Source: Pseudomonas laurentiana
GTDB lineage: Bacteria > Pseudomonadota > Gammaproteobacteria > Pseudomonadales > Pseudomonadaceae
Length of the DNA stretch: 64,000 nt
Assembly (NCBI RefSeq): GCF_014648275.1
Contig: NZ_BMQU01000016.1
Span: 80,975-144,974, forward strand
Reading direction: 5' to 3'
The position numbers and the translations under genes are program-made. The notes under the pieces are model-generated. The model worked only from the letters and a program-made list of their open reading frames with translations. It had not been told where the DNA came from and ran no database searches. Shown here piece after piece: positions 1 through 64,000 of the stretch. Positions within the stretch are counted from its first letter, which is position 1. The number at the start of each line of letters is the position of its first letter.

Positions 1-349
1 GCTTGGCCTTGGCAGCCTGCAGGCCGACCTGGGCATCGGCAGGGTCGAACTCGAGCAGCACCTGCCCCTCGTGAACCAGATCACCGTCATCCGCACCGAT
101 GCTGACCACCGTACCTGTAACCAACGGGGTAATTTCCACGACGTTGCCATTGACGTAAGCGTCGTCAGTGCTTTCACGCCAGCGCCCGTATAGCGTGTGC
201 CATGCCCAGACAGCCGCACCGAGCAGCACAACCAGAAGCAGCAAACCGAGCAGCACAACCAGAAGCAGCAAACCGAGCAGCCAGGTCTTACGTTTACGCT
301 GATTGACGAGATCCTGCGCGCTGTCGGCGGTCTCGGAGACATTGGCCAT
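1..349 (-). CDS. emrA: EmrA/HlyD-family membrane fusion protein (N-terminal part; continues past the window edge)
   Basis: The start codon is at 349 and the reading frame is open to base 1, so only about 116 N-terminal residues are present. They show a basic cytoplasmic segment (about residues 1-23), one membrane helix (about 24-50), then the periplasmic start of the lipoyl/barrel-sandwich region with the motif ESTDDAYVNGNVVEITP typical of EmrA. Such proteins bridge an inner-membrane MFS pump (EmrB) and an outer-membrane channel to export toxic compounds. The gene lies 60 bp downstream of a marR gene on the same strand, so it is probably part of a marR-emrAB type operon. The membrane helix carries a 27-bp in-frame duplication and is unusually long. 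The family assignment is firm; the substrate is unknown. Confidence 0.88.
   Translation of the reverse strand, partial: MANVSETADSAQDLVNQRKRKTWLLGLLLLVVLLGLLLLVVLLGAAVWAWHTLYGRWRESTDDAYVNGNVVEITPLVTGTVVSIGADDGDLVHEGQVLLEFDPADAQVGLQAAKAK
219..280. repeat. 27-bp tandem repeat inside the emrA membrane segment
   Basis: Two identical 27-bp copies lie at 219-245 and 246-272, with 8 bp of a third at 273-280. On the minus strand each unit encodes nine residues (GLLLLVVLL), so the membrane helix of the fusion protein contains this block twice in frame. The unit length is a multiple of three, so copy-number change by slippage would lengthen or shorten the helix without a frameshift. Confidence 0.95.
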
Positions 350-409
350 GACGAATTCCCGGGCTTATTGGAGAGGGGAGATCAAAGGGTGGATACTCTG
401 GGCGCAGGC

Positions 410-883
410 CTACTTGGCCCCTACCCGCAAAGCGATCAGGGTGTCTCCCGCCGCCAGCAGCACTTTGGTCAAGAGCGCTTCCAGCGTGGCCAGCTCCGCC
501 GGCTCAAGCACCCCGACCAACTCGTTCATCGCTTTAGCGCCGATCTGTGGCAACTGATCAGCCAGCCTGCGCCCTTCATCACTCAGTTCGAGGCGAACCT
601 GACGACGGTCGTCCGGGCAGCGCCTGCGGGCAATCAGGTCCTTCTGTTCCAGGCGGTCAAGCATGCGGGTCATCGAGCCGCTGTCCAGGCCAAGGTAACG
701 GCACAGGTCCGCAGGCGTATCGACGCCATACTGCGCAACGATGATCAGCACCTTGAACTGCGCGGCCGTCACACCGAACGCCTGTAGATGGGTATCGAGA
801 ATACGGTCCTTGACCAACGCGGTACGTCCCAGAAGCATGCCAATGGTGCAGTTCTGGAAGTTGTCCGGGGTGTAATGTTCCAT
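410..883 (-). CDS. MarR-family transcriptional repressor
   Basis: 157 residues, the usual MarR length. The winged helix-turn-helix spans about residues 35-105: a recognition helix around 66-80 (SGSMTRMLDRLEQ) and the wing DDRRQVRLEL at 91-100, followed by the conserved SDEG turn. Flanking helices form the dimer interface. The next gene on the same strand is an EmrA-type efflux component, so this is most likely its ligand-responsive repressor. Two copies of a near-identical palindrome lie in its own promoter (895-936), which supports autorepression of the whole operon. The ATG at 883 is the only start that gives a complete MarR N-terminus. The inducer cannot be read from sequence. Confidence 0.93.
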   Translation of the reverse strand: MEHYTPDNFQNCTIGMLLGRTALVKDRILDTHLQAFGVTAAQFKVLIIVAQYGVDTPADLCRYLGLDSGSMTRMLDRLEQKDLIARRRCPDDRRQVRLELSDEGRRLADQLPQIGAKAMNELVGVLEPAELATLEALLTKVLLAAGDTLIALRVGAK

Positions 884-894
884 TGAGAAAGAAC

Positions 895-946
895 CTGCTT
901 AGGCAGTAAGTTTTGCCCATATTACTGCCTAGGCAGCTAGCGTCAA
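895..946 (-). promoter_or_regulatory. marR promoter with two palindromic operators
   Basis: On the minus strand there is a -35 box TTGACG (946-941), a 16-bp spacer and a -10 box TAATAT (924-919). The palindrome CTGCCTAGGCAG (925-936) fills the spacer exactly. A second copy with one change, CTGCTTAGGCAG (895-906), sits 30 bp downstream, around the expected start of transcription. With their flanking TTA/TAA the two sites form a larger inverted repeat (895-909 and 922-936). The placement would let MarR block polymerase binding. Confidence 0.75.
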
Positions 947-976
947 GACATTAATTAGCCTGCTTACTATATGGGC

Positions 977-1002
977 AAAAAAAACGGTGCCTGCAGGCAC
1001 CG
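977..1002 (-). terminator. Rho-independent terminator of miaE
   Basis: Self-complementary CGGTGCCTGCAGGCACCG (985-1002) followed on the minus strand by eight T residues (984-977). It lies 53 bp after the miaE stop codon. Confidence 0.9.
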
Positions 1003-1055
1003 CATGACCGCCATTCAGGAGGTCGAGCAAGCCATCGCGAATGGCTTGCAGGCCA

Positions 1056-1667
1056 TTACTGCCAGCTGGGAACACCGCTATGGAAACGGAATTCGGTGTC
1101 CGGTGCAGTGATCAGCTCGGCCTCGGCCGCCCTGACTTTCTCCACCGCCCGATCAACATCGGCTTCTTCACCGTACTGATAGGCCAGCTTCAGGTAGCCC
1201 TGAAAATGCCGAGCCTCGCTCTTCAGCAAACCGTGATAGAACTTGCCCAGTTCCTCATCCAGATGCGGCACTACCGCAGCGAAACGCTCGCAACTGCGCG
1301 CCTCGATAAAAGCACCGACCACCAGCGTATCGACCAGCTTTACCGGCTCGTGGTTGCGCACCACCGCCCGCAAGCTCGACGCATAACGCCCCGCCGAAAC
1401 CGGGCGCAGGGCTATTTTGCGTCGCTTCATCAGGCGCAATACCTGCTCATGGTGGACCAACTCTTCACGGGCCAGGCGCGACATCATGTTGATCAGGTCA
1501 ATATGCGTGTTGTACTTGGCCATCAGGCTCATGGCCGTGCTGGCGGCCTTGAACTCACAATTCTTGTGGTCGATCAGCATCGTCTCCTGATCGGCCAACG
1601 CAGCCTCCACCCAGGCATCAGGGGTACGGCAGGCCAGGAACGCATCGATTTCGGGAATAAGGTGCAT
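1056..1667 (-). CDS. miaE: tRNA-(ms2io6A37) hydroxylase MiaE
   Basis: 203 residues. MiaE is a non-haem diiron oxygenase that hydroxylates the isopentenyl side chain of ms2i6A at position 37 of tRNAs reading UNN codons. The ferritin-like four-helix fold and diiron ligands are visible: EELVHHE at about residues 68-74, IEARSCER at 121-128 and SEARHF at 150-155. The frame is open further upstream (to 1730), but homologues begin at MHLIPEID, so I place the start at 1667. The gene is monocistronic, ends at a strong terminator, and is divergent from a universal stress protein gene. Confidence 0.93.
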   Translation of the reverse strand: MHLIPEIDAFLACRTPDAWVEAALADQETMLIDHKNCEFKAASTAMSLMAKYNTHIDLINMMSRLAREELVHHEQVLRLMKRRKIALRPVSAGRYASSLRAVVRNHEPVKLVDTLVVGAFIEARSCERFAAVVPHLDEELGKFYHGLLKSEARHFQGYLKLAYQYGEEADVDRAVEKVRAAEAELITAPDTEFRFHSGVPSWQ

Positions 1668-1739
1668 GGTGCTCACGGACAGGACGACGACAAAGCCGGC
1701 AATTATACGCACGCAGGCGGCGATCACCACCGGCTATGC

Positions 1740-1782
1740 TTGATGTGTATCAACACCCGCTCCATCGGGCGCCGACTATAGT
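1740..1782 (+). promoter_or_regulatory. Anr (FNR-type) box and -10 element for the Usp gene
   Basis: TTGATGTGTATCAA at 1740-1753 is an exact match to the FNR/Anr consensus TTGAT-N4-ATCAA. A -10 box TATAGT lies at 1777-1782, giving a predicted start near 1789. The box centre (1746.5) is then about 42 bp upstream, the class II activator position. This predicts low-oxygen induction of the gene at 1815. Confidence 0.85.
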
Positions 1783-1814
1783 CAGTCATTGGTCGCTATT
1801 GAAGAAGGGAGTTC

Positions 1815-2684
1815 ATGCTCATGCAAGCCGTCCGCAGCATTCTGGTGGTACTTGACCCGACGCACGCCCACAGCCGGGCCCTGACCCGGGCAAAACTTAT
1901 CGCTGGCGCCACGGGTGCCCGCTTGCACCTGCTGATGTGTGACAAGAAGCAAGACCACACTGCCCTGCTCAGCCTGCTGAGCAGCCAGCTTCACGACGAT
2001 GGCTACAACAGTGTCACCTATGAACAGACCTGGCACGACACCCTGCACGAGTCGATTATCGACGTGCAGCAGGCCGAAGGCTGCGAGCTGGTGATCAAGG
2101 AACATCGCCCGGATAACCCGCTGAAAAAAGCCCTGCTAACGCCCACGGACTGGAAACTGTTGCGCCTATGCCCCTGCGCCGTCCTGATGGTCAAGCACGA
2201 AAGACCCTGGACCAACGGCGTCATTCTGGCCGCCGTGGATGTTGGCAACCACGATGAGCACCATCGCCTGCTGCACAAGCGCATCGTCGACCACAGCTAT
2301 GAGATCGCGACGCTGGCCAAAGGCCAACTGCATGTCGTCAGTGCCCACCCCTCGCCCATGCTCTCGGCAGCCGACCCGATCTATCAGCTCAAGGAAACCA
2401 TCGAGGCCCGCTACCGCGAAGAGTGCAAGGCGTTCCAGGCGGAGTTTGATGTCAGCGACGAACGCCTGCATGTCGCCGAAGGGCCGGCCGATGTGTTGAT
2501 TCCTCACTACGCGAAAGAGCTCGATGCCGTGCTCACCGTAATTGGTACGGTGGCTCGCAAAGGTATCCCCGGCGCCCTGATCGGCAACACCGCCGAAGTG
2601 GTGCTCGATTCACTGGAAAGCGATGTCCTGGTGCTCAAGACCGAAGAAGCGGCCGATCACCTGGCTGAACTGGCCAAAGGCTAA
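1815..2684 (+). CDS. Tandem-domain universal stress protein (UspE-like), Anr-controlled
   Basis: 289 residues made of two Usp domains (about 1-140 and 145-280). The second domain ends in the nucleotide-binding type motif GALIGNTAEVVLDSLESDVL; the first is degenerate at that place. Usp proteins are cytosolic and support survival under stress; in Pseudomonas several are induced by oxygen limitation through Anr, and here a perfect Anr box stands at the class II position upstream. An AGAAGGGAG ribosome-binding site precedes the ATG at 1815. The second ATG (1821) is possible but less well placed. A hairpin at 2690-2716 separates it from the convergent DUF1289 gene. Confidence 0.9.
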   Translation: MLMQAVRSILVVLDPTHAHSRALTRAKLIAGATGARLHLLMCDKKQDHTALLSLLSSQLHDDGYNSVTYEQTWHDTLHESIIDVQQAEGCELVIKEHRPDNPLKKALLTPTDWKLLRLCPCAVLMVKHERPWTNGVILAAVDVGNHDEHHRLLHKRIVDHSYEIATLAKGQLHVVSAHPSPMLSAADPIYQLKETIEARYREECKAFQAEFDVSDERLHVAEGPADVLIPHYAKELDAVLTVIGTVARKGIPGALIGNTAEVVLDSLESDVLVLKTEEAADHLAELAKG

Positions 2685-2689
2685 CCGCC

Positions 2690-2716
2690 GTCGGAGCCGG
2701 CCTGGCCGGCTCCGAC
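2690..2716. terminator. Hairpin between convergent genes (REP-like)
   Basis: Perfect 11-bp stem GTCGGAGCCGG / CCGGCTCCGAC with a 5-nt loop, located between the convergent usp and DUF1289 genes. There is no T-tract on either strand, so it resembles the REP-type hairpins common in Pseudomonas more than a classic terminator. Confidence 0.6.
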
Positions 2717-2724
2717 AGGCTGGA

Positions 2725-3192
2725 TCAACCCAGTGCGTCTTTCAAAAAGCCCGGTGCGATGTAGCGCTGATAGTGGGCCTCGGACAGCAGAAAGAATTCG
2801 CGGTCAATTGCATCGCGCAGCTGCGGCAGCTCCCAACCGCGAAACTCCGGCAACAGAACCATGCCGTAAGCCTCCACATCGCGGATGACCCGCGCGCCCC
2901 TCGCGATCAACTGATACGCCCAGCAATACTCGGACTGCTGAGGCACAAAGCGAATCTGCCGCTGCTCCAGTTGCTGGCGCAAGCGCATGGCATCGAAGAC
3001 TTCCAGCTTGGCCGTCATCACTTGCACCAACAACTGCTCCAGACGCATCCAGACTGCGCGTTTTTCATCCTCGCCATAGCCGTTCCACTGAATCACTTCA
3101 TGGTGAAAACGCTTGCAGCCACGACACACCAGGTCACCGTAGACAGTGGAGCAAAGGCCGACGCAGGGCGTCTTGATGGAATGGTTGGGCAT
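2725..3192 (-). CDS. DUF1289 domain protein
   Basis: 155 residues. The N-terminal DUF1289 domain (about residues 5-60) contains four cysteines, C10-x3-C14 and C23-x2-C26 (motifs TPCVGLC and CRGCKRF), which look like a metal or iron-sulfur site, followed by the conserved tryptophan region (VIQWNGY). The C-terminal 90 residues are helical and unassigned. The function of the family is not established. The gene is transcribed away from the acnB leader and converges with the usp gene. The start at 3192 immediately precedes the family's first conserved residues. Confidence 0.85.
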   Translation of the reverse strand: MPNHSIKTPCVGLCSTVYGDLVCRGCKRFHHEVIQWNGYGEDEKRAVWMRLEQLLVQVMTAKLEVFDAMRLRQQLEQRQIRFVPQQSEYCWAYQLIARGARVIRDVEAYGMVLLPEFRGWELPQLRDAIDREFFLLSEAHYQRYIAPGFLKDALG

Positions 3193-3302
3193 GGGGAGTC
3201 AACAGCAAAGAGACAGAACAGAGCGCCATGTTAGCCCTTTGTCTAACGGTGGTCACCCCGCAAAGTCATCGTACTCGCCTTACCTTTGTCGACTTTTTAC
3301 CG

Positions 3303-3308
3303 TAGAAT
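3303..3308 (+). promoter_or_regulatory. Possible -10 element upstream of acnB
   Basis: TAGAAT (5 of 6 matches to TATAAT). A weak -35-like TTACCT lies 17 bp upstream. If used, the acnB mRNA would have a leader of about 280 nt that contains the whole inverted-repeat element at 3341-3477. Confidence 0.35.
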
Positions 3309-3340
3309 CATCCGGCCTTTTAAAGGCGCCAATGTCCGTT

Positions 3341-3477
3341 AGAAGCTGTTTTCAAAGCGTCACGAGCACAGTTCATCCGGTAGAACGGCGTTGGCGCGGG
3401 AGATTCGACCATCGAATGCCCGCGTCAGCCCTCATCAGCCTCCGTTCTACAGGCGTAAAACTTTGAAAGCAGCTTCT
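3341..3477. repeat. 137-bp nested inverted-repeat element (MITE-like or structured leader)
   Basis: Outer 17-bp inverted repeats (3341-3357 and 3461-3477) match at 16 of 17 positions. Inside are further pairs: GTAGAACGG (3380-3388) with CCGTTCTAC (3442-3450), CGCGGG (3395-3400) with CCCGCG (3419-3424), and a tip ATTCGA-CCA-TCGAAT (3403-3417). The whole element can fold into one long hairpin or cruciform. It has no coding capacity and no obvious target-site duplication. Confidence 0.8.
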
Positions 3478-3596
3478 GTAAGGATTTCCTGTAACCCTGG
3501 CTACGCGGCCCAAAAAGCCGTATTGCGCATGGGTACTGGAATTTCTGGATGAGCGTCCCGGACACCCATTTGGGACCACTGATGAGGGTAATAACT

Positions 3597-6197
3597 GTGC
3601 TTGAAGCCTACCGCAAACACATCGAAGAGCGTGCCGCCCAGGGTATCGTGCCCCAGCCGCTTAACGCCGAACAAACCGCAGGCCTGGTCGAGCTGCTGAA
3701 GAATCCCCCTGCTGGCGAAGAAGCCGTCCTCGTCGACCTGATCACCAACCGCGTTCCACCAGGAGTGGACGAAGCCGCCTACGTCAAGGCCGGCTTCCTG
3801 TCTGCCATCGCCAAGGGCGAAGCCAAATCCCCACTGATCGACAAGAAACGCGCCGTCGAACTGCTGGGCACCATGCAAGGCGGTTACAACATCGCCACCC
3901 TGGTTGAACTGCTGGACAACGCCGAACTGGCTGCTGTCGCTGCCGAACAACTCAAGCACACCCTGCTGATGTTCGATGCCTTCCACGATGTGGCTGAAAA
4001 AGCCAAGGCCGGCAATGTTCACGCCAAGGCCGTCCTGGAATCCTGGGCCGCCGGTGAGTGGTTCACCAGCAAGCCAGCCATTGCCGAGAAGTACAGCCTG
4101 ACTGTCTTCAAGGTGCCAGGCGAAACCAACACCGACGACCTGTCCCCTGCCCCGGACGCCTGGTCGCGCCCTGATATCCCGCTGCACGCCCTGGCCATGC
4201 TGAAAATGGCCCGTGACGGCATCGTGCCTGAGCAACAAGGCGCAATCGGCCCGCTCAAGCAGATCGAAGCAGTCAAAGCCAAGGGCTTCCCGGTTGCCTA
4301 CGTCGGCGACGTGGTTGGCACCGGCTCGTCCCGTAAGTCCGCTACCAACTCGGTACTGTGGTTCTTCGGCGACGACATTCCGTACGTTCCGAACAAGCGC
4401 GCTGGCGGCTTCTGCTTCGGCTCGAAAATCGCTCCAATCTTCTACAACACCATGGAAGATGCTGGCGCACTGCCAATCGAGTTCGACGTATCGAACCTGA
4501 ACATGGGCGACGTGATCGACGTGTACCCACACGCCGGTAAAGTCTGCAAGCACGGCACCGAAGAAGTCATCACCACCTTCGAACTGAAGACCCCGGTGCT
4601 GCTCGACGAAGTCCGCGCTGGCGGCCGTATCCCACTGATCGTTGGCCGTGGCCTGACTGACAAGGCTCGCACCGAGCTGGGCCTGCCGGTTTCCGACCTG
4701 TTCCAGAAACCAGAGCAGCCTGCCGACACTGGCAAAGGCTACACCCTGGCACAGAAAATGGTCGGCAAGGCCTGCGGCGTGACTGGCGTTCGTCCAGGCA
4801 CCTACTGCGAGCCGAAGATGACCACCGTGGGTTCCCAGGACACCACTGGCCCAATGACCCGTGACGAGCTGAAAGACCTGGCATGCCTGGGCTTCTCCGC
4901 TGACCTGGTCATGCAGTCGTTCTGCCACACCGCTGCCTATCCGAAGCCAATCGACGTCACCACCCACCACACCCTGCCGGATTTCATCCGCACCCGTGGC
5001 GGCGTGTCCCTGCGTCCAGGCGATGGCATCATCCACAGCTGGCTGAACCGCATGCTGCTGCCTGACACCGTCGGCACCGGTGGCGACTCGCACACCCGCT
5101 TCCCAATCGGCATTTCCTTCCCTGCCGGTTCCGGCCTGGTCGCCTTCGCTGCAGCCACTGGCGTCATGCCGCTGGACATGCCAGAGTCGATCCTGGTCCG
5201 CTTCAAGGGCAAGCTGCAACCTGGCATCACCCTGCGTGACCTGGTTCATGCCATCCCTTACTACGGCATCAAGAATGGCCTGCTGACTGTCGAGAAGAAA
5301 GGCAAGATCAACGCCTTCTCCGGCCGCATCCTGGAAATCGAAGGCCTGGACGAACTGACTGTCGAGCAAGCGTTCGAACTGTCTGACGCCTCGGCTGAGC
5401 GTTCCGCTGCAGGTTGCACCATCAAGCTGCCAGAAAAAGCCATTGCCGAGTACCTGAAGTCGAACATCACCCTGCTGCGCTGGATGATCAGCGAAGGCTA
5501 CGGCGATGCACGTACCATGGAACGTCGCGCCCAAGCGATGGAAGCCTGGCTGGCCAATCCGGTTCTGCTGGAAGCCGACAAGGACGCCGAATACGCCGAG
5601 ATCATCGAAATCGATCTGGCCGACGTCAAAGAGCCTGTGCTCTGCGCCCCGAACGACCCGGACGACGCCCGTCTGCTCTCGACCGTACAGGGCGAGAAAA
5701 TCGACGAAGTGTTCATCGGTTCGTGCATGACCAACATCGGTCACTTCCGCGCTGCCGGCAAGCTGCTGGAGAAGGTCAAAGGCTCGATCCCAACTCGCCT
5801 GTGGCTGTCGCCGCCAACCAAGATGGACGCTCACCAGCTGACCGAAGAAGGCTACTACGGCATCTACGGCAAGGCTGGCGCGCGCATGGAAATGCCGGGC
5901 TGCTCGCTGTGCATGGGTAACCAGGCTCGCGTTGCTGCGAACTCGACCGTTGTGTCGACTTCGACCCGTAACTTCCCGAACCGTCTGGGTGATGGTGCCA
6001 ACGTGTACCTGGCCTCCGCTGAACTGGCTGCAGTCGCGTCCATCCTGGGCAAACTGCCGACCGTCGAGGAGTACATGGAATACGCGAAGAACATCGACAG
6101 CATGGCTGCCGACGTTTACCGCTACCTGAGCTTCGACCAGATCGCTGAGTTCCGTGAAGCCGCTGCGAACGCCAACATCCCGGTCGTTCAAGCCTAA
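3597..6197 (+). CDS. acnB: Aconitate hydratase B / 2-methyl-cis-aconitate hydratase
   Basis: 866 residues, matching the family length. AcnB interconverts citrate and isocitrate in the TCA cycle and also hydrates 2-methyl-cis-aconitate to 2-methylisocitrate. The domain order is HEAT-like (1-160), swivel with [18 protein letters not shown], then the Fe-S core; the 4Fe-4S cysteines are in [10 protein letters not shown] and [10 protein letters not shown] near the C-terminus. I chose the GTG at 3597 because homologues begin [13 protein letters not shown] and GAGGG lies at the right spacing; the upstream ATG at 3549 adds an unconserved extension. A terminator follows. The nearby prp operon makes this enzyme the likely last hydration step of the AcnD/PrpF route. 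Confidence 0.97.
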
Positions 6198-6251
6198 GCT
6201 GACTTAGCCATTGCAGGCTGCGTGAAAACGCAGCTTGCCGCAGCTAAAAAC

Positions 6252-6284
6252 AAATGCCCCGACTCGTCGGGGCATTTGCTTTTC
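6252..6284 (+). terminator. acnB terminator
   Basis: Stem AAATGCCCCGA (6252-6262) / TCGGGGCATTT (6267-6277), loop CTCG, followed by GCTTTTC. It lies 55 bp after the acnB stop. Confidence 0.9.
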
Positions 6285-6459
6285 TGAGCCAAAGACAGCA
6301 GGAAGCCATCGCAGGCAAGCCTGCACCCCACCGGAAACGCGCCAGGCAGCAGCGTTTGAGCTTGGGGCATGTTTCCGACTTAATGCAGCCCCTCCGCTGG
6401 CCTATGTTGGCGTCGCGTCAATGACGCGCTTATCTCACGACCAGCACAGGAAGCCTGAC

Positions 6460-6969
6460 ATGGCCGACATCAGCGGAAGATCATTTATTGCCACACTGTT
6501 GAGCACAACAGGAAAGAACCTGCACCCGATCGGGTACCTGAAAGACGGCTCTGTTGCCGGGGATGGCTGGCTCATACAGAGCAAGAGTTCACAACCCAAC
6601 GTAGCGTTTCGCTTCGACTTTATCGAACACATCGAAGACCGCATCCATTACACCATCAGCGCAGCGCCCGACGGCCCCTACGGTGGCGCGAAGGTCGGCG
6701 TGAGTCGAAATGGGTACTTGGGTTTCTATGACGTGGCCAAGGTTTACGACTTCTGGAAAGTTGAGCTGGAGGGCGACAACGATAACCCCGCCTGTTTCGA
6801 CTTTGTACTACGCGATCACCGCGGTCATCGCGTGTCCGCGGTGAGCGAGCCAAGAGGCGGTTTCTGGACCTCGTTTACCCCTGCAACGCCATCCGAGCGA
6901 CTGCTCTTCCTGAATACAGAGGAAGGGGACATTGTTCATTTTCGAGGGCACATTCTTAAATACGTGTAA
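6460..6969 (+). CDS. Uncharacterised 169-residue protein
   Basis: I do not recognise a family. The product has no signal peptide or membrane segment and is rich in aromatic and glycine residues. The region around residues 70-170 has repeated short beta-type motifs (KVGVSRNGYLGFYDV, FWKVELEGDND, HFRGHILKYV) that look like an all-beta fold, perhaps trefoil-like; this is only an impression. Base composition is less GC-rich than in the flanking genes. The ATG at 6460 has AGGAAG 6 bp upstream; an in-frame ATG at 6421 would add 13 residues. The gene lies alone between acnB and the convergent prpF, flanked by two hairpins, so it may be a later insertion at this site. Confidence 0.7.
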   Translation: MADISGRSFIATLLSTTGKNLHPIGYLKDGSVAGDGWLIQSKSSQPNVAFRFDFIEHIEDRIHYTISAAPDGPYGGAKVGVSRNGYLGFYDVAKVYDFWKVELEGDNDNPACFDFVLRDHRGHRVSAVSEPRGGFWTSFTPATPSERLLFLNTEEGDIVHFRGHILKYV

Positions 6970-7049
6970 CCCCTCCCGCTGCAGCTTCTGCCGGTAGAAA
7001 CCGATCAGGCACAGAAGCTTCGGCAATGACGCGAACACTGAAAACAGCA

Positions 7050-7095
7050 TCGCCGACAAGCCTTGCTCCTCTTGGGGAGCACGGCTTGTCGGCGA
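7050..7095. repeat. REP-type hairpin between convergent genes
   Basis: 13-bp inverted repeat TCGCCGACAAGCC (7050-7062) / GGCTTGTCGGCGA (7083-7095), with an inner GCTCC / GGAGC pair in the loop. The sequence belongs to the GCCGACAAGCC repeats that are frequent in Pseudomonas genomes. It probably also serves as a bidirectional end of transcription. Confidence 0.75.
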
Positions 7096-7118
7096 CAGGG
7101 AAACCACACCAAGCGTGT

Positions 7119-8309
7119 TTAGAAGGCGTCACCAGGCACACGCACCCAACCTTCCATCAGCACGCGAGCGCTACGGCTCATGATGGCCTTGGTCACGGTC
7201 CACTCACCGTTTTTCTCAACCGCTTCAGCCCCCACGCGCAAAGTGCCTGAAGGGTGACCGAAACGCACAGCACTACGTGCGCCCCCGCCAGCCGCCAGGT
7301 TTACCAGGGTGCCTGGAATGGCAGCCGCGGTACCGATGGCGACCGCCGCCGTGCCCATCATGGCATGGTGCAGCTTACCCATGGACAGCGCGCGCACCAG
7401 CAGGTCGACGTCTTTCGCCGCAACCGGCTTGCCGCTGGACGCAACGTAGTCGACCGGCGCCGCGACAAACGCAACCTTCGGCGTATGTTGACGCGTGGCC
7501 GCTTCGTCCAAGTGCTTGATCAGCCCCATACGCAACGCGCCATAAGCACGAATGGTCTCGAACCTGGCCAATGCCTCAGGGTCGCCGTTGATGGCGTCCT
7601 GCAGCTCAGTACCGGTGCAGCCAACTGCTTCGGCCTGAACGAAAATAGTCGGGATACCGGCATTGATCAGGGTTGCCTTGAGCACGCCAACGCCCGGCAC
7701 CTCAAGGTCGTCCACCAGATTGCCGGTTGGAAACATCGAACCACCGGCGCCCTCTTCTTCGGCGGCCGGGTCGAGGAACTCAAGCTGTACTTCGGCGGCC
7801 GGGAAGGTCACGCCATCAAGTTCAAAGTCACCGGTTTCCTGCACTTCACCCTGGGTGATCGGTACATGAGCGATGATGGTCTTGCCGATATTGACCTGCC
7901 AGATGCGCACGGTCGCGATGCCGTTCTGCGGCACGCGGCTGGCGTCAACCAGCCCGCTGCTGATAGCAAACGAACCGACAGCAGCAGACAGGTTGCCGCA
8001 GTTGCCACTCCAGTCGACAAATGGCTTGTCGATGGAAACCTGGCCGAACAGGTAATCGACATCGTGGTCCGGCTTGATGCTGCGCGAGAGGATGACGGTC
8101 TTGCTGGTGCTGGAGGTCGCCCCACCCATGCCATCGATCTGCTTGCCATACGGGTCCGGGCTACCAATCACCCGCAGCAACAGCGCATCACGCTCTGCAC
8201 CGGGGATCTGGGCGCTCTCGGGTAAATCCTGAAGGCGGAAGAACACGCCTTTGCTGGTGCCGCCACGGATATAGGTGGCGGGAATCTTGATCTGCGGTAC
8301 GTGAGCCAT
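7119..8309 (-). CDS. prpF: 2-methylaconitate cis-trans isomerase PrpF
   Basis: 396 residues, the normal family length. PrpF works with AcnD in the methylcitrate cycle: AcnD makes 2-methyl-trans-aconitate and PrpF converts it to the cis isomer. The fold is that of diaminopimelate epimerase; visible signatures are TYIRGGTSKGVFFR near the N-terminus, DGMGGATSSTSKT, DWSGNCGNLSAAVG (the family's cysteine-containing loop) and the C-terminal RFGHPSGTLRVG. The start at 8309 (MAHVPQIK) is preferred over the in-frame upstream extension, which is arginine-rich and unlike homologues. It is the last gene of the prp operon, 117 bp after acnD, with a perfect hairpin in between. Confidence 0.95.
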   Translation of the reverse strand: MAHVPQIKIPATYIRGGTSKGVFFRLQDLPESAQIPGAERDALLLRVIGSPDPYGKQIDGMGGATSSTSKTVILSRSIKPDHDVDYLFGQVSIDKPFVDWSGNCGNLSAAVGSFAISSGLVDASRVPQNGIATVRIWQVNIGKTIIAHVPITQGEVQETGDFELDGVTFPAAEVQLEFLDPAAEEEGAGGSMFPTGNLVDDLEVPGVGVLKATLINAGIPTIFVQAEAVGCTGTELQDAINGDPEALARFETIRAYGALRMGLIKHLDEAATRQHTPKVAFVAAPVDYVASSGKPVAAKDVDLLVRALSMGKLHHAMMGTAAVAIGTAAAIPGTLVNLAAGGGARSAVRFGHPSGTLRVGAEAVEKNGEWTVTKAIMSRSARVLMEGWVRVPGDAF

Positions 8310-8386
8310 GGGAATCTTGTCCTGTTGGATACTGCTCGCCCGTCGCGGGGAACGGCATCTGCGCCCCTCACACAATCAGCGGTGTA

Positions 8387-8418
8387 CCTGCAGGGGCAAA
8401 GCCTGTTGCCCCTGCAGG
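8387..8418. repeat. Intercistronic hairpin between acnD and prpF
   Basis: Perfect 13-bp stem CCTGCAGGGGCAA (8387-8399) / TTGCCCCTGCAGG (8406-8418) with a 6-nt loop and no T-tract. It starts 8 bp after the acnD stop and may stabilise the upstream mRNA or lower prpF expression. Confidence 0.8.
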
Positions 8419-8426
8419 CGCCTACA

Positions 8427-11018
8427 TCAATTGGCGCCAGTCGACTCGAGGAAGTCCTGTGCAAAGCGCTGCAATACACCGCCCGCTTCGTAGATCGACA
8501 CTTCTTCGCCCGTATCGAGACGGCAAGTGACCGGTACTTCGACCCGCTCGCCGTTCTTGCGGTTGATTACCAGCGTCAACGTGGCACGTGGCGTGCGTGA
8601 ACCCACCACATCGAACGTCTCGGTACCGTCGATGCCCAGGGTCTTGCGGTTGACACCCGGCTTGAACTCCAGCGGCAAGACACCCATGCCCACCAGGTTG
8701 GTACGGTGGATGCGCTCGAAGCCCTCGGCAACAATCGCTTCGACACCCGCCAGACGCACGCCCTTGGCCGCCCAGTCGCGGGACGAACCCTGACCATAGT
8801 CAGCACCCGCAACAATGATCAGCGGCTGCTTGCGCTCCATGTAGGTCTCGATGGCTTCCCACATGCGAGTGACCTTGCCTTCCGGCTCGATCCGCGCCAG
8901 CGAACCCTGTTTGACCTTACCGTTCTCCTGAACCATTTCGTTAAACAGTTTAGGGTTGGCGAAGGTCGCACGCTGGGCAGTCAGGTGGTCACCGCGGTGG
9001 GTTGCGTAAGAGTTGAAGTCCTCTTCAGGCAAGCCCATCTTGGCCAGGTATTCACCGGCAGCACTGTCCAGCATGATGGCGTTGGACGGCGACAGGTGGT
9101 CGGTGGTGATGTTGTCCGGCAACACTGCCAACGGACGCATGCCCTTGAGGGTACGCTCGCCCGCCAAGGCACCTTCCCAGTAGGGAGGACGACGGATATA
9201 GGTACTCATTGGACGCCAGTCATACAGCGGGTCGACTTTCGGACCGGTGTCTTCGTGGATGGCGAACATCGGAATGTAGACCTTGCGGAACTGCTCTGGC
9301 TTCACCGACGCCTTGACCACGGCATCGATCTCTTCGTCAGTCGGCCAGAGGTCCTTCAGGCGGATTTCCTTGCCATCGACCACGCCCAGCACATCCTTCT
9401 CGATATCGAAACGGATGGTACCGGCAATGGCGTAAGCAACCACCAGCGGTGGCGATGCCAGGAAAGCCTGCTTGGCATACGGGTGAATACGGCCATCGAA
9501 GTTACGGTTACCCGACAGCACTGCCGTGGCGTACAGGTCGCGATCGATGATTTCCTGCTGAATTTTCGGGTCCAGCGCACCGGACATGCCGTTACAGGTG
9601 GTGCAGGCGAACGCCACGATACCAAAGCCCATCTGCTCCAGCTCGGACGTCAGGCCGGCTTCATCCAGGTACAGGGCTACCGCTTTGGAGCCTGGCGCCA
9701 GCGAGGACTTCACCCATGGCTTACGGGTCAGGCCCAGCTTGTTCGCATTACGTGCCAGCAGGCCGGCAGCAATGACGTTGCGCGGGTTGCTGGTGTTGGT
9801 GCAACTGGTGATGGCGGCAATAATTACAGCGCCATCGGGCATCTGACCAGGGACTTCTTCCCACTGACCAGCAATGCCTTTGGCAGCCAGATCACTGGTT
9901 GCCACGCGAGCATGCGGGTTGGAGGGGCCGGCCATGTTGCGCACGACGCTCGACAGGTCAAAACGCAGCACACGCTCGTACTCGGCCTGCGCCAGGCTGT
10001 CGGACCACAGGCCCGCGACCTTCGCATAGGTTTCGACCAGCTTCACTTGCTCGTCTTCACGACCCGTGAGCTTCAGGTAGTCGATGGTTTGCTGGTCAAT
10101 GGAGAACATCGCCGCCGTGGCGCCGTATTCCGGAGCCATGTTGGAGATCGTTGCGCGGTCACCCAGGGTCAGTGCACGTGCGCCCTCGCCATAGAACTCA
10201 AGGTAGGCACCCACGACCTTTTCCTTACGCAGGAATTCGGTCAGCGCCAGCACCACGTCGGTGGCAGTAATGCCCGGCTGTGGCTTGCCCGACAACTCGA
10301 CACCAATGATATCCGGCAGGCGCATCCAGGATGCGCGACCCAACATCACGTTCTCGGCTTCCAGGCCACCAACGCCAATGGCGATCACGCCCAGGGCGTC
10401 GACATGCGGCGTGTGGCTGTCAGTACCAACCAGCGTATCCGGGAAGGCCACACCGTCTGTACCGTGAATCACCGGCGACATCCGCTCCAGGTTGATCTGG
10501 TGCATGATGCCATTGCCTGGCGGAATCACATCGACGTTCTTGAACGCCTGCTTGGTCCAGTTGATGAAGTGGAAACGGTCTTCGTTGCGACGGTCCTCGA
10601 TGGCGCGGTTCTTGGCGAAGGCGTCCGGATCGAAGCCACCACACTCTACGGCCAACGAGTGGTCGACGATCAGTTGTACCGGTACTACCGGGTTGACCTT
10701 GGCCGGGTCACCGCCCATGTCGGCGATGGCGTCGCGCAGACCCGCCAGGTCGACCAGTGCGGTCTGGCCGAGAATGTCATGGCACACCACCCGCGCAGGG
10801 AACCAGGGGAAGTCGAGGTCGCGCTTGCGCTCGATCAACTGGCTCAGTGAAGCGTTCAGGGTGGCCGGGTCGCAACGGCGAACCAGGTTTTCTGCCAATA
10901 CGCGGGAGGTGTAGGGCAGTTTGTCGTAGGCGCCGGGCTGAATCGCATCGACAGCCGCACGGGCGTCAAAGTAATCCAGGCGGGTGCCGGGCAGGTTCTT
11001 GCGAAATGCTGTGTTCAT
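8427..11018 (-). CDS. acnD: Fe/S-dependent 2-methylisocitrate dehydratase AcnD
   Basis: 863 residues, an AcnA/AcnD-type aconitase that dehydrates 2-methylcitrate to 2-methyl-trans-aconitate in propionate catabolism. Aconitase signatures are clear: the Fe-S cysteines in ITSCTNTSNP and ACTTCNGMSG, the substrate-binding GSRTPRATLTLV and GADYGQGSSRDWAAKG in the C-terminal swivel domain. The neighbourhood (prpB, prpC upstream, prpF downstream) separates AcnD from housekeeping AcnA. The start at 11018 gives MNTAFRKNLPGTRLDYFD as in homologues; the frame is open further upstream but would run into prpC. Confidence 0.96.
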   Translation of the reverse strand: MNTAFRKNLPGTRLDYFDARAAVDAIQPGAYDKLPYTSRVLAENLVRRCDPATLNASLSQLIERKRDLDFPWFPARVVCHDILGQTALVDLAGLRDAIADMGGDPAKVNPVVPVQLIVDHSLAVECGGFDPDAFAKNRAIEDRRNEDRFHFINWTKQAFKNVDVIPPGNGIMHQINLERMSPVIHGTDGVAFPDTLVGTDSHTPHVDALGVIAIGVGGLEAENVMLGRASWMRLPDIIGVELSGKPQPGITATDVVLALTEFLRKEKVVGAYLEFYGEGARALTLGDRATISNMAPEYGATAAMFSIDQQTIDYLKLTGREDEQVKLVETYAKVAGLWSDSLAQAEYERVLRFDLSSVVRNMAGPSNPHARVATSDLAAKGIAGQWEEVPGQMPDGAVIIAAITSCTNTSNPRNVIAAGLLARNANKLGLTRKPWVKSSLAPGSKAVALYLDEAGLTSELEQMGFGIVAFACTTCNGMSGALDPKIQQEIIDRDLYATAVLSGNRNFDGRIHPYAKQAFLASPPLVVAYAIAGTIRFDIEKDVLGVVDGKEIRLKDLWPTDEEIDAVVKASVKPEQFRKVYIPMFAIHEDTGPKVDPLYDWRPMSTYIRRPPYWEGALAGERTLKGMRPLAVLPDNITTDHLSPSNAIMLDSAAGEYLAKMGLPEEDFNSYATHRGDHLTAQRATFANPKLFNEMVQENGKVKQGSLARIEPEGKVTRMWEAIETYMERKQPLIIVAGADYGQGSSRDWAAKGVRLAGVEAIVAEGFERIHRTNLVGMGVLPLEFKPGVNRKTLGIDGTETFDVVGSRTPRATLTLVINRKNGERVEVPVTCRLDTGEEVSIYEAGGVLQRFAQDFLESTGAN

Positions 11019-11068
11019 GGCGCGGGACTCAATCACGGAAAGGTCAGCGGTAGGTAACGCTGAACAGC

Positions 11069-11103
11069 GCCTGCAGGAGCCGGCCTCGCCGGGCCCTGCA
11101 GGC
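11069..11103. repeat. REP-like hairpin between prpC and acnD
   Basis: GCCTGCAGG (11069-11077) pairs with CCTGCAGGC (11095-11103), with an inner GCCGG / CCGG pair. It lies in the 109-bp prpC-acnD gap and resembles the hairpin before prpF. Confidence 0.75.
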
Positions 11104-11127
11104 ACATCCTGTTCAGCTTCACCCTTC

Positions 11128-12255
11128 TCAGCGTTGCTCGATTGGCACGAACTTACGCTGTTCAACGCCGGTGTACTCGGCGCTTGGACGAATGATGCGG
11201 TTGTTGCCACGCTGCTCGAAGACATGAGCAGCCCAGCCGGTCAGGCGCGAGCACACGAAGATCGGCGTGAACAGCTTGGTCGGAATACCCATGAAGTGGT
11301 AAGCCGAGGCATGGTAGAAGTCAGCGTTCGGGAACAGACGCTTCTGCTCCCACATGGTCTTGTCGATGGCTTCGGATACCGGATACAGCACGGTGTCGCC
11401 CATTTCATCGGCCAGTTGCTTGGCCCAACCCTTGATCACTTCGTTGCGCGGGTCAGACTCTTTGTAGATCGCATGGCCGAAGCCCATGATCTTGTCTTTG
11501 CGCTCCAGCATGGCCAAGGTGCCGCTGATGGCATCCTCAGGCGTGGAGAAACGCTCGATCATTTCCATGGCTGCCTCGTTGGCGCCGCCATGCAGCGGGC
11601 CACGCAGCGAACCAATGGCTGCGGTGATGCAGGAATACAGGTCCGAGAGCGTCGAGGCACAGACACGCGCAGTGAACGTCGAGGCGTTGAACTCGTGCTC
11701 TGCATAAAGAATCAGCGAAACGTTCATCACCTTGACGTGCAGCTCGCTCGGCTTCTTGTCATGCAGCAGGTGCAGGAAGTGACCACCCAGGGTCTCTTCA
11801 TCACTGACACAATTGATGCGTACGCCATCGTGGGTGAAGCGGTACCAGTAGCACATGATGGCCGGGAAAACCGCCAGCAGACGATCGGTCTTTTCACGTT
11901 GCTGCTCGAACGTCAGCTCAGGCTCCAGGGTGCCCAGTACCGAACAGCCGGTACGCATGACATCCATCGGATGGGCCGCTGCAGGAATACGCTCCAGCAC
12001 TTCCTTCAACGCCTGCGGCAGGTCGCGCAGGGTCTTCAGCTTGCTCTGATAGGCAGCCAGCTGCGCCTTGGTCGGCAGCTCTCCGTAGAGCAGCAGGTAG
12101 GCAACTTCTTCGAACAAAGCGTGCTCGGCAAGCTCGCGCACATCATAGCCGCGGTAGGTCAGGCCGGCACCGGCCTGGCCTACGGTAGACAGTGCGGTTT
12201 GCCCGGCGACTTGACCGCGCAGGCCGGCACCGCTGAGTACTTTTGCTTCGGCCAT
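11128..12255 (-). CDS. prpC: 2-methylcitrate synthase PrpC
   Basis: 375 residues, the short citrate-synthase type used for propionyl-CoA plus oxaloacetate condensation, the first step of the methylcitrate cycle. The catalytic residues sit in GPLHGGANE, GFGHAIYKESDPR and NADFYHASAYHFMGIP, as in 2-methylcitrate synthases. Citrate synthase GltA is longer. The gene follows prpB after 64 bp and has GGAG before its ATG. The gene order prpR-prpB-prpC-acnD-prpF is the usual pseudomonad arrangement. Confidence 0.96.
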   Translation of the reverse strand: MAEAKVLSGAGLRGQVAGQTALSTVGQAGAGLTYRGYDVRELAEHALFEEVAYLLLYGELPTKAQLAAYQSKLKTLRDLPQALKEVLERIPAAAHPMDVMRTGCSVLGTLEPELTFEQQREKTDRLLAVFPAIMCYWYRFTHDGVRINCVSDEETLGGHFLHLLHDKKPSELHVKVMNVSLILYAEHEFNASTFTARVCASTLSDLYSCITAAIGSLRGPLHGGANEAAMEMIERFSTPEDAISGTLAMLERKDKIMGFGHAIYKESDPRNEVIKGWAKQLADEMGDTVLYPVSEAIDKTMWEQKRLFPNADFYHASAYHFMGIPTKLFTPIFVCSRLTGWAAHVFEQRGNNRIIRPSAEYTGVEQRKFVPIEQR

Positions 12256-12319
12256 TGCTTTTCTCCAATCTTGAATTTGTTATGGGAAACGGACGCTAAT
12301 TACGGGTTCAAGCCTTCAC

Positions 12320-13210
12320 TCAGCTCTTTTTCTGAGCGAACAGGGCATCAAGCTTCTGCTCGAACACGTGGTAATCAATGGCGTCGTACAGCTCCATGCG
12401 GGTTTGCATGGTGTCGACAACATTCTTCTGGGTACCGTCGCGACGCAGTGCGTTGTAGACGTTTTCAGCGGCCTTGTTCATGGCACGGAACGCCGACAGC
12501 GGGTACAGCGCCAGCGAAACATCGGCCGACGCCAGCTCTTCAGTGGTGTACAGCGGCGTCGCGCCGAACTCGGTGATGTTGGCCAGAATCGGCGCTTTCA
12601 CCCGGGCAGCGAAGGTCCGGTACATCTCCAGCTCAGTGATCGCCTCTGGGAAGATCATGTCCGCACCCGCCTCGATGCAGGCCGCCGCGCGGTCCAGGGC
12701 AGATTCCAGGCCTTCTACGGCCAGCGCGTCAGTACGCGCCATGATCACGAAGCTGTCGTCGGTACGGGCATCAACTGCTGCCTTGATGCGGTCAACCATC
12801 TCCTGCTGCGAGACGATTTCTTTGTTCGGGCGGTGACCGCAGCGCTTGGCACCCACCTGGTCCTCGATGTGAATCGCGGCAGCACCGAACTTGATCATCG
12901 ACTTGACGGTACGCGCCACGTTGAATGCCGAGGAGCCAAAGCCGGTGTCGACATCCACCAGCAGCGGCAGGTCGCACACATCGGTAATACGGCGCACGTC
13001 GGTCAGCACGTCATCCAGACCGGTAATGCCCAGGTCAGGCAAACCGAGAGAGCCGGCCGCAACACCGCCACCGGACAGGTAGATCGCCTTGAAACCGGCA
13101 CGCTTGGCCAAGAGGGCATGGTTGGCGTTGATCGCCCCTACCACTTGCAGAGGGTGCTCGGTAGCGACCGCGTCGCGAAAGCGCTGGCCGGGACTGCTTT
13201 TCTGACTCAT
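12320..13210 (-). CDS. prpB: 2-methylisocitrate lyase PrpB
   Basis: 296 residues, member of the isocitrate lyase / PEP mutase superfamily. It cleaves 2-methylisocitrate to pyruvate and succinate, the last step of the methylcitrate cycle. The catalytic KRCGH motif is at 122-126 (nucleophilic acid-base Cys124), with metal-binding acidic residues in VDVDTGFG (about 85-92). The ATG overlaps the stop of the regulator gene by 4 bp (ATGA), so the two are translationally coupled. The C-terminal FAQKKS tail is typical. Confidence 0.96.
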
Positions 13211-13917
13211 GACTCACCTCGTGGGCTGTTAGCGTCCAGGTAATGACGCTCGATATTGCGTTTGGAGGCGCCGATATGACGGCGCATCAGGAGCTCGGCC
13301 AATTCACCGTCACGGTCGGCGATGGCATCGAGAATGCGGTGGTGCTCGGCAAACGCCTGGCGTGGCCGATTGGGCGTTGCGGAAAACTGGATGCGGTACA
13401 TGCGCACCAACTGATACAGCTCGCCGCAGAGCATCTGCACCAAGGTGCGGTTGCCACTGCCTTGAATGATTCGGTAATGGAAGTCGAAATCGCCCTCTTG
13501 CTGGTAGTAACCCAGCCCGGCCTGGAAGGTGGCGTCGCGCTCATGGGTATCAAGCACCCGGCGCAGCTCGTCGATCTCGGCTACGCTCATGCGTTCGGCG
13601 GCCAGGCGACAGGCCATGCCTTCGAGGGATTCGCGGATTTCGTACAACTCGATCAACTCGGCATGGCTGAGGGAAACCACCCGTGCGCCGACATGAGGAA
13701 CCCGCACCAGCAGGCGCTGGCCCTCCAGGCGGTGAATCGCCTCACGCAAAGGCCCACGGCTAATACCGTAGGTACGCGCCAGCTCCGGCTCGGAAATCTT
13801 GCTGCCCGGCGCGATTTCGCCCTTGACGATGGCAGCCTGAATACGCCTGAAAACGTTCTCGGAAAGGGTTTCCGAATCATCCTGCGTAACGCCGGGTGCT
13901 TGGGTTGCGTCCAGCAT
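13207..13917 (-). CDS. prpR: GntR-family (FadR subfamily) regulator of the prp operon
   Basis: 236 residues. An N-terminal winged helix (about 18-85, with [20 protein letters not shown] as recognition region) is followed by an all-helical FCD ligand-binding domain (about 95-225) with the metal/carboxylate-binding histidines typical of the family (FHYR, HH, RRHI). It is the first gene of the prp operon and overlaps prpB by 4 bp, so it should control its own operon, probably responding to methylcitrate or methylisocitrate. The palindrome ATTGTCGACAAT lies 74 bp upstream. The start at 13917 (MLDATQAPG) is chosen; the longer frame runs through the promoter. The symbol follows use in some species; it is unrelated to the sigma-54 activator PrpR of enterics. 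Confidence 0.88.
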
Positions 13918-13990
13918 ATTGTTGACACCTTCAAAATCGATGGAGCCAAAACTAGCCAAATAAGCAGCAACAGTCAAAGACAAAATAAAT

Positions 13991-14002
13991 ATTGTCGACA
14001 AT
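13991..14002. promoter_or_regulatory. Palindromic operator for the prp regulator
   Basis: Perfect 12-bp palindrome ATTGTCGACAAT in the AT-rich prp promoter region, of the TTGT-N-ACAA type bound by FadR-subfamily GntR proteins. It is the only such site in the window's prp region. Confidence 0.75.
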
Positions 14003-14050
14003 CGTCTAATAACGAACGCAAAGGCCATCCCCATGGTCTGATGCCAGCCG

Positions 14051-14079
14051 CTGGCACATGCACACCAGCGTGATAGAAT
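14051..14079 (+). promoter_or_regulatory. Sigma-70 promoter candidate for the protease / 7TM / ATP-grasp operon
   Basis: -35 CTGGCA (14051-14056), 17-bp spacer, -10 TAGAAT (14074-14079). It predicts a leader of about 118 nt before the ATG at 14204. Confidence 0.5.
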
Positions 14080-14203
14080 GCCGCCGCTCCTTTGGGGCAT
14101 GGATAGTGTGTCTGTCATCTTTTTATGGCAGATGAACGAGGAAGGTTGCGCAGTACTGCCAGTCGCCTTGACCCGAACATCGCACAGCACCGCGCCAGGA
14201 TTT

Positions 14204-14740
14204 ATGAGACTCACGCCCCTTCTACTGTTGCTCAGCCTTTGTTTTCTGCCGGCCCTGAGCCAAGCCAATGACAAGACCGTCTACGGCCTTAATGAATATG
14301 CCCGCCTTGCCGATATCGACCTTGAAGTTGCCGCCAAGCTCGACACTGGCGCCAAGACGGCCTCGCTCAGCGCCCGAGACATCAAGCGCTTCAAGCGCAA
14401 TGGCGAATCCTGGGTGCGCTTCTACCTGGCCATCGATGCGGCTCATTCGCACCCGATAGAACGCCCACTGGCCCGCGTCAGCAAAATCAAGCGACGGGCT
14501 GGCGACTACAACGCGGATGAAGGCAAGGCATACACCGCCCGCCCCGTCATCGCCCTGAACATCTGCATGGGGAACACCTTGCGCAGCATCGAAGTGAACC
14601 TCACCGACCGTAGCGCGTTCCAATACCCGCTGCTGATCGGTTCCGAAGCGCTCAAACACTTCGACGCCCTGGTTGACCCAAGCCTTAAATACGCTGCCGG
14701 CAAACCCGCCTGCGCCACCGCCGCTCATACCGCAGAGTAA
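14204..14740 (+). CDS. Retropepsin-like aspartic protease family protein (PF05618), exported
   Basis: 178 residues. A clear signal peptide (about 1-21, ending ALSQA) precedes a single retropepsin-like domain. The active-site region is AKLDTGAKTASLSA (aspartate in D-T-G), the hallmark of this family, which is annotated as putative ATP-dependent zinc protease although the fold is aspartic-protease-like. It should act in the periplasm. The next two genes follow with 5-bp spacing and a 1-bp overlap, so the three form an operon. The ATG at 14204 has AGGA before it and places the signal peptide at the N-terminus; the in-frame ATG at 14099 would bury it. Substrate unknown. Confidence 0.85.
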   Translation: MRLTPLLLLLSLCFLPALSQANDKTVYGLNEYARLADIDLEVAAKLDTGAKTASLSARDIKRFKRNGESWVRFYLAIDAAHSHPIERPLARVSKIKRRAGDYNADEGKAYTARPVIALNICMGNTLRSIEVNLTDRSAFQYPLLIGSEALKHFDALVDPSLKYAAGKPACATAAHTAE

Positions 14741-14745
14741 AACCG

Positions 14746-16275
14746 ATGCGCTCTCTTACCCTTCACCTCAAAGTCCTGATCACCGTTCTGGTGTTGCTGG
14801 GCGTATTGGTTACGGCCTACCAGATATTCTTCCTCGGCATTCCCGTGACCGAAGACGAGACGGACGACCTGTGGAACATCGACGCCAAGGTCGAGTTCGT
14901 CGCCAGCGCGAAAGACCCGGTCAAGGTCCAGATGTTCGTGCCACCGCTGAGCAGTGACTATGTCAGCCTCAACGAGAGCTTCATCTCCAACAACTATGGT
15001 GTCAGCGTCAACCGTGTCGACGGCAACCGCAAGGTGACCTGGTCGGCCCGTCGCGCCAGCGGCAACCAGACCCTCTACTACCGCCTGGTCCTGACCAAGC
15101 GCTACAGCGCCGAGAAACCCAAGGCCAAAGGCCCCACGTTCCGTGACAGCCTGCCGGTCGAAGGCCCGGAAAAAATCGCTGCCGAAGCGTTGATGGCCCC
15201 AATTCGCCAGCATTCGGCAGATGTCGAGACGTTTGTCAGCGAAACCATCAAGCGCGTCAACAACGTCAACGACGACAACGTCAAACTGCTGCTGGCCGGT
15301 GATACCTCAAGCCTGCGCAAGGCCAAGATCATCGACCTGCTGCTGTCGATTGCGCACGTGCCGATCGAGAAGGTCCATACCATCCGCCTGCTGGCCGACC
15401 AGCCACAAACCCCTGAACTGTGGCTGCGCAGCTTCAACGGTACCGAATGGCTGTACTTCAACCCGGACACCGGCGAACAAGGCCTGCCGAGCGATCGCCT
15501 GCTGTGGTGGACCGGCGATGACAACCTGATCACCGTCGATGGCGGCAAGAAAGCCAACGTCAGCTTCAGCCTGAACAACAGCGAGATGAACGCCATCCGC
15601 CTGGCCAAGCTGACCGACGAGAACACCGACGCCGACTTCCTTGAGTACTCGCTCTACGGCCTGCCGCTGCAGACCCAGCAGACGTTCATGATCATGGTCA
15701 TGATTCCGATCGGCGTCCTGGTGATCCTGATCCTGCGCAACCTGATCGGCCTGCAGACCCTCGGCACCTTTACCCCGGTACTGATCGCCCTGGCCTTCCG
15801 CGAAACCCAGCTGGGCTTCGGCATTATCCTGTTCACCATCATTACCGCACTGGGCCTGTCACTGCGCTCGTACCTTGAGCACCTGAAGCTGCAGATGTTG
15901 CCGCGCCTGTCGGTGGTGTTGACCTTCGTCGTGGTATTGATTGCCGCCATCAGCCTGTTCAGCCACAAGCTCGGCCTGGAGCGCGGCCTGTCGGTCGCAC
16001 TCTTCCCGATGGTGATCCTGACCATGACCATCGAGCGCCTGTCGATTACCTGGGAAGAGCGTGGCGGCGGCCATGCGATGAAAGTAGCCGTCGGCACCCT
16101 GTTCGCTGCCTCGGTCGCGCACCTGCTGATGAGCGTGCCGGAGCTGGTGTACTTCGTCTTCACCTTCCCGGCGGTACTGCTGATTCTGGTGGGCTTCATG
16201 CTGGCAATGGGCCGTTATCGCGGCTACCGCCTGACGGAGCTGGTCCGCTTCAAAGCCTTTGTGAAGGACGCCTGA
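14746..16275 (+). CDS. Inactive transglutaminase fused to seven transmembrane helices
   Basis: 509 residues. One N-terminal membrane helix (about 8-29) leads to a periplasmic domain (30-300) of the Transglut_i_TM type (PF14400): a transglutaminase-like fold without the Cys-His-Asp triad. The C-terminal 200 residues hold about seven hydrophobic helices (PF14402 type), with LRNLIGLQTLGTFTPVLIAL in the first part. The role is unknown, but the family occurs almost always beside an ATP-grasp ligase and a retropepsin-like protease, as here. It probably forms the membrane core of an envelope peptide- or polymer-modifying system. It ends by a TGATG overlap with the next gene. Confidence 0.88.
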   Translation: MRSLTLHLKVLITVLVLLGVLVTAYQIFFLGIPVTEDETDDLWNIDAKVEFVASAKDPVKVQMFVPPLSSDYVSLNESFISNNYGVSVNRVDGNRKVTWSARRASGNQTLYYRLVLTKRYSAEKPKAKGPTFRDSLPVEGPEKIAAEALMAPIRQHSADVETFVSETIKRVNNVNDDNVKLLLAGDTSSLRKAKIIDLLLSIAHVPIEKVHTIRLLADQPQTPELWLRSFNGTEWLYFNPDTGEQGLPSDRLLWWTGDDNLITVDGGKKANVSFSLNNSEMNAIRLAKLTDENTDADFLEYSLYGLPLQTQQTFMIMVMIPIGVLVILILRNLIGLQTLGTFTPVLIALAFRETQLGFGIILFTIITALGLSLRSYLEHLKLQMLPRLSVVLTFVVVLIAAISLFSHKLGLERGLSVALFPMVILTMTIERLSITWEERGGGHAMKVAVGTLFAASVAHLLMSVPELVYFVFTFPAVLLILVGFMLAMGRYRGYRLTELVRFKAFVKDA

Positions 16276-17255
16276 TGTTCGGTCTCTGGAAAACCTGGAA
16301 AGCCCTAGAGGCCCGGGGCATCATGGGTATCAACCGGCGCAATGCGGACTACGTCCTCAAATACAACAAGCGCCACCTGTACCCGATCGTCGACGACAAG
16401 ATCATCACCAAGGAGCGTGCGATCAAGGCCGGCATCCATGTGCCGGAAATGTACGGGATCATCTCCACCGAGAAAGAGATCGAAAAACTCGACGAGATCA
16501 TCGGCGGGCGCAGCGATTTCGTCATCAAGCCAGCCCAAGGGGCTGGCGGTGATGGCATTCTGGTGATCGCCGACCGCTTCGAGAACCGCTACCGGACCGT
16601 CTCGGGCAAGATCATCAGCCACGAGGAGATCGAGCACCAGATCTCCAGCATTCTGACCGGCCTGTATTCCCTCGGCGGGCACCGCGACCGGGCACTGATC
16701 GAGTACCGGGTCACCCCCGACCAGATCTTCAAGAGCATCAGCTACGAAGGTGTGCCGGACATCCGCATCATCGTCCTGATGGGCTACCCGGTCATGGCCA
16801 TGCTGCGCCTGCCGACGCGCCAGTCCGGCGGCAAGGCCAACCTGCACCAAGGGGCCATCGGGGTCGGGGTCGACCTCGCCACCGGGCTCACCCTGCGCGG
16901 CACATGGCTGAACAACATCATCAGCAAGCACCCGGACACCACCAACGCGGTGGACGGCGTGCAACTGCCCAACTGGGACGGTTTCATGAAACTGGCAGCC
17001 GGTTGCTATGAACTGTGCGGCCTGGGCTACATCGGTGTCGACATGGTGCTGGACCAGGACAAGGGCCCACTGATCCTCGAGCTCAACGCCCGCCCCGGCC
17101 TGAACATTCAGATCGCCAACGATTGCGGCCTGACCCAGCGCACCCACGCCATCGAGGCACACCTGGAAGCACTGGCGAAAAACGGCGTGAAAGAAACCGT
17201 GGAGGAGCGGGTTCGCTTCGCCCAGGAGCTGTTCGGTCACGTGCCGAACGCCTGA
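16275..17255 (+). CDS. ATP-grasp ligase-like protein (alpha-L-glutamate ligase related, PF14397)
   Basis: 326 residues, cytosolic, RimK-like ATP-grasp enzyme of the ATPgrasp_ST family. Nucleotide-binding segments are visible: DFVIKPAQGAGGDGILV (about 87-103), a central DIRIIVLMGYPVMAMLRLP and the metal-binding C-terminal LILELNARPGLNIQIAN. Members are predicted to form amide or peptide bonds using ATP, but no substrate is established. Its start codon overlaps the stop of the 7TM gene, so it is co-translated. A 11-bp hairpin without T-tract follows. Confidence 0.87.
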   Translation: MFGLWKTWKALEARGIMGINRRNADYVLKYNKRHLYPIVDDKIITKERAIKAGIHVPEMYGIISTEKEIEKLDEIIGGRSDFVIKPAQGAGGDGILVIADRFENRYRTVSGKIISHEEIEHQISSILTGLYSLGGHRDRALIEYRVTPDQIFKSISYEGVPDIRIIVLMGYPVMAMLRLPTRQSGGKANLHQGAIGVGVDLATGLTLRGTWLNNIISKHPDTTNAVDGVQLPNWDGFMKLAAGCYELCGLGYIGVDMVLDQDKGPLILELNARPGLNIQIANDCGLTQRTHAIEAHLEALAKNGVKETVEERVRFAQELFGHVPNA

Positions 17256-17260
17256 TGCAC

Positions 17261-17294
17261 CGCCCTGAGGGCACACAAACGTACCCTCAGGGCG
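17261..17294. terminator. Hairpin after the ATP-grasp operon
   Basis: CGCCCTGAGGG (17261-17271) / CCCTCAGGGCG (17284-17294), 12-nt loop, only 5 bp after the stop codon; no T-tract, so termination is uncertain. Confidence 0.6.
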
Positions 17295-17379
17295 ACACCT
17301 GGCACCTCAATCACGCACCCACCTCTAGGAGCAACGCCTGCAGAGGACTACAATTCGCTCCCCGTCCTGACAGCTCTTG

Positions 17380-18729
17380 ATGCGAATGCCCACCTGCACC
17401 GTTCATCCCCTGCCTTACCAGGCCGACCCTGCCGATTACTTTGCCCGTGTCCGCAAGGCACCCGGCGCCATTCTGCTCGACAGCGCCCGCCCGAACGCCA
17501 GCCGTGGGCGCTATGACCTGCTGAGCGCCTGGCCAGTAGCGCAGCTGTCGCCCCTTGATGGCGAAACGGGCATTGCCTATCTCCAGCGCCTGCGCGACAG
17601 CCTGAAGCAACTCGGTACCGCGAGCCTGCCCGAAGACCTGCAACTACCCTTCGCAGGCGGCCTCATGGGTTACCTCAGCTATGACTTCGGGCGGCGCCTT
17701 GAAACGCTGCCAACACTGGCAGTCGATGACTTGGGCCTACCGGATGCCGGCCTGGGCCTGTATGCCTGGGCACTGATCAGCGACCATCAGCGCGGCACCA
17801 GTCAGCTGGTGTTCCACCCAAGCCTGGCGCCTGCCGAAGCACAACGCCTGCTGCACCTGTTTCACGCACCAACCGCTGACGACGAGGCCTGCTTCACGCT
17901 CAAGGCACCGATGCGCGGCGACCTTGCCCCAGAGCAGTACCATCAGGCTTTCGAGCGCGTGCAGCACTACATCCATGCCGGCGACTGCTACCAGATCAAT
18001 CTCACCCAGCGTTTTCGAGCGCCATGCCAAGGCGACCCCTGGCATGCCTATCGCGCCCTGCGCCGCGCCTGCCCTACGCCGTTCTCCGGGTTCCAGGCGC
18101 TGGCAGACGGCAGCGCGTTGCTGAGCTTTTCCCCCGAGCGCTTCATTCAGGTACACGCCGGCCAGGTGGAAACCCGCCCAATCAAGGGTACCCGCCCGCG
18201 CAGCCAGGACGCCGTGGAGGACGCCGCAAATGCCGCCCAATTGCTGGCCAGCAGCAAAGACCGCTCAGAAAACCTGATGATCGTCGACCTGCTGCGCAAT
18301 GACCTGGGCCGCAGCTGTGAGATCGGTACGGTTAAAGTGCCGGAATTGTTCAGCCTGGAAAGCTACCCCAACGTTCACCACATGGTCAGTGTCGTCACGG
18401 GGCAACTCGCAGCCGATAAGGACGCGCTGGACCTGATCGCCGGCAGCTTCCCCGGCGGCTCGATCACCGGCGCCCCGAAAATCCGCGCCATGCAGATCAT
18501 CGATGAGCTGGAGCCCAGCCGACGGGCACTGTACTGCGGCTCATTGATTTACATCGATGTGCGCGGCGAGATGGACAGCTCCATTGCAATTCGCAGCCTG
18601 CTGATCAAGGACGGCCAAGCCTGCTGCTGGGGTGGTGGCGCCGTGGTTGCCGATTCGGATTGGCAAGCCGAGTATCAAGAGTCGATTACCAAGGTAAAGG
18701 TCCTGCTGGATACCTTGGGACAACTCTGA
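17380..18729 (+). CDS. pabB: Aminodeoxychorismate synthase component I
   Basis: 449 residues. PabB uses ammonia from its amidotransferase partner PabA to convert chorismate to 4-amino-4-deoxychorismate for folate synthesis. It has the anthranilate-synthase component I fold: an N-terminal lobe (1-170) and the chorismate-binding lobe with GDCYQINLTQRF, PIKGTRPRS, DRSENLMIVDLLRNDLG and GSFPGGSITGAPKIRAMQII. The lysine in PIKGT is the conserved PabB nucleophile region and distinguishes it from TrpE. Starts at 17380 and 17386 are both plausible; neither has a strong ribosome-binding site. It is monocistronic; pabA is not in the window. Confidence 0.93.
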   Translation: MRMPTCTVHPLPYQADPADYFARVRKAPGAILLDSARPNASRGRYDLLSAWPVAQLSPLDGETGIAYLQRLRDSLKQLGTASLPEDLQLPFAGGLMGYLSYDFGRRLETLPTLAVDDLGLPDAGLGLYAWALISDHQRGTSQLVFHPSLAPAEAQRLLHLFHAPTADDEACFTLKAPMRGDLAPEQYHQAFERVQHYIHAGDCYQINLTQRFRAPCQGDPWHAYRALRRACPTPFSGFQALADGSALLSFSPERFIQVHAGQVETRPIKGTRPRSQDAVEDAANAAQLLASSKDRSENLMIVDLLRNDLGRSCEIGTVKVPELFSLESYPNVHHMVSVVTGQLAADKDALDLIAGSFPGGSITGAPKIRAMQIIDELEPSRRALYCGSLIYIDVRGEMDSSIAIRSLLIKDGQACCWGGGAVVADSDWQAEYQESITKVKVLLDTLGQL

Positions 18730-18929
18730 CACGCCCCCCTCCTCCCAACGACGCCCCTGCCAGCACCCCGATCGCTGGCGGGGCTGGCCAGCGCCTTGAA
18801 CAGCAGCGGGACAGGAGCGCGGCGCACCCGCCATACCGGCCATTCAATGCGAACCGTCTAGCCCGACATTTTTTGTTAAGATCAGCCTAAACGAGCGCCC
18901 AGCGCCATTCACAGACCGGAAGCCGCCTG

Positions 18930-19664
18930 ATGAGCCAACCCTTCGACGTCGCCGCCCTGGCCGCGACCTACGCCAGCAAGTCCCCGCAAGACATCCTCAA
19001 ACTTGCCTTTGAACACTTCGGTGACGACCTGTGGATCTCCTTCAGCGGCGCCGAGGATGTGGTGCTGGTGGACATGGCCTGGAAGCTGAACAAACAGGTC
19101 AAGGTGTTCAGCCTCGACACCGGCCGCCTGCACCCTGAGACCTACCGTTTCATTGATCAGGTCCGCGAGCACTACTCGCTGCCCATCGAGATCCTCTCGC
19201 CCGACCACAGCAAGCTCGAACCCTTCGTCAAGGAAAAGGGCCTGTTCAGTTTCTACAAGGACGGCCACGGCGAATGCTGCGGCATCCGCAAAATCGAGCC
19301 ACTGCGCCGCAAATTGGCCACGGTAAGCGCTTGGGCCACCGGCCAGCGCCGGGATCAAAGCCCAGGAACCCGCAGCCAGGTAGCCGCCCTGGAAGTTGAC
19401 GGTGCTTTTTCCACGGCAGAACACACCCTGTACAAGTTCAACCCGTTGGCACAGATGACCAGCGAGGAAGTCTGGGGTTACATCCGCATGCTGGAGCTGC
19501 CCTACAACAGTCTGCATGAGCGCGGCTTTATCAGCATCGGCTGCGAGCCCTGCACCCGTCCGGTACTGCCGAACCAGCATGAACGTGAAGGCCGCTGGTG
19601 GTGGGAGGAATCAACCCAGAAAGAATGCGGCCTGCATGCAGGCAACCTGATCAGCAAAGGCTGA
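18930..19664 (+). CDS. cysH: Adenylylsulfate (APS) / PAPS reductase
   Basis: 244 residues. It reduces activated sulfate to sulfite using thioredoxin, in assimilatory sulfate reduction. The PP-loop type ATPase signature [10 protein letters not shown] is near residue 32. The paired cysteines GECCGIRK and GCEPCTRP plus the catalytic ECGLH near the C-terminus mark the 4Fe-4S type, which uses APS, as known for Pseudomonas. It converges with cysB, its likely regulator, and shares a bidirectional terminator with it. Confidence 0.95.
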
Positions 19665-19670
19665 TCAACA

Positions 19671-19710
19671 GGCATGAAAAAAACCGGCGCAAGCCGGTTT
19701 TTTTCATGCC
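19671..19710. terminator. Bidirectional terminator shared by cysH and cysB
   Basis: Perfect 18-bp stem (19671-19688 / 19693-19710) with a GCAA loop. The stem contains A7 and T7 runs, so each strand ends the core GC hairpin ACCGGC/GCCGGT with a T-tract. It lies 6 bp after cysH and 11 bp after cysB. Confidence 0.95.
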
Positions 19711-19721
19711 GCTGAACGCGA

Positions 19722-20705
<984 letters not shown>

Positions 20706-20820
20706 TCAAATCAGCTGGGCGTCACCAGCAACAGCGACGGTTTATAACTATATTAGTGGTTTGAAGAATAAATCTAGAACTATTTCACCAGTTTTCCTAC
20801 CACACCGCACCCGCCCCACT

Positions 20821-21318
20821 TCAACCCTTGCGGCGCCCCAGATGCTGGGCCAATGGCACCATGTACACCGGCACTGGCGAAAGCTGCAGCACACGCGCCG
20901 CAGTCCGCCCCAGCGGTGTCGCCACACCGGCTCCGCAAGAGTGGCTTCCGACAACCAGCAAATCGACACTCAGCCGCTGAACCTGCTCCAGGATGACCTC
21001 CGCAGGATCGCCCTGACGCACCCGCACGGCACGGATCAGGGCCAGGTCCTCGTGCCCGCCCAACTCATCACGAAACGTTTCAAGCACGCGCTGTTCGATA
21101 TTGGCCATGACCGTATTGACCCCCTGACTGTGCAGTTCATCCAGGGTTTGTTCGTCAAGGTAGCTCTGCAGCAGTGATTCGGCGAACTGCCCCATCGGCT
21201 CAACCGCGTGAATCACGTACAACTCAGCGTTGAACGTTCGCGCCAACGCCAGCGCATGTTGCAAGACATAAGGCGCGTACACACCGAGGTCTGTGGCATA
21301 CAGCATCGAATGAATCAT
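20821..21318 (-). CDS. Single-domain universal stress protein (UspA family)
   Basis: 165 residues with one Usp domain. The N-terminus MIHSMLYATDLG carries the family aspartate, and VDLLVVGSHSCGAG...PLGRTAARVLQLSPVPVYMV is a modified G-x2-G-x9-G(S/T) nucleotide-binding motif. The ATG at 21318 has GAGGAGGG directly upstream and is preferred to the longer frame. No Anr box is seen in its short upstream region, unlike the Usp at 1815. The stop lies 124 bp before cysB's start region; no terminator is apparent. Confidence 0.9.
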   Translation of the reverse strand: MIHSMLYATDLGVYAPYVLQHALALARTFNAELYVIHAVEPMGQFAESLLQSYLDEQTLDELHSQGVNTVMANIEQRVLETFRDELGGHEDLALIRAVRVRQGDPAEVILEQVQRLSVDLLVVGSHSCGAGVATPLGRTAARVLQLSPVPVYMVPLAQHLGRRKG

Positions 21319-21410
21319 TTGCCCTCCTCGACTGCCGAAACGGCAGCGCACGCTTCAGCTTAGCAGCGCCAAAATGATGCGCAGCCCCCGTCCGCCAAGC
21401 GCTGCCGGGC

Positions 21411-22319
21411 TCAACCGGGCGTAGGCTCGTTGCTGACGCCATGAGGCACATGACCTGTAGCGACCACGCCTCGGGCTCGCTCGCAATGCCCGGCCTGATC
21501 GTCGAAAAACACGTCAGCGGCGAATGCTTCAAGGAACGCCGACTTGTCCAGACCACCAAGAAACAACGACTCATCCAGGCGAATGTCCCAGTCACGCAGG
21601 GTTCGGATCACCCGTTCATGAGCCGGCGCAGAACGTGCGGTGACCAAGGCTGTGCGAATCGGGCAGGCACCTTGCGGAAACTCTTTCTGCAACACGTGCA
21701 GCGCTGCCAGAAACGGCTTGAACGGGCCACCGCCCAATGGCTGGCGAGCAGCCTGACGTTCGTTGGCCTGAAAGGCCTCAAGCCCTCCTTGCTGATAGAC
21801 ACGCTCGGACTCATCGGAAAACAGCACCGCATCGCCATCAAATGCAATGCGCAGCTCATCGCTGGCCGCTCGCCGTGCGCCACCAGACAGGATCGTCGCC
21901 GCGGCAAACCCGGCTTCCAGCGCCCGACGCACGTCCTCGGCATCAGTGGACAGGAACAGATGGCACCCAAATGCCGACAGATACGGATAGGGGCTGCGCC
22001 CTCCGACAAAGGCAGCGCGCGAAATCCCCAGACCATGATGCTCAATGGCACTGAATACGCGTAGACCGGTATCGGCACTGTTGCGCGACACCAGCACCAC
22101 CTCCACCCGCTGCTGACCGAGGCTTTCATTTAAGCCTAGCAGTTTCTGCACCAGCAGAAACGCATCGCCGGGTTCCAACAGCTCGTCCTCGTGATCGATC
22201 TGGTACTGCCGGTAGGCTTCCACACCTTGCGCCAGAAACACCTGATGACTCTCGCTCAAGTCAAACAACGCCCGCGAGGAAATCGCCACCACCAGCTTAT
22301 CGACCAACCCCTTGCTCAT
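21411..22319 (-). CDS. 5'-nucleotidase (PF06189 family)
   Basis: 302 residues. The family dephosphorylates nucleoside 5'-monophosphates and belongs to the HAD-like hydrolases. Visible features are the N-terminal VVAISSRALFDLSESH, LVSRNSADTGLRVF, the HAD-like RIAFDGDAVLFSDESERVY near residue 160 and the C-terminal FFDDQAGHCERA. It is followed by the usp gene and preceded by a PanE-like gene on the same strand with an 18-bp gap, which suggests an operon. Function is by family only. Confidence 0.88.
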   Translation of the reverse strand: MSKGLVDKLVVAISSRALFDLSESHQVFLAQGVEAYRQYQIDHEDELLEPGDAFLLVQKLLGLNESLGQQRVEVVLVSRNSADTGLRVFSAIEHHGLGISRAAFVGGRSPYPYLSAFGCHLFLSTDAEDVRRALEAGFAAATILSGGARRAASDELRIAFDGDAVLFSDESERVYQQGGLEAFQANERQAARQPLGGGPFKPFLAALHVLQKEFPQGACPIRTALVTARSAPAHERVIRTLRDWDIRLDESLFLGGLDKSAFLEAFAADVFFDDQAGHCERARGVVATGHVPHGVSNEPTPG

Positions 22320-22337
22320 ACTGCACCCCTGTGGCTA

Positions 22338-23288
22338 TCAACGGTTATGCCGATCAATGAAGGCCAGCGACTGATACAGCGCTTCGATTCGCGGCAACCG
22401 GCAATCAGCCTGACGCGCCTGAGCCAAGGGCTCCTCATAAATGGCAGCCAATTCCAACGGCCGCCCCTGAGCATAGTCGTGGTACATGCTCGGCCAGTAA
22501 TCCGGCATTTTTTCAGTGATGGCGAACAGATCCTCAGCGTACCCCACCGGCAGGACATGACCACAGGCCCGTGCACCCTCCACCACTTCACACATCAGCG
22601 CCTGAATCAGCGCCCGACTGGACGCATCAGCCATCAATGGCGTGGTGCTGGCCTTGAGTAGCACCGAAAGACCATTGTAAGGCACATTCCAGACCAGCTT
22701 CTGCCAGCGAGCCTGAGCCAGGTTGAGCATCGCTTGGGACTCGATACCCGCGGCACGAAACAACGCCACCGCAGACTCCACTATCGCCTGACGCGCCAAT
22801 GCGTCCTGCGCCGGACCACTGTGATAGCCCAGATTTACCGCACCCAGCGCCTGATGCCGGACCACGCCTGGAGCCGTGCGATTGACGCAGACAAAACACA
22901 GGCCACCGAGCAGGTGCAGGTTACCGGGCAAGCGTGGTCGCAATGCCTCTTCGACACCCAACCCGTTCTGCAGCAGCACGACCTTGCCACCCGCTGCACA
23001 CGTCCGGCTGATCAGGGGTGCCAAGGCTGGGTTACTGGTGGTTTTGGCGCCGACCAACAGCCAGTCGCAGGGCGGCATTTGAGCCGCATCGGTATACGCC
23101 TGCACCGGCTGCAGATGCAGTGCTCCATGCACATCGCTGTCGATATGCAGCCCCTGCTCACTGACCGCCGCGAATTCACTGCGCAACAGGAAGTGCACAT
23201 CGAATCCGGCGCGCGCCAGCATCACACCATAGAAACCACCAATGGCGCCGGTCCCGATAATACCGATGCGTTGTTGCGCCCGCTCCAT
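22338..23288 (-). CDS. Putative 2-dehydropantoate 2-reductase (PanE/ApbA family)
   Basis: 316 residues. An N-terminal Rossmann domain begins with IGIIGTGAIGGFYG (NADPH-binding GxGxxG) and the C-terminal helical domain contains the catalytic lysine region LAQARWQKLVWNVPYNGLS. True PanE makes pantoate for coenzyme A, but pseudomonads have several paralogues and IlvC can also serve, so the substrate is uncertain. The start at 23288 places the GxGxxG at the usual distance; ATGs at 23327 and 23333 are possible. The 5'-nucleotidase gene follows after 18 bp. Confidence 0.85.
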   Translation of the reverse strand: MERAQQRIGIIGTGAIGGFYGVMLARAGFDVHFLLRSEFAAVSEQGLHIDSDVHGALHLQPVQAYTDAAQMPPCDWLLVGAKTTSNPALAPLISRTCAAGGKVVLLQNGLGVEEALRPRLPGNLHLLGGLCFVCVNRTAPGVVRHQALGAVNLGYHSGPAQDALARQAIVESAVALFRAAGIESQAMLNLAQARWQKLVWNVPYNGLSVLLKASTTPLMADASSRALIQALMCEVVEGARACGHVLPVGYAEDLFAITEKMPDYWPSMYHDYAQGRPLELAAIYEEPLAQARQADCRLPRIEALYQSLAFIDRHNR

Positions 23289-23400
23289 CCCCGCCCCTCG
23301 ACTGGTTACTTTTTGATCAGTTTTCATACGCAAATCAACCGCTTCACTTTCCTTAACTATACTCAGCCGAACAAGGTCAAATAATCGACACGGAGTCGAT

Positions 23401-23856
23401 ATGCGTGGATTCTTGCCTCACCCCGATGACGTCCCGGTCGAGTTGACCTTGCGCTCGTCACCCAGCCTGTTCCGCCAGCGACTGCACACTATCAGCCTGG
23501 GCGGCATAGCCTGCAACCACCCACGGGCCTACCGTCGCGGCATGGCCGTAGAAATGATCATCCCCTCCCTCGGCGAAAATGCCCGCTACCCCGGTTACGT
23601 CGCCTGGTGCCAAAAGCAGGCACAGGGTTACCGGGTTGGCATTGCCTTCGTTGACGAGCAAGCACTGTTCGGCGCACGAATGAGTGAGCAGGTCTGCCAG
23701 ATCCAGCATTACTGCCAACAACATGCCGGTGATGAAGCCCAGGATATCGACCTGCAAGCACTGGCTCAGGAATGGATCGCCCAGCATGCCAACGAGTTTT
23801 CAGAAGCCAGCCTGGAGGCAAATCGGGTACTGCAACCGCACCTGCTGCCACTTTAG
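23401..23856 (+). CDS. PilZ-domain protein (possible c-di-GMP receptor)
   Basis: 151 residues. A PilZ beta barrel spans about residues 10-90, with the signature turn TISLGGIAC corresponding to the (D/N)-x-S-x-x-G motif and an arginine pair FRQRL just before it in place of the usual RxxxR. The C-terminal 55 residues are helical. The altered binding motif means c-di-GMP binding should not be assumed. GGAG stands 8 bp before the ATG. It is monocistronic between divergent panE-like and aroF-type genes. Confidence 0.8.
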   Translation: MRGFLPHPDDVPVELTLRSSPSLFRQRLHTISLGGIACNHPRAYRRGMAVEMIIPSLGENARYPGYVAWCQKQAQGYRVGIAFVDEQALFGARMSEQVCQIQHYCQQHAGDEAQDIDLQALAQEWIAQHANEFSEASLEANRVLQPHLLPL

Positions 23857-24026
23857 TCGCGTTCGACTGACCTTTATGCGGTTTCCCACACAGGAAAGCG
23901 GGCCTTGCCCATTGTCGAGCTACGGTGTAACGCGCTAAGGTTCGGCTCCCCCGCTGCGTTAAATCATGCTGCTCCGCCGCACGGGGATCGCTGGCGGCCG
24001 GCATCCGTGACCTGACGAGTAACACG

Positions 24027-25103
24027 ATGGCTGATTTACCGATCGATGACCTTAACGTTGCCTCCAACGAGACCTTGATCACCCCCGATCAGCTCAAGAA
24101 GGAAATACCTCTCAGTGCCACCGCGCTGAAAACCGTGACTGCGGGCCGCGAAGTGGTGCGCAATATCCTCGACGGCAAGGACCACCGCCTGTTCGTGGTC
24201 GTCGGCCCTTGCTCGATTCACGACATCAAGGCCGCCCACGAATACGCCGAACGCCTGAAAGTGCTGGCCGCAGAGGTGTCCGACACCCTGTACCTGGTCA
24301 TGCGCGTGTATTTTGAAAAGCCGCGCACCACCGTAGGCTGGAAGGGCCTGATCAACGACCCTTACCTGGATGACTCGTTCAAAATCCAGGACGGCCTGCA
24401 CATCGGTCGCCAACTGCTGCTGGACCTGGCGGAAATGGGCCTGCCGACCGCGACCGAAGCGCTCGACCCGATTTCCCCGCAATACCTGCAGGACCTGATC
24501 AGTTGGTCGGCCATTGGCGCACGCACCACTGAATCGCAAACCCACCGTGAAATGGCCTCTGGCCTGTCCTCGGCCGTTGGCTTCAAGAACGGTACCGACG
24601 GTGGCCTGACTGTAGCGATCAACGCATTGCAATCGGTCTCCAGCCCGCACCGCTTCCTGGGTATCAACCAGGAAGGTGGCGTCTCCATCGTCACCACCAA
24701 AGGCAATGCCTACGGTCACGTGGTGCTGCGCGGCGGTAATGGCAAGCCGAACTACGACTCGGTCAGCGTGGCGCTCTGCGAACAGGCCCTGAACAAGGCC
24801 AAGATCAAGCCGAACATCATGGTCGACTGCAGCCACGCCAACTCCAACAAGGACCCGGCCCTGCAACCACTGGTCATGGAGAACGTGGCCAACCAGATCC
24901 TCGAGGGCAATCAGTCGATCATTGGCCTGATGGTCGAAAGCCACCTGAACTGGGGCTGCCAGGCGATTCCGAAAGACCTTTCCGAGTTGCAGTACGGCGT
25001 CTCGATCACCGATGCCTGCATCGACTGGGACACCACAGCGAGCACGTTGCGCAGCATGCACGCCAAACTCAAGGATGTCCTGCCCAAGCGTCAACGGGGC
25101 TGA
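24027..25103 (+). CDS. aroG: 3-deoxy-7-phosphoheptulonate (DAHP) synthase, class I
   Basis: 358 residues. It condenses phosphoenolpyruvate and erythrose 4-phosphate, the first step of the shikimate pathway. Class I AroFGH signatures are present: VVVGPCSIHD (metal-binding cysteine), MRVYFEKPRTTVGWKG, ARTTESQTHREMASG, GFKNGTDGG and DCSHANSNKD. The feedback-specific isozyme (AroF, AroG or AroH) cannot be told with confidence, so the symbol is nominal. A strong terminator follows. Confidence 0.93.
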   Translation: MADLPIDDLNVASNETLITPDQLKKEIPLSATALKTVTAGREVVRNILDGKDHRLFVVVGPCSIHDIKAAHEYAERLKVLAAEVSDTLYLVMRVYFEKPRTTVGWKGLINDPYLDDSFKIQDGLHIGRQLLLDLAEMGLPTATEALDPISPQYLQDLISWSAIGARTTESQTHREMASGLSSAVGFKNGTDGGLTVAINALQSVSSPHRFLGINQEGGVSIVTTKGNAYGHVVLRGGNGKPNYDSVSVALCEQALNKAKIKPNIMVDCSHANSNKDPALQPLVMENVANQILEGNQSIIGLMVESHLNWGCQAIPKDLSELQYGVSITDACIDWDTTASTLRSMHAKLKDVLPKRQRG

Positions 25104-25111
25104 CAGCACAC

Positions 25112-25145
25112 ACAAAAACGCCGGGCAGATGCCCGGCGTTTTTGT
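25112..25145 (+). terminator. DAHP synthase terminator
   Basis: ACAAAAACGCCGGGC (25112-25126) / GCCCGGCGTTTTTGT (25131-25145), loop AGAT. T-tract TTTTT is part of the right arm; the A-tract makes it usable in both directions. Confidence 0.93.
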
Positions 25146-25188
25146 TTACAGCGGTCGTCGGCAGTGACGACGCACTGCCGACAGGTAT

Positions 25189-25470
25189 TCAGGCTTTCGA
25201 CGACTGCCGTTGATGCCGCTCCATATAGCGCTCTACATAGGAGCAGGACGGAATCACCGTGTAGCCCATGGTATCGGCGTACTCAAGCGCCTTCTCGGTA
25301 AGAGCCGCTGCAATACCTCGGCCACGCAATGCGTTGGGCACGAATGTACGGTAGATATCCAGGGTCTGCTTCCCCAGATCCATGTAGGTCAAGTACGCAC
25401 GATGACCGTCCACATTGGTCTCGAATTGATGACCAGCCTGGTCATGGTGGATGGACAACGCCTCGCTCAT
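25189..25470 (-). CDS. Small GNAT-type N-acetyltransferase (PF14542, YjdJ-like)
   Basis: 93 residues, the short acetyltransferase form that has only the acetyl-CoA binding half of the GNAT fold. The key motif is VPNALRGRGIAAALTEKAL (pyrophosphate-binding R-G-x-G-x-A), followed by IPSCSYVERYMERH, where the cysteine is typical of the family. The ATG at 25470 has GAGGAG at the right distance; the GTG three bases earlier does not. Converges with the DAHP synthase gene. Substrate unknown. Confidence 0.88.
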   Translation of the reverse strand: MSEALSIHHDQAGHQFETNVDGHRAYLTYMDLGKQTLDIYRTFVPNALRGRGIAAALTEKALEYADTMGYTVIPSCSYVERYMERHQRQSSKA

Positions 25471-25834
25471 CACTACTCCTCGCGGGTCTTGTATTTGACC
25501 CCTACCTTACCGATGTTTGTCCGGCGAAGGAACCTCTACGCCACCCCGTGCCCCAGTTGGACAAGGAGAAGAGCCTGGTCGTTCTCTGGCAGCTGAGCAC
25601 GTCACAAATAGTAGGCGCCCTGGGTGCAGATGCTCAAGGCGCTTGATCGTAAAAATCGCACACTAGCAGCAAGCCAGCCTCGTACACGTCAATGGCACTG
25701 ACAGTTACCGGATGTTCTAGTGCTGTGACGAAGGATGACCGTTAAAGTCACCTTTAGTTCAACAAAAAACAACACCTTAAGTAGAGACGGCAACCCGAAG
25801 AGCCTGCCGCTGAATGCTTTTCATACAGCGACTG

Positions 25835-25864
25835 TGTCGGTTTCGACAGAACCGTAATTTTTTT
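25835..25864 (+). terminator. Terminator-like hairpin with T7 upstream of oprI
   Basis: Two alternative short stems, TGTCG/CGACA (25835-25839, 25844-25848) or CGGTT/AACCG (25838-25842, 25850-25854), followed by seven T residues (25858-25864). No gene precedes it on this strand, so it would end an unannotated transcript. Confidence 0.4.
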
Positions 25865-25885
25865 CCAGTTCTTGCGCTGTGTCAG

Positions 25886-25913
25886 TTTACTTACTACAAG
25901 TAATGGGTAGTAT
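25886..25913 (+). promoter_or_regulatory. Candidate oprI promoter
   Basis: TTTACT (25886-25891), 16-bp spacer, TAGTAT (25908-25913). A dyad TTACTT-N5-AAGTAA (25887-25903) overlaps the -35 box and spacer. Predicted leader of about 60 nt. Confidence 0.4.
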
Positions 25914-25980
25914 GTACGCCGGCCAGTTTCTCTTTGTTGAGAGATGGCTCTTTAATAGAAAGTCCTTGAAGGGGAACACG

Positions 25981-26232
25981 ATGAACAACGTTCTGAAATT
26001 CTCTGCTCTGGCTCTGGCCGCAGTTCTGGCTACCGGTTGCAGCAGCGTATCCAAAGAAACCGAAGCTCGTCTGACTGCTACCGAAGACGCAGCAGCTCGT
26101 GCACAAGCTCGTGCTGATGAAGCCTATCGTAAAGCTGACGACGCTCTGGCTGCAGCTCAAAAAGCTCAACAGACTGCTGATGAAGCTAACGAGCGCGCTC
26201 TGCGCATGCTGGAAAAAGCCAGCCGCAAATAA
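25981..26232 (+). CDS. oprI: Major outer-membrane lipoprotein OprI
   Basis: 83 residues. OprI is the Pseudomonas counterpart of Lpp, a very abundant trimeric lipoprotein. A signal peptide ends in the lipobox LATGC (acylated cysteine at residue 20), followed by an alanine-rich heptad coiled coil (about 25-78) and the C-terminal ASRK; the terminal lysine can be linked to peptidoglycan. Codon use is strongly biased towards preferred codons, and AAGGGGA precedes the ATG, both fitting very high expression. A strong terminator follows. The gene faces a YkuD transpeptidase, which is the probable anchoring enzyme. Confidence 0.97.
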
Positions 26233-26253
26233 TAATCTTTCGGGATTGTTATG

Positions 26254-26283
26254 AAGCCGACCCACGTGTGGGTCGGCTTTTTT
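26254..26283 (+). terminator. oprI terminator
   Basis: Stem AAGCCGACCCAC / GTGGGTCGGCTT (26254-26265, 26268-26279) followed by six T residues to 26283. Confidence 0.95.
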
Positions 26284-26355
26284 ATTGCCTGGACTAAAGT
26301 TGAACCGCAATAAAAAAGGCCTGCACAATGGCAGGCCTCGCAGCACCTTGGCGTA

Positions 26356-27327
26356 TTACTGGATCTCGAGCGGCACGCTGGAGACCATCGGTGCGGACGC
26401 TGCGCCAGGCACAGCGATCTCCACTGGCATGCCGTCTTCGGCAGCGACAACATCACGCACCATATCCCAGTTCATACGCAGGTTGTTGGCCAGATCCTGA
26501 CGCTTGAGCAAGGCATTGATAACCGCCGTGTGCTTGTCGACCACCGATGGATTGCCCTTGTCGTCCAGTGGCGTGTGAGCCTCAAGATAAACCTTGCCGG
26601 CACTCATGCCGAACTTGTACGGCTCATTGATGATCCGTACCGGGGTACCAACCGGCACCATCTTCGACAGGGCCATCACGTTGTTGTTGAGCATGCGGAA
26701 ACAACCGTGACTGGTGCGCATGCCAATCCCGAACTTCTTGTTGGAACCATGAATCAGATAACCCGGAACACCCAGGGTGAACTTGAACGGCCCCAGCGGG
26801 TTGTCCGGACCGGCCGGGACAACACTTGGCAATGGATCACCGTCGGCCGCGTGCTCGGCACGAATCGAAGCCGGTGGCGTCCAGGTCGGGTTTGGCGTCT
26901 TGGCGGTGATCTTGGTCTGGGCAACAGGTGAGCCCCAACCTTCACGACCAATCCCCAGCGGGAAGGTATGCACCACGTTCTGCCCTTTCGGGTAGTAGTA
27001 CATGCGGTATTCCGCCAGGTTGATCACGATACCCTCACGTGGGCCTGGCGGCAGAACGTAGCGGGTCGGCAACACGATCTCGGTGCCCACGCCCGGCAAC
27101 CAGGGGTCGACACCCGGGTTGGCGGCGACCATTTCCAGGTAACCCAGGTCGTTGGCCGTGCCGATGTCGGCGAAGGTGTCTTCGTACTTGGCCTTGATAA
27201 CCTGAACCTGGCCAACGACGTCTTCCCCGGGCGGCGGCAGAGGCAGCTCCAGGGCAGTGGCGGAACCTGTCGCCAACACGGCGGCAATGGACAGGCAACG
27301 GGTGACGGCGGGAAAGCGCGACAACAT
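26356..27327 (-). CDS. L,D-transpeptidase (YkuD family)
   Basis: 323 residues. A signal peptide (about 1-25) precedes a short LysM-like region (about 38-88, with DIGTANDLGYLEMVAANPGV and the PG-binding type WLPG) and the YkuD catalytic domain (about 95-235). The active site HGSNKK...GMRTSHGCFRM contains the catalytic Cys. Enzymes of this layout (ErfK/YbiS/YcfS type) attach Lpp to meso-diaminopimelate of peptidoglycan. Its convergent neighbour is oprI, which ends in the needed lysine, so it is probably the OprI-anchoring enzyme. AAGGA precedes the ATG at 27327. Confidence 0.93.
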   Translation of the reverse strand: MLSRFPAVTRCLSIAAVLATGSATALELPLPPPGEDVVGQVQVIKAKYEDTFADIGTANDLGYLEMVAANPGVDPWLPGVGTEIVLPTRYVLPPGPREGIVINLAEYRMYYYPKGQNVVHTFPLGIGREGWGSPVAQTKITAKTPNPTWTPPASIRAEHAADGDPLPSVVPAGPDNPLGPFKFTLGVPGYLIHGSNKKFGIGMRTSHGCFRMLNNNVMALSKMVPVGTPVRIINEPYKFGMSAGKVYLEAHTPLDDKGNPSVVDKHTAVINALLKRQDLANNLRMNWDMVRDVVAAEDGMPVEIAVPGAASAPMVSSVPLEIQ

Positions 27328-27442
27328 CCGGAAAATCCTTCGCTAATTCAATAGAGTCAAGGGAGCAATTGTACACCCGCCCCCGCCTGACCGGGAGACA
27401 TCGGGGTGAACGGTTATGTCGGCATCTGACAGGCAAACGCCG

Positions 27443-27724
27443 TCAGAGTTGCGGCCAAACCGGTCGCGTTCCACGCCGCTGGGCATCGAGAATCGCCCGA
27501 CACAGCGAGCACAGGCGACGATCACGGTAGATCGAGCGCTCTACCCCGGACCATCGCGGCTGAGCGGGCAGCAACGTACCGCACAAGGTACGGTCGGCCG
27601 AACACCCCAATTCAAGTTGGCGAGCCACCAGATGAACGCGGATCTCCTGGCAGGCGAACAGATCGAGCTGTTCGTCAGGCTCGATCAATTGATAGGCATA
27701 CAGGGACCAGGCAGGACGCGGCAT
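27443..27724 (-). CDS. Conserved hypothetical protein, cysteine-containing
   Basis: 93 residues. No domain recognised. Features: an acidic N-terminal segment (LIEPDEQLDLFACQEIRVHL), cysteines in CSADRTLC and a C-terminal CSLC motif next to RRTG-type basic residues, suggesting possible metal binding. No signal peptide. Start at 27724 (MPRPAWSLY) with GGAG upstream; the frame is open four codons further. It lies between the YkuD gene and tesA on the same strand, an order that I recall as typical of Pseudomonas. Confidence 0.75.
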   Translation of the reverse strand: MPRPAWSLYAYQLIEPDEQLDLFACQEIRVHLVARQLELGCSADRTLCGTLLPAQPRWSGVERSIYRDRRLCSLCRAILDAQRRGTRPVWPQL

Positions 27725-27780
27725 TGAGGGCTCCAAATCGGGGGCGCAACATTAGCCGAAAGCCGGTCACTAGAAAAGCG

Positions 27781-28386
27781 TCATAACAGCGGTTTTATCA
27801 CCGGCCAGGCATTATCCAGCAGCCGCTGCTGCGCGCCCTGCGCCGGATGCAGCCCATCGGCCTGCATCAACTCGGGCACGCCACCCACGCCCTCCAGGAA
27901 AAACGGTACCAAGGGCACCTGTTTGTCCTTGGCCAGGTTGTCATACACCTTGGCAAACGCTTCGGTATAACGCACCCCGTAGTTGGGCGGCAGACGCATG
28001 CCCAGCAACACCACCTTGGCACCCGCAGCACGGGAACGGTCGATCATCGAAGCAAGATTTTGTTGCAATTGCGCGGGCAACTGCCCACGCAGGCCATCGT
28101 TGCCACCCAACTCCAGCACCACCAGCTCGGGCTTGTGCTCTGCAAGCAGCGCAGGCAGGCGCGCCTGGCCTCCTGCACTGGTATCGCCACTGATTGACGC
28201 GTTGACCACCTGGCTGTCGAATCCCTCGGTTTTCAGACGTGCCTGCAACAACGACACCCACCCCTGACGGGTATCCAGGCCGAAACCCGCGCTGATACTA
28301 TCCCCGACGATCAACACGGTACCCGCCGTGGCAAGCTGCGCCATGCACAGCAAGGCCAGACCGGCACTCAATAACCACACTCGCAT
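27781..28386 (-). CDS. tesA: Acyl-CoA thioesterase I / lysophospholipase L1 (arylesterase)
   Basis: 201 residues. A periplasmic SGNH hydrolase: signal peptide about 1-21 (ending ATAG), block I GDSISAGFG (nucleophile serine), block III GGNDGLRG and block V DGLHPAQGAQ (Asp-His of the triad). It hydrolyses acyl thioesters and other esters. The start codon is only 10 bp from that of the divergent ABC-ATPase gene, as in the E. coli tesA-ybbA arrangement; the ribosome-binding site GGAG lies inside the 5' end of the neighbouring gene on the other strand. Confidence 0.95.
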   Translation of the reverse strand: MRVWLLSAGLALLCMAQLATAGTVLIVGDSISAGFGLDTRQGWVSLLQARLKTEGFDSQVVNASISGDTSAGGQARLPALLAEHKPELVVLELGGNDGLRGQLPAQLQQNLASMIDRSRAAGAKVVLLGMRLPPNYGVRYTEAFAKVYDNLAKDKQVPLVPFFLEGVGGVPELMQADGLHPAQGAQQRLLDNAWPVIKPLL

Positions 28387-28396
28387 CGGATTCTCC

Positions 28397-29080
28397 ATGG
28401 GCCCCAGCATTCTCATTGCGCAGAACCTTAGCAAAGTGGTTCCCAGCGCGGAAGGCGATCTGACTATCCTGCATGAACTGTCGCTGGACCTGAAACAGGG
28501 CGACAGCCTGGCCATCGTGGGTGCCTCGGGCTCCGGCAAGTCGACACTGCTCGGCCTGCTCGCCGGCCTGGACCTGCCCAGCGCCGGCACCGTCACCCTG
28601 GCCGGGAACGATCTTGGCTCCCTGGACGAAGACCGTCGTGCCCAGGTACGCGCCGAACATGTCGGCTTCGTTTTCCAGTCGTTCCAATTGCTGGACAGCC
28701 TGAGTGCGCTGGAGAACGTCATGCTACCGCTGGAACTCGACGACCGCCCCGACGCCCGCGAGCACGCTCGCAGCCTGCTGGAGCGGGTCGGCCTGGGCCA
28801 ACGCCTGAGCCATTTGCCACGCCAGCTTTCCGGTGGCGAACAGCAGCGAGTGGCCATCGCCCGCGCCTTTGCCGCAGACCCTGCCGTGCTGTTTGCCGAT
28901 GAACCGACCGGCAACCTCGACAGCCACACAGGCGAGCGTATTAGCGACCTGTTGTTTGAGCTGAACCAGGAACGTGGCACGACGTTGGTACTGGTCACCC
29001 ACGATGAACGCCTGGCCAAGCGCTGCCGTCGCCTGATCCACCTGGAAGCGGGTCGCCTGGTCACCCCCCTGGAGCCCTGA
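28397..29080 (+). CDS. ybbA: ABC transporter ATP-binding protein (YbbA / LolD-like)
   Basis: 227 residues, a MacB/LolD-type ATPase. Walker A GASGSGKST (about 43-51), Q-loop FQSFQLL, signature LSGGEQQR, Walker B AVLFADEPTGNLD and H-loop VTHDE are all intact. It pairs with the large permease encoded immediately downstream (TGATG overlap). In E. coli the equivalent pair YbbA-YbbP also lies divergent from tesA; the substrate is not firmly known. The start at 28397 (MGPSILIAQ) is preferred because the upstream extension would overlap tesA. Confidence 0.94.
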   Translation: MGPSILIAQNLSKVVPSAEGDLTILHELSLDLKQGDSLAIVGASGSGKSTLLGLLAGLDLPSAGTVTLAGNDLGSLDEDRRAQVRAEHVGFVFQSFQLLDSLSALENVMLPLELDDRPDAREHARSLLERVGLGQRLSHLPRQLSGGEQQRVAIARAFAADPAVLFADEPTGNLDSHTGERISDLLFELNQERGTTLVLVTHDERLAKRCRRLIHLEAGRLVTPLEP

Positions 29081-31587
29081 TGGCACACCTGTCGTTTTTC
29101 CGTCTGCTGAGCCTGGCATTACGTCAGTTGCTGCGCGATGCACGTGCGGGCGAGTTGCGCGTGCTGTTCTTTGCCTTGGTCATCGCGGTGACCGCCAGCA
29201 CCGCCATCGGCTACTTCGGCGCACGCCTGAATGGCGCCATGCTGCTGCGCGCCACCGAATTTCTTGGAGCCGACCTGGTACTGCAAGGCAGTTCACCGGC
29301 GAACACCGCGCAAATCAACACCGGGATCGATCAGGGGCTCGAACATGCGCGTGTCGTAGAGTTTTCCAGTGTCATCGCCACCGACAGCGGCATCCAGCTC
29401 TCCAGTATCAAGGCGACAGACAACAACTACCCACTGCGCGGTGAATTGCGCAGCGCGGCAGAGCCCTATGGCACGGAGACCCCCGGCAAAGGCCCGGCGC
29501 CGGGCGAAGCCTGGGTCGAGTCGCGCCTGCTGGCAGCACTGAATCTTAAAGTCGGTGACAGCATCGACGTCGGCATGAAGACCCTGCGCATGAGCCGGGT
29601 GCTGACCTATGAGCCGGACCGCGCCGGCAACTTCTACAGCCTGACGCCCAGGGTACTGATCAACCTGGCCGACCTTGACGCTACGGGCGTGGTTCAACCC
29701 GGCAGTCGGGTCACCTACCGCGACCTGTGGCGTGGCGCACCTGCGGCGCTGGTCGCCTATCAGGAGGCGATCAAACCGACGCTCGCGGCCCACCAGCAAC
29801 TGCTGAATTCACGTGACGGCAACCGCCAGATCGGCGGCGCCCTGGGCAAGGCCGAACGTTACCTGAACATGGCCAGCCTGGTGGCCGTACTGCTGGCAGG
29901 CGTGGCGGTGGCCCTGTCGGCCAGCCGTTTCGCCAGCCGGCGTTTCGATGCCAGCGCCCTGCTGCGTTGCCTGGGCCTTTCGCGGCGCCAGGCACTCCTG
30001 CTGTTTAGCCTGCAACTGGCAATACTTGGCGGCATAGCAGCCTTCAGTGGCGCATTGCTGGGCTGGCTGGCCCAGTTTGGCCTGTTCCAACTGCTCAAAG
30101 GCTTGTTGCCCGACGAGATTCCGCCAGGCGGTATTGCCCCGGCACTGGCCGGCATAGCGACCGGCCTGGTGGCATTGGCGGGCTTCGCATTGCCTCCCTT
30201 GGCTGCATTGGGCCGGGTTCCCCCTTTGCGCGTGCTACGCCGCGACCTGCTGCCCGTGCCGCCAAGCAGTTGGTTGGTCTATGGCGCGGCACTGTTCGCC
30301 CTCGGCCTGATCATGTGGCGGTTAAGCCTGGACCTGCTACTGACGTTTGCACTGCTAGGGGGCGGCCTGATCGCGGCCCTGCTGCTCGGCGGTTTGTTGC
30401 TGCTTGGCTTGCGCAGCCTGCGCCGCCTGCTGGCCAACGCACCCCTGGCGTGGCGCCTGGGCCTCGGTCAATTACTGCGCCATCCGCTGGGCGCTGCGGG
30501 TCAGTCACTGGCCTTTGGCCTGATCCTTCTGGCCATGGCACTGATCGCCCTGCTACGCGGCGAACTGCTCGACACCTGGCAGAACCAACTGCCCAAGGAT
30601 GCGCCCAACTATTTTGCCTTGAACATCCTGCCGGATGACAAGGGCGACTTTGCCCACCGTCTGAGCGAGTTCTCCGCCCAGGCCGCCCCCCTGTTCCCGG
30701 TAATCCCCGGTCGCCTTACGCACATCAACGGCGAAGCAGTACAGCAAATCGTCAGCAAGGACTCTACCGGCGACCGCGCCATTCAGCGTGACCTGAGCCT
30801 GACCTGGGCAGCCGATCTGCCTCAGGGCAACACCCTCAGTGCCGGTCAGTGGTGGCAGGCCAATCCCCCGGCAGACGCGCTTCCCGGCGTATCGGTCGAA
30901 GCCGACCTGGCCGCAAGCCTGAAGCTCAAACTCGGTGACCACTTGACGTTCAGCATTGGTGGCATGGAGCGCGAGGCTCAGGTCAGCAGCCTGCGCACCG
31001 TCAACTGGGACAGTTTCCAACCCAACTTCTACATGATCTTCCAGCCCGGTACCCTACAGGACCTGCCAACCACCTACCTGACCAGCTTCTACCTGGCACC
31101 TGGTCACGACCAACAACTGGTGGCCCTGTCCCGCGCCTTCCCGGCGGTGACGATCCTCCAGGTCGACGCCTTGCTCAATCAACTGCGCAGTATCCTCGGG
31201 CAAGTGACACTGGCGGTGGAGTATGTCCTGCTGTTTGTCTTGGCTGCCGGCTTGACCGTGCTGTTCGCCGGCCTGCAGGCAACGCTCGACGAACGCATTC
31301 ACCAAGGTGCGCTACTGCGAGCATTGGGGGCCGGTCGCAGCGTATTGATCAAGACCCGGCGTATCGAGTTTGGCTTGCTGGGTGCGGCCAGTGGCTTGCT
31401 CGCTGCGCTGGGCACCGAACTGATCAGCCTGCTGCTGTATCACTATGCCTTTGACCTGAAATGGAGCCCGCACCCCTGGCTGCTGGTATTACCGCTACTG
31501 GGCGCGTTGCTGATTGGTGGCGCCGGGGTATTCGGCACGCGCCGTGCGCTCAATGCCAGCCCACTGACCGTGCTGCGCGAGGGCTGA
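29080..31587 (+). CDS. ybbP: ABC transporter permease (YbbP-like, FtsX superfamily)
   Basis: 835 residues with about ten membrane helices: one near 20-45, a block at about 265-500 and a C-terminal block at about 705-830. Two large periplasmic regions separate them, the MacB/FtsX duplicated arrangement. Motifs such as RRFDASALLRCLGLSRRQ and ALLRALGAGRSVL are the conserved cytoplasmic loops contacting the ATPase. Function in export or extraction of an envelope lipid or lipophilic compound is inferred from the family and from linkage to tesA. The start codon overlaps the stop of the ATPase gene. Confidence 0.93.
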   Translation: MAHLSFFRLLSLALRQLLRDARAGELRVLFFALVIAVTASTAIGYFGARLNGAMLLRATEFLGADLVLQGSSPANTAQINTGIDQGLEHARVVEFSSVIATDSGIQLSSIKATDNNYPLRGELRSAAEPYGTETPGKGPAPGEAWVESRLLAALNLKVGDSIDVGMKTLRMSRVLTYEPDRAGNFYSLTPRVLINLADLDATGVVQPGSRVTYRDLWRGAPAALVAYQEAIKPTLAAHQQLLNSRDGNRQIGGALGKAERYLNMASLVAVLLAGVAVALSASRFASRRFDASALLRCLGLSRRQALLLFSLQLAILGGIAAFSGALLGWLAQFGLFQLLKGLLPDEIPPGGIAPALAGIATGLVALAGFALPPLAALGRVPPLRVLRRDLLPVPPSSWLVYGAALFALGLIMWRLSLDLLLTFALLGGGLIAALLLGGLLLLGLRSLRRLLANAPLAWRLGLGQLLRHPLGAAGQSLAFGLILLAMALIALLRGELLDTWQNQLPKDAPNYFALNILPDDKGDFAHRLSEFSAQAAPLFPVIPGRLTHINGEAVQQIVSKDSTGDRAIQRDLSLTWAADLPQGNTLSAGQWWQANPPADALPGVSVEADLAASLKLKLGDHLTFSIGGMEREAQVSSLRTVNWDSFQPNFYMIFQPGTLQDLPTTYLTSFYLAPGHDQQLVALSRAFPAVTILQVDALLNQLRSILGQVTLAVEYVLLFVLAAGLTVLFAGLQATLDERIHQGALLRALGAGRSVLIKTRRIEFGLLGAASGLLAALGTELISLLLYHYAFDLKWSPHPWLLVLPLLGALLIGGAGVFGTRRALNASPLTVLREG

Positions 31588-31656
31588 TAGACTCGCGATG
31601 CTCACTGAAACAGACCACTACGAACATCAGGCAATCACTAAGAGACACCCTGCCCC

Positions 31657-32154
31657 ATGAGCCGTTATCGCCCGCCGCGCAGTGCCGGCACCGCTTTGAT
31701 CACACCGGAAGGCGAAGCGCGCATGCGTGCTGAGCTACACGAACTCTGGCATGTGCGCCGCCCCCAAGTCACCCAGGCCGTCAGCGAAGCGGCGGCTCAA
31801 GGCGACCGTTCGGAAAACGCGGAATACACCTACGGCAAGAAGATGCTGCGTGAAATCGACAGCCGTGTACGCTTCCTGACCAAACGACTGGAAAGCCTCA
31901 AGGTTGTCGACGAGCGACCCAGCGACCCGAACAAGGTTTATTTCGGTGCCTGGGTCACCATCGAGAACGAGGACGGCGAGCAGTCGCGCTACCGCATCGT
32001 CGGCCCGGATGAACTGGACCTCAAACTGGGCCTGATCAGCATCGACTCACCGCTGGCCCGCGCCCTGATCGGCAAGGCCCTGGACGCCGAAGTGCGGGTG
32101 CAGGCACCCACCGGCGAGCAACTCATCTACATCGTCGAAATCGACTACCCGTGA
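31657..32154 (+). CDS. greB: Transcription elongation factor GreB
   Basis: 165 residues. GreB rescues backtracked RNA polymerase by stimulating transcript cleavage. The N-terminal coiled coil (about 15-85) carries the acidic tip [20 protein letters not shown], and the C-terminal FKBP-like domain (about 90-165) binds polymerase. The basic patch around RRPQ and [13 protein letters not shown] favours GreB over GreA. It follows the ABC permease by 69 bp and may be read through from it. Confidence 0.95.
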
Positions 32155-32198
32155 ATGCCTGCGCCGCCCCTTGAGGTCACGGCGCACAACGAGGCGGG

Positions 32199-32507
32199 TC
32201 ACGCGCGGGTGATCAGCCCTTGGCTAGCGATACGGGTCAGATGGCCAATGACCTCTGCGGCCTCTTCTGCCGAGGGCGACTGCACCACAGCCAAATCGAA
32301 ACGGTCATTGCCGAAGCCACCCAGTGCAACGTTGTTGTCGGCAAACTGGATCAGGAAGGCCGTGGCACGGCCTTTACGGCGAGGCCAACCATCGAGGTAA
32401 CGCAGGAGTGTCGGTTGATGCTGGCCGCCCAGCAGAATACGTGGCGTACGCGCCGCTTGGCTGGCAGGAAGGGGGCTTAGGCAAACACTGGTACGTGGGC
32501 AACTCAT
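32199..32507 (-). CDS. Uncharacterised 102-residue protein behind a candidate riboswitch
   Basis: I do not recognise a domain. The product is soluble, with a basic N-terminal half (PRILLGGQHQPTLLRYLDGW) and a C-terminal half containing VALGGFGNDRFDLAVVQSP and EEAAEVIGHLTRIASQGL, which reads as alternating beta and alpha segments. Codon use is like that of neighbouring genes, and GCGGAG stands 9 bp before the ATG at 32507. The gene has its own near-consensus promoter and a 130-nt structured leader (32508-32640), so it is probably real and regulated post-initiation. It converges with greB. The ligand and function are unknown. Confidence 0.7.
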   Translation of the reverse strand: MSCPRTSVCLSPLPASQAARTPRILLGGQHQPTLLRYLDGWPRRKGRATAFLIQFADNNVALGGFGNDRFDLAVVQSPSAEEAAEVIGHLTRIASQGLITRA

Positions 32508-32640
32508 GGAGTGATTCTCCGCCTCGCAGATCCCGCTGGGCTGCGGTGGGAGGCGTCACCGAACCAGCGTTTTAGCGGTATTCGGTCACTCGTTTCGGAG
32601 TGCCCTGCGCCCCGCAAGTAGCTGTTTAAATCGGCGCAAG
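32508..32640 (-). promoter_or_regulatory. Candidate SAM-II-like riboswitch leader
   Basis: Reading on the minus strand from 32640: stem P1 CTTGCGCC / GGCGCAGG (32640-32633 with 32611-32604); loop with GATTTAAAC; pseudoknot CAGC...GCGG (32624-32621, 32615-32612) with CCGC...GCTG (32578-32575, 32568-32565), the latter split by TAAAAC. This order of GATTTAA, TTGC and GCTAAAA around an H-type pseudoknot is the SAM-II core. A 5-bp hairpin (CACTC/GAGTG) and a closing ACCGAA/TTCGGT pair are insertions. Downstream, GCCT/AGGC and CGCAG/CTGCG stems end right before the GGAG ribosome-binding site (32520-32517). Confidence 0.6.
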
Positions 32641-32645
32641 TCAGC

Positions 32646-32675
32646 ATCCTAGAGAAGCGGCGGGCGGGCTGTCAA
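32646..32675 (-). promoter_or_regulatory. Sigma-70 promoter of the structured leader
   Basis: Perfect -35 TTGACA (32675-32670), 18-bp spacer, -10 TAGGAT (32651-32646). The expected start, 6-7 bp downstream, is 32639-32640, exactly the first base of the P1 stem. Confidence 0.75.
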
Positions 32676-32683
32676 CACACTCA

Positions 32684-32711
32684 GAAACAAAAGGCCTGCG
32701 ATGCAGGCCTT
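32684..32711 (-). terminator. doxX terminator
   Basis: On the minus strand AAGGCCTGC (32711-32703) / GCAGGCCTT (32699-32691), loop ATC, followed by TTGTTTC. It ends doxX transcription just before the promoter at 32675. Confidence 0.85.
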
Positions 32712-32748
32712 ATGCGTTTTCTGTGGGGTGCAGGCTTGCCTGAAAGGG

Positions 32749-33180
32749 CTACTTGGCGATCAGACCGTCCACCGATGCCTTGCCCGCGCCCTCGAACAGG
32801 ACTGCCAGCGAACCACCCAGCAAGGCCAAGGCGAACTCGTAGCCATTGTTGGCCATGAACAATCCGTTGTGGATATGGGCCGAGAAGATGGCAACGATCA
32901 GGGTCACCACCAGCGCCAGCGCTGCGGGACGGGCCAGCAAGCCAAGCACCAGCGCCAGCCCACCGAAGAACTCGGCACCACCGGACATCAGCGCCATCAA
33001 CAACCCAGGCGCAAGGCCCAGGCTTTCCATGAACTGGGCTGTACCAGCCAGACCACCACCGCCAAACAGACCAAAGAGCTTCTGCGCCCCATGGGCCATG
33101 AAGATGATCCCGACCATCACACGTACCAGTGTAAGGCCCCAGCCAGCGCGGCTGATCAGTACGGAGTTGAGCGCTTTCAT
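32749..33180 (-). CDS. DoxX-family membrane protein
   Basis: 143 residues with four membrane helices (about 15-35, 55-75, 80-100, 110-130). The family motif LTLVRVMVGIIFMAHGAQKLFG is in the first helix region (about 14-35). DoxX proteins are small quinone-oxidoreductase-like or redox-stress associated membrane proteins; the specific role is unknown. Start at 33180 with AAGGAA at good spacing. A terminator follows and a long AT-rich promoter region precedes it. Confidence 0.88.
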   Translation of the reverse strand: MKALNSVLISRAGWGLTLVRVMVGIIFMAHGAQKLFGLFGGGGLAGTAQFMESLGLAPGLLMALMSGGAEFFGGLALVLGLLARPAALALVVTLIVAIFSAHIHNGLFMANNGYEFALALLGGSLAVLFEGAGKASVDGLIAK

Positions 33181-33488
33181 TAGGTATTCCTTTAGCAAGT
33201 GAGGAGAAGTTGGTCGCCATATTAATCAAATCCATAAATGCTAAAAGCGCAAAAATCCTACAATAACAATCGATTTTATTGATAAATAGACCGAACCGTC
33301 CCTAGGCTTCTATCGGTACTTCAGGCGCTCACCTTCAATCGATCGCCAGAACGTATCTGTTCGCACCTTCACGTACGGTGCCTGCGGGACTTGAGCGGAA
33401 AGCACCGTTAAACAGGTTGAAAAACTTGCATTTATTGTTATTTTCCAAGGATTTTCAGGCATAAAAGCCACTCTTTCGAGGTAGGACC
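33181..33488. other. 308-bp AT-rich region between divergent doxX and tatD
   Basis: No coding sequence seen. It should hold both promoters. Two short AATAACAAT stretches (around 33261 on the plus strand and around 33436 on the minus strand) resemble Hfq/Crc A-rich motifs, but they are far from the start codons and I draw no conclusion. Confidence 0.6.
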
Positions 33489-34295
33489 ATGGAACTCATC
33501 GACATCGGCGTTAACCTGACCAACCCGAGCTTTGCTGGCCAACAGGCCGCTTTGCTTGAGCGTGCCGAGGCCGCCGGTGTAAGCCAGATGCTGGTTACGG
33601 GTACCAGCCTGGCAGGCAGCGAGCAGGCACTGGAACTGTGCCTGCAACTTGATGAACCGGGCCTGCGCTTGTTCAGTACTGCGGGCATCCACCCCCACGA
33701 TGCCAGCAGTTGGACAACGGACAGTGCTCGCCAACTGCGAACACTCCTGGAGCAGCCACGTGTGCGCGCGGTGGGTGAATGCGGACTGGACTTCAATCGC
33801 GACTTTTCCCCTCGCCCTAAGCAGGAAAAAGTCCTGGAGGAGCACCTGAGCCTGGCGGCTGAACTGCAGATGCCGGTATTCCTCCATGAACGCGATGCCA
33901 GCGAACGTCTGCTGCAGATCCTCAAGGGCTTTCGTGATCGCCTACCTGCCGCCGTGGTGCATTGCTTCACAGGCGAACGCACCGCGCTGTTCGGTTACCT
34001 CGATCTGGACCTGCATATCGGGATCACAGGCTGGATCTGCGACGAGCGCCGCGGCACACACCTTCACCCACTGGTCAGCAGCATTCCTCGGGGCCGACTG
34101 ATGCTTGAAAGCGATGCCCCCTACCTGCTACCGCGCAGCCTGCGACCCAAACCTAAAAGTGGCCGCAACGAGCCGGCCTTTCTGCCTGAAGTGCTCAATG
34201 AAGTGGCGCGTCATCGCGGCGAAACCCCAGAACAGGTAGCAGGCCATACCACCGCCTGCGCCCGGGCCTTCTTCAGCCTGCCGGAGATTGCTTGA
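33489..34295 (+). CDS. tatD: TatD-family metal-dependent DNase
   Basis: 268 residues, a TIM-barrel amidohydrolase-like nuclease. The N-terminus [15 protein letters not shown] has D-x-G-x-N instead of the H-x-H of YcfH/YjjV paralogues, which identifies TatD proper. Other metal ligands: [39 protein letters not shown] and [12 protein letters not shown]. It has 3'-5' exonuclease activity in E. coli and is linked to DNA repair or degradation. It is not with tatABC here. GAGGTAGGA precedes the ATG. Confidence 0.94.
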
Positions 34296-34305
34296 CGCAT
34301 ATCAA
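34292..34305 (+). promoter_or_regulatory. Probable Anr box upstream of the chemoreceptor gene
   Basis: TTGACGCATATCAA matches the Anr consensus TTGAT-N4-ATCAA at 9 of 10 positions. It overlaps the tatD stop codon. A weak -10 (AATGAT, 34331-34336) would put the start about 44 bp from the box centre. Confidence 0.55.
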
Positions 34306-34381
34306 GACTTACCCGTAAAAGCGAAGGCAAAATGATGGCACCTTGCCAAAAATAACTCCGCTCAATCAGAGAAGACCTACC

Positions 34382-35860
34382 ATGGGTGCCTGGCTTAGCA
34401 ATATCTCCCTGAAATACAAATTCTGGGCCGTCAACGCTGTCGCCTTCGTCACAACGTTGTTCCTGGTGCTGTATGCCGTGCACCTGGAGCAGCAAGCCCG
34501 GGCCGAAGAAGCCCAGAACAAGGCGCAGACGGAAGCACGTCTGCTGGCGGCCTGGCCTGCGGGCCAACCGCTGCCTCAGGATCATCGATACCTGAACATC
34601 AGTGCCGGGCAAACCCCAAGCTTCAATGGCGAAGCCCTGCCCGCCTTGAGCACGGCACAAGGCTGGGTCTCGTTGAGCCGCTTTCCGGTGCTGGGCGACG
34701 ACCCGCTGGTTGGCGCCCAGGTCATCAGCCGCGACGGTCAGCAGATCGCAGTGATGGCCCAGGCCCCGAGCCTGTTTCAAGTGTTCAGCGACCGATTCGT
34801 CAACTATGCCGTGTGCGTACTGATCCTGATGCTGGCCATGCTCTGCGCCTCGCAACTGCTGATCCGGTTCCTGCTCAGCCAGCTCAACACGCTCAAGGAC
34901 GTGATGCTCCATGTGGAGAAGACCGGTGACCTGTCGGCCCGGGTACCACTGGCCTGCGGCGATGAAGTCGGGCAGATGGCCTCGGCATTCAATGCCATGC
35001 AGACCACCTATCACCGCGTCGTCAACACCGTCGCTCGCACGGCAGCGCAACTTGACTCCGGCGCGGCACGCCTGGCCGCAAGCATGAGCGAGGTACGCCA
35101 CGGCATGCTTGGCCAACAAAGTGAAACCGACCAGGCCGCGACGGCGATCAACGAAATGTCCGCCACCGTGTACCACATTGCTCAGCATGCCGGCGCTACC
35201 CGCGACCTGTCGCAGACTGCTGACGCCCTGGCCGGCAGCGGCCAGGAAGTGGTCAGCCGGGTACAGACCTCGATTGCCGGATTGTCCAGCGGTGTGCAGC
35301 AAACCGCTGAAATGATCCACCAGCTCGCCGAAGACAGCCAGAAGATCAATGGTGTGGTGAACGTGATCCACAGCATCGCCGAGCAAACCAACCTGCTCGC
35401 CCTCAACGCCGCCATCGAGGCCGCACGTGCGGGTGACCTGGGCCGTGGTTTCGCGGTCGTCGCCGACGAGGTGCGCAATCTGGCCAAACGCGTGCAGACA
35501 TCCACCGACGAGATCACCACCATGGTCGCTGCCTTGCAAGCGGGTACCCGTGATGCCGTGGACTTCATGCAGGAAAGCTCGTACAAGGCCGACGATTGCG
35601 TCAAGCAGGCGCAGGAAGCTGGCGAAGCCTTGGCCGAGATCACCGGCGCCGTGGCGCAGATGCGTGAAAGCAATACCCAGATCGCTGTCGCAGCGGAACA
35701 ACAAAGCCAGGTGGCCGAAGAAATGAACCGCGCCGTGGTGAGTATCCGCGACGTCACCGAGGAAACCGTACAGCAGACCGTCGATTCGGCCACCACCAGC
35801 AGCGAACTGGCAACCCTGGCCGGCGAATTGAGCAAAGCCATCGGCCAGCTCAAGTTGTAA
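34382..35860 (+). CDS. Methyl-accepting chemotaxis protein
   Basis: 492 residues. First membrane helix about 13-34, a small periplasmic domain (35-137) with no recognised Cache or 4HB fold, second helix about 138-165, HAMP (166-220), then the signalling domain with the hairpin tip [19 protein letters not shown] and [16 protein letters not shown]. There is no C-terminal CheR/CheB tether (it ends QLKL). It should feed the CheA/CheW array. A likely Anr box upstream suggests expression at low oxygen. Start chosen at 34382 because the longer frame adds an unrelated 13-residue extension. Confidence 0.93.
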
Positions 35861-35879
35861 CCCCGATAGACAGGCCCCA

Positions 35880-35901
35880 TTGGCCCTCATTCGAGGGCCA
35901 A
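35880..35901 (+). terminator. Hairpin after the chemoreceptor gene
   Basis: TTGGCCCTC / GAGGGCCAA (35880-35888, 35893-35901), ATTC loop; poor T-tract (CTATTCTT). Confidence 0.65.
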
Positions 35902-35946
35902 ACTATTCTTCAGGTATGAGTCGATAACTGCCTGAGGAGCCTTGCG

Positions 35947-36309
35947 ATGAGCAAACGCCTGCCCAACCTGCCCGCCTGGCAATGGCGAAATTACCATCAT
36001 CACCACCGTCACCCGACCAACCTGGCGCTGCACTTGATTGCCGTACCGTTGTTCGTCCTTGGCACGTTACTGGTGCTGACTGGCCTGTTCAATCTGGATC
36101 TGGGCGTCATGGCCGTGGGGGTGTTAGCCCTGTTCGCCGCGCTCACACTGCAGCGTCAGGGGCATCGTCTGGAAGCACAACAACCTGAACCCTTCAGTAA
36201 TCGCAAGGACGCTGTGCATAGGGTACTGGTGGAGCAATTCATTACCTTCCCGCGCTTTGTCCTCAGCGGTGCCTGGTGGCGCGCATGGCGCGAACGGCAC
36301 CGTCACTGA
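35947..36309 (+). CDS. Mpo1-like (DUF962) membrane protein
   Basis: 120 residues. The N-terminal W-R-N-Y-HHHH-R-H-P-T-N-x3-H segment (about 12-30) is the family's metal-binding signature, followed by two membrane helices (about 29-48 and 52-70) and a basic C-terminus. Yeast Mpo1 is an iron-dependent dioxygenase of 2-hydroxy fatty acids; bacterial homologues are uncharacterised. GAGGAG precedes the ATG. It converges with the CHAD gene. Confidence 0.82.
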   Translation: MSKRLPNLPAWQWRNYHHHHRHPTNLALHLIAVPLFVLGTLLVLTGLFNLDLGVMAVGVLALFAALTLQRQGHRLEAQQPEPFSNRKDAVHRVLVEQFITFPRFVLSGAWWRAWRERHRH

Positions 36310-36347
36310 CCTTGGGGGAAAAACTCAGGCCATGCCAATTGACCGGT

Positions 36348-37115
36348 TTATCGACGCTCAATGTCTGCCTGCAATTGCGCCAGGCTCCGGTCGGCGCGAG
36401 CCTCAGCCTCGCGCAACTGGCTTTGCCAGTGCCCGACACAGGGCATCAGGTCGCGTTGCTGCTCAGCCTGCAACAACCACTGCACCAGGTCGTGCCAGTC
36501 GCCCAGATCGCCCTGTACGCACTTGAGCTGCTGCTGTAGCCGATCAGTCAGACGCTCCAGTTGCGGATAGGCCTCGGCACCATAGCGGACCCGCTTGACC
36601 AACAAGCGCAGGCGATGGCGATCATGGGCAGGATCCTTGAGTGCCTTGTGCAACCCCTTCCACTGCGTACCCAGACGCTTGTCGATGCGCTGGCTCAGGC
36701 GGCGAGTCAGTTTCTGGCGCTGCGCCGCACGCAGAAACACGGGAAAAGCATCAATGATCGCCTGCAGCCGTTGCAGCTCCGCGCTAACGGCTACCTGCGC
36801 GAATGCCTCGCCCTCCTTGTCCAGCCGTCGCTGGGCAGCCGCATGCTGGCCACGCTCCAACAGTTGGGCGGCCAGTACCTCGCGGTCACGCAACGGGGTT
36901 GTCAGCTCACCCAGCCTGCCTGCGGCATGTTCCAGGTGGTCAACCCCAGGCAAACCACGCAGGGGCCTCAGCAGGCTGCGTAAACGCCTCACACCGATGC
37001 GCAGGTCATGCAACGCCTCGCTGTCCGTATTGGCCTCAAGACGCGCCTGACACGCCATCAAGCGAACCTGCAGGCTCAGCATCTGGGCAATTACATGATC
37101 GAGCATTGCCGCCAT
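36348..37115 (-). CDS. CHAD-domain protein
   Basis: 255 residues made almost wholly of one CHAD domain, a helical bundle rich in conserved histidines and arginines that binds polyphosphate. Typical motifs are ALHDLRIGVRRLRSLLRPLRG near 35-55 and RHRLRLLVKRVRYGAEAYP near 165-185. There is no CYTH (triphosphatase) domain attached and none next door. CAGGAG lies 6 bp before the ATG at 37115; the TTG two codons upstream is unlikely. A lipoprotein gene lies upstream on the same strand. Confidence 0.88.
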   Translation of the reverse strand: MAAMLDHVIAQMLSLQVRLMACQARLEANTDSEALHDLRIGVRRLRSLLRPLRGLPGVDHLEHAAGRLGELTTPLRDREVLAAQLLERGQHAAAQRRLDKEGEAFAQVAVSAELQRLQAIIDAFPVFLRAAQRQKLTRRLSQRIDKRLGTQWKGLHKALKDPAHDRHRLRLLVKRVRYGAEAYPQLERLTDRLQQQLKCVQGDLGDWHDLVQWLLQAEQQRDLMPCVGHWQSQLREAEARADRSLAQLQADIERR

Positions 37116-37132
37116 GTCCAACTCCTGAGAGG

Positions 37133-37411
37133 TTAACGTCCAGCGCGGGATTCACGGATGTAGAAACGGGCTCTCTCGGCTTTGCTGGTGCAGCCATCGA
37201 ACGCCTCGAACTGCTGTTGGGTCTTGGCGCCGGTCAACAGTGACAATGCCTTAGAGTAGCTCACGGTACCCGCGAAGCCTTCGGCCTTGGCCAGGTCGAG
37301 CTCTTTCCAGGCCGCGTCGAGCTGCGTGGCGCAACTGTCGCGATAGGCCGTCTTACCGGCACAACCGCTCAGGGCCAAGGCAATCAGCGCCAGGGAAATC
37401 CATGCTTTCAT
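37133..37411 (-). CDS. Small lipoprotein
   Basis: 92 residues. Lipoprotein signal peptide ends in LALSGC (acylated Cys17). The mature part is helical and soluble, with two further cysteines (DSCATQL and FDGCTSKA) that could form a disulfide, and the motif YSKALSLLTGAKTQQQFEAF. I cannot assign a function; similar short lipoproteins are widespread in Pseudomonas. The start at 37411 begins the signal peptide; the longer frame is a hydrophobic extension. Its stop lies 17 bp before the CHAD gene. Confidence 0.8.
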   Translation of the reverse strand: MKAWISLALIALALSGCAGKTAYRDSCATQLDAAWKELDLAKAEGFAGTVSYSKALSLLTGAKTQQQFEAFDGCTSKAERARFYIRESRAGR

Positions 37412-37573
37412 CAGCAACACCTCAAAGAAAAAAACCAAGTGGGAAACTTCGACGGCAGGGTTGAACAAAAGTGCCCCGCTCAGCCTAACGCAGCGTGTCT
37501 ATCGATTGAAGCACAGCTACGATTAGGTGCATTGTTAGACCATTGACGGACGAATACCGCCCCAGGAGCAATC

Positions 37574-38611
37574 ATGAGCAAACGTGTGGCACTGGTGTTG
37601 GGGTCGGGTGGTGCTCGAGGCTATGCGCATATTGGCGTGATCGAGGAAATCGAACGTCGAGGTTACGATATCGCCTGTATTGCTGGCTGCTCCATGGGCG
37701 CGGTGGTTGGCGGGATTTACGCAGCGGGCAAACTTGATCAGTACCGCAACTGGATTGAAAGCCTGGACTACCTGGATGTACTGCGCCTGGTGGACGTGAG
37801 CTTCCGTCTCGGGGCGATTCGCGGCGAAAAGATCTTCGGTCAAATCCGCAAGATCGTCGGCGAGATCAACATCGAAGAACTGCGGATTCCCTACACCGCC
37901 GTCGCCGCCGACCTGACCAACCAACAGGAAATCTGGTTTCAGGAAGGCTGCCTGCATCAGGCGATGCGTGCCTCCGCAGCAATTCCGAGCCTGTTCACGC
38001 CCGTGGTGCAAGGCAACCGCATGCTGGTCGACGGCGGCATCCTCAATCCGTTGCCGATCATCCCGGTAGTGTCGAGCCATTGCGACCTGATCATTGCGGT
38101 CAACCTTAACGCAACCAACCAGAAACACTACCAGTTACCGGTCATCGAACGCCCCCCAGCCTTCAGAATGCGCTTTGACAGCCTGATCAGCTCGCTCGGT
38201 TCGCACCTTCCATTTCGGCGCAAACAGGCCGAGCACCTGATACAACTGGACCAGGAAATCAGCCCGGTCACACCGGCCCCTAACCCCTGGCTCAGCGAAG
38301 CCGCCGACCCCGAAGCCCAGCAGCCGGCAGCGGCACCGGAAATCGACGGAGCGCCAAAATCGGCCAGCGGCTCATTCATCATCGACAACGTTGGCCCAGC
38401 GTCGCTGCTGGACCTGATCAACCAGAGTTTCGAGGTGATGCAGACGTCGCTGGCACAATACAAAATCGCCGGCTACCCGCCGGATGTACTGATCAACGTG
38501 CCGAAACGGGTGTGTCGCTTCTTTGAGTTCTACAAGGCACCTGAGCTGATTGCGCTGGGACGGCAGATAGCCAGCGATACCCTGGACAACTATGAAGGAG
38601 AGCGGCGCTAA
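37574..38611 (+). CDS. Patatin-like phospholipase (RssA-like)
   Basis: 345 residues. The patatin domain (about 5-185) has the oxyanion loop GSGGARGYAHIG, the nucleophile elbow GCSMG (Ser about 42) and the catalytic aspartate in VDGGILNPLP (about 153). A proline/alanine-rich linker (about 225-260) leads to a C-terminal helical segment. No signal peptide, so it is cytosolic or membrane-associated, unlike the secreted ExoU or PlpD types. CAGGAG precedes the ATG. Lipid acyl hydrolase activity is inferred from the intact dyad. Confidence 0.9.
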   Translation: MSKRVALVLGSGGARGYAHIGVIEEIERRGYDIACIAGCSMGAVVGGIYAAGKLDQYRNWIESLDYLDVLRLVDVSFRLGAIRGEKIFGQIRKIVGEINIEELRIPYTAVAADLTNQQEIWFQEGCLHQAMRASAAIPSLFTPVVQGNRMLVDGGILNPLPIIPVVSSHCDLIIAVNLNATNQKHYQLPVIERPPAFRMRFDSLISSLGSHLPFRRKQAEHLIQLDQEISPVTPAPNPWLSEAADPEAQQPAAAPEIDGAPKSASGSFIIDNVGPASLLDLINQSFEVMQTSLAQYKIAGYPPDVLINVPKRVCRFFEFYKAPELIALGRQIASDTLDNYEGERR

Positions 38612-38641
38612 GCGAGGCTGGCGGCTACAAAACCCTGGCGT

Positions 38642-39340
38642 TCAAATCGCGTCGGGACCGATCAATCGATACCCCACGCCGGGTTCTGTGACGATAAACC
38701 GCGGCGAGGTGGGATCATCACCCAGCTTCTGCCGTACGTGGGCAACAACGATCCGCAAGTAGTGACTGTCATCGACATGGGTCGGCCCCCAGATGTCCTT
38801 GAGCAGTTGCTGCTGGGTAATCACCCGCCCCGGATGGCTGGCCAACTGCGCCAACAAGGCGTACTCCTTACGCGTCAACGCCACTTCAACACCGTCGAGG
38901 GTTACCCGGCGAAACGCAAGATCAACGGTCAGCGGCCCGAAGCAGGGTGCAGATTCCTGCGCGACCGCCTGTGGCGCCTGACGCAACAGCGCCCGAACCC
39001 GCGCCAGGAACTCCTGGATACCAAAGGGTTTGGTGACATAGTCATTGGCACCACCATCCAGCGCCTCGACCTTCTGCACTTCACTGGCCCGCACTGACAA
39101 GACCAGCACCGGCACCTGGCTCCATTCGCGTAACTCGCGCAGCACGTGTTGCCCGTCCATGTCCGGCAAGCCGAGGTCAAGTACCACCAGGTCCGGGCGG
39201 GCCAACGCCGCCTGGCTCAGCCCTTCGCTGCCCGTCGCAGCCTCCAGTACCTTGTAGCCTTGGGAGCTGAGGCTGATGCGCAGAAATTTACGAATCTGTG
39301 GTTCGTCGTCAATGACCAGCAAGGTCGCGGTCTGGCTCAT
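38642..39340 (-). CDS. kdpE: Potassium-responsive response regulator KdpE
   Basis: 232 residues. The receiver domain (about 1-120; phosphorylation site in VVLDLGLPDMDG, near residue 54) is followed by an OmpR-type winged helix (about 130-228; KEYALLAQLASHPGRVITQQ). It activates kdpFABC when phosphorylated by KdpD. Its ATG overlaps the kdpD stop by 4 bp. It is the last gene of the kdp cluster and converges with the patatin gene. Confidence 0.95.
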   Translation of the reverse strand: MSQTATLLVIDDEPQIRKFLRISLSSQGYKVLEAATGSEGLSQAALARPDLVVLDLGLPDMDGQHVLRELREWSQVPVLVLSVRASEVQKVEALDGGANDYVTKPFGIQEFLARVRALLRQAPQAVAQESAPCFGPLTVDLAFRRVTLDGVEVALTRKEYALLAQLASHPGRVITQQQLLKDIWGPTHVDDSHYLRIVVAHVRQKLGDDPTSPRFIVTEPGVGYRLIGPDAI

Positions 39341-41991
39341 GGCGTGTCGCTGTCCAGTTCAGGTTGGGCCGGGAGCGGCAAGCATAGTGTGATACAGGTG
39401 CCCTGGCCATCAATGCCCTCGGCAACCCGTATATGTCCGCCATGGGCGCCGATCATGCCCTGGCAAATCGCCAGGCCAAGACCTGTACCCTGCCCGCCTC
39501 GGTCTCCTCGGGCAGCGGTGTAGAACATGTCGAAGATCCGTTCACGCTCGTTCGGTGGAATGCCCGGGCCTTGGTCGCTGACCGCGAAACACAGCATCTT
39601 TTCTTCGATGGTGACACACAGGTCGAGTCGCCCTTGAGGCGGCGAAAAGCGTGCAGCGTTTTCCAGTACGTTGATCAGGGCCTGTTCAATCAGCGCCGCA
39701 TGAACGTACAGCAAGGGCAGGTCTGCCGGAACGTCAGCGTGCAGTTGAAACGGCGCCAGTACCACTCGCAGGCGGTTCAACGCGCTGCCGACGATATCTG
39801 CCGGTGCCACCCAGTCGCGGGCCAGCGTCAGCCCTCCGTGGCCGAGCCGGGTCATGTCCAGCAGGTTCTGGATATAGCGGTCAAGGCGCTCGGCCTCGTC
39901 CCGAGTACCTTCAAGCAACTCACGACGGTCCTCAAGAGGAATGGCCTCGCCCAGTGCCAGCAGGCTGTCGATGCTGCCCCGCATGGCGGTGAGCGGAGTA
40001 CGCAAATCATGGGAGACCGAGGCCAGCAAGGCACTGCGCAATTGCTCGGTCTCACCATGCAACCGCGCAGCCTCCAATTCATCGGCCAGCCGGGCGCGCG
40101 CCAGGGCCTGAGCCAGTGGCTGACTCAAGGCCTTGAGCATGCGCTGGCGCTGCGGCGTCAGCACATGCCCTTCACGGGGACGAACACCGAGCAAGGCCAG
40201 AGGTCCCTCCTCGGCAGACAATGGCCACCACCACCATCGCCCATTGGGCAGGGTGTCGCTGCCAAGCCCCGCAGCCTGGTCGTGCTGCCAAGCCCAATCG
40301 GCGGCGGCACGCTCATTGTCGCTGAACTGCAATGCCCCACCACTGGCCACCCGCAGTGCACCTTCGGCATCGCGTTCGAGCAGGCACACCTGCAAATCAT
40401 GCGGGCTGTCCAGGTACTGGCCGGCGGCAGTGAACACCGCCTGACGGTCCGTCGCCGCCGTCAGCTTGCGCGACAGGTCGAGCAACTGATTGGTCTGCTC
40501 CTGGGTTTCACGCAGTGCTTGTAGCTGCCGACGCTGGCGGGCAGCCAGGTTACCGGTCAAGGCCGCCATCAACAGGAAGAACAATGAAGTCAGGACATCT
40601 TCTTCACGCTGGATGCTCAAGGAAAACGTTGGAGGAATGAACAAGAAGTCATAGCTAAGAAACGACAGCACGGCGCAGGCCAGCGCTGGCCCCAGGCTAC
40701 TGCGTACCGCAACCAGCAGCACAGCGGCAAGAAACACCAGCGAGATGTTCGGCAACGCCAATACACTGGCAACCGCCCAGGCCAGGCCGCTCGCCAACAC
40801 CGTGGCTAGCAGCGCCAGCACGTAATGGCGCCAGACCCACTCCCCTTCCAGAGGCACGCGCACAGGTTCAGGCTGGGCATCCCGGTTGAGCACGTTGATT
40901 TCCAGGCCATGCGCTTCGCGTAACAGCCGAGCGGCGACCCCAGCACCAAACAGACGACGGCGCAGCCGATCCCGCGACTGCCCGACCAGCACCAGGTTGG
41001 CACGGCGCTCGGCCGCATGCTGGATCAGGGTTTTCGCCACTTCACCAGCACGCAACACCACCACCTCACCGCCCAAGCGCTCAGCCAACTGCTGGGCAGC
41101 CTGCAGGCGTTGACGGGCTGTTTCATCACGCAACCGACCGTTATCGACATGCACCAGGCTCCAGGGCAAGTGACGACGCTGTGCTACACGACTGGCATGG
41201 CGCACCAGCCGTTCGGCCTGCGCATCACCATCGACGCCAACCAACAACCGTCCGCGCAACGTCGGCGCGTCTCGCCCCAATTTGCGGTAACCGTGCGCCA
41301 GATCGGCATCGACCTGGGCGGCGGCTGTCTGCATGGCCAACTCGCGCAACGCGGTGAGGTTGGTTTGAGTAAAGAAGGCATCAATCGCAGCGCGGGCCTG
41401 CTCGGGCACGTACACCTTGCCATCGCGCAGCCGCTCCAGCAGCTCACGGGGCGGCAGGTCGATCAGCACCAGTTCAAAGGCCTCCTGCAGCACCCAGTCC
41501 GGCAGCGTCTCGCGCACCTGAACACCTGTGATGCCGCGAATGTGATCATTCAAGCTTTCCAGATGCTGGACGTTGACCGTGGTGTAGACGTCGATGCCCG
41601 CCGCCAGCAATTCCTGCACGTCCTGCCAGCGCTTGGTATGACGACTGCCCGGTGCATTACTGTGGGCCAGCTCATCCACCAGCACCAGTTGGGGAGCGGC
41701 CTTGAGCAGACCGTCCAGGTCCATTTCCTCGAGCATCACACCACGGTATTCCGAACGCACCCGCGGCTGCTGTGGCAAACCGCCGAGCAACGCTTCGGTC
41801 TCGGCTCGACCATGGGTTTCGACCACCGCCGCCAGCACCTTGACCCCATGCCGCAACTGGGCGTGAGCGGCTTGCAACATCGCATAGGTCTTGCCCACGC
41901 CAGGTGCCGCCCCCAGGAACACCTTCAGTCGGCCGCGGCCCTCGCGCGGCAGCTCGGCCAACAACGCATCGGCGCGTTCGGAATGATTCAT
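39337..41991 (-). CDS. kdpD: Sensor histidine kinase KdpD
   Basis: 884 residues, normal for KdpD. Order: N-terminal KdpD domain with Walker-like GAAPGVGKTYAML (about 28-40), Usp-like domain (about 250-370), four close membrane helices (about 390-490), a GAF-like region, then HisKA with ASVSHDLRTPLTAMRGS (phospho-His about residue 660) and HATPase (NVLENAARFSPP, DQGPGIPPNE, GTGLGLAICQG). It senses potassium limitation and turgor. It follows kdpC with 15 bp between and precedes kdpE with overlap. Confidence 0.96.
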   Translation of the reverse strand: MNHSERADALLAELPREGRGRLKVFLGAAPGVGKTYAMLQAAHAQLRHGVKVLAAVVETHGRAETEALLGGLPQQPRVRSEYRGVMLEEMDLDGLLKAAPQLVLVDELAHSNAPGSRHTKRWQDVQELLAAGIDVYTTVNVQHLESLNDHIRGITGVQVRETLPDWVLQEAFELVLIDLPPRELLERLRDGKVYVPEQARAAIDAFFTQTNLTALRELAMQTAAAQVDADLAHGYRKLGRDAPTLRGRLLVGVDGDAQAERLVRHASRVAQRRHLPWSLVHVDNGRLRDETARQRLQAAQQLAERLGGEVVVLRAGEVAKTLIQHAAERRANLVLVGQSRDRLRRRLFGAGVAARLLREAHGLEINVLNRDAQPEPVRVPLEGEWVWRHYVLALLATVLASGLAWAVASVLALPNISLVFLAAVLLVAVRSSLGPALACAVLSFLSYDFLFIPPTFSLSIQREEDVLTSLFFLLMAALTGNLAARQRRQLQALRETQEQTNQLLDLSRKLTAATDRQAVFTAAGQYLDSPHDLQVCLLERDAEGALRVASGGALQFSDNERAAADWAWQHDQAAGLGSDTLPNGRWWWWPLSAEEGPLALLGVRPREGHVLTPQRQRMLKALSQPLAQALARARLADELEAARLHGETEQLRSALLASVSHDLRTPLTAMRGSIDSLLALGEAIPLEDRRELLEGTRDEAERLDRYIQNLLDMTRLGHGGLTLARDWVAPADIVGSALNRLRVVLAPFQLHADVPADLPLLYVHAALIEQALINVLENAARFSPPQGRLDLCVTIEEKMLCFAVSDQGPGIPPNERERIFDMFYTAARGDRGGQGTGLGLAICQGMIGAHGGHIRVAEGIDGQGTCITLCLPLPAQPELDSDTP

Positions 41992-42006
41992 GGTCTCGGC
42001 TTTTCC

Positions 42007-42573
42007 TTATTTCAGCACAGGTGCCATTTGATCCAGTGCCCGATTGAGGGCCAGGATATTGACCACCGGCGGGCCAACCAGCGGCTGCAGGGTGAACTGC
42101 TCGACCAGACCTTGCAAGGCCTGCACCGGAACCTGCCGCGCCGCCGCCACCTTAGGCACCTGATAAGCCACTGCCGCAGGTGGCAGGTGCGGGTCCAGGC
42201 CGCTGCCGGAGGTGGTCAACAATGCCAGGGGAACCGGCCCCTGCTCGGCGGTGAACAAAATTGCCGCCGACGCATCTACGCGACTGGCCAGCGCCGGGTT
42301 GCTCGGGGCCAGGTTGCTCGCACCGCTGGCCACCGTGGCGTAGTCAGCCGCCGAAGGTCGCGACTGGAACCAGGCATCACCTTGGAATGCCTGGGCAATT
42401 TGCAGCGAGCCGCGCACCTGCCCCTGGTCGTCGCGCAGCAAGCTGCCATTGGCCTGTTCGGGAAAAACCACCTGCGCAACGCCGGTAACCACCAATGGGT
42501 ACACCGCACCGGTGATCAGGGTCATCAACAGCATCAGGCTCAAGGCCGGACGTACTAGCGTAGTCATCTTCAA
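42007..42573 (-). CDS. kdpC: Potassium-transporting ATPase subunit KdpC
   Basis: 188 residues. One N-terminal membrane helix (about 10-31), then the periplasmic domain with [32 protein letters not shown] and the conserved [12 protein letters not shown] stretch. KdpC stabilises the KdpFABC complex and affects ATP affinity. It lies 9 bp after kdpB. Confidence 0.96.
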
Positions 42574-42582
42574 CTCCTCGGT

Positions 42583-44637
42583 TCAGACCAGGTGCAGCGC
42601 ATTGAGCAGCAGATCGATCAACTTGATCCCGGCAAACGGTACGACCAACCCACCCACCCCATAGATCAGTAGATTGCGACGCAGCAAGTGGGCGGCACTG
42701 GCCGCTTTTACCCGCACCCCTCGCAGAGCCAGCGGAATCAGCACGACAATGATCAAGGCGTTAAACACAATCGCCGACAGGATCGCACTCTGCGGACTGG
42801 CCAGTTGCATGAGGTTCAGTACCCCCAGTTGCGGGTAGATGACAGCAAACAGGGCCGGAAGAATGGCAAAGTACTTGGCCACATCGTTGGCGATGGAGAA
42901 GGTTGTCAGGGCCCCACGGGTGACCAACAGCTCCTTGCCCACCTGCACCACATCCAGCAGCTTGGTCGGGTCACTGTCCAGGTCGACCATGTTGGCGGCT
43001 TCGCGTGCGGCCTGGGTACCGTCATTCATGGCCATGCCGACATCCGCCTGGGCCAGTGCCGGGGCGTCGTTGGCACCATCACCACACATCGCGACCAAGC
43101 GCCCGTCGTTCTGCTCCTGGCGAATGCGCGCCAGCTTCTTCTCTGGGGTGGCCTCAGCCAACACATCATCCACCCCAGCTTCAGCAGCGATGGCAGCGGC
43201 GGTCAGAGGGTTGTCGCCCGTCACCATCACCGTGCGGATACCCAACTGACGCAACTCGGCGAAACGTTCCCGAATACCCGGCTTTACCACGTCCTTGAGG
43301 TGAATGACGCCAAGCAAGCGCTTGTCCATGCAAACCAACAGCGGCGTACCGCCACTCTGGGCAATCCTGTCGACTTCCTTGGTCAAGGCGGTCGGCATGT
43401 CCAGGCGCTGCATACCGACGAAAGCCAGCACCGAGTCCACAGCCCCCTTGCGGTAGCGGCGTTGCTGGTAATCAATGCCCGACAGACGTGTCTCGGCGGT
43501 GAATGGCACGACCGTCAACGCACTGGCCTGCGGTTCGCTGAAGTCGTGCAACTGACGCAAGTACTCGACAATCGACTTGCCTTCCGCCGTGTCATCGGCC
43601 AGCGAAGCGAACAAGGCACCCTCACCCAGTTCGCGGGCACTAACCCCAGGCGCGGCATGCAAAGCACTGCAACGACGGTTGCCAAAGGTGATAGTGCCGG
43701 TCTTGTCGAGCATCAATACATGCACATCACCGGCAGCCTCGACTGCGCGCCCCGACCGGGCAATGACGTTCAACCGCACCAGGCGATCCATGCCGGCGAT
43801 ACCAATGGCCGAAAGCAAACCGCCAATGGTGGTCGGAATCAGGGTCACCAACAGTGCCACCAGGAACACCAGCGGAATCGCACCGCCGGCAAAATAGGCG
43901 AACGGCTGCAAGGTAACCACGACCACCAGGAAGATCAGGGTCAAGCCGATCAACAGGATGTCCAGGGCGATCTCGTTGGGTGTTTTCTGCCGTTTGGCAC
44001 CTTCGACCAGGGCAATCATCCGGTCCAGGGTCGACTCACCAGGGTTGCTGGTGATCTTGATCAACAGCCAGTCAGAGACCAGCCGGGTGTTGCCGGTGAC
44101 CGCCGAGCGATCACCGCCCGACTCACGAATCACCGGTGCAGACTCACCGGTAATAGCCGCTTCGTTGACCGCTGCGATGCCTTCAAGCACCTCGCCGTCA
44201 CCGGGGATCATCTCACCGGCCAGCACCTTGACCACATCACCTTTGCGCAGCGCCGTGGCCGGCACCACGTCATAGTTGCCGGTGGCGTTACGACGACGGC
44301 AACTGAGGCCCTGGCTACCTGCCTTGAGGCTGTCGGCGCGGGCTTTGCCCCGGCCTTCAGCCAATGCTTCGGCAAAGTTGGCGAAAAGCACGGTAAACCA
44401 GAGCCACAGGGCGATTTGCAGCGCCACACTTGTGGGCACGGCGCTGTCAGGCAACAGGCAGAGTACGGTGGTAAAAACAGCCGTCAACTCGACCACCAGC
44501 ATCACCGGCGCACGTTTCAACTGGCGCGGATCAAGTTTGACGAACGCTTGCACCAAGGCTGGCCGCCACAGCGCAGCGAAAGTCGTCCGGGCCTGTTCGG
44601 CCGGCACCGCATTCACATCAGGAATCGGCATGTTCAT
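42583..44637 (-). CDS. kdpB: Potassium-transporting P-type ATPase subunit KdpB
   Basis: 684 residues, the energy-coupling subunit. All P-type ATPase motifs are intact: TGES (actuator domain), the phosphorylated aspartate in DKTGTIT, the nucleotide-binding KGAV and the hinge [16 protein letters not shown]. About seven membrane helices. It drives potassium uptake through KdpA at micromolar external potassium. GGAGAGA precedes the ATG at 44637; kdpA ends 10 bp upstream. Confidence 0.97.
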
Positions 44638-44647
44638 GATTCTCTCC

Positions 44648-46342
44648 TTAGAAGCCCAGGCTCAGGTGTTCAGCGACCGGGCCCAAGGCCAGGGCCGGCA
44701 GGAAGGTCAGGCCACCGATCAACAGGATGGTGACCAGCAGCAAGGTGACAAACAGCGGACCATGGGTCGGAAAGCTGTTCTGCCCTACCGGCGCGGTTTT
44801 CTTCAGCGCCAGGCTGCCGGCCAGGGCCAGTACCGGGAGAATGTAACCAAAGCGGCCAATGAGCATGCCCAGGCCAAGCATCACGTTGTGGAACGTGGTG
44901 TTCGCACCCAACCCGGCGAAGGCTGAACCGTTGTTGGCACTGGCCGAGGTGTAGGCATACAGCAATTGGCTGAAACCGTGGGCACCCGGGTTGCTCACAG
45001 CGCCAGCAGGGCCAGGCAAGCTGGTCGCCAGCGCACCGAGCACCAGCACACCGAGCGGCATCACCAGCAGGGTTGCCACCAGCAATTGCACCTCACGCGC
45101 CTGCAGTTTCTTGCCCAGGTACTCGGGGGTTCGACCGATCATCAGGCCCGCCAGGAACACGGCGATCAGCACGTTCAGCAGCATGCCGTAGAGCCCGGCA
45201 CCCACCCCGCCAAAAATCACCTCCCCCACCATCATGTTGACCATCGCCACCATGCTGCTGATCGGGTTGAGGCTGTCGTGCATGTTGTTCACCGAGCCAT
45301 TGGAGGCCGCCGTCGTGGTGACCGTCCATAACACGCTACCCGTGGTGCCGAAGCGGCTTTCCTTGCCTTCAAGCGGCGCAGCCTGTTCGACCTGAGGGTT
45401 GCTCAGTGCAGGGTTGGCCTGGTACTCGGACCACAGTGCCGTCGCACCACCGATCAAGAACAACGCAAGCATGCAGGCGATGATCGCCCGGCTTTGGCGC
45501 AGATCCTTGACGTAGTGGCCAAACGTGAACACCAGCGCCACCGGAATGAGGATGATTGAAGACACCTCGAAGAGGTTGCTCCAGGCACTGGGGTTCTCAA
45601 ACGGATGCGCCGAGTTAACCCCAAAGAAGCCACCACCGTTGGTACCCAGTTGCTTGATTGCAATCTGGCTGGCAGCCGGCCCCAGCGGAATAACCTGCTC
45701 GACGCCTTGCAGGGTGACGGCCTTGACGTAGTCGCTCAAGGTTTGTGGCACCCCCTGCCAGACCAGCAACAACGCCAGTACCAGGCAAAGCGGCAGCAAG
45801 CCATAGAGGGTGGCGCGAGTCATGTCGACCCAGAAGTTACCCAAGGTACTCGCCGAGCGCCGGGCAATGCCGCGACACAACGCAACCAGCACGGCAAGCC
45901 CTGTGGCAGCACTGACGAAGTTCTGCACCGTCAGGCCCAGCATCTGGCTCAGGTAGCTGACCGAGGCCTCACCGCTGTAGGACTGCCAGTTGGTGTTGGT
46001 CATGAAACTGACGGCGGTGTTGAAGGCCAACGACCATTCCTGCCCCGGCAAGTGTTGCGGGTTGAGCGGCAGGTAGCCTTGCAGTAGCAGTACACCGAAC
46101 ACCAGCAAAAAACCGCTCAGGTTGAACGCCAGCAGGGCCAGCGTGTACGTCTGCCAGCTCTGCTCAGTACCCGGATCGACACCCGCAATCCGATAGCAGC
46201 CCCGCTCCACTGGCCCGAGGATCGGTGTCAGCCAGGTACGCTGCCCCTCCATGACCTTGTAGTAGAAGCGGCCAAGCCAAGGTGCCGGCAACAAGACGAT
46301 GGCGAAAAATGCCAGCAGCAACGCGTAATCGTAACTGTGCAT
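44648..46342 (-). CDS. kdpA: Potassium-transporting ATPase subunit KdpA
   Basis: 564 residues with ten membrane helices, related to potassium channels. Four selectivity-filter loops can be seen: [42 protein letters not shown] and [12 protein letters not shown]. The start at 46342 ([13 protein letters not shown]) is chosen over the in-frame upstream extension, which overlaps kdpF. kdpF lies 8 bp upstream. Confidence 0.96.
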
Positions 46343-46350
46343 GGCCACTC

Positions 46351-46440
46351 CTAGCCCCTGTCCGCGCGCAACAGCGCGGCCATCAGATAAACCCACAACG
46401 CCACTGCCAGCAGCAGTGACACCCCGTCCAGAATGCTCAT
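46351..46440 (-). CDS. kdpF: KdpF, small stabilising subunit of the Kdp ATPase
   Basis: 29 residues (MSILDGVSLLLAVALWVYLM, then AALLRADRG), one membrane helix. KdpF binds KdpA and stabilises the complex. The ORF is too short for most gene callers, but its position directly before kdpA, the GGAGAG ribosome-binding site 6 bp from the ATG at 46440 and the sequence type (short helix followed by a basic end) make it secure. It is the first gene of the operon. Confidence 0.92.
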   Translation of the reverse strand: MSILDGVSLLLAVALWVYLMAALLRADRG

Positions 46441-46530
46441 CACAACTCTCCGTCTCGCAGCACAGTGCCGCTGACGGTCATTGTCGGAAGAGAGGCTGTA
46501 AAGGAACGAGAGCGAGTACCTGATGAAGGT

Positions 46531-46547
46531 ATAAAGAGTGCGTAAAG
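46531..46547 (-). promoter_or_regulatory. Candidate KdpE-binding direct repeat
   Basis: On the minus strand CTTTAC (46547-46542) and CTTTAT (46536-46531) repeat with an 11-bp period, about 90 bp upstream of kdpF. One-turn T-rich direct repeats are the usual OmpR-family site, and this resembles the TTTATA/TTTACA type described for E. coli KdpE. Confidence 0.5.
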
Positions 46548-46571
46548 ATCGCCGACGGCGCTACAGCAAGG

Positions 46572-47621
46572 TCAGGTACGCGGCGAGTCAGGCTCGCTGC
46601 GCGCCCAGTCCAGCAGCAGGCTGTAGGCCACTGCGAGCAAGGTTGGGCCGATGAACAAACCAATGAAACCGAACGCCAGCAAGCCACCAAACACGCCAAG
46701 CAGGACAATCACCAGCGGCAGGTCACCACCACGGCTGATCAAGTAGGGTTTGAGCACGTTGTCGACGCCACTGATGATGAACATGCCCCATATGCCAAGG
46801 AACACCGCCATACCGTATTCGCCCTTCCAGACCAGCCACGCGGTGGCGGGTATCCAGGCCAGTGGCGGGCCCATGGGGATCAGGCTGAGCATGAAGGTAA
46901 TGATGCTCAACACCAGCGCACCCGGGATGCCTGCAATCAAGAAACCAATCAATGCCAGCAAGGCCTGGGCCGCCGCCGTGCCGATCACGCCATTGACCAC
47001 CCGTTGCACGGTTCCGGCGACCAGGTCGAGGTAGTAACCGGCACGCTCACCGATCAGGCGACCCAACAGGCTCAGGACAAACGCGGCCAGACGCGGCCCG
47101 TCACGGTAGAAAAAGAACACGAACACCAGGCTCAGGACAATTTCGAGCATGCCGCTGCCGATCTGTGCACTGCGCGCCAGCAACCAGTTGCCGACCTGGC
47201 CCAGGTAAGGCTTGAGATTGGCCAGCATGGCCACACCTTGCTGGTCGACAGCGACCCAGATACCCACCAGGCGTGCGCCGATCAGCGGGATACTGCCCAA
47301 CCAGCTCGGCGCATCGGGCAGACCGTCCACCTGTACGTCTCGAATGAATGCCGTGGCATCACGAACATGGTCCACCAGATTGAAACCCAGCCAGACCAGC
47401 GGCAAGGCCACCAGTAAAATCCACAGCGAGGTCAGGAGCGCTGCGGCCAGGGCCTCACGGTTGCCCAGCACACGCGTCAACAGGCGCATCAGCGGCCAAC
47501 TGGCATACGCCAGGATCGCCCCCCAAAGCAACGCGGAGAAAAACGGAGCCATCACCCAAAGGCCGGCCCCGAGCAACCCCAACAGAATTATCTGTACCAG
47601 CAGTCGGTCGTTACTAGGCAT
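46572..47621 (-). CDS. AI-2E/PerM-family transporter (YdiK-like)
   Basis: 349 residues with about eight membrane helices and the family motifs VFVFFFYRDGPRL (about 167-180), LIPMGPPLAWIPA and GVDNVLKPYLISRGGDLPL. The family was named for autoinducer-2 export (TqsA), but most members are of unknown substrate; the YdiK subgroup is the closest I can suggest. It lies upstream of kdp on the same strand but is separated from kdpF by a 131-bp regulatory region. DUF4892 is its upstream neighbour. Confidence 0.87.
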   Translation of the reverse strand: MPSNDRLLVQIILLGLLGAGLWVMAPFFSALLWGAILAYASWPLMRLLTRVLGNREALAAALLTSLWILLVALPLVWLGFNLVDHVRDATAFIRDVQVDGLPDAPSWLGSIPLIGARLVGIWVAVDQQGVAMLANLKPYLGQVGNWLLARSAQIGSGMLEIVLSLVFVFFFYRDGPRLAAFVLSLLGRLIGERAGYYLDLVAGTVQRVVNGVIGTAAAQALLALIGFLIAGIPGALVLSIITFMLSLIPMGPPLAWIPATAWLVWKGEYGMAVFLGIWGMFIISGVDNVLKPYLISRGGDLPLVIVLLGVFGGLLAFGFIGLFIGPTLLAVAYSLLLDWARSEPDSPRT

Positions 47622-47634
47622 GGTGGCTCCCCAG

Positions 47635-48429
47635 TCAGTGAATCAATTCAACGTGCAGGCCGCTAGCGCCGCCTTGGCCGACCTCCAACCGAGTGGCGCG
47701 CACACCGGCCTTGATCAACTGCTCGCGCCAGGCTTCAGCCTGAGTACCCGACAGTGTGACACGCAGGGTGCTGTCCAGGTTCAAACTGCGTCCAAGCAGC
47801 ACAACCCAGTCCGCCAGAGGCTCACCACTCAGGTCGGGATAGTCCAGCTTGCCGGTACTGCGCAGCTCACGCAGCACCGTTGCCGGGGTCGGTAAAACAA
47901 CCGCCAGTGGTGCGCTGGCGACAAATTGCTCGGTATGCAGATACGCCCGCTTGTTTCCACGGGTGATGCCATACACGGCGATCAAGGTGTCTTGCGCTGG
48001 TGCACCCAGGCGCAGGAGCACAAAGGCCTGTTGTTCATCGGAACCATAGAGCCGGGCATTGCCAAACACGTCATTGGCCCAGAGGTTGCTCTCGCCACAG
48101 TCGCGCGCCTCACACCAGAACAAGACCTGGCCGCCCTGTGCCTGCAAGGCTTCTCGTGCCTGCGTGAAGGCCTCGCTGGCGGTTCGCTCGACCGGCAACT
48201 GCCAGGTCACTGAACTGAGCAGGCCACGGCTTTCAATCTTGTTCTCCATGCGCAATTGGCCGCTGATCTTGCGCAAGGCCCCTAGCGGATAAACGCGTTC
48301 CTGTTCGGTTGCGGCATGTTGATCGACCACTTTTGCATCCGTCGGTACCGGCAGTTCGGCGGCGACCAGCGGCCCGGCAACGAGCAAGGCCAGGGCGGAA
48401 ATGGCAGATTTCAGGCTCGTCATATTCAT
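47635..48429 (-). CDS. DUF4892 exported protein
   Basis: 264 residues. A signal peptide (about 1-24, ending VAA-E) precedes a DUF4892 region (about 30-240; GQLRMENKIESRGLLSSVTW, SNLWANDVFGNARLYG, VYGITRGNKRAYLH) and a C-terminal OmpA-like or SIMPL-like stretch (LDSTLRVTLSGTQAEAW). Function unknown; it should be periplasmic. The start at 48429 begins the signal peptide. The PerM gene follows after 13 bp and is probably co-transcribed. Confidence 0.83.
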   Translation of the reverse strand: MNMTSLKSAISALALLVAGPLVAAELPVPTDAKVVDQHAATEQERVYPLGALRKISGQLRMENKIESRGLLSSVTWQLPVERTASEAFTQAREALQAQGGQVLFWCEARDCGESNLWANDVFGNARLYGSDEQQAFVLLRLGAPAQDTLIAVYGITRGNKRAYLHTEQFVASAPLAVVLPTPATVLRELRSTGKLDYPDLSGEPLADWVVLLGRSLNLDSTLRVTLSGTQAEAWREQLIKAGVRATRLEVGQGGASGLHVELIH

Positions 48430-48535
48430 CGGCACGCCACGCCCTGAAGGGCGCTGCGAGGTGAGGCAGTGTTGCACTTGATCATGGTTGTCTCCCTGTT
48501 CAACCCGCCAAGCCTCGACAGTTGCCAGCTGCAAG

Positions 48536-49390
48536 TCAAGAAATGGCAAAGAAGCGATTGAAACAGTCTGCGACAAGGGAAGCGCCGGCCTCATCGTTCA
48601 GGTGCAGGTGGTGGCCACCCGGCAGTTGTTTCTGCTCAAAGGGTAGCTGCTCAAGCAAGGACGTGTGCCGCGCCAACATGCCGTCCGCGGCCACGATCAA
48701 CTGTGCCGGGCAAGCAATGCGGCGCACGAAACTCTGGGCCTGCTCATCACTCAAGCGTAGCGCCGAGGGTAATGTCAGACGGCTGTCGCTGCGCCAGGTA
48801 AAACCACCCGGCACGGTAACCAGACCCCGTTGGGCGAGCAGCTCTGCCGCCTCACGACTCACCGCCACCACACCCTTCATGCGCGCCTCGACCGCTTGCT
48901 CCAGCGTTGCATACACCGGCTTGGGCTTTTTGCCGTGGCGCAACTGCGCCTGCAGAGCCATGCCCATGCGCTCGGCCGTGTCTTCCTCGCCGGCGGTCGG
49001 CGGGACAACACCGTCAATCAGGGCCAGACGCCCGATGCGTTCAGGCACCGACCCCGCCAGCACCACCGATACGATTGCCCCCAAGGAATGCCCTATCAGG
49101 GAAAACCGTTCCCACCCCAAGTGCTCGGCGAGCCTCAACACGTCGAAGGCATAGTCCCACAGCGCATAACCGGCCCCCGGCGGGCGGTGCCCGGAGAGAC
49201 CATGCCCAGCCAGGTCCAGGGCGACAACACGCAGCCCCGTCAGCTTCGGGGCCAGTCGAGCAAAACTGTTGGCGTTATCAAGCCAGCCGTGCAACGCAAT
49301 CACCGGACGGCCATCGGCCGGGCCGAACAGTTGCGCCGCCAACTCGATGTGCCCCAGGTTCAGGCGCACCTCTTCAACCGGCCCCTTCAT
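48536..49390 (-). CDS. Alpha/beta hydrolase
   Basis: 284 residues. Classical fold with the oxyanion HGWLDNANSF (about 34-43), nucleophile elbow LIGHSLGAIVS (Ser about 100), acid AADGM and catalytic His in GGHHLHLNDEA near the C-terminus. Such proteins hydrolyse esters or related substrates; no specific substrate can be given. The ATG overlaps the stop of the preceding hydrolase gene by 4 bp (ATGA), so the two are translationally coupled. Confidence 0.9.
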   Translation of the reverse strand: MKGPVEEVRLNLGHIELAAQLFGPADGRPVIALHGWLDNANSFARLAPKLTGLRVVALDLAGHGLSGHRPPGAGYALWDYAFDVLRLAEHLGWERFSLIGHSLGAIVSVVLAGSVPERIGRLALIDGVVPPTAGEEDTAERMGMALQAQLRHGKKPKPVYATLEQAVEARMKGVVAVSREAAELLAQRGLVTVPGGFTWRSDSRLTLPSALRLSDEQAQSFVRRIACPAQLIVAADGMLARHTSLLEQLPFEQKQLPGGHHLHLNDEAGASLVADCFNRFFAIS

Positions 49391-50181
49391 ACACTGTGCT
49401 CCTGCCAGCGGTCGAACAACCCCTTGAGCAGGCTGGCCGTATCAGTGGGGCGCTCCAACGGAAACATGTGCCCGCCGGGCACACTGTGAAATTCTCCACG
49501 CGGCATGCGACGAACTGCGTAGGCATGGTGACGCTTGATCACCCGACTGTGGCTGCCGCGCACCATCGCCAGCGGGATCGATACCTGACGGACGTGCCCG
49601 GGGCTGACATGCGGCAGGCTGCGGTAGATGCTGATTTCAGTGGCTGGATCGAAGCGCAGACGCAGTGCATTCTCTGCCTCCTCGAGCCCATGCTGCAGGT
49701 AAGCGTCGAGGCAGTCAGGGTCAAAATTGCGAAACAGGGTCTTGCCTGTGAAGTAGGCCCGCGCAGTCTCGCGATCGGGAAACGCCTCGCGTCGGCCCAG
49801 GGTACGCCCGGCCGGTGTGAGGCGATCAATGAAACCAAAGCGCTTGGCCGTGCGTATCAGCCACTCGTCAGCGCGTGTCAGCACCGGCGAATCCAGCATC
49901 ACGACACCGCGGTAAAACTGTGGGCAGCGCATGGCCGCATGCAGGTGCAACACGCCCCCCAGGGAATGCCCAACCCCCCAGACCGGCGCAGGCTGCTGCT
50001 GCAGATGGTGGATCAACTCGTCGACCAGGCTCTGCCAGTTGTCGTTGACGGGAAAACGCGGGTCATGGGCATGCTGAGGCAGATGGCTGACCTGGTAGTC
50101 AGGCGCCAGAGCAGCGAAAAGCTTGCCGTAGGTGGCCGATGGGAAACCGTTGGCATGAGCGAAGAAGATCTGCTGCGACAT
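49387..50181 (-). CDS. Alpha/beta hydrolase
   Basis: 264 residues. Oxyanion region FFAHANGFPSATYGKLF (about 5-21), nucleophile elbow GVGHSLGGVLHL (Ser about 70) and catalytic histidine in VPGGHMFPLERP near residue 243. Sequence is not close to its partner at 48536 beyond the fold. The start at 50181 (MSQQIFFAHA) is preferred as the upstream extension has no conservation signals. Cytosolic; substrate unknown. Confidence 0.88.
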   Translation of the reverse strand: MSQQIFFAHANGFPSATYGKLFAALAPDYQVSHLPQHAHDPRFPVNDNWQSLVDELIHHLQQQPAPVWGVGHSLGGVLHLHAAMRCPQFYRGVVMLDSPVLTRADEWLIRTAKRFGFIDRLTPAGRTLGRREAFPDRETARAYFTGKTLFRNFDPDCLDAYLQHGLEEAENALRLRFDPATEISIYRSLPHVSPGHVRQVSIPLAMVRGSHSRVIKRHHAYAVRRMPRGEFHSVPGGHMFPLERPTDTASLLKGLFDRWQEHSV

Positions 50182-50353
50182 GGCCGCCCGTCCGAGTGGA
50201 GTAATGGCATTATTGTCCGCGCCGACTCTGCGCGGGGCAATGTCCGGAAAAGCCATCAGAGACGGCAATCAGGTCAATAGAACGGTGACAAGGCTCGTCA
50301 ACCACGCCAGGCCGAAGGCAACCTGGGCGCAACGGCCTGAATCATCCGCGCAT

Positions 50354-50797
50354 TCAACGGCTGGGGGTATCCTCGCCCAGTGCAATGACGGCGATCGTCA
50401 ACCGTGAAATACAGCTGGTCTTGCCCTCCTCGGCACTCAGACGGATGTCCCATACGTGGGTACTGCGCCCGATATGCACCGGTCGCGCCGTTGCGGTAAC
50501 CCGGCCACTGCGCAAGCCACGCAGGTGGTTGGCGTTGACTTCAAGGCCCACGCAGTAGAATTTTTCCGGGTCGATACACAAGTAGCTGGCCATGGAGCCC
50601 ACGGTTTCGGCCAGCACCACCGACGCGCCCCCATGCAGCAAGCCGAACGGTTGGCGGGTACGCTGGTCGACCACCATGCTGGCCGTTAGCGAGTCGTCGC
50701 TGAACGACTCGAAACGGATGTCCAGTACCTCGCCAATGGTATTTTTCTGCTGGTGATTGAGCTGGTCGATATCAGGCTGGGTGTACCAGATGCTCAT
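50354..50797 (-). CDS. Hotdog-fold thioesterase (YdiI/MenI-like)
   Basis: 147 residues. The hotdog motif FGLLHGGASVVLAETVGSMAS (positions about 51-71, catalytic acid in the helix) and GLEVNANHLRGLRSGRVTA are characteristic of acyl-CoA thioesterases of the 4-hydroxybenzoyl-CoA / DHNA-CoA class. Pseudomonads make ubiquinone rather than menaquinone, so a general aryl- or acyl-CoA hydrolase role is more likely. The ATG at 50797 is well placed; sixA follows downstream only across the strand's opposite side (upstream gene on the same strand). Confidence 0.88.
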   Translation of the reverse strand: MSIWYTQPDIDQLNHQQKNTIGEVLDIRFESFSDDSLTASMVVDQRTRQPFGLLHGGASVVLAETVGSMASYLCIDPEKFYCVGLEVNANHLRGLRSGRVTATARPVHIGRSTHVWDIRLSAEEGKTSCISRLTIAVIALGEDTPSR

Positions 50798-50840
50798 GGG
50801 CGAGTCCTTTATTGTTCTGGTGTTCTGGATTGGGGCAAGG

Positions 50841-51296
50841 TCAAGGATGACTCAGGCTACGCAAGGTCATCAAGCCGGCCAACGGCCAGTCGCCCTCAAG
50901 CTCGGCGAGCGTGGCGGTGCCCATCGGCTGCGGCTCACGTCGATGACCCTGCTCAAGCATCCCCACCAGCGTGCCGACCAAGGGCTGATGGCTGACCAAC
51001 AGCACATGCTCCAGGCCCAGTTTGTCGAGCTCGGCGATCACCTGGTCGGCTCCGCTCTCTGGGGTCAACCACGGTACGGTGATCAGGGGCTTGTCGAAGG
51101 ACAGCGCGTCGCAGACCAGCATGGCCGTCTGTTGTGCACGCACATAAGGACTGGCCAGGACCGCTTGCAGCGGCTGCCCGAGCAACTGCGCGGCACTGCG
51201 CAATACCTGCTCACGGCCATGTTCGGTCAGACGGCGCTCGGCATCGCTATGGGCGCGCGCCTCGGCCTCACCATGACGCAGCACCCAGAGCTTCAT
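50841..51296 (-). CDS. sixA: Phosphohistidine phosphatase SixA
   Basis: 151 residues. A short histidine-phosphatase: LWVLRHGEAEARA (catalytic His8 in the RHG motif), PYVRAQQTA, and the second histidine in LLVSHQPLVG. SixA removes phosphate from histidine of NPr/HPt-type domains. Its ATG overlaps the stop of the DUF4389 gene (ATGA). It sits in a run gpsA-DUF4389-sixA on the same strand, an arrangement conserved in Pseudomonas as far as I recall. Confidence 0.93.
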   Translation of the reverse strand: MKLWVLRHGEAEARAHSDAERRLTEHGREQVLRSAAQLLGQPLQAVLASPYVRAQQTAMLVCDALSFDKPLITVPWLTPESGADQVIAELDKLGLEHVLLVSHQPLVGTLVGMLEQGHRREPQPMGTATLAELEGDWPLAGLMTLRSLSHP

Positions 51297-51640
51297 AGCT
51301 TAGGCTCCTCATCACGCACCGGATGCGCCGCCGCAGGTACGCTGTGAGGGGCTTCGCCTTCCGCGGCGCGCGGGCTTGGCCAGTCAGCAAATGGCCAGGG
51401 CTTCTGGTCGCTGTGAAAGCTGCCGAAACGGCCAATCTGCGCCAGGTACTGGCTGAGGCTGTCACCGAAATTCATCAGGCTGGCACTCGGCGCCCCATAG
51501 ATCAGCCGATAGACCAACTGCACCAGTACCAGGCCGCCCAGCAACAGCTCGGCCAGTTGCCACACCACCAGGAACACCAGCATCCAGAGGATACGCAGAC
51601 CAATCGATTCGCATTGGGCCTGTTTCGGGGATTCGTTCAT
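51293..51640 (-). CDS. DUF4389 membrane protein
   Basis: 115 residues. One or two hydrophobic segments (about 17-45, LRILWMLVFLVVWQLAELLL) followed by a cytosolic or periplasmic tail that ends in a proline/acidic stretch. The motif FGDSLSQYLAQIGRF (about 57-71) marks DUF4389. Function unknown. It is coupled to sixA by a 4-bp overlap and follows gpsA after 16 bp, so the three genes form an operon. Confidence 0.83.
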   Translation of the reverse strand: MNESPKQAQCESIGLRILWMLVFLVVWQLAELLLGGLVLVQLVYRLIYGAPSASLMNFGDSLSQYLAQIGRFGSFHSDQKPWPFADWPSPRAAEGEAPHSVPAAAHPVRDEEPKL

Positions 51641-51656
51641 CTACTGCTCCTGTCGT

Positions 51657-52682
51657 TCAGTTGAAACCACTGGTGGAAATGAAGTCGACATCGGTCTTCG
51701 GTTCGCCACGCATCAACAACTCGATCACCTGATTCAGCGTACGCCCTTCGAACAGGATCGCATGAAGCCCGGCCACCAGCGGCATGTAGACCTGCAACTC
51801 CTGGGCCTTGACCTTGAGCACCTTGAGGGTATTGACGCCTTCGGCCACTTCCCCCAACTGGCTGACCGCCTGCTCCAGGCTCAACCCCTGGCCCAGTGCA
51901 TACCCAACCTGGTAGTTGCGGCTCTTGGCCGAGGAGCAGGTGACAATCAGGTCGCCCACCCCGGCAAGGCCAAGAAAGGTCATCGGGTTGGCCCCCTGGC
52001 TGACGGCGAAACGGGTCATTTCCGCCAGTGCACGGGTGATCAGCATGCTCTTGGTGTTCTCGCCCATACCCAGGGCCACAGCCATGCCTGCAATAATGGC
52101 GTAGACGTTCTTCAGCGCCCCACCCAGTTCGACACCAAAGCGGTCGCTGCTGGCATAGACACGAAAGGTTCGACCATGGAGCACAGCCTGGACGCTACGG
52201 CAGAGCGCTTCATCTTCGCTGGCGACCACCGTCGCGGTGAGCGCGTGCTCGGCCACCTCGCGGGCAAGGTTCGGCCCGGACAGCACGCCAATGCGCGCCT
52301 GCGGTGCGATTTCTTCAAGGATCTGGCTCATCAGCTTGAAGCTCTGGGCCTCGATACCCTTGGTCAGACTGACCAGCATCTTGCCGCTGAGCAGCCCGGC
52401 ATGGGGGGACAGAACGGCGCGCAATGCGCTGGAGGGCAGTGCGACAAAGATCAGTTCGCTACCCTGGAGCGTCGCCAACAGGTCGGTGACCGGCTCTACC
52501 CCGGGGTGAAGTTTCACACCCTTGAGGTAACGCGGATTCTCACGATTGCGACGCATGGCCTCGGCCTGTTCGGGGTCGCGCATCCACTGGCGTACCCCGA
52601 CACCATGTTCAGCCAGCAGATTCGCCACCGCGGTGCCGAAACTACCGCCTCCCAGAACTGCAACCGGTTGCTGTTCAGTCAT
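51657..52682 (-). CDS. gpsA: Glycerol-3-phosphate dehydrogenase [NAD(P)+]
   Basis: 341 residues. It reduces dihydroxyacetone phosphate to sn-glycerol 3-phosphate for phospholipid synthesis. NAD-binding [14 protein letters not shown] at about 10-23, [18 protein letters not shown], the catalytic lysine in [10 protein letters not shown] and the signature [14 protein letters not shown]. The ATG at 52682 is preferred to the in-frame TTG two codons upstream. First gene of the gpsA-DUF4389-sixA operon. Confidence 0.96.
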
Positions 52683-52850
52683 ATTCAATCCGTTAATGCC
52701 AAAAATGTGGCGACGCCAGCATTATACGGCGCGATAGTGACAGAGCCAGCGCCAGATATGCGAATCATCGCCGGCGTTGCCCTCAGACAACTGGAAAATA
52801 CCGGCTACTCGGTTAACATGCCCGATTTGTATCCGTAAAAAGGCCGCGCC

Positions 52851-52994
52851 GTGCCACTTGGCCCCGTTCCTTCAAGACTACGTTTGTTGCTGACCCTTGT
52901 GGTAAGCGGCCATGCGTTGCCTGTCGCCCCGTACCTGAACAATCGTCAGGAGCGGTCTCAGGTGCTTGATGCCAGCGCGGAGCTGAGCAACTGA
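52851..52994 (+). CDS. Putative 47-residue exported peptide, coupled to the binding-protein gene
   Basis: GTG start at 52851 and TGA at 52992-52994 that overlaps the next ATG by one base (TGATG). The product has a signal-peptide-like N-terminus (SRLRLLLTLVVSGHALP, about 8-24) and a short polar remainder ending DASAELSN. The coupling geometry and third-position GC favour a real small gene. The ribosome-binding site (AAAGGCC) is weak. No family is recognised. Confidence 0.45.
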   Translation: MPLGPVPSRLRLLLTLVVSGHALPVAPYLNNRQERSQVLDASAELSN

Positions 52995-53884
52995 TGCGCA
53001 GGTTTATGGGCGCACTGCTGCTGGCCTGGCTGTGGTCACTGACGGCTGCGGCGCAGGACATCCTGCTCACGGCCGCAACAGACAGCCCCGGCGTGCGCAC
53101 CTTTGTCCACGCGCTGGAGCAACAGCGTCGCGCTGATCAGGTACGCTTCCTGCCCGTCGCCGAACTGCCTGCACCGGGACGTATGAACCCGGCAACCCGA
53201 CTGATCCTGCTCGACACCGCAGCCCTCGACTGGCGCTTGGCTGAAACGGCCGGGCCACCGGCACTGGCGCTGCGCATAAGCCGGGTCCAGGCCAACCAGC
53301 GACTGGGGCGCCTGCCGCCACCCTACCTCAGCATGCTCTGGAGCGATCCACCGCCTGCACGCCAGTTGCGCCTTATTCGTTACCTGCTGCCGCAGGCGCG
53401 ACGTATTGGCGTGCTTTACAGCGAACACAGCCGCTTCCTGCTTGATGAGTTGAATCAGAGTGCTCGCCTGCTAGGCCTGCGGATCAACGCCCAAGCCTGG
53501 CCGGACCCTCGCGATAACCGCCCGTTGCAAGCACTGCTGCAAGACAGTGACGTCGTGCTCGGCCTGGATGACCCAAACCTGTACAACCCGCGTACCGTCA
53601 AGAACCTCCTGCTCAGCAGCTATGCCCGGCAGATGCCCTTGATCGGCCCTACGGCCGGGTTCGTCAAGGCCGGCGGCCTGGCCAGCACCTTCAGCGACCA
53701 GCAGGACTGGCTGCGCGTGCTGGACCGACTGCTCGACCAGGCACCGGCTAAATGGCCCCGCACGCACTACCCTGAACATTTCGGCGTCGTCGGCAACCCG
53801 CAAGTGGCACGCGCCCTGGGGCTGGAGCCGATTGATCCCGTTGCCGCGACCAAGGTCCTGGCTGAAGGAGAACCCACCCCATGA
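52994..53884 (+). CDS. Periplasmic substrate-binding-like protein paired with a hybrid kinase
   Basis: 296 residues. A signal peptide (about 1-20, ending TAAAQ) precedes a type I periplasmic-binding fold related to the ABC_sub_bind family (PF04392): [20 protein letters not shown] and [12 protein letters not shown]...[29 protein letters not shown] are its typical hinge and ligand-pocket segments. No transporter genes are nearby. Its stop overlaps the kinase start by 4 bp (ATGA), so it is more likely a sensory partner of that kinase than a transport component. Ligand unknown. Confidence 0.82.
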
Positions 53885-55812
53885 ACCTGCGCTTGAGCCG
53901 GGACATCCATACCCGCACGCAGATGATCAGCCTTGGCCCTGCGCTGCTGCTAACGCTGTTGCTGATCGGTTTCTTCACCTTCGTACGCATCCAGGACTTG
54001 CGCCAGGAGCTCAACCACACCGGCCAACTGATCGCCAACCAACTGGCCCCTGCCTCGGAGTATGGCGTGATTGCCGGTAACGGGGACGTGCTCGAAAGCC
54101 TGATGCGCGCCACCCTGAGCATCCCCCATGTGCGCTTCCTGGAAGTTCAGGACAACACCAACCGTATCCTGGTGCATGTCGAGCAACCCGGAGAAAACGA
54201 CAAGCGCGTGCAACAGGTTGAAGTGTTCCAGGCGCCGATACGCCTGCAGCAAATCCCCCTGGACAACGACTTCCTGCACAACGGTGGCCTGCCTGCCTCG
54301 GCGCCCGGAGATGACTACCTGGGCCGGGTCATCGTCGGCATGTCTGACGACGCCTTCAGTGAACGGCAGCAGGAAATCGTGATCAAGGCCGCGATACTCG
54401 CGCTGTTCGCCCTGATCTTCACCTTCTTGCTGGCCCGCCGCCTGGCCCGTAGCCTGGCCAAGCCCATCAGCGACATGAGCCAGGCAGTCAAGGCGATCCA
54501 GCAAGGGGACTTCAAGTCACCCCTGCCGGTGGTGGACGACACCGAACTGGGCAACCTCTCGCGGCACATCAACAACCTCGCCAGCGCCCTGGCCAAGGCC
54601 AGTCACGAACAGCAGCAGGCCATCGCGCAACTGATTCAGGCCCGCGAAGAAGCCGAACAGGCGAACAAGGCCAAATCAGACTTCCTGGCGATGATGAGCC
54701 ATGAACTGCGCACACCGATGAACGGTGTACTGGGGATGCTGCAGCTGCTGGAAACCACCCCACTGAGCGAAGAACAGGCCGACTATGCCGCCGTGGCCAC
54801 AGAGTCGACTGGCCATCTGCTCAAGGTCATCAACGACATTCTCGATTTTTCGCGGATCGAGAGCACAACGCTGGAACTGGAGCACATTTCCTTCAACCTG
54901 GCCGAATTGATCGGCAGTTGCACCCAGGCGTTCCAGCACACAGCCCAGCAGCGCGCCTTGGACCTGCAATTGCGCCTGCCGCCGGGCATCGAGCAGTTGC
55001 AGGTGGTCGGCGACCCGACACGCATCCGCCAGGTACTGGTCAACCTGATTGGCAACGCCTTGAAGTTCACTGAACGTGGCAATGTACAAATCGAACCGTA
55101 CTGGCAAGTGCTCGACCGCCAATTGATCTGGTTCAGTTGCGCAGTACGCGACACGGGTATCGGCATCGACAGCCAGCAGCTGGAGATGATGTTCGTCGCC
55201 TTCCAGCAAGCTGACAGTTCGATTTCCCGGCGCTATGGCGGCACGGGCCTGGGGCTGTCGATTGCACGAACCCTGGCGGAACGCATGGGCGGCAACCTGC
55301 GTGCCGAAAGCCGCGAAGGCCAGGGCTCGACCTTCACCTTTGAAATCCCCCTGGCCCTGGCGGCCAAGCCGCAGCCCATGCGACAGCCCAGCGTGCTGAT
55401 CGATGAGGACAATGGCCAGGGAAGGAAAATCCTGCTGGTAGAGGACAACCCGGTCAACCAGACCGTCATCGAAGCCATGCTGCGCAGCCTGGGGTATGAG
55501 GTGTGCGTGGCCGTCGACGGTGCTCAGGCCGTGACCCAGACCGCTCGTCAGCGTTTTGCCGCGGTGCTGATGGATTGCCGTCTACCCGTGATCGATGGCT
55601 ACGAAGCCACCCGTCGAATCCGCCAGCAACCCAGGGACAAAGCGTTACCGATCATTGCCTTGACCGCCAATGCTCTGCTGGGCGATCGCGAGCGTTGTCT
55701 GGCCGCCGGAATGAACGATTACCTGACCAAACCGTTCAAACGCACAGATTTACAACAAATTCTGCAACGTTGGTTACCCGCTGACGCAGCGGCGACTGGC
55801 GATAAATGCTAA
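53881..55812 (+). CDS. Hybrid sensor histidine kinase (PA1611-like)
   Basis: 643 residues. Order: membrane helix (about 17-38), periplasmic sensor (39-160), second helix (about 165-185), HAMP (186-240), HisKA with [12 protein letters not shown] (phospho-His about 273), HATPase ([29 protein letters not shown]) and a C-terminal receiver with its aspartate in [12 protein letters not shown] (about 564). Position directly before fabA-fabB and after gpsA matches P. aeruginosa PA1611, a kinase reported to act with RetS on GacS signalling. There is no Hpt domain, so an external phosphotransferase is needed for a phosphorelay. Confidence 0.92.
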
Positions 55813-55871
55813 ATTGCGGCAGTCTTAGAGACTGAATCGAGGCCCATCCGGGTCTTGAAAAAAAATTTCAG

Positions 55872-55885
55872 TGCACAAGTGTACA
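55872..55885. promoter_or_regulatory. Possible operator upstream of fabA
   Basis: TGCACAAGTGTACA, a palindrome with 10 of 14 symmetric positions, 130 bp before the fabA start. Unsaturated-fatty-acid regulators of the FabR/DesT (TetR) family bind sites of this size in fabAB promoters; assignment here is a guess from context. Confidence 0.35.
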
Positions 55886-56014
55886 TCTTCGTCCCTGTGC
55901 TGTGACTTTCACTACAACGCAATAGTCTATGTGTAGGCTGCCGTCCCAGGTTCAAACCCCTTGGGTCGGCCGGGAAGATTCGCCCCTGCCGCACCGGATT
56001 ATTGAGGAGCTCGC

Positions 56015-56530
56015 ATGACCAAACAAAACGCCTTTACTCGGGAAGACCTGCTGCGCTGCAGTCGCGGTGAGCTGTTCGGCCCAGGTAACGCGCAACTGCC
56101 CGCCCCGAACATGCTGATGGTTGATCGCATCACCCATATCAGCGAAGAGGGTGGCAAGTACGGCAAAGGTGAATTGGTCGCCGAGCTGGATATCACCCCG
56201 GACCTGTGGTTCTTCGCCTGCCACTTTGAAGGTGACCCGGTGATGCCTGGCTGCCTGGGCCTCGACGCCATGTGGCAACTGGTTGGCTTCTTCCTGGGCT
56301 GGCAAGGCCTGCCGGGTCGTGGTCGCGCCCTGGGCTCCGGCGAGGTCAAGTTCTTTGGCCAGGTTCTGCCGACTGCCAAGAAAGTCACCTACAACATTCA
56401 CATCAAACGCGTCCTGAAGGGCAAGCTGAACATGGCCATTGCCGATGGTTCGGTGGCAGTCGATGGCCGCGAGATCTACACCGCCGAAGGCCTTCGGGTC
56501 GGCGTATTTACCTCCACTGACAATTTCTAA
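56015..56530 (+). CDS. fabA: 3-hydroxydecanoyl-ACP dehydratase/isomerase FabA
   Basis: 171 residues. It dehydrates 3-hydroxydecanoyl-ACP and isomerises the trans-2 to cis-3 double bond, the entry to unsaturated fatty acids. Hotdog fold with the catalytic histidine in [21 protein letters not shown] (His about 71, Asp about 85). GAGGAG stands before the ATG. It is followed by fabB after 11 bp, its obligate pathway partner. Confidence 0.97.
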
Positions 56531-56541
56531 GGGTTATTCGC

Positions 56542-57762
56542 ATGCGCCGCGTCGTTATCACTGGTCTGGGCATCGTTTCGTGCCTGGGCAATGACAAAGA
56601 GACCGTCTCCGCCAACCTGCGTGCAAGCCGCCCGGGCATTCGTTTCAACCCGGAATACAAGGAAATGGGTCTGCGCAGCCAGGTTTCCGGCTCTATTGAC
56701 CTCAACCTCGAAGAACTGATCGACCGCAAGGTTTACCGCTTCGTCGGCCACGCCGCTGCCTACGCCTACCTGGCGATGCAGGACGCGATCAAGGACTCCG
56801 GTCTGTCCGAAGACCAGGTCTCGAACCCGCGCACCGGCCTGATCGCAGGCTCCGGCGGCGCCTCGACCCTGAACCAGATGGAAGCGCTGGACATCCTGCG
56901 TGAAAAAGGCGTCAAGCGTGTTGGCCCGTACCGCGTAACCCGCACCATGAGCAGCACCGTTTCTGCGTGCCTGGCGACGCCATTCAAGATCAAGGGTCTG
57001 AACTACTCCATCGCTTCGGCCTGCGCCACCAGTGCACACTGCATTGGCAACGCCATGGAACAGATCCAGATGGGCAAACAGGACGTCGTCTTCGCCGGTG
57101 GCGGTGAAGAAGAGCACTGGAGCCAGTCGTTCCTGTTCGACGCCATGGGCGCCCTGTCCAGCCAGTACAACGAAACCCCGGAGAAAGCCTCCCGTGCCTA
57201 CGACGCCAAGCGTGACGGTTTCGTCATCGCCGGTGGTGGCGGCATGGTCGTGGTCGAAGAGCTGGAACACGCTCTGGCCCGTGGCGCAAAAATCTACGCG
57301 GAAATCGTTGGCTACGGCGCGACCTCCGATGGTTACGACATGGTTGCCCCAAGTGGCGAAGGCGCTATTCGCTGCATGCAGCAAGCGCTGTCCACTGTCG
57401 ACACCCCGATCGACTACCTGAACACCCACGGCACCTCGACGCCAGTCGGCGATGTCGCTGAAATCAAGGGTGTGCGTGCAGTCTTCGGCGACAAGGCACC
57501 TGCCATCAGCTCGACCAAGAGCCTGTCGGGTCACTCCCTGGGCGCCGCCGGCGTTCACGAAGCGATCTACTGCATGCTGATGATGGAAGGCAACTTCATT
57601 GCTGGCTCCGCCAACATCGAAGAGCTGGACCCAGAAGTGGCCGACATGCCGATCCTGCGCGAAACCCGCGAAAACGCCAAGATCGACACCGTCATGAGCA
57701 ACAGCTTCGGCTTTGGTGGCACCAACGCCACCTTGGTGCTCAAGCGCTGGCAAGGCAAGTAA
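56542..57762 (+). CDS. fabB: 3-oxoacyl-ACP synthase I FabB
   Basis: 406 residues. The thiolase-fold condensing enzyme that elongates cis-3-decenoyl-ACP. The Cys-His-His triad is seen in [14 protein letters not shown] (Cys about 163), [11 protein letters not shown] and [12 protein letters not shown]. Very biased codon use. It forms an operon with fabA and ends at a strong terminator. Confidence 0.97.
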
Positions 57763-57780
57763 GGCTTAACACCTTACACA

Positions 57781-57808
57781 AACGCCCCGACTGGTTCGGG
57801 GCGTTTTT
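57781..57808 (+). terminator. fabAB terminator
   Basis: AACGCCCCGA / TCGGGGCGTT (57781-57790, 57796-57805), 5-nt loop, T5 tract. Confidence 0.95.
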
Positions 57809-57915
57809 ATTTGTGCCAGACAGGTGCTTGCGCGCTGCACCTGCGTGAACGCCATCAACGCACACCTGCACAGACGCGCTATGCTGCCGACATTCCCCCC
57901 AGCATGGAGTAGACC

Positions 57916-58776
57916 GTGAGCCACCCCCTGATCATTCGCCCTCGGGCCGAAGACGTCGAAGGGCAGCCTATTTTGCGTCCGCTGCCGTCAGCCAAATGCC
58001 GAAGTGTCGGGCCGTTCGTATTTTTCGACCACATGCTCAAGACCGACTACGCCCCCGGCAGTGGCATGAATATCCGCCAGCACCCGCATATTGGCCTCTC
58101 CACCCTCACTTACCTGTTTGAAGGCGAAATCCTGCACAAGGACAGCCTGGGCTCAGAGCAACGGGTCAAACCTGGCGAGGTCAGTTGGATGACAGCGGGT
58201 AGTGCTGTAGCCCATATCGAGCGCACCCCTGCGGACCTGCTCGCACGCGGCTCACGCCTGCATGGCCTGCAGGTATGGCTGGCCTCACCGAAACATGCCG
58301 AACAGGGCCCGGGGCATTACAGCCACTACACCGCCGCCAGCCTGCCAACCCGCGATAACCTCGGCGTTAGCATCCGCCTGATTGCGGGTACAGGTTTTTG
58401 CCTGGAGTCCCCAGTTCCGGTGCTCTCGCCTACCCTCTATGCCGACGTGCATATGCAGGCGACGACCACCCTGACGATCCCGTTGGAGCATGAGCAACGC
58501 GCGCTATACCTGCTTGAAGGCGAAGCAAGCCTGAACGATGAACCGGTAGAGCCCTGCAGCCTGCTGGTGCTGCCAGAAGGCGAGGAAATGACACTGTACG
58601 CCGATGGCGAATGCCATCTGGTACTGATTGGCGGCGCGCCCCTGGATGGACCGAGGCGGATGAACTGGAACTTCGTTGCCAGCGACCCGGCATTGATCGA
58701 ACAGGCCCGGGCACGCTGGGCGGCCGGCGACTGGCCGACCGTACCCGGAGAGCACGAGCGCATAGCGCTGCCGTGA
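57916..58776 (+). CDS. Pirin-family protein
   Basis: 286 residues, a bicupin. The N-terminal cupin has the metal ligands in RQHPHIGLSTLTYLFEG (two histidines about 55 and 57) and GSAVAHIERTP (His about 99, Glu about 101). Bacterial pirins such as YhhW have quercetin dioxygenase activity or regulate central metabolism; the actual role here is unknown. The start is GTG at 57916 with GGAG at 7 bp; no ATG is available. It converges with the dienelactone hydrolase gene across a 9-bp-stem hairpin. Confidence 0.9.
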   Translation: MSHPLIIRPRAEDVEGQPILRPLPSAKCRSVGPFVFFDHMLKTDYAPGSGMNIRQHPHIGLSTLTYLFEGEILHKDSLGSEQRVKPGEVSWMTAGSAVAHIERTPADLLARGSRLHGLQVWLASPKHAEQGPGHYSHYTAASLPTRDNLGVSIRLIAGTGFCLESPVPVLSPTLYADVHMQATTTLTIPLEHEQRALYLLEGEASLNDEPVEPCSLLVLPEGEEMTLYADGECHLVLIGGAPLDGPRRMNWNFVASDPALIEQARARWAAGDWPTVPGEHERIALP

Positions 58777-58781
58777 AGCAC

Positions 58782-58810
58782 GCGCCAGGCCGCAGGTTGC
58801 TGCCTGGCGC
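58782..58810. terminator. Hairpin between convergent pirin and hydrolase genes
   Basis: GCGCCAGGC / GCCTGGCGC (58782-58790, 58802-58810), 11-nt loop, no T-tract on either side. Confidence 0.55.
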
Positions 58811-58821
58811 CACCTCTGGGG

Positions 58822-59547
58822 TTACGCCTGGAACACCTCGTCAAGCAGGTTGTGCATGGCCTGGAACGCCCGCTTGGCGGTCTTGGCGTCATACATCATC
58901 ATGCCTGGCGTATTCGCTGCCGGATCGGTGAACGAGTGCACGGCACCACCGTAGCTGAGCAACTGCCAATCGACCTTTGCCGCATTCATTTCAGCCTCGA
59001 AAGCCGGCAATTGATCCTTGGGTACCAATGGATCATCAGCACCGTGCAAGACCAGCACCGCTCCCTTGATATTGGCTGCGTCAGCCGGGCGTGGCGTGTC
59101 CAGCGTCCCATGGAAGGAAACCGCTGCCTTCAGCGGTGCGCCATCACGGGCCAACTCCAGGGCACAACAACCGCCGAAACAAAAGCCGAACGCCGCCAAC
59201 TGCCCAGGCAGCAGCGCAGCGCGCGCCTGCTGACGCAGTTGCGTCAGCGCTGCCTGCATGCGCTTGCGCAATTCACGCCGATCATTTTTTAGCGGCATCA
59301 TTGCCGCCCCCGCCTGCTCGGCATTGCCAGGGCGCACTGCCTGCCCGTACAGGTCAGCAATCAACACCACATAACCCTGCGCCGCGACTTCACGGGCAAT
59401 GGCTTCAGCACCGGCGCTGACCCCCATCCAGTTCGGTGCCATAACCAACCCAGGCTGCGCGGCACTGCCTGGCGTGAACAGCAGCCGGCTCTCATAGGGC
59501 TTGCCATCCAGCTGATACACCAATGATTCGATAACAACTGTGCTCAT
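58822..59547 (-). CDS. Dienelactone hydrolase family protein
   Basis: 241 residues. Alpha/beta hydrolase with cysteine nucleophile in GFCFGGCCALE (Cys about 124), aspartate in HGADDPLVPKD and histidine in GAVHSFTDPAAN, the DLH triad. It lacks chlorocatechol-pathway neighbours, so the substrate is uncertain. GGAGG lies 5 bp before the ATG at 59547; the GTG just upstream is too close. It is downstream of htpG on the same strand, but a terminator separates them. Confidence 0.9.
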   Translation of the reverse strand: MSTVVIESLVYQLDGKPYESRLLFTPGSAAQPGLVMAPNWMGVSAGAEAIAREVAAQGYVVLIADLYGQAVRPGNAEQAGAAMMPLKNDRRELRKRMQAALTQLRQQARAALLPGQLAAFGFCFGGCCALELARDGAPLKAAVSFHGTLDTPRPADAANIKGAVLVLHGADDPLVPKDQLPAFEAEMNAAKVDWQLLSYGGAVHSFTDPAANTPGMMMYDAKTAKRAFQAMHNLLDEVFQA

Positions 59548-59578
59548 CACGACCTCCGAAATTGCATAAGGCGCTCAT

Positions 59579-59603
59579 GAAAAAGCCCGCCGAAGCGGGC
59601 TTT
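59579..59603 (-). terminator. htpG terminator
   Basis: On the minus strand AAAGCCCGC / GCGGGCTTT (59603-59595, 59590-59582), TTCG loop, continuing into TTTTTC. 13 bp after the htpG stop. Confidence 0.93.
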
Positions 59604-59616
59604 CTCTAACATCGGG

Positions 59617-61521
59617 TCAAGCCGACAGCTCAACCAACAGCTTGTTCAAGCGGCGCACATACGCCGCCGGATCCTTCAAGCTGTCACCGGCTGCCAGAGC
59701 AGCCTGATCGAAGAGGATATGCGAGAAGTCGGCGAAACGGTCTTCGCTCTGCTCGTTGTCCAGTTTTTCGATCAGCGGATGGCTCGGGTTGAACTCGAAG
59801 ATCGGCTTGGAGTCCGGAACCTTCTGGCCGCTGGCTTCGAGGATCTGGCGCATCTGCAGACCCAGGTCCTGCTCACCGATGGCCAGAATGGCGGGCGAGT
59901 CGGTCAGACGATGGGAAACCCGTACTTCACTGACTGCGTCGCCCAGCGCACCTTTCAGGCGCTCGACCAGGCCTTCTTTTTCCTTGGCGACTTCTTCCTG
60001 AGCTTTTTTGTCCTCTTCCGAGTCCAGCTTGCCCAGGTCCAGGTCACCGCGAGCCACATCGACAAACTGCTTACCGTCGAAATCGCTGAGGTAGCTCATC
60101 AACCACTCGTCAATACGGTCAGTCAGCAGCAGCACTTCGATGCCTTTCTTGCGGAAGACTTCCAGGTGCGGGCTGTTCTTGACCTGCGCGTACGACTCGC
60201 CGGTGAGGAAATAAATCTTGTCCTGACCTTCCTTGGCGCGTGCCAGGTAGTCGGCCAGGGAAACGCTTTGCTCGCCACTGTCATCGTGCGTGGAGGCAAA
60301 ACGCAGAAGACCGGCGATCTTCTCCTTGTTGGCAAAGTCTTCAGCCGGGCCTTCTTTCATGACCTGACCGAAATTCTTCCAGAAACCTTTGTATTGCTCA
60401 GGCTCGTTCTTGGCCAGCTTCTCCAGCATGTCCAGAACGCGCTTGGTCAGTGCCGACTTCATCGAGTCGATGATCGGGTCTTTCTGCAGGATTTCCCGCG
60501 ACACGTTCAGCGACAGGTCATTGGAGTCGACCACACCCTTGATGAAGCGCAGGTACAGCGGCAGGAAGGACTCCGCCTGGTCCATGATGAACACACGCTG
60601 CACGTACAGCTTCAGGCCACGGGGCGCTTCACGCTGATACAGGTCGAACGGCGCACGGGCCGGTACGTACAGCAGCGAGTTGTATTCCAGCTTGCCTTCG
60701 ACCTTGTTGTGGCTCCAGGCCAGCGGGTTCTCAAAGTCGTGACCGATGTGCTTGTAGAACTCCTGATACTCCTCGTCCTTGATCTCGGTGCGCGGACGGG
60801 TCCACAGGGCGCTGGCTCGGTTGACGGTTTCCCATACTTCTGCCGGCTTTTCCTCACCCTCTGCAGCCTCGACCTGCTTCGGCAATTCGATCGGCAAGGC
60901 AATATGGTCGGAGTACTTCTTGATGACGTTGCGCAGGCGCCAGCCATCGGCGAACTCGGTCTCATCCTTCTTCAGGTGCAGGACGATACGGGTACCACGC
61001 TCGGCTTTCTCGACAGTGGCGACTTCAAACTCGCCTTCACCCTTGGAGGACCAGTGAACGCCCTCGGCAGCGGACAGGCCGGCGCGACGACTGAACACAT
61101 CAACCTTATCGGCGACGATGAACGCGGAGTAGAAACCTACACCGAACTGACCGATCAGGTGCGAATCCTTCTTCTGGTCGCCGGTAAGGTTTTTCATGAA
61201 ATCGGCGGTGCCGGACTTGGCGATAGTGCCCAGGTGCGCGATGACATCCTCACGGCTCATGCCGATACCGTTATCCTCAAGGGTGACGGTACCTGCGTCC
61301 TTGTCGAAGCTCACACGGATTTTCAGCTCTGCGCCGCCTTCGAGCAGCTCTGGTTTGGACAGGGCTTCGAAACGCAGCTTGTCCACTGCATCGGAGGCGT
61401 TGGAAATCAATTCGCGAAGGAAAATTTCCTTGTTCGAATACAGCGAATGGATCATGAGGTGCAGTAGTTGCTTCACCTCGGTCTGGAAGCCCAGGGTTTC
61501 TTTTTGAGTTTCCACACTCAT
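59617..61521 (-). CDS. htpG: Hsp90-family chaperone HtpG
   Basis: 634 residues. N-terminal GHKL ATPase domain (about 1-230) with [20 protein letters not shown] and [11 protein letters not shown]; middle domain with [14 protein letters not shown] and the catalytic arginine region; C-terminal dimerisation domain. It helps refold and mature client proteins in heat stress. The ATG at 61521 is used rather than the TTG at 61530. A near-perfect RpoH promoter lies about 95 bp upstream and a terminator follows. Confidence 0.97.
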
Positions 61522-61615
61522 GGTCTTCAAAACTCCAATCTATTGACAGTGGCCACTGACCAGGTGGGCGCAATCGAAACGCTCGCCCTGGCCGTTGCAG
61601 CGGGATGAACAACAG

Positions 61616-61642
61616 ATGGGGGGCACTGTGTACTATTTCAAG
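61616..61642 (-). promoter_or_regulatory. RpoH (sigma-32) promoter of htpG
   Basis: CTTGAAA (61642-61636), 14-bp spacer, CCCCAT (61621-61616), an exact match to the sigma-32 consensus at the optimal spacing. The -35 box overlaps the last codons of the upstream thioesterase gene (stop at 61633). Confidence 0.9.
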
Positions 61643-62094
61643 GGCGGTGATAATTCTTCGATCTTGAAATGCGCGCGAGCAGTGGCGATAGGTTCGGCCT
61701 GACTGCCCTGCCAGGCAGTAATGGCAACGTTGGTCACTCGCCGCCCCTGACGCCAGAGCTGGCACTGGGCGTAGGTATCGCGGACGTGCCCAGCCCGAAG
61801 GTAGTCAACCGAGAAGTCGATGATTTTCGGGATGGCCGCGCTTTCACTGAAAATCAGCAGATAGAGTGCAGCCGAAAGCTCCATGAACCCGGCAATCACA
61901 CCCCCGTGAATCGCCGGCAACAAGGGATTGCCGATGTTGTCAGGGCTGGCGGGCAAACGAAACAGCAGATCTTCGCCCTGACGACTGCACTCGATACCAA
62001 TCAGCCCGGCATAGGGAATCAACGCCAGAAGTGGCGCATAGTTACCCTCGGCATGGGCTGCGCGCAATTGCCGGTGAACCTCACGCGGAATCAC
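61633..62094 (-). CDS. PaaI-type hotdog thioesterase (second of a pair)
   Basis: 153 residues. Hotdog motif NPLLPAIHGGVIAGFMELSAALYL (about 56-79) and FSVDYLRAGHVRD. The start is GTG at 62094, which overlaps the stop of the preceding thioesterase gene (GTGA); no ATG is suitably placed, so its translation is coupled. Acyl-CoA hydrolase by family; substrate unknown. Its 3' end contains the htpG -35 box. Confidence 0.87.
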   Translation of the reverse strand: MIPREVHRQLRAAHAEGNYAPLLALIPYAGLIGIECSRQGEDLLFRLPASPDNIGNPLLPAIHGGVIAGFMELSAALYLLIFSESAAIPKIIDFSVDYLRAGHVRDTYAQCQLWRQGRRVTNVAITAWQGSQAEPIATARAHFKIEELSPPLK

Positions 62095-62567
62095 TGGGCA
62101 CTCTCCTTGAGCTGACTGGCGAACCCCTGCCCGCCCTTTACCGCTTTACCCAGGCGCATAAAGGTACCGACCACCTGAGCAATCGGCCGCTGGGGATCAT
62201 CCTGATAAGCCATGCCTCGGGCAAAGATCACATCCCGGGTGACCCGGTAACACTGTGCATAGCCGTAGATGTCCTTCCCCGGCTCCGAGGGGTGCATGTA
62301 GTCAATACGCAGGTCAAGGGTCGGACACACCTCAAACACCGGCAGCACACACAGTGTGGCCATGCCACAGGTGGTATCCATCAGGGTGGTCAGGGCACCC
62401 CCATGAATCGCACCCGTCTGTGGATTACCGACAATATTCGGCGAATAGGGCAACACCAGCGTCATGCCCTCAGCGTCAGACTGCTCGACACGCATACCCA
62501 GTAACTGGCAATGACGAAGTGCAGAAAGAAAGCGCTGAGCCTGCGCCATTAATGGTGTCTCGCTCAT
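62091..62567 (-). CDS. PaaI-type hotdog thioesterase (first of a pair)
   Basis: 158 residues. Motifs PNIVGNPQTGAIHGGALTTLMD (about 44-65) and LDLRIDYMHPSEPGKD, typical of the PaaI subgroup. It shares fold but only limited sequence identity with its partner, so the pair could form a heteromer or reflect an old duplication. No phenylacetate genes are nearby. The ATG at 62567 is the natural start. Confidence 0.87.
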   Translation of the reverse strand: MSETPLMAQAQRFLSALRHCQLLGMRVEQSDAEGMTLVLPYSPNIVGNPQTGAIHGGALTTLMDTTCGMATLCVLPVFEVCPTLDLRIDYMHPSEPGKDIYGYAQCYRVTRDVIFARGMAYQDDPQRPIAQVVGTFMRLGKAVKGGQGFASQLKESAQ

Positions 62568-62661
62568 CGTCTTCAGCCGCCCCCTGGGTTATACGTGCTT
62601 ATGCACAAGCCTAGAAAAAAGTCTATATGGATCCAACACTTATATATCTGTATCGTATGCG

Positions 62662-62689
62662 GAACTTATTCCACAGCCTTGAACTCGAA
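62662..62689 (+). promoter_or_regulatory. Candidate AlgU (sigma-E type) promoter
   Basis: GAACTT (62662-62667), 17-bp spacer, TCGAA (62685-62689), matching GAACTT-N16/17-TCnnA. A 7-bp inverted repeat CTTGAAC / GTTCAAG (62678-62684, 62692-62698) overlaps the -10. The leader would be about 30 nt. Confidence 0.5.
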
Positions 62690-62727
62690 GGGTTCAAGTA
62701 ACTGTATTCCACCAGGAGAAACACCCC

Positions 62728-63000
62728 ATGCGTAAACCTTTTGCTTATGCCCTGATGCTGGCCGCTACCCTGGGTCTGGCTGCTTGTGACAAAGCGGCTG
62801 AAACCAAGGCACCAGAAGCACCTAAGGCTGTCGAGCAAGCTCAACAGAAAGTCGAAGAAGCTCAGGATAAAGTGAACGAAGCGGCTAAAGAAACTGTCGA
62901 TGCTGCTAAAGAAACCGTCGAAGCTGCCAAAGATCAAGCTGAAGCTGCTGCGCCTGCTGCCCCAGCACCAGAAGCAACTCCAGCCAAGCCTGCTAACTAA
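62728..63000 (+). CDS. Alanine-rich coiled-coil lipoprotein
   Basis: 90 residues. Signal peptide ends in LGLAAC (Cys20), then a charged heptad-rich helix (about 25-70) with repeated EAAKETV-type units and an alanine/proline tail (70-90). It resembles OprI in codon bias and size but lacks a C-terminal lysine, so it is unlikely to be peptidoglycan-linked. AGGAG precedes the ATG and a perfect terminator follows, both pointing to strong expression. An AlgU-like promoter suggests induction by envelope or osmotic stress. Confidence 0.85.
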   Translation: MRKPFAYALMLAATLGLAACDKAAETKAPEAPKAVEQAQQKVEEAQDKVNEAAKETVDAAKETVEAAKDQAEAAAPAAPAPEATPAKPAN

Positions 63001-63013
63001 GCAGTTGCCTGAC

Positions 63014-63042
63014 AAAAAAACCCGACGCTGTCGGGTTTTTTT
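63014..63042. terminator. Bidirectional terminator after the lipoprotein gene
   Basis: A7-CCCGAC / GTCGGG-T7 (63014-63026, 63030-63042), GCT loop. It serves the lipoprotein gene and can also stop the convergent DUF599 transcript. Confidence 0.95.
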
Positions 63043-63104
63043 ATGCCTGCCAAACCGATGTCATGTCGACCTGAACATCAACACCCCTGAAAAACACTCG
63101 CCGT

Positions 63105-63845
63105 TCAAACCTGAGGTTCCTTGTTGGCCTCTGCCAACGGTGCTTCTGTCGGGGTAAAGACCATAACTTCGAGCACGTCGGAATGGAATTCCCGACGATA
63201 AAGTACCAACACAACACCTGTACTCATCGCCATGAATAACCATGGGTTGATGAACCAACTGAGCAAGGCCAGGCCGAAGTAGTAAGAACGCAACCCGAAG
63301 TTGAACTGGTTGGCTGCCAGGGAAATAACCCGTGCCGCACGCAAGGCAAACGCTTTACGCTCCTGCTCACTGACATGCCGCTCGCCAATCATTGGCGCAG
63401 AACCGACTAATACCGCCGCAAAGTTGTACTGACGCATGCACCAGCTGAAGGTAAAAAAGGCATAGATAAAGACCATGGCCAGGCACAGCAGCTTGATCTC
63501 GGACATGCTCTGCGAGGCTTGCTGCACCAGCGGCAAATCAGCCAGCAAGGACAATGCCCGGTCCGATGCTCCGAGCACCGTCAGGATACCGGCGAGAATA
63601 ATCAGCGTACTGGAAGCAAAAAACGAGGCGTTACGCTCCAGGTTACCAATCACACTGGCGTCGGCGATCCGGTTGTCACGTAACAACATGCGACGCATCC
63701 AGTCTTCACGGTACAGGTGCAGAACACTGGCCAGGCATGCCGTATCACGCCCTTTCCAGGTTGCATAACGGGTATAGCCACCCCAGCAGACAACAAACCA
63801 ACAAACAGCCAGCAGATTAATCAGATTGCTTTGAATGAAGCTCAT
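63105..63845 (-). CDS. DUF599 membrane protein
   Basis: 246 residues with four membrane helices (about 7-27, 72-95, 112-133, 190-215). The segment CWGGYTRYATWKGRDTACLA and the conserved RREF near the C-terminus are typical of DUF599 (PF04654). Function unknown. The start at 63845 (MSFIQSNLINLL) is chosen; the upstream 14 residues of open frame are polar and unlike the family. The exon junction of a group II intron lies 93 bp upstream of the start, so the gene's original promoter may have been displaced. Confidence 0.87.
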   Translation of the reverse strand: MSFIQSNLINLLAVCWFVVCWGGYTRYATWKGRDTACLASVLHLYREDWMRRMLLRDNRIADASVIGNLERNASFFASSTLIILAGILTVLGASDRALSLLADLPLVQQASQSMSEIKLLCLAMVFIYAFFTFSWCMRQYNFAAVLVGSAPMIGERHVSEQERKAFALRAARVISLAANQFNFGLRSYYFGLALLSWFINPWLFMAMSTGVVLVLYRREFHSDVLEVMVFTPTEAPLAEANKEPQV

Positions 63846-63937
63846 GGACAGTCCTGATCGAGAGGTTTCGCGCACAGTAAAGTGCATCGATGGCCTTTCG
63901 ACGCTTTATCGCGAAAAAAGACACGTCCCACCCCATA

Positions 63938-64000
63938 ATCGAGTAGGAGGCGAGTTCACACCCGCCGTCCTCTCACACCACCGTGCGTACGGTTCCGTAC
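63938..64000 (-). mobile_element. 3' end of a group II intron (domains V-VI), continues past the window
   Basis: On the minus strand the window edge reads into the domain V hairpin (GTACG-GAAC-CGTAC followed by GCACGGT), then the linker GTGTGAGAGGACGG and the domain VI stem GGCGGGT / ACTCGCC, ending CCTACTCGAT at 63938 with an unpaired A 7 nt from the end (branch-point position). This is the characteristic 3' terminus of bacterial group II introns. The AGC triad and the intron-encoded reverse transcriptase would lie beyond base 64000. Confidence 0.8.

Follow-up and report, generated by a model that had tools for sequence, protein, structure and literature searches.

A 64,000-nt stretch of the Pseudomonas laurentiana genome (the window) holds, on its minus strand, a 102-aa gene behind a leader that a sequence-only reading had taken for either a divergent SAM-II riboswitch or a new pseudoknot class with another ligand. 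Which of the two is it, what would it sense, and how might it act on the gene downstream?

Promoter and gene context of the leader

Reading the minus strand from 32675 to 32505, TTGACA, 18 nt and TAGGAT are followed by a leader of ~130 nt; the ATG lies at 32507. The perfect -35 and good -10 elements that had been claimed are indeed in place: this sigma-70-type promoter (32646–32675; TTGACA at 32675–32670, an 18-nt spacer, TAGGAT ending at 32646) agrees with the consensus at 10 of 12 positions and is the only promoter-like match between 32150 and 32800, where shuffled sequences average 0.1. Transcription would be expected to start ~6–8 nt downstream of TAGGAT, at or beside the first base of the predicted helix P1. 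Because a terminator-like hairpin (32711–32691) comes after the upstream doxX-type gene, the leader is probably the start of a separate transcript.

The 102-aa gene (32199–32507, minus strand) encodes a short MetW-like protein, for which we coin the name mini-MetW. Since it converges with a greA/greB-type gene, it is probably transcribed alone, and the riboswitch most likely acts on the mini-MetW gene alone. Across a survey of 140 loci (three of them without a match for the small protein), the greA/greB-type gene was convergent in 92, listed on the same strand in 18 and not seen in 27, while a doxX-type gene lay upstream of the small gene in 85 and tatD in 70; missing neighbours are uninformative in this survey because the loci end at different points.

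Architecture and conservation of the putative aptamer

All blocks of the proposed SAM-II order are found on the minus strand, within a SAM-II-type aptamer predicted from its conserved core, covariation and a SAM-II model match to span 32565–32638. The 5′ strand of P1, GCGCC (32633–32637), pairs with GGCGC (32607–32611) through five pairs that are invariant in all 56 copies of our family alignment (A1). An outer pair, U32638–A32606, is a standard pair in 16 of these copies (U-A in 10, A-U in three, G-C in two, U-G in one) and unpaired in 40. Loop L1, GATTTAA (32626–32632), would by homology lie as a strand in the major groove of P2. The pseudoknot helix P2a joins CAGC (32621–32624) to GCTG (32565–32568), with a G-C pair in 53 copies replaced by A-U in three. 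P2b takes its 5′ strand, GCGG, from TTGCGG (32612–32617; invariant in 56), whose two uridines pair with A32573 and A32572; its 3′ strand, CCGC, continues into UAAA (together 32571–32578), which by homology to SAM-II and SAM-V would be the ligand-contact strand. Loop L3 contains the 5-bp insertion that had been reported, a P3 hairpin of CACTC/GAGTG (32587–32602) that varies in length and sequence among species, and ends in GAATA (32579–32583; AAATA in most aligned copies), resembling the SAM-II of other gammaproteobacteria. Further downstream, P4 (32521–32554) pairs GCCTC with GAGGC (32550–32554 with 32521–32525) around an inner CCGC/GCGG hairpin, and the Shine-Dalgarno sequence GGAG (32517–32520) follows directly, in agreement with the proposed stem ending at this position. 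An extra closing helix, ACCGAA/TTCGGT, did not hold up: only 55% of alignment cells are paired, with no covariation, and a slid control does better. In three loci (L018, L021 and L236) the L1–P2a stretch is one base shorter and only AGC/GCT is present, so that P2a there has three pairs.

A1 was drawn from loci L001–L152 and combines 51 copies below 94.5% identity, out of 145, with five that fell outside the first search pattern; substitutions were allowed in the sought motifs. One copy that was cut off (L119) was left out, as was L003, a candidate with three mismatches that reads as coding sequence. All 56 copies have GATTT, TTGC and GCTAAA without any change. A pattern that recovers 187 unique copies itself requires GATTTA, TTGC and GCTAAA, and for that reason we draw no conservation of these blocks from it. 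The wider alignment used below (A5) holds 46 of 193 copies.

Matches to the leader DNA were found in 36 of 57 genomes: every one of the 36 from the genus (the window's own included), and none among the 21 that represent other families of the order. GTDB contigs contain exact copies of the 21-mer GATTTAAACAGCTACTTGCGG, which runs across L1 and P2, in at least 120 stretches; among the 120 matches listed, 118 records are named Pseudomonas, one is a gammaproteobacterium and one 'Pantoea'. The last, Pantoea sp. Cy-639 (L136), has both the Pseudomonas element and the gene and is probably a misnamed record. With a model of the 56 copies (R1), a single copy was found in each of 94 Pseudomonadaceae genomes out of 148, representing 11 of the 19 genera sampled. 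Run on 194 genomes of the order, R1 matched nine, namely eight Pseudomonadaceae and, weakly, G044 (28.2 bits, E 4e-4). Leader folding energy is unremarkable, with z of -1.75 in the window (15 of 200 shuffles as good) and between -2.62 and -0.17 in four relatives; we give it no weight in the argument.

Hairpin-free copies link the element to SAM-II

With SAM-II (SAM_alpha, RF00521) the element shares P1, the ATTT loop, the P2a/P2b pseudoknot, TTGC and GCTAAA, as well as a promoter just before P1, as described for metA in the available part of an earlier report (PMC1273637). The suggested search with Rfam models, SAM-II and its long-loop variant included, nevertheless returned no match to the element at the window up to E 5, and a low-threshold search of six further loci gave none at the element. 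One locus, L228, yielded a SAM_alpha match below threshold (25.1 bits, where the cut-off is 36; E 0.063 with 4227 families searched); Rfam gave no SAM_alpha match in L242, nor up to E 10 in L229 and L235. The cut-off was thus reached neither at the window nor in the other loci searched, which is a matter of score and not of a core feature.

Rfam misses the element because most copies carry a hairpin in L3, between the 3′ strand of P1 and AAATA-CCGC. L3 is 9–73 nt long in the 187 unique copies (median 47), and, compared with letter shuffles, 174 of 177 inserts of at least 20 nt have a folding z below -1. P3 is missing from L3 in four copies (L228, L229, L230 and L235).

These four copies supply the connection to canonical SAM-II. 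A scan of 299 genomes of the phylum for SAM_alpha matched 57, with none in the 12 Pseudomonadaceae genomes listed. From 26 of the resulting sequences, together with the G044 element found by R1 (L268), we assembled 27 canonical SAM-II below 93% identity (A4), all from outside Pseudomonadaceae, and built a second covariance model (R2). It was searched in the window and 33 of the more than 150 loci that bear the element (34 sources, 245,692 bases). In 34 of 34 sources its best match was the element, 11 of them below E 0.05, and the first match outside an element came at row 54 of 55, with E 7.1. All four hairpin-free copies were strongly found (52.4, 40.2, 35.4 and 34.8 bits; E 6.8e-10, 4.6e-7, 5.7e-6 and 8e-6), the first of these E-values being that of L228. 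The window copy scored 16.2 bits (E 0.15); like it, the other sources above E 0.05 were matched weakly, often over the 5′ half only.

SAM-II membership of the window copy thus follows a chain from canonical SAM-II through L228 to the window, the last step being orthology (same gene family, same core). Together, hairpin-free intermediates found by SAM-II models, identical pocket blocks and compensatory changes in P2a and P2b bear out the suggestion of a divergent SAM-II, and support assignment of the window element as a SAM-II riboswitch with a hairpin inserted in L3. Given this homology, a new class for another ligand does not appear to be needed.

Several features set the element apart from RF00521. 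Besides the L3 hairpin of most copies, it has one extra G between TTGCG and GGCGC, which makes P2b one pair longer; a Shine-Dalgarno-proximal hairpin follows the aptamer, without a terminator-like site; and the gene it would control is a short MetW homologue. SAM-II long loops (RF01726), listed for Bacteroidetes and marine samples in the accessible portion of a published account (PMC2864571), is likewise a SAM-II with longer loops but belongs to another lineage, and it matched neither at the window (E up to 5) nor in ten loci (E up to 10).

The downstream gene encodes a short MetW homologue

Taken alone, the window's 102-aa protein has no match in Pfam, NCBIfam or the PDB. We built a profile (A3) from 64 of 66 picks among 199 copies, leaving out L151 and L245. 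The genomes that bear the small protein are the same 94 of 148 Pseudomonadaceae that bear the RNA, one of them (G373) with a weak match (E 1.7e-10); across 145 genomes of the order, the profile matched five, all Pseudomonadaceae. Median dN/dS is 0.087 over 941 pairs, the usable part of 4000 sampled among 155 genes of this length (102 aa), indicating purifying selection. Because it is found in the RNA's 94 genomes and has this low ratio, the 102-aa frame is a real gene.

Aligned by hhalign to 14 MetW proteins, the 64-member profile matched over nearly the whole small protein (probability 93.6%, E 2.1e-7), and BLASTP of the window protein against its own genome's MetW gave E 3e-4 for that single comparison. 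Scanning all of Pfam with the 64 members produced weak matches, most often to MetW (19 of 64, best E 0.0083) and then to Methyltransf_11 (11 of 64); one member matched cIII at E 0.0061, better than any MetW match. The best solved structure for the profile was a methyltransferase at E 0.44, and no PDB chain matched MetW at E 1e-10. Whole-genome profile runs also gave weak second matches over positions 59–100, of which the two examined, in G419 and G408, are MetW. A 95th genome, G464, was matched over positions 59–100 only, in a 485-aa frame containing LDLGCG-G; we left it out of the count of 94 because this match is very probably MetW.

By profile comparison, then, the small protein is a short homologue of MetW (PF07021), a methionine-synthesis protein that may assist MetX in acylating homoserine, and the earlier statement that the downstream gene has no known link to SAM needs revision. 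Residues 14–102 align to residues 14–118 of MetW, with ~15 residues fewer in the middle and an end after the IIT of IITFPNFGHW. The glycine-rich SAM motif DLGCG is replaced by LLGG-HQPT. In contrast to full-length MetW of ~200 aa, the gene is not next to metX; a true metX-metW pair lies elsewhere in the genome, with no SAM-II match there. According to the available sections of a 2014 census of methionine control, metW has been suggested to help homoserine acylation, and metXW is among the SAM_alpha targets in Bradyrhizobiaceae (PMC4239095).

SAM-II elements of other gammaproteobacteria

Four gammaproteobacterial loci (L185–L188) have SAM-II before metX, named by resemblance to the MetX of this genome, with a MetW homologue directly after it. 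In others SAM-II precedes metK (L184 by Pfam, L183 by resemblance) or metZ-like genes (L189 and L190, by resemblance). A shortened MetW under SAM-II in Pseudomonadaceae would fit a history in which an older control of metX-metW was lost or relocated.

The metK-associated elements lie at about 3000–3150 in L183 and L184, from two genomes in one family of the order; the census, in the part available, assigns metK to SAM-SAH in Rhodobacterales (PMC4239095). A canonical-looking SAM-II with P2a of GGTAAC/GTTACC was also seen at 1500–1556 of the plus strand in L268 (G044, from another family of the order), and in L285. It precedes a gene of 169–176 aa with only a weak Fer2_BFD match (E 0.022), beside WYL and HD-domain genes, and not a known methionine gene.

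A hairpin at the Shine-Dalgarno sequence as the proposed expression platform

P4 is the proposed expression platform. Its GCCTC/GAGGC strands are paired in 100% of A1 cells, and the 3′ strand GAGGC adjoins the Shine-Dalgarno sequence. One copy (L233) has a two-sided change to A-U, ACCTC/GAGGT; in L228, P4 reads AGCC/GGCT, assigned by eye only. We found no terminator-like site after the aptamer. The pseudoknot and P4 do not overlap, and the linker between P2a and P4 can pair either with the 5′ end, in a nested form discussed below, or with the inner strand of P4. Because P4 adjoins the Shine-Dalgarno sequence, no terminator-like site follows, pseudoknot and P4 are separate and the linker has these alternative partners, we lean towards control at translation that is OFF with SAM, a model that we hold with some reserve. 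A further helix, P5, beyond P4 toward the start codon is hinted at: its own strands beat swapped ones on the mean (2 of 5000 permutations as good), with pairing in only 38 of 63 copies.

Taking the parts together, the reading we consider likely is that a SAM-II riboswitch with an L3 hairpin binds SAM and controls mini-MetW, with high SAM lowering translation. SAM would bind the P1/P2 pseudoknot in a pocket like that of SAM-II and SAM-V. At high SAM the pseudoknot would hold, P4 would stay closed and translation would be low, whereas at low SAM P4 would open through competing pairings of the P2a–P4 linker and mini-MetW would be made. The protein might then help MetX/MetW to restore methionine.

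The same RNA and pocket could instead form an ON switch, in which SAM opens P4 and mini-MetW serves at high SAM as an inhibitor or decoy of MetX/MetW. Constrained folding is compatible with either direction: with the P2a strand blocked, P4 rose from 0.59 to 0.79 (88 of 186 copies up, 15 down), a shorter set-up gave 0.73 to 0.77 (48 up, 65 down), and the window copy's P4 hardly changed in either. The small protein also retains much of the first 118 residues of MetW without the SAM motif, as would suit a dominant-negative partner. Against this, the available part of the earlier report presents the SAM-II of metA as probably an OFF switch (PMC1273637), and SAM-II precedes metX-metW in the four gammaproteobacterial loci above. 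We regard an ON switch as unlikely.

The conserved pocket points to SAM as the probable ligand

In the 27 canonical SAM-II of other bacteria, the TT of ATTT, TTGC and GCTAAA are invariant. The SAM-V structure paper, in its accessible part, names the SAM contacts and calls SAM-II binding virtually identical (PMC6061858). SAM-V shares with our element a pocket near-identical to that of SAM-II, an H-type pseudoknot and, as proposed here, translational control; its Shine-Dalgarno sequence lies mostly within P2a (PMC6061858, same part), whereas here it comes ~44 nt after P2a. TTGC is preceded by C in 180 of the 187 copies and by A in seven, much as in canonical SAM-II (C in 23 of 27, A in four). 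By alignment, and leaning on the residue numbering of the SAM-II crystal structure, the likely counterparts of the contacts are, in ATTT, two of the uridines; in TTGC, the second U; and in GCTAAA, the U and the first and third A. All of them are invariant in the family. Because this pocket is conserved, the leader RNA of Pseudomonas and close relatives very probably senses S-adenosylmethionine.

An aptamer of this descent might have switched to another ligand, such as SAH or a different adenosyl compound, like the spermidine variants of SAM-I; riboswitch variants with new ligands do exist, as set out in the part of the source available (PMC10853860). The controlled gene is not a classical SAM-II target, and the L1/P2a/P2b spacing is unlike that of metX SAM-II, as such a change would allow. 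Yet the TT of ATTT, TTGC and GCTAAA are all kept, and the usual C before TTGC is also the commonest letter in canonical SAM-II, so that we give a change of ligand very little weight beside SAM.

Covariation and a competing fold

For P1, P2a and P2b (the last with its two U-A pairs), 88 to 100% of the A1 cells are paired. Most helix pairs in the family never vary, which counts neither for nor against them. Where covariation among homologues had been asked for, the pseudoknot provides some: in three of 56 copies (L016, L019 and L020) P2a reads CAAC/GTTG instead of CAGC/GCTG, and in one of the 46 copies of A5 (L241) P2b reads GCAG/CTGC. P1 shows none except at its outer pair, the one place where it varies within the family. 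Two-sided changes affect two pairs in A1, where shuffles give 1.1 and 73 of 500 reach as many; the covariation score of the structure, 0.013, is exceeded by slid controls at +1 (0.021) and +3 (0.022). In A5 such changes occur at five pairs, where shuffles give 1.2 (0 of 500 as high) and slid controls 0 to 3; the five include P2a, P2b (L241) and two P4 pairs, one of the latter coming from L228, whose P4 is misaligned in A5. Covariation support for the P2 pseudoknot is thin.

A nested pairing of GCGCCGA with TCGGTGT, in place of P1 and around P2a, P2b and P3, is also well paired (98.9% of A1 cells) and is the minimum-energy fold of L126, L147 and L016. The RNA might act in this form as a protein-bound leader or a thermometer with no small ligand, but several A5 copies, including L229, deviate in its 3′ strand yet retain the pocket, and the SAM-II homology would be left unexplained. 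As the working form we find it slightly less credible still than a change of ligand; beside the SAM-binding pseudoknot, the nested fold may be a competing free state. Least probable of all is that the conserved RNA, with its promoter-like site and strongly conserved leader, works chiefly in trans as a small RNA, with an incidental 102-aa frame, given the dN/dS of that gene and the fact that the 94 genomes (of 148) with the RNA are also those with the protein.

A possible SAM feedback in Pseudomonadaceae

The available part of the 2014 census, in which eight Pseudomonadaceae genomes were examined, gives SAM_alpha only in Rhizobiales and Rhodobacterales (PMC4239095), and a few SAM-II occurrences in other proteobacteria are noted in the part seen of the earlier report (PMC1273637). 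In the titles and abstract openings of the SAM-II and MetX/MetW literature we found no report of a Pseudomonas SAM-II element, most subscription papers lying outside this search. Should our assignment be correct, 11 of the 19 sampled genera of Pseudomonadaceae possess a SAM-sensing riboswitch, and a standard library can miss a riboswitch whose pseudoknot loop contains a hairpin. The SAM-sensing riboswitch would also control a protein family without a Pfam name, giving that family a testable role and offering a handle on MetX/MetW. A more tentative extension, for which we would put the chances somewhat short of even, is a SAM feedback of Pseudomonadaceae's own: through a hairpin-bearing SAM-II switch, SAM would govern a dedicated small MetW-like protein, and this protein, by binding MetX or MetX/MetW, would determine how fast homoserine is acylated, replacing the direct riboswitch control of metX-metW in some other gammaproteobacteria.

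Elsewhere in the window, Rfam matches the Pseudomonas sRNA P14 at 25810–25944 on the plus strand (94.1 bits); another match to it lies at 61–188 of L126.
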